Below are positions 1 to 17,149 of a DNA stretch of 17,149 nucleotides, in pieces. The stretch is from NCBI GenBank assembly GCA_035288405.1, contig DATEAK010000219.1:1-17149 (forward strand), written 5' to 3'. Numbering within the stretch: the first letter of the stretch is position 1; each line of letters starts with the position of its first letter. The position numbers were made by a program, and so were the translations under genes. This stretch comes from JACPSX01 sp035288405 [NCBI: bacterium]. Lineage in GTDB: Bacteria > JACPSX01. The notes beneath the pieces are model-generated. The model was not told where the DNA came from. It searched no databases and was given only the letters and a program-made list of their open reading frames with translations.

Positions 1-1
1 G

Positions 2-175
2 GAAGGAATGATAGTGGAAGTACCTAACGAGGGACATACGGAAAGGCAAGAGACCCCTGCAGATCAGGTAGAAAAAGAAGGGATACGCGAGATTGCTTTA
101 GAGAGCCCAAAGCCACGTAAGAAAAAGCCTTTGAAAAAAGAACACTCAGCTATCGTCGCCCCGTCGGGGGAGTAA
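2..175 (+). CDS. C-terminal end of an unknown protein (5' end outside the window)
   Basis: An open frame runs from the left edge to a TAA at 173-175. The visible 57 residues are rich in Glu, Lys and Pro and contain the basic run PKPRKKKPLKKE, followed by a short tail ending in APSGE. An ATG at 8-10 is in frame, but the GGAAGGA in front of it directly abuts the codon, so it is not a convincing start and the gene more likely begins upstream. Such a charged, low-complexity tail is typical of a disordered C-terminus. No domain is recognisable and I do not assign a function. A minus-strand frame covering the same bases has a composition typical of antisense reading and is not preferred. Confidence 0.4.
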   Translation, partial: EGMIVEVPNEGHTERQETPADQVEKEGIREIALESPKPRKKKPLKKEHSAIVAPSGE

Positions 176-630
176 CGAGGATTTAGGGGTTTAGCAACTA
201 TCAAATCAAAAACTATTGAGTCGCCAGCAAATCCCGTACTCGTGAGAGAATGAAGCCGACAGCAGGCCAGCGGCTTTGTAGGTTTACATTTTAAGAGGTG
301 AGGGAAGTCGACTGCCCCGGTGCCCAATATTCTTGACCGGTTGCAAACTCTGTCATTCAAAATCGGGCGTGGCCGTCGACCTCCCAGGCGATCAGCGAGA
401 ACTACAGTATGTTGAGTAATCTCGAGGGTCGCGAAACACTAATCTGGAAGAAATGTGGACAATGAGACTCTGAAGTAAGCCTGTATTTTATTTTCTCTGT
501 GTCCGGGGTTCGTCATAGCTCTCGAGGCTTACGGAGCTTCCGCGTCGAAATAGACTATGAGAAAGGTCTCTCCCAAATTGGCCAAGGTGACCTTTAGTCA
601 ATATGGACAATAGCAAAAAGGAGGGTCGTC
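176..630. other. 455-base gap without a supported gene
   Basis: All frames are broken by stops or give unusual proteins with no recognisable motif. I see no tRNA-like cloverleaf, no CRISPR repeat and no convincing sigma-70 promoter pair. The frame of the preceding partial gene stays mostly open past its stop for about 25 codons, which could mean decay of a longer gene, but this is too weak to call. Two elements near the right end can be named: an inverted repeat at 562-595 and a strong ribosome-binding sequence, AAAGGAGGG, just before the ATG at 631. Confidence 0.5.
562..595. promoter_or_regulatory. 7-bp inverted repeat upstream of the M24 gene
   Basis: AAAGGTC (562-568) is repeated in inverse as GACCTTT (589-595) with 20 bases between. 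The spacer contains the palindromes CCAAATTGG and TTGGCCAA. The element ends 35 bases before the ATG at 631. It could be a 5'-leader hairpin or an operator. Function is inferred only from symmetry and position, and a chance origin is possible. Confidence 0.25.
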
Positions 631-1884
631 ATGGAAGAAAAATACGTAGATATGAGAGAACACCTACCCCAACTTTCCCTTAAAGAAAGAAATAGACGGT
701 GGGCTGCAGTTTGGGAGGAGATGGGCTTGAACGAATTAGACTGTCTTCTTCTCATAGGGAATGATCGTTTCTTCGGATTGGGAGATACCAATTGCAGGTA
801 TTTGACCCAAATTTCGGGACAAAGGATGGGTACTGTTGTCATCTTCCCGTTACAAGGCACTCCCATCGTTTTTGCTGCTCCGCCTCATATGCATGACAAA
901 CCCTTCCCAGTTTACAAAGCCTTTAACGATTGGATAACCGAGACCAGGTGCTTACCAGGTCTGAAACCAGTTGTTGAATCATTGAAAACCATGGGGTATG
1001 AACAGGGAAATATTGGTTTGGTCGGATTCACGGGGGGTTTCAGAAGTAGTACCATTTCTTATCAAGAATATCAATTTTTGCTGAAAGAATTACCCAAGGC
1101 CAATTTTATTGAGGCGGGGCATATATTAGACAGGATTCGCATGATTAAAAGCTTAGAAGAGATCCAGATGTTGAAGAAATCAGGAGAAATTGCCCGTCTA
1201 AAGATTGAGGCTATGATAGAAATGGCAGTACCCGGAGTAAAGGAATGTGAGCTCTATGCCGAAATGGTAAAAAGGGAAATTAGTCATGGAGGCGAGGCTT
1301 TCGTATTCAATTTGCTTGCTTCAGGGTCAATAACTGATTCAGAACATATCCAACATCTTCTCCACGGAAGGGGTCAGCCTCTCTCTCCTACTACCCGCAC
1401 TTTAAAAAAAGGTGATTTAATTATTACTGAATTTCACACTAGTTACGGAGGGTATTTAACGGCTTGTGAAAAATCTGTATTTATTGGTAAACCACCAAAA
1501 GAACTTCAGCGAATCCATGATATTGCTGTTGAATGCGCTGAAATGGGAATCCAAAAATTAAGACCTGGAGTAACTATAGGGGAAGCGGCGGAGGCTTTTC
1601 GAGAGCCAGTAAGAAGGGCCAATATGGATTATATCGAATTGGGATTTCATGGTCATGGTATGGCATCTCCAGAATTCCCTTTTATAGTCTACGAGAAATT
1701 TGGAGAGTATGGTTCAGCCTCTATCGAGCTAAAAGAAAACATGGTATTTGGAACTAATATTGATATCCATGACCCATGCTGGCGAAAGGATGTAGGAATT
1801 ATGGGGCCGGGGGATACCATTTGGATTACCGCAAAGGGGCCAGTCAAACTAATTGAAACACCTCTCGAATTCGCTACAACCTAA
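631..1884 (+). CDS. M24-family (creatinase/Xaa-Pro peptidase-like) protein with lost metal ligands
   Basis: This 417-residue protein has the two-domain layout of creatinases and prolidases: an N-terminal creatinase-type domain (about 15-165) and a pita-bread M24 domain (about 175-405). The second begins with the usual IRMIKSLEEIQMLKKSGEIA helix. True M24 peptidases bind two metals through Asp, Asp, His, Glu and Glu. Here the corresponding positions read E267 (in ITEFH), A278 (in GYLTACEKS), H342 (in GHGMA), N376 (in FGTNIDIH) and G394 (in GPGDT). Only the His is kept, so a metallopeptidase is unlikely. A metal-independent hydrolase like creatinase, or another activity, fits better. The start is supported by AAAGGAGGG 8 bases upstream. 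The gene is markedly AT-rich compared with the F420 genes to the right, which suggests separate origin. It stands alone, with about 300 non-coding bases after it. Confidence 0.82.
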   Translation: MEEKYVDMREHLPQLSLKERNRRWAAVWEEMGLNELDCLLLIGNDRFFGLGDTNCRYLTQISGQRMGTVVIFPLQGTPIVFAAPPHMHDKPFPVYKAFNDWITETRCLPGLKPVVESLKTMGYEQGNIGLVGFTGGFRSSTISYQEYQFLLKELPKANFIEAGHILDRIRMIKSLEEIQMLKKSGEIARLKIEAMIEMAVPGVKECELYAEMVKREISHGGEAFVFNLLASGSITDSEHIQHLLHGRGQPLSPTTRTLKKGDLIITEFHTSYGGYLTACEKSVFIGKPPKELQRIHDIAVECAEMGIQKLRPGVTIGEAAEAFREPVRRANMDYIELGFHGHGMASPEFPFIVYEKFGEYGSASIELKENMVFGTNIDIHDPCWRKDVGIMGPGDTIWITAKGPVKLIETPLEFATT

Positions 1885-2191
1885 AGGGGTATCCGTTCAT
1901 GTTCGATATGGACGCACCAAGGATTGTACCGCACTCGGTTTCCTGGACACTCGTCAACGCACTCATGCTGCCTGTTCTTCCCGTGCTGCTGCACGAGCTT
2001 CGGCCGATGAACTCTCACCAATTACCACTCGGGCCTCCGCCGGAGTATAGCGGCCCCCAATCGAACTGCAACCGCAGCCCTCGGGCACTGGACAGCTGTT
2101 GGAATGGATCGAGGAGGAGTAAGCATTGCGTGGTAAATGAACGGTCGCTCTTTATTCTAAGGTCGCTGAAAAGGTTGATAGGAGGTGTGGA
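1885..2191. other. 307-base gap, no supported gene (possible gene debris)
   Basis: Frames through here are short, mutually overlapping and composed of Ser/Arg/Cys-rich peptide without motifs. One plus-strand frame, open from about 2054 to a TAA near 2121, ends in SGTGQLLEWIEEE, which looks like a natural acidic C-terminus and may be the tail of a lost gene. On the minus strand a stretch reads AEARAAAREEQAA without a usable start. Neither is enough to annotate. The right end carries AGGAGG, which serves the gene starting at 2192. Confidence 0.4.
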
Positions 2192-3280
2192 ATGGGTAGG
2201 CGTATGAGGTTGTGGATTCTCCTTGCATGTTTATTTCCCGGCCTAGGCTACGTGCAGTCCTCGATTCCCTCAAAGTCCGCTCCTTCCACGCTGGCCAGCG
2301 TCATTGCGGAGGCCCGGCGGGAAGGAGTTCTGGAAGTGGTGTGGTCGGAGGTCACTCTGGGAGGATCGAAAGGGCTGGTGGCCATGGAAAAGTTGGTGAA
2401 CCAGAAGTATGGCCTGAACCTAAAATTTCATTTTACCCCCGGACCGTCCATGTCCTCAATAGGAACTCGATTGCTCCAAGAAAAGCGGGCAGGAGTGGTG
2501 TCTTCTAGCGACGTCTACATAGGGATGAGTTCGCACTTTCCGGAACTGTTCAAGGGAGATGTATTGCAGGCGGTGGAGTGGAGGACGCTGTTTCCATACA
2601 TCCCGGAGAGAGCGGTGGAATTGGGCGGACGGTTAGTGTGGATATGGTCTGCTCCTCTTGGCGTTGCGTACAACACGAATCTCGTGTCACCCGAGGACAT
2701 CCAGCGGATCTCCGACGTTCTCAAACCCAAATGGAAAGGGCGCATAGCTTCCACTCCCTTTGCTACCGGATTCGATCTCTGGGCAGATATGGTTGGAGAG
2801 GAGAAGGTAGATGCCTTTATGCAGAGTTTTGCCAGGGAATCTGTGCGAGGATTGATTCGCTGTGGCGAAGAGCGGAGGATCGCAAGCGGCGAATTTGCCA
2901 TGCTCGTGTTTGATTGTGCCGACTCCTTTGCTCGAGAACTAAAGGACGCTGGAGCACCTATTGATTTCGTGATTCCCCTTGATGTGGCGATGATGTATCC
3001 CTTTTATGCAGGGATACCGAAGAACTCAGCCCATCCCAATGCGGCCAAGCTCTACATAGCTGCTTTGCAGACCAAGGAGGGGCAAGACATTCTCTGGGAT
3101 ATGTCCAGGCAGGGTTCGCACCTCATCAAAGGTACAAAGTACACGGCCGTATTTGAGAAAGAGTTCCGTGACATAAAAAACTACAAGGTGTTTACCGCGG
3201 ACTATTTGATCGAGCATGGCGATCGTCTACAGAAAATCCTCAATAAGTATCAGCAAATGTTGTTGAGCGGTAAGAAGTGA
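2192..3280 (+). CDS. ABC transporter periplasmic substrate-binding protein (first paralogue)
   Basis: This 362-residue exported binding protein is of the ferric/thiamine/phosphonate type (cluster D-like, SBP_bac_6/SBP_bac_11 group). Residues 1-22 form a Sec signal peptide: a basic start, then a hydrophobic core in LWILLACLFPGLGYV. The mature part shows hallmarks of the fold: a segment LEVVWSE in the first lobe, VAYNTNLV and PKWKGRIASTPFATG at the hinge side, a second-lobe segment with FAMLVFDC, and near the end PNAAKLYIAALQTKEGQ. It is paralogous to the binding protein at 8657-9751, roughly 60% identical by eye along its full length. The start follows AGGAGG with 6 bases spacing. No permease or ATPase adjoins it, so it probably feeds the importer encoded at 5689-8561, or is an orphan. 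The ligand cannot be told from sequence. Confidence 0.88.
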   Translation: MGRRMRLWILLACLFPGLGYVQSSIPSKSAPSTLASVIAEARREGVLEVVWSEVTLGGSKGLVAMEKLVNQKYGLNLKFHFTPGPSMSSIGTRLLQEKRAGVVSSSDVYIGMSSHFPELFKGDVLQAVEWRTLFPYIPERAVELGGRLVWIWSAPLGVAYNTNLVSPEDIQRISDVLKPKWKGRIASTPFATGFDLWADMVGEEKVDAFMQSFARESVRGLIRCGEERRIASGEFAMLVFDCADSFARELKDAGAPIDFVIPLDVAMMYPFYAGIPKNSAHPNAAKLYIAALQTKEGQDILWDMSRQGSHLIKGTKYTAVFEKEFRDIKNYKVFTADYLIEHGDRLQKILNKYQQMLLSGKK

Positions 3281-3324
3281 AAGCTTAACGCCGCCGCTTT
3301 TGAACTGTACTTCAAGCGAGAGAA

Positions 3325-3447
3325 AATAACTCTGGGAGATTTGTGGCGGGCACCACCTCCTCTCGGGTATCTAACACCATGGAGTGGGCTACGGCGGGAA
3401 GACGTTTGTTTGAAGGTACTTCTTACCCTGACCTGAGGACCCGCTGG
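3325..3447 (+). pseudogene. Fragment of a TAXI/NMT1-like binding-protein gene
   Basis: Read in the frame of 3343, this stretch encodes SGRFVAGTTSSRV, then EWATAGRRLFEGTSYPDLR. It matches residues about 60-90 of the intact protein at 10900-11853, which has LAVTTPADVCLEWARAGKYF followed by FEGTPYPHLR. Shared residues include TT, V, EWA, AG, FEGT, YP and LR in the same order and spacing, apart from one inserted residue. The match stops at about 3447 and upstream coding breaks off, so it is a short relic of a related gene, not a functional one. Its position between a binding protein and the UbiD gene suggests an ancestral cluster that has since been rearranged. The homology is seen in the sequence; the history is inference. 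Confidence 0.6.
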
Positions 3448-3506
3448 GCCAACCCCTCGCGGACGAGCGGAGGCTCAGAAGCGATTCATAGAAAGGAAAA
3501 AGTCGA

Positions 3507-4955
3507 ATGGGAAGCGAAGACCTACGTCAATATCTTAAACGCATCGAAGCTGCCGGCAAACTCAAGAGAATCAGTAAAGAGGTGGACGGCGACTGGGAAC
3601 TCTCCGGTATCTCCCGCTCAGTTTGGAAGCGCTTTAGCGATCGTCACCGCTTTGCACTCTTGTTCGAAAACGTGAAGGGCCACCACGGACAGCGGGTAGT
3701 TGTGGGAGCCTTTGGCCAATCTCGAGACCTATACGCGATGGCCTTGAATGTCACGCCTGATCGCATTCACGAAAGATGGTCTCAAGCGCTGAGTAGCCCT
3801 CTAATGCCTGTCATGGTGGGATCCGGTCCAGTAAAGGAAAATATCTTCAAGAATGATGACGTAGACCTTTTTCAGCTACCTATGAGCAAATGGCACCCCT
3901 TCAATAAGGCCCCTTACATCACAGCGGGAAGTGCGGTCACTAAGGATCCTGACTCAGGATGGTGCAATGTAGGAACTTACGCAAGTATGCTGGTCAACAA
4001 GAACTTGCTGACTCTTCGCGGTGGCTTCTACCAGCATATGGCGCTCCACTATGAGAAGTACGAACAACGAGACCAGGAGATGCCGATTGCAGTGGTCGTC
4101 GGTCCTCCTCCGGTAGTTGGCATGGCTTCTGTTGCTGAAGTACCTTACGGTGTCGAAGAGTATGCTGTCGCTGGTGGTTTGCAAGGAGAGCCAATCAAGC
4201 TAGTGAAGTGTGAGACCATCGACCTGGAAGTTCCGGCGGATGCAGAAATTGTTATCGAAGGAGTGGTGCCACCTCACGTGCGTGAGTCTGATGGACCACA
4301 TGTAGACCATTGTGGGTTTCAGTTGCCGGTTCGTCAGATGCGCCGCTTCGAAGTCAGATGTATCACCCACCGAAACCAGCCTATTTACCAGGAATATGAT
4401 GAGGGGCTTCCACCAAACGAGAGCACCATTATAAGAGGTATTGGCCTCGAAGCCATTCTCTGGCACAAGCTGGAAAGAGGGCTTGGGTTGACGGGAATCA
4501 GAGGGATACGTGCGACAGAGGGTTCTGCAGGTTGGGGCACCTGGATTGTGGCAATCGATAAATTTACCGACGCGGACCCCGCTCGCGTGGCTGCTGGACT
4601 GCTAGCTGGAAGCTGGTGTGGGAAGAGGGTAATCGTGGTCGACAGCGACATAGATATCTATGACGATACCGAGATAGAATGGGCTCTCGCCTTTTGTGTT
4701 CGATGGGATCGGGATATGTTCCTGTTTCCGCGCCTCGGATACCATCCCCTAGATCCGTCAATTGCTTCTCACGAACAGCATATTGGAGGGGTAGCTACGC
4801 AGGCCATTGGGAGTAGGATTGACTGGCCTCCGGCCATCGTTATTGACGCTACGAAAAAATCGTGGTTCCCGAAGGTTGGAAAGTATCCACAGGAAACCTA
4901 CCGTGCGGTTGAGGAGAGGTGGAAAGATTATGGGTTACCTCCCCTTGACAAATGA
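3507..4955 (+). CDS. UbiD-family (prenylated-FMN) decarboxylase homologue with altered active site
   Basis: This 482-residue protein is of normal length for UbiD. Classic family blocks are present: TKDPDSGWCNVGTYASML (145-162), MPIAVVVGPPPVVGMAS (192-208), GVEEYAVAGGLQGEPIKLVK (215-234), ETIDLEVPADAEIVIEG (236-252) and DGPHVDHCGF (262-271). UbiD enzymes reversibly decarboxylate aromatic or unsaturated acids with prenylated FMN. Residues aligning with the metal/cofactor ligands of Fdc1 are kept (N154, H177, and E217 or E218). The catalytic Arg that follows NVGTY in UbiD is A159 here, the Glu of the EGPFGE motif is D262, and the earlier Glu aligns near H257. The usual Glu-Arg-Glu network is therefore missing, so activity or substrate may differ from textbook UbiD. 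AAAGGA about 9 bases upstream supports the start. No UbiX-type prenyltransferase gene is in the window. Confidence 0.88.
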   Translation: MGSEDLRQYLKRIEAAGKLKRISKEVDGDWELSGISRSVWKRFSDRHRFALLFENVKGHHGQRVVVGAFGQSRDLYAMALNVTPDRIHERWSQALSSPLMPVMVGSGPVKENIFKNDDVDLFQLPMSKWHPFNKAPYITAGSAVTKDPDSGWCNVGTYASMLVNKNLLTLRGGFYQHMALHYEKYEQRDQEMPIAVVVGPPPVVGMASVAEVPYGVEEYAVAGGLQGEPIKLVKCETIDLEVPADAEIVIEGVVPPHVRESDGPHVDHCGFQLPVRQMRRFEVRCITHRNQPIYQEYDEGLPPNESTIIRGIGLEAILWHKLERGLGLTGIRGIRATEGSAGWGTWIVAIDKFTDADPARVAAGLLAGSWCGKRVIVVDSDIDIYDDTEIEWALAFCVRWDRDMFLFPRLGYHPLDPSIASHEQHIGGVATQAIGSRIDWPPAIVIDATKKSWFPKVGKYPQETYRAVEERWKDYGLPPLDK

Positions 4956-5246
4956 GCTGGGGCGAATGCTCCAGTGCCCAGGGTTCTTGGACGATATGCA
5001 AACATGCTATGGTTCTAAATACTATATACTATGATTCATACTCTCGGCGGTCCCTTGCCCGATACCGGATTCCGCTATGAAGGTATACCTTGGACAAACC
5101 GCGAGATATTTCCCTCAGCCCGATTTCCCTTTCGAGCTTTGGGACCTAATAAACCATGAAGCGTGGAATCAGATATTGAATAAAAGCAAGGGGGGAAAAG
5201 TTCGGTTGACAGACCCGGAGGGTACGGATGTGAGCTTTACCCTCCC
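4956..5246 (+). pseudogene. Decayed gene in three frames (possibly M29 aminopeptidase-like)
   Basis: Protein-like reading continues after the UbiD stop but switches frame twice. The first piece, in the frame of 4954, includes GFLDDMQTCYGSKYYIL and ends at a TGA at 5032-5034. The second, in the frame of 5031, reads TLGGPLPDTGFRYEGIPW and then TNREIFPSARFPF. The third, in the frame of 5122, reads FPFELWDLINHEAW and then KVRLTDPEGTDVSFT, up to the transposase remnant. The FPF is shared by the last two frames, placing a one-base shift at about 5121-5134. The sequence VRLTDPEGTD recalls the GTD motif region of aminopeptidase T/M29-type proteins, but that family call is weak. The start and the C-terminal half are missing, the latter replaced by insertion-sequence DNA. 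Confidence 0.45.
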
Positions 5247-5472
5247 CCCGGGCCAGCTCCACTATCCGCCTGGGGATCTCTCGGGGAAGCTTCCGATCCG
5301 AGCGACGGCCTCGATTGCCATGGATGACCCCTTTGATTCCCTCCTTTCTGATCCAGGCCTTGATCCGATAGGTGTGGCGCTCAGAGAGCCCAAGCACCAG
5401 GGCCGCCTCGGCCATCGTCATCTCCCCTCTAAAGACCCTCTGGATAACTTCCACTCGCTTCTGCTCTCTCAT
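5146..5472 (-). pseudogene. N-terminal remnant of an ISNCY-like transposase
   Basis: The minus-strand frame begins MREQKRVEVIQRVFRGEMTM and continues with a helix-turn-helix, AEAALVLGLSERHTYRIKAW, then IRKEGIKGVIHGNRGRRSDR. This is the typical N-terminus of transposases of the ISNCY group and similar helix-turn-helix DDE enzymes. Similarity ends at about residue 75 (near position 5247), after PRRIVELARG. The following residues to the stop at 5146 are read from the opposite strand of the decayed plus-strand gene. Full-length family members are about 400 residues or more, so the catalytic DDE domain is absent and the element cannot move by itself. It interrupts the sequence between the UbiD gene and the ABC operon. 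Confidence 0.7.
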
Positions 5473-5499
5473 CGTCAGGACTAGGGTTGGTTTCCATGG

Positions 5500-5533
5500 C
5501 CTGACATAATCACATGGCAGTTAACCCCTGACA
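5500..5533 (-). repeat. Repeated TGTCAGG at the likely insertion-sequence end
   Basis: On the minus strand TGTCAGG occurs at 5533-5527 and again at 5506-5500, 27 bases apart, just upstream of the transposase remnant start at 5472. CATGGC is likewise duplicated at 5495-5500 and 5513-5518. Short repeats spaced by about 2.5 helical turns are common as transposase-binding sites at insertion-sequence ends, so this probably marks the surviving terminus. The matching other end is not found in the window. The assignment is inference. Confidence 0.35.
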
Positions 5534-5676
5534 GAATTACTTTGCTACCACATAGGGGAAAATGCTTATTGTTTAACCATCCATTATGTACTAAAGTTTC
5601 TGCCTCCGTGTGCGCCGTTTGAGGTATAGAACCAGAGACAAGGGATATGGAAGAAATCAGCACCGATTTACGTCCA

Positions 5677-5683
5677 GGGAGGG
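5677..5683 (+). promoter_or_regulatory. Ribosome-binding site that fixes the permease start
   Basis: GGGAGGG lies 5 bases before the ATG at 5689. The upstream in-frame ATG at 5647 has only AAGGG three bases away and would add a polar 14-residue leader in front of the first membrane segment. The 5689 start is therefore preferred. Confidence 0.55.
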
Positions 5684-5688
5684 TCGGA

Positions 5689-7419
5689 ATGATCCGCCAT
5701 CTTAACATCGGCATCAGGCACGTTCTGCTCATGCTCAGTGCAGTTCCTGCCTTCATTATTCTTCTCCTTGTCGCTTTGATTCTTTGGGTGGGGCTCGTAA
5801 AAGATGTGAATTCCGGCATCTTCAGTAGCGGCATGACCCTGGATCACTACCGGGCCCTGCTGGCGGATCCGCTGATCTACCGAGCCGTATTCAACACGGC
5901 GGAGTTTACCCTGGTGGCTATGAGCGTGGCCTTTGGGATAGGCGTTCCTCTGGCCTGGCTGGCTGAGAGGTCCAGTCTTCCGGGGAAGGGGGTTATTTAT
6001 GTTTTGATGGTCTCCGGGTTGCTCATTCCCGGCGCGTTTATCGCAATGGGGTGGGTGTTTCTCTTTCATCCGGAGATCGGGATCATCAACACGGCAGTGC
6101 GGAGCCTGGTGGGATCGGACCACAGTGTGATAAATATCGTCACGGTTCCTGGAATGGGCATTATCCAGGGACTCAATTTGGTTCCCGTGGTTTTCATCAC
6201 CCTTGGACCCGGCTACCGGGCGATGAACCCCGCCGTCGAAGAGGCCGCGCGAGTCCACGGCTTGAGCTTGCTGGGAACGCTGCACCGAATTTCTCTCCCC
6301 TTGCTTCTGCCTTCCATCATGGGGGCCTTTCTCTACGTCCTTACCATTGCCATCGCCGCCTTCGACATCCCTGCCATTATCGGACTGTCGAACCGGATAC
6401 TTACCTTCAGCACCTTTGTCTATATCAGCGCGAATCCCCGGGAAGGGTTGCCGAACTACGGGGTCGTCGGTGCGCTGAGTAGTGTGATGATCTTTTTTGC
6501 GCTTTTGTCCTGCTGGATGTACGTGAGCGTTCTGAAGCGCTCTTACAAGTACGCGGTCGTGACCGGGCAGGGGTACAGCTCCCGGCTGGTGAAACTTCGG
6601 GGTAAGACGGTTGCCGTTGTCTGGATCCTGATCGGTCTTTATTTCTTTTTTACCATTGTCATGCCGGTGCTCGTTCTAGCTTGGGCTTCAGTGATGCGCT
6701 GGTTCCGGCCGCCGTCGCTTTCCGCTTTGAAGCTCGCTTCGCTGGGGAATTTCCGGGACGTGGATTGGAGCATGGTCCTTGTGGGGGCAAAGAATTCCGC
6801 AGTGCTGATGCTGCTCGTACCGACTTTGGTGCTCGTTTTCAGCGGCGCGATTGCCTGGATCGTCGTGCGTTCGCGCTTTCACGGAAAAGTGGCGCTGGAT
6901 TTCAGCGCGTTTGTCCCCCATGCGGTACCGCATATCATTTTTGCATTCAGCATTCTGGTCGCGGCTTTGTTTCTTTTGCAGAAAATCCTGCCGATCTACG
7001 GCAAACTCACGATTCTCATCGTCGTATACACCTTGGTGTGGCTGGCCTTCGGCACGCGCGTCCTCAGCAGTTCCCTCGTGCAACTCCACAAAGAGCTCGA
7101 AGAAGTAGGACGTGTGAGCGGCATTCCCGGTCGAGTCATCCTGTGGAAAATTGTGCTGCCTCTTTTGCGGCCCGCAATTTTGTCCTGTTGGCTGTGGATG
7201 GCGCTTCTTACCTTCAGAGAATTTACCATGGCTGCCATGTTGGCTACCACCCGTTACAACATGACGCTGCCCATCGTGATCTGGTCCTACTGGAGCGGCG
7301 GGCAGAGCGGCCGGGCCTCCGCGGTGGCACTGATCGGATTCCTCATCCTGGTGCCGATGGTGGCCGCTTACTGGATCATCGGCCGGCGGTTTACGGCCCA
7401 TGGGATGACAAGGGCGTAA
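5689..7419 (+). CDS. ABC transporter permease, fused two-domain (ferric/thiamine-type, FbpB-like)
   Basis: This 576-residue inner-membrane protein carries two tandem permease domains, each with about six hydrophobic segments. The first domain is preceded by a helix at about 12-36. Each domain ends with the cytoplasmic EAA loop that docks onto the ATPase: EEAARVHGLSLLGTLHRISL at about 184-203 in the first, and EEVGRVSGIPGRVILWKIVL at about 471-490 in the second. This fused layout is typical of the ferric iron, thiamine and 2-aminoethylphosphonate importers (FbpB, ThiP, PhnV-like). It is the first gene of an operon continuing with the ATPase at 7491 and the binding protein at 8657. Several long frames on the other strand and in other frames are shadows of this GC-rich gene. 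Ligand unknown. Confidence 0.9.
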   Translation: MIRHLNIGIRHVLLMLSAVPAFIILLLVALILWVGLVKDVNSGIFSSGMTLDHYRALLADPLIYRAVFNTAEFTLVAMSVAFGIGVPLAWLAERSSLPGKGVIYVLMVSGLLIPGAFIAMGWVFLFHPEIGIINTAVRSLVGSDHSVINIVTVPGMGIIQGLNLVPVVFITLGPGYRAMNPAVEEAARVHGLSLLGTLHRISLPLLLPSIMGAFLYVLTIAIAAFDIPAIIGLSNRILTFSTFVYISANPREGLPNYGVVGALSSVMIFFALLSCWMYVSVLKRSYKYAVVTGQGYSSRLVKLRGKTVAVVWILIGLYFFFTIVMPVLVLAWASVMRWFRPPSLSALKLASLGNFRDVDWSMVLVGAKNSAVLMLLVPTLVLVFSGAIAWIVVRSRFHGKVALDFSAFVPHAVPHIIFAFSILVAALFLLQKILPIYGKLTILIVVYTLVWLAFGTRVLSSSLVQLHKELEEVGRVSGIPGRVILWKIVLPLLRPAILSCWLWMALLTFREFTMAAMLATTRYNMTLPIVIWSYWSGGQSGRASAVALIGFLILVPMVAAYWIIGRRFTAHGMTRA

Positions 7420-7490
7420 GGGTCGTGATCCCCGGGGACAGGATGCATCGAACTGTTTCCGCATTCTTGTAAAGTTGCAGGGGATCGAGC

Positions 7491-8561
7491 GTGATTGAAA
7501 TCCTGGGAGTGAGCAAAGTCTTTCGGGTGGGAACAAAGCAGGTCCACCCGCTGCGAAACGTGACACTCGACGTCCGGGAAGGCGAGTTTTTCGTTCTTCT
7601 GGGGCCTAGCGGTTCCGGAAAAAGCACTTTGCTCCGCTGTGTGAGCGGTTTGGAAGAACCCGACGAGGGGGAGATTTTGTTGGACGGCCGCGTGGTTTTC
7701 TCCAAATCGAAGGGGATCGTCCTGGATCCCGCGGACCGAGGAATCGGAATGGTGTTTCAGTCTTATGCGATCTGGCCTCATTTGAGCGTACTTGATAACG
7801 TCACCTTGCCGCTCATTCGCGGAAAAAAGCGGATGCCCAGGCGCCTGGCCGTCGAAAAAGGCCGGGAAGTCCTCAAGCTCGTGCAAATGGACACTCTGAT
7901 GGAGAGACCCGCTTCATTGCTGAGCGGCGGACAGCAGCAACGAGTCGCCGTGGCCCGCGCATTGTCCATAGAACCGAAGGTCTTGCTCATGGACGAGCCT
8001 CTGAGCAATCTCGATGCGCGCATGCGGGAAGAAGTCCGGGAGGAAATTAAGAACCTGACTCGGCAAATCGGGATTACGGTGCTCTACATCACCCATGATC
8101 AGATCGAAGCGATGGCTCTGGCCAGCCGCATCGCGGTTTTGGCCAACGGGGAAGTTAAGCAGGTGGCCTTGCCGAGAGAAGTCTACAAGAAGCCCGCGAG
8201 TCATGAAGTGGCCACCCTCTTGGGGACAATTAACTGGCTGTCGGGAAGGGTCATTCGCGACGGGGTCGTAGAGACTCCTATCGGAGAAGTTCGGATCGGC
8301 ACGGAAGGGCTCCGAAACAACGATAAGATTTTATTGGGAATCCGGCTTGAGCATCTTTGCGTGGCCTCAACCGGTGCGGCTGTGGAGAACGAGTTCCCGG
8401 CCGAAGTGATATCGCAAACGTTTTTGGGTGATCAGATCTGGTATCACCTTCGAGTCGGCTCGACTCGGATGGTATGGAAAACCTTTGCCGACGTCGATCT
8501 GCCCAAAACCGTTTACGCCAGGCTCCCGAAAGAAAAGATATTGGTTTTTGGAGAGGGATGA
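7491..8561 (+). CDS. ABC transporter ATP-binding protein (FbpC/PotA-like)
   Basis: This is the 356-residue nucleotide-binding subunit that powers the importer. Motifs are complete: Walker A GPSGSGKST (38-46), Q-loop FQSYAIWPH (Q90), signature LSGGQQQRVAVARAL (144-158), Walker B VLLMDEP (164-170), D-loop SNLDA, and the switch His in YITHDQ (H202). The region after about 235 looks like a TOBE-type domain, as in polyamine, iron and maltose importers, where it can contact ligand or regulators. The gene starts with GTG. AGGGG about 7 bases upstream is a modest ribosome site, and 71 bases separate it from the permease stop. All essential catalytic residues are present, so an active ATPase is expected. 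Confidence 0.93.
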   Translation: MIEILGVSKVFRVGTKQVHPLRNVTLDVREGEFFVLLGPSGSGKSTLLRCVSGLEEPDEGEILLDGRVVFSKSKGIVLDPADRGIGMVFQSYAIWPHLSVLDNVTLPLIRGKKRMPRRLAVEKGREVLKLVQMDTLMERPASLLSGGQQQRVAVARALSIEPKVLLMDEPLSNLDARMREEVREEIKNLTRQIGITVLYITHDQIEAMALASRIAVLANGEVKQVALPREVYKKPASHEVATLLGTINWLSGRVIRDGVVETPIGEVRIGTEGLRNNDKILLGIRLEHLCVASTGAAVENEFPAEVISQTFLGDQIWYHLRVGSTRMVWKTFADVDLPKTVYARLPKEKILVFGEG

Positions 8562-8656
8562 AATTCGGATCGTTCGGCCCAGTAAGCCGGGAGGAAAATC
8601 GCCTAGTTCGTGCAGAGACAAAGCCGTTTGAAACGGCTTGGAGAAGAGGAGGCGCA

Positions 8657-9751
8657 ATGAGTCGGAAAATCGCATTATGGGTTCTTTTCGCGTGTCTACT
8701 GCCCGGGGTCATTTACGCACAGTCCTCGGTTCCTTCCAAGTCCGCCGCGCCCACGCTGGCCAGTATTATTGCAGGGGCCCGGCGTGAAGGGCGCCTGGAT
8801 CTGGTCTGGTCCGAGAGCTCCATGGGAGGGTTTAAGGGGACGGCGGCTCTCGAGAAGCTCATTAACCAGAAGTACGGCCTCAATCTTAAATTTAATTTTA
8901 CGGCGGGGCCGGATATGACTCTGATGGCCACTAAGGTCCTCCAGGAAAACAAGGCGGGTGTTGCCGCGACGAGCGATGTCTACCTCGGAAACGGGGCTCT
9001 CTTTGCGCCTTTGTATAAAGCGGATGTCCTGCTTCCCGTGGAGTGGAGAAATCTGTTCCCCTACTTTCCGGAGAAGGCGGTGGAGTTAGGGGGACGGGCG
9101 CTGTGGGTTTGGTCCGGCGACCGAGGGATCGACTACAACACGAATCTCGTGGCGCCTGCGGATGTTCCCAAGAATACGACCGACATTTTCAACCCCAAAT
9201 GGAAGGGGAAAATCGCCTCTACGCCGTATGCGGCGGGTTTTGATCGCTGGGCGGATATGATCGGTGAGGAGAAGGTGGATGCCTTCATGGAGGTATTTGC
9301 CAAGGAGTATGTGAGAGGGCTCATTCGCTGCGCGGGAGAAGAAGAGAGAGTGGCGCGGGGCGAATTTGCCATGCTCGTGTTTAACTGCTCCAACAATGAG
9401 GTTCTACTCCTGAAAGAAGCCGGGGCACCAATCGATTATGTGATTCCTCGGGACGCCGCCATGCTGTCCCCCTTCTATATGGCGGTTCCCAAGCACGCGG
9501 CTCACCCGAACGCGGCCATGCTTTACCTGGCGGCCTTGCAGACCAAGGAAGGGCAGGACATCATCTGGAACTTCTCCCGGTCGGGATCCCACTTTGTCAA
9601 GGATTCGAAATACTCGCTCTGGTTCGAGAAAGAATTCAAAGACGTAAAAAACATCAAGATATTTACGGCGGAATATCTGGTCGAGCACGGAGACCGTTTG
9701 CAGAAAATCTTGAGCAAGTACCGGGCGATGTTGCTGGGCGGGAAGAAGTAA
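8657..9751 (+). CDS. ABC transporter periplasmic substrate-binding protein (second paralogue)
   Basis: This 364-residue binding protein closes the ABC operon. A signal peptide spans residues 1-21 (hydrophobic core ALWVLFACLLPGVIYA, cleavage likely after Ala21). The open frame extends back to 8474 inside the ATPase gene, but GAGGAGG just before the ATG at 8657, together with the signal peptide, fixes the real start. It shares long stretches with the protein at 2192-3280, for example NQKYGLNLKF, EWRxLFPY, VELGGR, NPKWKGKIASTPYAAGF, GEEKVDAFM, GEFAMLVF and EHGDRLQKIL. The fold is that of ferric/thiamine/phosphonate-type binding proteins, and the ligand is unknown. Its place after the permease and ATPase makes it the cognate receptor of this importer. 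Confidence 0.92.
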   Translation: MSRKIALWVLFACLLPGVIYAQSSVPSKSAAPTLASIIAGARREGRLDLVWSESSMGGFKGTAALEKLINQKYGLNLKFNFTAGPDMTLMATKVLQENKAGVAATSDVYLGNGALFAPLYKADVLLPVEWRNLFPYFPEKAVELGGRALWVWSGDRGIDYNTNLVAPADVPKNTTDIFNPKWKGKIASTPYAAGFDRWADMIGEEKVDAFMEVFAKEYVRGLIRCAGEEERVARGEFAMLVFNCSNNEVLLLKEAGAPIDYVIPRDAAMLSPFYMAVPKHAAHPNAAMLYLAALQTKEGQDIIWNFSRSGSHFVKDSKYSLWFEKEFKDVKNIKIFTAEYLVEHGDRLQKILSKYRAMLLGGKK

Positions 9752-9846
9752 GAGTCCTATTTCCGATTTCTTTCGGGCCTGCCGTAAGAGAGGCGCATCC
9801 CGAGGACGAGTCGCGATTACTTTGACAATCTGAAGGAGGAAGGATC

Positions 9847-10884
9847 ATGGTAGAGATCGGTTTTGCGTTTACAATCGGCAGCAACATCGACGAGCCGATG
9901 CGACAGGACTTCGCTGTGACCATGGAGGAGATGGGCTATAACTCCATGTGGATTCCCGGGTTCATCTCCCGTGAGATCCACGGCTACGACATGCTGGACA
10001 TCATATCGGCGCTCGCGGTGCGCACCAAGCGCATCAAGCTCGGCACGATCGTGCTGCAGGTGCCACTCTACCATCCGGTCGATCTGGCAAGACGGATCGT
10101 GACCGTGGACCATCTCTCCAACGGCCGCTTTATTTTTGGAGTGGGGGTCGGCGGGCACCCGACGGAGTTCGAGCATATGGGAGTCCCCTATGAGTCGCGG
10201 GGCCGGAGGACGGATGAAATCCTGGAGATCATGCGGCGGCTCTGGACGGAGGAGGAAGTCACCTTTAAGGGGGAGTTCTACAACCTGAAAGGGGTTGTGC
10301 AAAAGCCGAAATCGATTCAGAAGCCCCATCCCAAGATCATCGTCGGCGGCGGCTTCCATGGATCCGCCGCCCGCTTTGCGCCGGATGCAGGACTCTCGGG
10401 AGGCTTTGCCAGCCGCTGGCTGAAGCGCGCCGCCCGCTGGGACGGCTGGCTTCCGGGCGGGCCGTTGACGCTCAGTGAACAGGATGCACAGACTCTCAAG
10501 GAAGGAATGAAACAAATCAAGGCGGTCGCCCAGGCAAACGGCCGGACGATCAAGGATGAGGACTACGATCTCACGGTAGCCTGCTTCGGCTTGTTCAATA
10601 TCAACGACGATATGAACCAGGTGCGCAGGGAAGTTTCGGACTGGTACAACGCGCGGGTGGCAAGAGGATACCATCAAGTCCAGGGGAACCCGAGCCTTGA
10701 GGGACTGGAAAAGTCCGGCGGGTTCGGCTCACCGGAAGTCGTGGCGAAAGTTCTGAACCGGTGGCTTCGCCTGATGAATGATGTCCCGGCCGCCAAGAGA
10801 ATAGCGATCTTGTTCGCCTCGCTCAATCCGCTGCAGCAGCTGGAGAAATTCAACACGCAGGTGAAACCCCTGCTGGAACTCTAA
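9847..10884 (+). CDS. Luciferase-like (LLM class) F420-dependent oxidoreductase
   Basis: This 345-residue protein has the TIM-barrel bacterial luciferase fold. Recognisable blocks are MGYNSMWIPGF (29-39), a LGTIVLQVPLYHPVDLAR strand-helix (65-82), TVDHLSNGRFIFGVGVGG (86-103), EFEHMGVPYESRGRRTDEIL (107-126) and the beta strand KIIVGGGF (163-170). F420-dependent members of this family catalyse hydride transfer to or from many substrates. Use of F420, rather than FMN, is inferred from family resemblance and from the F420 biosynthesis genes downstream. AAGGAGGA gives a strong ribosome site. The following gene starts 15 bases after its stop, indicating co-transcription. The large antisense frame over this gene is a shadow. 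Confidence 0.88.
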   Translation: MVEIGFAFTIGSNIDEPMRQDFAVTMEEMGYNSMWIPGFISREIHGYDMLDIISALAVRTKRIKLGTIVLQVPLYHPVDLARRIVTVDHLSNGRFIFGVGVGGHPTEFEHMGVPYESRGRRTDEILEIMRRLWTEEEVTFKGEFYNLKGVVQKPKSIQKPHPKIIVGGGFHGSAARFAPDAGLSGGFASRWLKRAARWDGWLPGGPLTLSEQDAQTLKEGMKQIKAVAQANGRTIKDEDYDLTVACFGLFNINDDMNQVRREVSDWYNARVARGYHQVQGNPSLEGLEKSGGFGSPEVVAKVLNRWLRLMNDVPAAKRIAILFASLNPLQQLEKFNTQVKPLLEL

Positions 10885-10899
10885 GGACGGTGTACATTG

Positions 10900-11853
10900 A
10901 TGAAACCTCGGCTGAATTTAAAATTAATGGGTGACTGGGGCAACGCGAATTTCCACATCATCGTCGGGTGGATTGCCGCGAACCTGCGCTGGCGCAGCGC
11001 TCCGGGATCGGAATTCCTCATTTACACGGGTACGGGCTATCGCGACAACATCGACGCGGTGGCCAAGGGACTGGTTGATCTTGCTGTGACCACGCCGGCG
11101 GACGTCTGCTTGGAATGGGCAAGGGCGGGCAAGTATTTCTTCGAGGGGACGCCGTATCCGCATTTGCGCGCTCTCGGATATATCCCGCAAGACGACCGTC
11201 TTGTTTTCGCGGTGCGCGCGGACACGGGGATCACTTCCTTCGCGGATTTGAAAAGCCGCCGCTATCCTTTGCGGATCGCCACCACCTGCCGGGACCCTCT
11301 CAATTTGATGAGCTACGCGGTCGAGCAGGTGTTTCGAGCTCACGGAATCGGCCCCAAGGATATCGAGAGCTGGGGCGGGAAATGGCTGGAGCACGATCAT
11401 CCGCGCAAATGCCTGACCTGGGTAACCCGGGGCGAAGCGGACGCGGCTTTCAACGAGGGGATCATGGTCCCGCAATGGTATGAACTGGTGAAAACCGTTC
11501 CGATGCGTTTCGTGCCTATGGAATCGGAAGCGCTCCGGGAGCTGGAGTCAATGGGACTGCGTCCCGCCGTTCACAAAAAAGAGCGGTTCAATTCGGAACA
11601 GGACGTTGCGTGCCTGGACTGGTCTCACTGGGCGATTGTGGTGCGCGAGGACATGTCCGAAGACATTGCGCATCTGCTCACGGCGGTGATGGTGGAAGAG
11701 CGCAGTGAATTGGAGTCCCGCTATCGCCATCTACCCCCCGAGCGCAGCCCGATGACTTATCCGATCGATCCGTATACCATGTGGAAGGGGCTCGGAGCTC
11801 CGCTGCACTCCGGGGCCGAACGTTATTATCGCGAAAACGGGTATATGAGTTAA
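10900..11853 (+). CDS. TAXI/NMT1-type substrate-binding-like protein without a signal peptide
   Basis: About 317 residues with the type II periplasmic-binding-protein look of the TAXI (TRAP-associated) and NMT1 groups: an early LKLMGDWGNANFHI, then GTGYRDNIDAVAKGLVDLAV (about 44-63), a switch into TTPADV, and later DLKSRRYPLRIATT, the usual second-lobe entry. The N-terminus MKPRLNLKLMGDWG has no hydrophobic export signal, and no TRAP membrane subunits are nearby, so a cytoplasmic role is likely. Binding-protein folds are known as cytoplasmic enzymes in MqnA/MqnD and in 4,5-dihydroxyphthalate decarboxylase, so enzymatic or ligand-delivery roles are both possible. A TTG three bases earlier (10897) could also start it; AAGGA overlaps the preceding stop. 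It sits between two F420-type oxidoreductases. A decayed relative lies at 3325-3447. Confidence 0.72.
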   Translation: MKPRLNLKLMGDWGNANFHIIVGWIAANLRWRSAPGSEFLIYTGTGYRDNIDAVAKGLVDLAVTTPADVCLEWARAGKYFFEGTPYPHLRALGYIPQDDRLVFAVRADTGITSFADLKSRRYPLRIATTCRDPLNLMSYAVEQVFRAHGIGPKDIESWGGKWLEHDHPRKCLTWVTRGEADAAFNEGIMVPQWYELVKTVPMRFVPMESEALRELESMGLRPAVHKKERFNSEQDVACLDWSHWAIVVREDMSEDIAHLLTAVMVEERSELESRYRHLPPERSPMTYPIDPYTMWKGLGAPLHSGAERYYRENGYMS

Positions 11854-11906
11854 ACTACGTTTAGGATACGGGAAGGAAAACGGATCCTTCAATAGGTAGA
11901 GGGAAC

Positions 11907-13100
11907 ATGAGCAATCCAAGCTTCAAAGACATGATGAATGAGGTGGTGGCTTATGGGAGCTGCTGCGAGTGCGGGAGCTGCGTGCTGGTGTGCCCCCACA
12001 ACGTGATTGATTATGTGGATTCCAAACCCAAGCAGGTGGCGAAAAAAAACGGCCCCTTTGATTATTGCGGGATCAGCGAGGGGATCGGGTGCGATGTGTG
12101 TGCCCAGGCCTGTCCCCGGCTCTATCCCCGGGAGCACCACCTCAGAGATGCGGTGTTCGGCGCGGACAAGCCATACCAGGCGAACTTCGGAGTTTACCGC
12201 CGGGTCGTGGTGGCCCGCTGCAACGATGCCGGAATCCTGAACCTTTGCCAGGACGGCGGAGTCGTCACGACGCTTCTGGTGTGGGCGCTGCGCAGGGGGT
12301 TGATTGACGGCGCTGTGGTCTCCGTCCTGGATGGGAATACGCGTTGCAATCCGGTTCCCAAGGTGGTGACCACGGAGGAGGAGATCATCGCCGCCGGAGG
12401 GTCCTGGTACACCTATGTGCCCAATAATCTGGCTCTAGCCGATGCTCTGGAGCGGGGGTTGAAGAAGGTGGCCTTTGTGGGGGTTCCTTGTCAGGTGACC
12501 CCGCTGCGCAAGCTGGAGACGGTGGACCCGGGTTTTTTGGACAACGGCCGCAAGAAAGAGAAACACATAAGCCAGCAGCGCAAATTTCTCAAGGGGTTTT
12601 CCGACATTGTGAGTTTGAACCTGGGCCTGTTTTGCACGGAGGTGTTCAGCTATGACGGGCTGATGGTGGACAAGATTGAGAGGGAGATGGGCATTCCCCT
12701 TGAAGACGTCCGGAAGTTTAACGTCAAGGGTGAGGTGCTCATCTACAAGAAAGACGGCAGCGTGGCGAATCTGAGCCTGAAGGATTCTCAGGAATATGTG
12801 CGGCCCGAGTGCCATCACTGTGCCGACTTTTCTGCCGAGCTGGCGGACATATCCTTTGGCGGTGCGGGCCTCATGGGATGGACAATCGTCGTGATCAGGA
12901 CCCCCAGAGGCGAAGAAGCGTTTTCCCAACTTGAAAACGAGGGACTGATCGAGATCCATCCCATTGAGGAATATGAACGCAATCGCAAGATTGTGGTGCG
13001 TCTGACCCGGAAGCAAAGGGAGCGGGTTCCGATTCCCCCGGGGAAGGAAGAGTCCTTTATTCGGGACCCCGCAAGTCCTGTTCCTGCGCCGCAGAAGTAA
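11907..13100 (+). CDS. Ferredoxin-FrhB/FdhB-type coenzyme F420 oxidoreductase
   Basis: This 397-residue protein belongs to the coenzyme F420 hydrogenase/dehydrogenase beta-subunit family. The N-terminus has two ferredoxin-like iron-sulfur motifs: C19xxC22xxC25xxxC29P, and a second reading C62xxC65xxxC69P with C54 as the probable fourth ligand. The FrhB N-terminal domain follows with DGGVVTTLLVWAL (116-128) and GGSWY. The C-terminal domain has GVPCQ (C194), GLFCTE (C243) and ECHHCADFSAELADISFGG (C302, C305), the family's extra cluster and flavin region. Relatives use FAD and iron-sulfur clusters to pass electrons between F420 and ferredoxin, a hydrogenase, formate dehydrogenase or another partner. 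The partner here is unknown. The start has AGAGGG nearby, 53 bases after the previous gene. A hairpin follows its stop. Confidence 0.88.
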   Translation: MSNPSFKDMMNEVVAYGSCCECGSCVLVCPHNVIDYVDSKPKQVAKKNGPFDYCGISEGIGCDVCAQACPRLYPREHHLRDAVFGADKPYQANFGVYRRVVVARCNDAGILNLCQDGGVVTTLLVWALRRGLIDGAVVSVLDGNTRCNPVPKVVTTEEEIIAAGGSWYTYVPNNLALADALERGLKKVAFVGVPCQVTPLRKLETVDPGFLDNGRKKEKHISQQRKFLKGFSDIVSLNLGLFCTEVFSYDGLMVDKIEREMGIPLEDVRKFNVKGEVLIYKKDGSVANLSLKDSQEYVRPECHHCADFSAELADISFGGAGLMGWTIVVIRTPRGEEAFSQLENEGLIEIHPIEEYERNRKIVVRLTRKQRERVPIPPGKEESFIRDPASPVPAPQK

Positions 13101-13110
13101 GGCCGGCCCC

Positions 13111-13131
13111 GCAATTCCGGCAAGGAATTGC
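13111..13131 (+). terminator. Hairpin after the FrhB-type gene (possible terminator)
   Basis: GCAATTCC and GGAATTGC form a perfect 8-bp stem with a 5-base loop (GGCAA), with further CCC/GGG pairing outside past a bulge. It begins 11 bases after the stop at 13100. No T-run follows, so intrinsic termination would be inefficient; attenuation or mRNA stabilisation are alternatives. It separates the oxidoreductase genes from cofD. Confidence 0.4.
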
Positions 13132-13297
13132 CGGGCGGTTGCAGGAGAGGACTATGAGTCGCCTCCAAATTCGTGCAACCATTTTATCTTGCGGTAGATA
13201 GGGAAAGCCCTTAAAATGCTGTGTGTGCCGACTTAGTGACCCACAGCACCAATTCCTTCTTCGGAAGTGAAAAGTTTCCAGGAACTCCGGGGGGCTA

Positions 13298-14236
13298 GTG
13301 ATTACACTGCTTGCGGGTGGAACCGGTGCGGCAAAGCTTGTGGATGGCTTGATTCAGGAAACTGATCCCGCCGATCTGACCCTTGTCTGCAATACGGGAG
13401 ACGACGTTCAACTCTTTGGTCTTCACATCTCCCCGGACGTGGACACGAATCTCTATACATTGGCCGGAATCATCGACTGGGAAAAAGGCTGGGGGATTTC
13501 CGGAGACTCATTTTTTTGCATGGATTCCCTGGGAAAGCTAGGATACGAAATCTGGTTTCGCCTCGGGGATCGAGACCTGGCGACCCATCTTTCCCGTTCA
13601 TTGGAGCTTCGCGGTGGGCGGACCCTGTCTGAGACTATTGAATCTCTGTGTCGCGCTTTGGGCTTGAAAACAAGGCTTCTCCCCATGAGTAATGATCCGG
13701 TGGAAACCCGCGTGGTGACGGCGGGAGGTGACCGTCATTTCCAGGAATTTTTCGTGAAGGGAGCCTGGCAGGAAGAGGTCTGCTCGGTTTACTTCAAGGG
13801 AGCAGAGGCGGCGCAACCGGCACCCGGAGTTATTGCGGCCATTCTGGAAGCCCAAGCGGTCATCCTTTGTCCCAGCAACCCGGTGACCAGTCTGGGACCG
13901 ATCCTTGCCGTTCCCGGGATACGGAAGGCTTTGTCGGATACCCAAGCGCCTGTGTTGGCCGTGAGCGCCATTGTGGGCGGGCAGCCGGTCAGCGGTCCTG
14001 CACATAAGCTCATGGCAGCCCGAGGGTGGGAGGTCTCCGCTTTGGGTGTAGCTCGAGCTCTGAAAGACGTGGCCGATTTCCTCGTCATCGATTCGATCGA
14101 TCGGGATCAGGCATCCGCGATTTCCGCTCTGGGTCTCGAAGTTCTGGTAACAGAAACCGTCATGAGAAATCGGGACGATCGCAGAAGACTGGCAAGAGGG
14201 ATTTTAGAGAACCTCGGAGTGGAGCGGCAGCAATGA
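13298..14236 (+). CDS. cofD: 2-phospho-L-lactate transferase (CofD/FbiA), F420 biosynthesis
   Basis: CofD joins the activated lactyl or enolpyruvyl phosphate group, delivered as a GDP ester, to the deazaflavin FO, giving F420-0 or its dehydro form. The 312-residue sequence carries the family signatures: LLAGGTGAAKLVDGL (4-18), CNTGDDVQLFGLHISPDVDT (31-50) for FO and metal binding, LPMSNDPVETRV (128-139), and CPSNPVTSLGPIL with PGIRKAL in the second half. The start is GTG at 13298, preceded by a G-rich stretch and no classic ribosome site. It opens a tight block: its stop overlaps the cofC start by four bases (ATGA). Length is normal for CofD/FbiA. Confidence 0.95.
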   Translation: MITLLAGGTGAAKLVDGLIQETDPADLTLVCNTGDDVQLFGLHISPDVDTNLYTLAGIIDWEKGWGISGDSFFCMDSLGKLGYEIWFRLGDRDLATHLSRSLELRGGRTLSETIESLCRALGLKTRLLPMSNDPVETRVVTAGGDRHFQEFFVKGAWQEEVCSVYFKGAEAAQPAPGVIAAILEAQAVILCPSNPVTSLGPILAVPGIRKALSDTQAPVLAVSAIVGGQPVSGPAHKLMAARGWEVSALGVARALKDVADFLVIDSIDRDQASAISALGLEVLVTETVMRNRDDRRRLARGILENLGVERQQ

Positions 14237-14943
14237 TCGCAGCCCTGATTCCCTTGAAAGATCCGGAGAAATCCAAGCAGCGCCTGTCCGACCTGCTGGT
14301 TGCTGAAGAGCGTTATGAGTTAGCCCTGGCCATGCTCAAAGACGTAGTGGCTGCCGTTGTGGAAGCAAGTAGGATCCAGCGCACCATCATCCTCGGAGGC
14401 GGAGAAGCGGCTGCTCGGGTGGCGCGCTTATCGGGCTGCGAGTTCATTCCAGACTGGGACAACCGCGGGGAGACGGAAGCCGTAGCCTTGGGAACCCAGG
14501 CCTTGCAGGGAAGTGTGGACGGTCTTCTGGTCCTTCCTGCCGATGTGCCCCTGGTACGCCCGGAAGACGTGGATGCTCTGGTGAGCAAGTCGGATGAGGG
14601 CGCTCGGGTGGTCCTCTGCCCGGCCCGGGATGGTTGCGGTACCAATGGAGCTTTGCGCTGCCCCGGGGAAATCATGCCTCTCACGTTCGGCAACAACAGC
14701 TTCCACCCTCACTACAATCTGGCACTTCAACTCGGGATTCCCTTAGCCGTAGTCGAACTCCCCCGCCTTGGCCTGGATCTGGACCGTCCAGAGGACGTGG
14801 CCACCTATATCCGCGAATCCCACAGCGGTGAAACGCACCGGTATCTGACTTCCATTAGGGTCGACAAGAGACTTTCCCGGTGGAACTCCCAGGTCCGGTC
14901 ATTCTCGAATCAGAGGAATTACGATGGTGTCATTTCGACTTGA
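14233..14943 (+). CDS. cofC: 2-phospho-L-lactate/phosphoenolpyruvate guanylyltransferase (CofC/FbiD)
   Basis: CofC activates phospholactate, or phosphoenolpyruvate or 3-phosphoglycerate in some bacteria, with GTP for CofD. The 236-residue protein has the nucleotidyltransferase blocks ALIPLKDPEKSKQRLS (4-19), LVLPADVPLV (99-108), DGCGTNGAL (133-141), FGNNSFHPHY (152-161) and LDLDRPEDV (181-189). The open frame extends upstream to 14026 inside cofD, but the ATGA overlap at 14233 and the family's start at the first beta strand fix the real start. The tail after PEDVATYI is long, and its last residues are read from bases that also encode the start of cofE. The acceptor preferred cannot be decided from sequence. 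Confidence 0.93.
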   Translation: MIAALIPLKDPEKSKQRLSDLLVAEERYELALAMLKDVVAAVVEASRIQRTIILGGGEAAARVARLSGCEFIPDWDNRGETEAVALGTQALQGSVDGLLVLPADVPLVRPEDVDALVSKSDEGARVVLCPARDGCGTNGALRCPGEIMPLTFGNNSFHPHYNLALQLGIPLAVVELPRLGLDLDRPEDVATYIRESHSGETHRYLTSIRVDKRLSRWNSQVRSFSNQRNYDGVIST

Positions 14944-15679
14944 AATTATCGGGATCGAGCACATTCCGGAGGTTCACTACGGCGATAACGTGGCCGCGCT
15001 TATCGTGGAAGCTTGTCGCCAGGAGAAGGTTTCTCTGTCTTCGGGTGATATTCTGGTGGTGGCTCATAAGATCGTCTCCAAGTCCGAGGGGCGCATTGTT
15101 CAGCTCAGCGAGGTAACCCCATCTTCTTTTGCGCACACCGTTGCGAAGCAGACGGGGAAAGATCCCCGGGCCGTGGAGGTGGTGTTGCGGGAATGCCGCC
15201 GCATCGTGCGGATGGACCACGGGGTTCTCGTGGTGGAGACGCATCATGGCTTTATCTGTGCCAACGGCGGAGTCGATTCCTCCAATGTCGGGCCCGGCCG
15301 GGTGGCCTTGCTCCCCAAGGATCCGGACGCATCGGCCGTGCAGATCCAGCGGGGGTTGCAGGAGCTGGCCGGGGTGCAAACGGCGGTCATCATCAGTGAC
15401 AGCTTTGGAAGGCCCTGGCGGGAGGGAACCGTCGATGTGGCCCTCGGAGTGGCAGGGCTGGAGCCTCTGATCGACTACCGGGGCAAGGAGGATCCCTTCG
15501 GCTACGAGATGAAAGCCTCCGTGGCTGCCGTAGCGGATGAGCTGGCCGGGGCCGGGGAGCTTGTTTTGGGCAAAACGCGCAAGGTCCCCGTTGCTCTGGT
15601 GAGGGGTTTTTCCACTCCGGGAGCGGAGGGGAAAGGAAGTCAGCTCATTCGATCGGCTGCAGCCGATATTTTTCGCTAG
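14924..15679 (+). CDS. cofE: Coenzyme F420-0:L-glutamate ligase (CofE)
   Basis: CofE adds L-glutamate residues to F420-0 in a GTP-dependent reaction, giving F420-1, F420-2 or longer tails. The 251-residue protein is the stand-alone form, without the C-terminal nitroreductase-like domain found fused in actinobacterial FbiB. Family motifs are AHKIVSKSEGR (47-57), NGGVDSSNVGPG (114-125), and SDSFGRPWREG (158-168), which contribute metal and GTP sites. It starts 20 bases before the end of cofC, with AGAGGA 6 bases upstream, so translation is probably coupled. Without the FbiB domain, reduction of any dehydro-F420-0 would need another enzyme if the pathway runs from phosphoenolpyruvate. Confidence 0.95.
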   Translation: MVSFRLEIIGIEHIPEVHYGDNVAALIVEACRQEKVSLSSGDILVVAHKIVSKSEGRIVQLSEVTPSSFAHTVAKQTGKDPRAVEVVLRECRRIVRMDHGVLVVETHHGFICANGGVDSSNVGPGRVALLPKDPDASAVQIQRGLQELAGVQTAVIISDSFGRPWREGTVDVALGVAGLEPLIDYRGKEDPFGYEMKASVAAVADELAGAGELVLGKTRKVPVALVRGFSTPGAEGKGSQLIRSAAADIFR

Positions 15680-15723
15680 AGAGGCTCAGTGCACTGAGCA
15701 GAACGGGCAAATGGAGGGGGAGT

Positions 15724-16419
15724 ATGAAAATTGCCATTCTGGGAGGGACTGGGAAGGAAGGCAAAGCTCTGGCCCGGCGCTGGGCCTTGAGGGGAAACGC
15801 GATTTTCATCGGGTCGCGACAGCGTGAAAAGGCGCTCCGTGTCGCCGAGGAACTTGCCCGGGAAATTCATGACGGCGATTTTCATGGAGGAACCAACGAC
15901 GAGACGGCAGAAAAAGGAGAAGTGGTCGTCCTTGCGGTTACCTCTAAGGGGCATCGTGCCTTGCTCTTGCAGATACGGGATCGGGTTCAGGGGAAGGTGG
16001 TGATTGATGTCGTCGTTCCCCTGCATCCGCAAGATCCGACCCGGCTTGTTTTTCCAGTAGAAGGTTCGGCGGCTCAGGAAGCTCAGGCCCTTCTGGGGCC
16101 GGGCGTGAGTGTCATCGGAGCTTTGCACAACCTTTCGGCTCATCGGTACGATGAGACCGAGAACCTAATCGATTGCGACGTGCTGGTGTGCGGAGATAAT
16201 GCCGCGGCCAAGCAAATTGTTCTCGATCTCGTGATCCAGCTCGGGGTGAGGGCTATCGACGCAGGGCCTCTGGAAAACGCCGCGGTCCTTGAGGGAATGA
16301 CTGCGGTTCTGCTCGGCATCAACAGACGCTATGGAGTGAAAGCTGCATGTGTGGAGATCAGCGGGCTACCGCACGTGCTTAAGCCGGTGGAGAACCGGCT
16401 CTCGCAAAAGAGTCACTGA
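15724..16419 (+). CDS. npdG: NADPH:F420 oxidoreductase (NpdG/Fno)
   Basis: This enzyme transfers hydride between NADP(H) and F420, and in bacteria it normally supplies F420H2 for biosynthesis or oxidoreductases. The 231-residue protein begins with the Rossmann motif AILGGTGKEGKALARRW (4-20). Next come IGSRQREKA (29-37), whose Ser and Arg suit the 2'-phosphate of NADP, then VVVLAVTSKGH and VVIDVVVPLHP. Later it has GALHNLSAHRY and a C-terminal helix region with GPLENAAVLEGMTAVLLGIN. GGAGGGGG immediately upstream is a strong ribosome site; 44 bases separate it from cofE. Its place inside the F420 block supports the role. Confidence 0.93.
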   Translation: MKIAILGGTGKEGKALARRWALRGNAIFIGSRQREKALRVAEELAREIHDGDFHGGTNDETAEKGEVVVLAVTSKGHRALLLQIRDRVQGKVVIDVVVPLHPQDPTRLVFPVEGSAAQEAQALLGPGVSVIGALHNLSAHRYDETENLIDCDVLVCGDNAAAKQIVLDLVIQLGVRAIDAGPLENAAVLEGMTAVLLGINRRYGVKAACVEISGLPHVLKPVENRLSQKSH

Positions 16420-16471
16420 CGAGTCTAATTCTCCAGCTGCTGATGGCGGCATGGGAAAAGACAGGAAAGAG

Positions 16472-17149
16472 ATGTCCAGCGGAGTCAAATTCGAGCCGAC
16501 GGTTGCAGAGATCCTCTCTAAGGTGAGAGAAGGGGAGACGATCACTCGGGAAGAGGCCCTTGTCCTGGGAGAGGTGGAAGGGGAAGAGTTTTCGTCTCTG
16601 CTGAAAGCGGCCAGGGATCTGGCCGACCGGCACAAGGGCAAGGCCATCAGCTATTCCCGCAAGGTGTTCATCCCTCTCACGAACCTCTGCCGCGACTACT
16701 GCGGCTACTGCACGTTTCGCCGGGATCCGGGGGACGTGGGGGCCAAAACGATGGCTCCCGATGAAGTTCTGGAGGTGGTCCACCGGGGTGCGGAATTGGG
16801 TTGCAAAGAAGCCCTGTTCAGTCTCGGGGACCGGCCCGAAGCTTTGTTCGCAGAAGCCCGGGACGAACTGAGACGATTGGGATTTCGCAGGACACTCGAT
16901 TATCTGGCGGCCGTGTGCCGTCTGGTGGCTGAGCAATCGCCCCTTTTGCCTCATGCCAACCCGGGTCTCCTGGGACCGCGGGATTTGCGGATGCTGCGCG
17001 AGGTGAACGTGAGCCTGGGTCTCATGCTGGAGAGTGTGAGCCCGCGTTTGCAGGAAGCTGGTGGAGCCCATGAAAACGCGCCCGATAAGCTTCCTTCCCG
17101 CCGGCTCCGCACTTTGGAAGAGGCCGGGCGCTTGCACATTCCGTTTACG
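16472..17149 (+). CDS. cofG: FO synthase, CofG part (radical SAM), 3' end outside the window
   Basis: CofG and CofH, separate or fused as FbiC, build the deazaflavin chromophore FO from tyrosine and a flavin precursor. The visible 226 residues hold the CofG radical-SAM start: SYSRKVFIPLTNLCRDYCGY, with cysteines C73xxxC77xxC80 for the iron-sulfur cluster. They also hold GDRPE (119-123), GLMLESVSPRL (183-193), GGAH, APDKLPSRRLRTLEEAG and HIPFT, all near-canonical. The frame is open to the window edge, so the stop is not seen. About 60 residues precede the radical-SAM core, as in FbiC, so either a CofG-only or a fused CofG-CofH protein is possible. AGGA 5 bases upstream favours the ATG at 16472; the in-frame ATG at 16451 is an alternative. 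Confidence 0.9.
   Translation, partial: MSSGVKFEPTVAEILSKVREGETITREEALVLGEVEGEEFSSLLKAARDLADRHKGKAISYSRKVFIPLTNLCRDYCGYCTFRRDPGDVGAKTMAPDEVLEVVHRGAELGCKEALFSLGDRPEALFAEARDELRRLGFRRTLDYLAAVCRLVAEQSPLLPHANPGLLGPRDLRMLREVNVSLGLMLESVSPRLQEAGGAHENAPDKLPSRRLRTLEEAGRLHIPFT

What the first reader, a model, noticed from the sequence alone, without database searches (positions are those of the whole stretch)
3963..4320. UbiD homologue with its Glu-Arg-Glu catalytic network apparently replaced
Seen in sequence: NVGTY is followed by Ala159, and the conserved EGPFGE block reads DGPHVDH (262-268). Known for Fdc1 and E. coli UbiD: an Arg follows N-x4, and two Glu, one of them in EGPFGE, form the decarboxylation network; Asn, His and Glu residues hold metal and prenylated FMN. 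Here the Asn (154), His (177) and Glu (217/218) survive while Arg becomes Ala, one Glu becomes Asp and the other aligns near His257. Inference: the protein may still bind prenylated FMN but use different chemistry, or be a non-catalytic partner subunit.
Basis: partly seen in the sequence, partly recalled or inferred. Interest (0 to 1): 0.68.

Follow-up and report, generated by a model that had tools for sequence, protein, structure and literature searches.

The report
UbiD-like enzyme missing its catalytic arginine
A bacterial gene encodes a protein that is clearly a relative of the UbiD decarboxylases, but a key active-site arginine is an alanine and both acidic partners are the shorter aspartate, so it is an odd, untested variant of a known enzyme family rather than a new kind of system.

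Summary
The ORF at 3507-4955 (+, 482 aa) is a full-length UbiD homologue. The published motif R-Xn-E-X4-(E/D) reads A159...D262-X4-D267: Arg to Ala, and both acidic positions are Asp; His257 is not involved. Asp at the second position is normal (E. coli UbiD has it), and single Glu-to-Asp mutants of Fdc1 stay partly active, so the Arg loss is the real anomaly. A further near-universal acidic residue is Asn133. Putative metal/phosphate residues N154, H177, E218 remain. Of 136 UbiDs aligned, window included, 6 lack the Arg; only the window is D-A-D. Its closest relatives (38-43% identity) keep E-R-E, and the other Arg-less protein of its clade lost the Arg separately, so no D-A-D clade was found. 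Departures concentrate in the active-site motif, not the framework, which argues against simple decay but does not exclude it. The gene lies beside a solute-binding protein and an M24 hydrolase, left of a synteny break. I favour a retained, remodelled UbiD paralogue; a carboxylate anchor at R171 is speculative. New variant of a known kind.

The parts
3507..4955 (+). UbiD-family protein, 482 aa, intact ORF
   Evidence: Pfam UbiD_N, UbiD and UbiD_C all above gathering cut-off; TIGR00148 281 bits against cut-off 244.85
3493..3498 (+). AAGGAA, Shine-Dalgarno-like, 8 nt before the ATG
   Evidence: read in the sequence printed
3981..3983 (+). Ala159 codon GCA at the catalytic Arg position (Fdc1 R173)
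   Evidence: Arg in 130 of 136
4290..4307 (+). DGPHVD (262-267) in place of EGPFGE; D262 = Fdc1 E277, D267 = Fdc1 E282
3903..3905 (+). Asn133 codon AAT where Asp or Glu stands in 133 of 136
3966..3968 (+). Asn154, putative metal/phosphate ligand (Fdc1 N168; label recalled)
4035..4037 (+). His177, putative metal ligand (Fdc1 H191; label recalled)
4158..4160 (+). Glu218, putative metal ligand (Fdc1 E233; label recalled)
4017..4019 (+). Arg171 at the Fdc1 Leu185 position (by equal spacing, inferred), candidate substitute basic residue
2192..3280 (+). Solute-binding protein SBP1, upstream of UbiD; 63% identical to the SBP2-type gene of the relative G126
631..1884 (+). M24 (creatinase/prolidase-like) hydrolase
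5146..5472 (-). Short HTH ORF with weak similarity to an IS481 leucine zipper, probable IS fragment
   Evidence: HTH_29 and HTH_28 above cut-off; LZ_Tnp_IS481 just below
5632..17149 (+). Stretch collinear with genome G126 contig C37 (82-88% nt); left of 5632 no nucleotide match in place

Best explanation
It is a retained, active-site-remodelled paralogue of the UbiD superfamily. Shown: fold family by sequence, full length, intact metal/phosphate-type residues, Arg to Ala, both Glu to Asp, framework no more eroded than in many other members. Inferred: it still binds FMN or prenylated FMN; Asp267 can still serve as acid-base; without Arg159 the oxidative maturation of prFMN and the usual carboxylate grip are weakened, so it works, if it does, on an unusual substrate, possibly with another basic residue (Arg171 is the candidate) as carboxylate anchor, or at low rate. 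With the neighbouring solute-binding protein and M24 hydrolase it would form an optional module for uptake and breakdown of a small organic acid. The substrate is not known.
For: Above-cut-off family matches over the full length. The window departs at 4 of 34 framework conserved columns, and 41 of 88 representatives depart at as many or more; it departs at 5 of 8 active-motif columns, which only 4 of 88 representatives match or exceed. Fdc1 E277D and E282D keep activity (kcat app 1.2 and 0.63 against 9.4 per s), while R173A matures its cofactor very slowly and has only low activity (PMC5818171, passages, Discussion). Solute-binding genes lie next to UbiD in G126 (L064) and binding-protein transporter genes lie near it in 4 of 8 annotated plasmid loci. 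R171 is present in both Arg-less proteins of the clade.
Against: No orthologue with the same residues was found, so selection on the D-A-D state cannot be shown. R171 also occurs where R159 is intact (E. coli UbiD, L147, L156, L157) and is absent from the other four Arg-less proteins (two of which have Lys at 159); I picked the position after seeing the sequence. The structure model failed (mean pLDDT 34), so no distances could be measured. No UbiX among the 13 window ORFs scanned, and none was found in G126, whose completeness is not stated.
Confidence: 0.45

Rival explanations
1. The gene has lost its function and is decaying in a variable segment beside an IS-like fragment; active-site residues changed first because selection for catalysis went first.
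For: Position left of a synteny break beside an IS-like fragment, GC lower than in the collinear part; end branch of 1.04 and 1.11 changes per column with no close relative; several active-site positions changed at once.
Against: Intact 482-aa frame with a Shine-Dalgarno-like site and coding-type codon-position GC (0.62, 0.42, 0.53); framework conserved columns at ordinary constraint; both acidic positions stayed acidic, which drift would not favour.
Confidence: 0.25
2. A prFMN- or FMN-binding protein with different, non-decarboxylating chemistry, or a pseudo-decarboxylase with a binding or regulatory role.
For: Fdc1 R173A shows a stable prFMN radical (PMC5818171); in the window Arg, acidic 133 and the F-G of EGPFGE are all changed while putative cofactor ligands remain.
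Against: No partner gene that points to it; no related clade with the same residues found; an acid-base carboxylate at 267 is kept.
Confidence: 0.22
3. An ordinary UbiD decarboxylase whose Arg is simply dispensable for its substrate; nothing mechanistically new.
For: E. coli UbiD itself has Asp at the second acidic position; single Glu-to-Asp changes are tolerated in Fdc1; D-R-E occurs in 3 of 136.
Against: In Fdc1, R173A has only low activity and R173K none detected; Arg in 130 of 136.
Confidence: 0.08

Closest known systems
HmfF-type UbiD, PDB 6h6v/6h6x (the name HmfF for 6H6V read in a passage of PMC8988006)
   Same: Best PDB match by sequence, E 2e-60 over residues 3-420
   Different: Has Arg at the A159 position, and EGPFGE
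Fdc1 (ferulic acid decarboxylase)
   Same: Family and spacing of the acidic pair (E-X4-E, here D-X4-D)
   Different: R173, E277, E282 against A159, D262, D267; the matching single mutants are weakened (E to D) or nearly inactive (R to A)
E. coli UbiD
   Same: Asp at the second acidic position; Arg at the +17 position
   Different: Has the catalytic Arg and the first Glu (E-R-D)
L067, UbiD paralogue of genome G126 (D-N-E)
   Same: Same 27-row clade, Arg lost, first Glu is Asp, Arg at +17
   Different: Separate loss: one clade with the window rejected, p-AU 0.0005, pair named after an earlier tree was seen; Glu kept at 267, Asp at the His177 position
L048 and L047, closest E-R-E relatives (G126, G143)
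   Same: 41-43% identical over the full length
   Different: Full E-R-E and EGPFGE

Membership tests
UbiD superfamily (by descent) | UbiD_N, Rift-related and C-terminal domains over the curated cut-off | tested here: met
UbiD superfamily (by descent) | Asn, His and Glu that hold metal and cofactor phosphate (Fdc1 labels recalled) | tested here: met
   N154, H177, E218 by alignment; the His column is variable in the family (80 of 135 others)
Canonical UbiD (de)carboxylase | R-Xn-E-X4-(E/D) motif | tested here: not met
   A159, D262, D267: only the last fits
Canonical UbiD (de)carboxylase | prFMN binding and (de)carboxylation | not testable with these tools
   needs purified protein
Canonical UbiD (de)carboxylase | UbiX flavin prenyltransferase available in the cell | tested here: inconclusive
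   None among the 13 window ORFs scanned; G143 has one; none found in G126, completeness unknown; own genome not held
Distinct D-A-D subfamily | Several relatives sharing A159, D262 and D267 | tested here: not met
   1 of 136 (the window itself); genome searches of 95, 388, 386 and 17 genomes, overlapping, gave no relative above 43% identity
Phenylphosphate carboxylase-like subunit | ppc-type operon with a second UbiD paralogue | tested here: not met
   No second UbiD among the 13 window ORFs scanned; PpcA and PpcB keep E-R-E

The most novel reading that the evidence does not exclude
A natural Arg-less prenylated-flavin protein that has taken up other chemistry, for example redox use of a stabilised prFMN radical, or action on a non-carboxylate substrate.
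Probability: 0.15. Interest if true: 0.7.

Novelty: new variant of a known kind. Interest (0 to 1): 0.35.

Why it matters
In PMC5818171 the Arg of the motif is held to affect prFMN maturation and substrate binding; that rests on mutants of Fdc1. A natural protein without it, if active, would show whether the Arg can be replaced and would test the mechanism. If inactive, it is one more degenerate paralogue, related to lineages very rich in UbiD genes.

Tried and rejected
Second Glu at or near His257, or E260 as substitute: rejected by alignment. Arg relocation to R171 as an established compensation: weakened. Within the 27-row clade 2 of 2 Arg-less and 3 of 25 Arg-bearing rows have Arg there; E. 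coli UbiD has it with its catalytic Arg; the four Arg-less rows outside the clade do not have it; the position was chosen after the fact. D-A-D clade: not found. A structure model was tried with the window protein and two relatives only: mean pLDDT 34, useless, no fold search made. Viral contigs: no relative with the protein or with the 20-row alignment. Genome contigs gave two relatives, both E-R-E. Plasmids gave 411 records, best 33% identical, of which I fetched 12 loci.

Papers: PMC5818171, passages and the Discussion; PMC8379154 and PMC8988006, passages only; others as listings. Searches for UbiD with Rokubacteria, Tectomicrobia or pseudoenzyme gave no paper; those for a non-conserved or lacking Arg, or for benzene carboxylase with Arg and Glu, gave nothing to the point in their listings. 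This covers only the held open-access library.

Rows dropped: ORFs under 380 aa, trimmed matches under 400 aa and rows with an identical core were left out of the 136. One search used an earlier alignment (122 rows; 75 representatives; 46 columns; 10 departures by the window); the later one (88 representatives; 42 columns; 9 departures). The first tree used 96 of 136 rows, the second 35 chosen rows without the catalytic columns. In one search two of the four representatives with as many motif departures (L140_p1, L137) are of the group that holds the EbN1 phthalate-type rows, whose block has an insertion, so their count is partly alignment. In one search, 20 and 70 only the best few candidates of each genome were scored.

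Full report
What is there. The ORF at 3507-4955 (+) encodes 482 aa with UbiD_N, UbiD Rift-related and UbiD_C domains, all above Pfam's cut-offs, and passes TIGR00148 (281 bits against 244.85). The best PDB match by sequence is 6h6x/6h6v (E 2e-60).

The active site. PMC5818171 (passages; Discussion) gives the family motif as R-Xn-E-X4-(E/D), in Fdc1 R173, E277, E282. In the window these are A159, D262, D267. The five HMMER alignments shown (three proteins, two of them in two versions; 40 sequences matched) have Arg opposite A159 and Glu opposite D262 and D267. E. coli UbiD, fetched from MG1655, reads E-R-D in the same alignment, as the paper says for the canonical enzyme.

What mutants predict. 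In Fdc1, E277D and E282D keep kcat app of 1.2 and 0.63 per s against 9.4. R173A matures its cofactor very slowly, shows a prFMN radical and has only low activity; no activity was detected for R173K. These are single mutants; the double Asp state was not reported in what I read. The expected defect of the window protein is therefore mainly that of the lost Arg. This is inference from another enzyme.

How rare. Six do not: D-L-N 2, Q-K-E 2, D-N-E 1 and D-A-D 1, the last being the window. Among 88 representatives under 60% identity (window not counted) 84 have Arg. Three further distinct sequences fetched later (L155, L156, L157) have Arg. The sample is weighted to two UbiD-rich genomes, G143 and G126, and to genomes of the phylum of L001, a Rokuibacteriota record; it is not a survey of the family. 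Position 133 is Asp or Glu in 133 of 136 and Asn in the window.

Decay or remodelling. Over 42 columns conserved in at least 80% of the 88 representatives, the window departs at 5 of 8 motif columns and 4 of 34 others (Fisher p 0.006); 41 of 88 representatives have as many or more framework departures, only 4 of 88 as many motif departures. The motif columns follow the literature, but threshold and grouping were mine. This fits selective change at the active site better than uniform decay. It cannot show that the gene is under selection, since no close orthologue was found.

Kinship. The closest relatives are L047 (G143) and L048 (G126), 41-43% identical, both E-R-E. With catalytic columns removed, the window is sister to 26 rows (bootstrap/SH-aLRT 98/98 for the 27-row clade, on an outgroup I chose; the split next to the root is weak, 61/80); 25 of the 26 are E-R-E and one, L067, is D-N-E. 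Holding L067 and the window together is rejected (p-AU 0.0005), though I named the pair after seeing the first tree and both have long branches. On the 96-row tree the six Arg-less rows need at least four changes. Arg loss is thus recurrent, and the window's appears to be its own.

A possible substitute. Fdc1 Leu185 is said to move away from the active site in R173A. By equal spacing, with the flanking Fdc1 labels partly recalled, it corresponds to window residue 171, an Arg. Both Arg-less proteins of the clade have Arg there, but so do three of the 25 Arg-bearing rows of the clade and E. coli UbiD, while the four other Arg-less rows do not. I keep it as a test, not a finding. The structure model was useless (mean pLDDT 34).

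Surroundings. From 5632 rightwards the window matches contig C37 of G126 at 82-88% nucleotide identity: permease, ATPase, SBP2, LLM oxidoreductase, TAXI protein, FrhB-like protein and F420 genes. CofE is 86% identical. Left of 5632 the collinear match ends; the one nucleotide match there is SBP1 to the SBP2-type gene. C37 runs on for about 6 kb beyond the break and then ends, and no UbiD match of the whole-genome search fell on it. In the window's left part lie the M24 hydrolase, SBP1 (63% identical to the SBP2-type gene of G126) and UbiD, of lower GC (42-52% against 55-61%), and an HTH ORF with weak IS481-type similarity at 5146-5472. G126 has at that place another M24 gene (29% identical to the window's), an NMT1-type binding protein with a similar gene beside it (the second read by eye), an ABC ATPase and, by eye, a permease. 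So UbiD sits in a variable, catabolic-looking module. A solute-binding gene next to UbiD is also seen in G126 (L064), and binding-protein transporter genes lie near UbiD in 4 of 8 annotated plasmid loci (not in 42, 43, 45, 49).

Verdict. Descent from the UbiD superfamily is clear; membership among canonical UbiD (de)carboxylases fails on the tested motif. It is best called a motif-deviant UbiD paralogue of unknown substrate.

Noticed in passing
genomes G143 and G126 (loci L047-L137): Large UbiD expansion: 60 match rows in a 4.5 Mb genome and 18 in a 2.9 Mb genome (a few rows are two pieces of one gene), with a single UbiX match in G143 and none in G126.
   Followed up: partly
L067, L128, L131, L133, L135: Other natural UbiD paralogues without the catalytic Arg (D-N-E, Q-K-E twice, D-L-N twice); with the window at least four changes on the tree.
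   Followed up: partly
9847-17149: F420 gene run: LLM oxidoreductase, TAXI-type binding protein, FrhB-like protein with Fe-S domain, CofD, CofC, CofE, NpdG and the start of a gene I take for CofG from recall, not scanned; collinear with G126.
   Followed up: no
5146-5472: Short reverse-strand HTH ORF, probably an insertion-sequence remnant, 160 bases left of the synteny break at 5632.
   Followed up: partly
L140 (Aromatoleum aromaticum EbN1 plasmid 2): Three UbiD genes, two UbiX genes, two CoA transferases and an ABC transporter together; one UbiD lies directly after the ABC genes.
   Followed up: no
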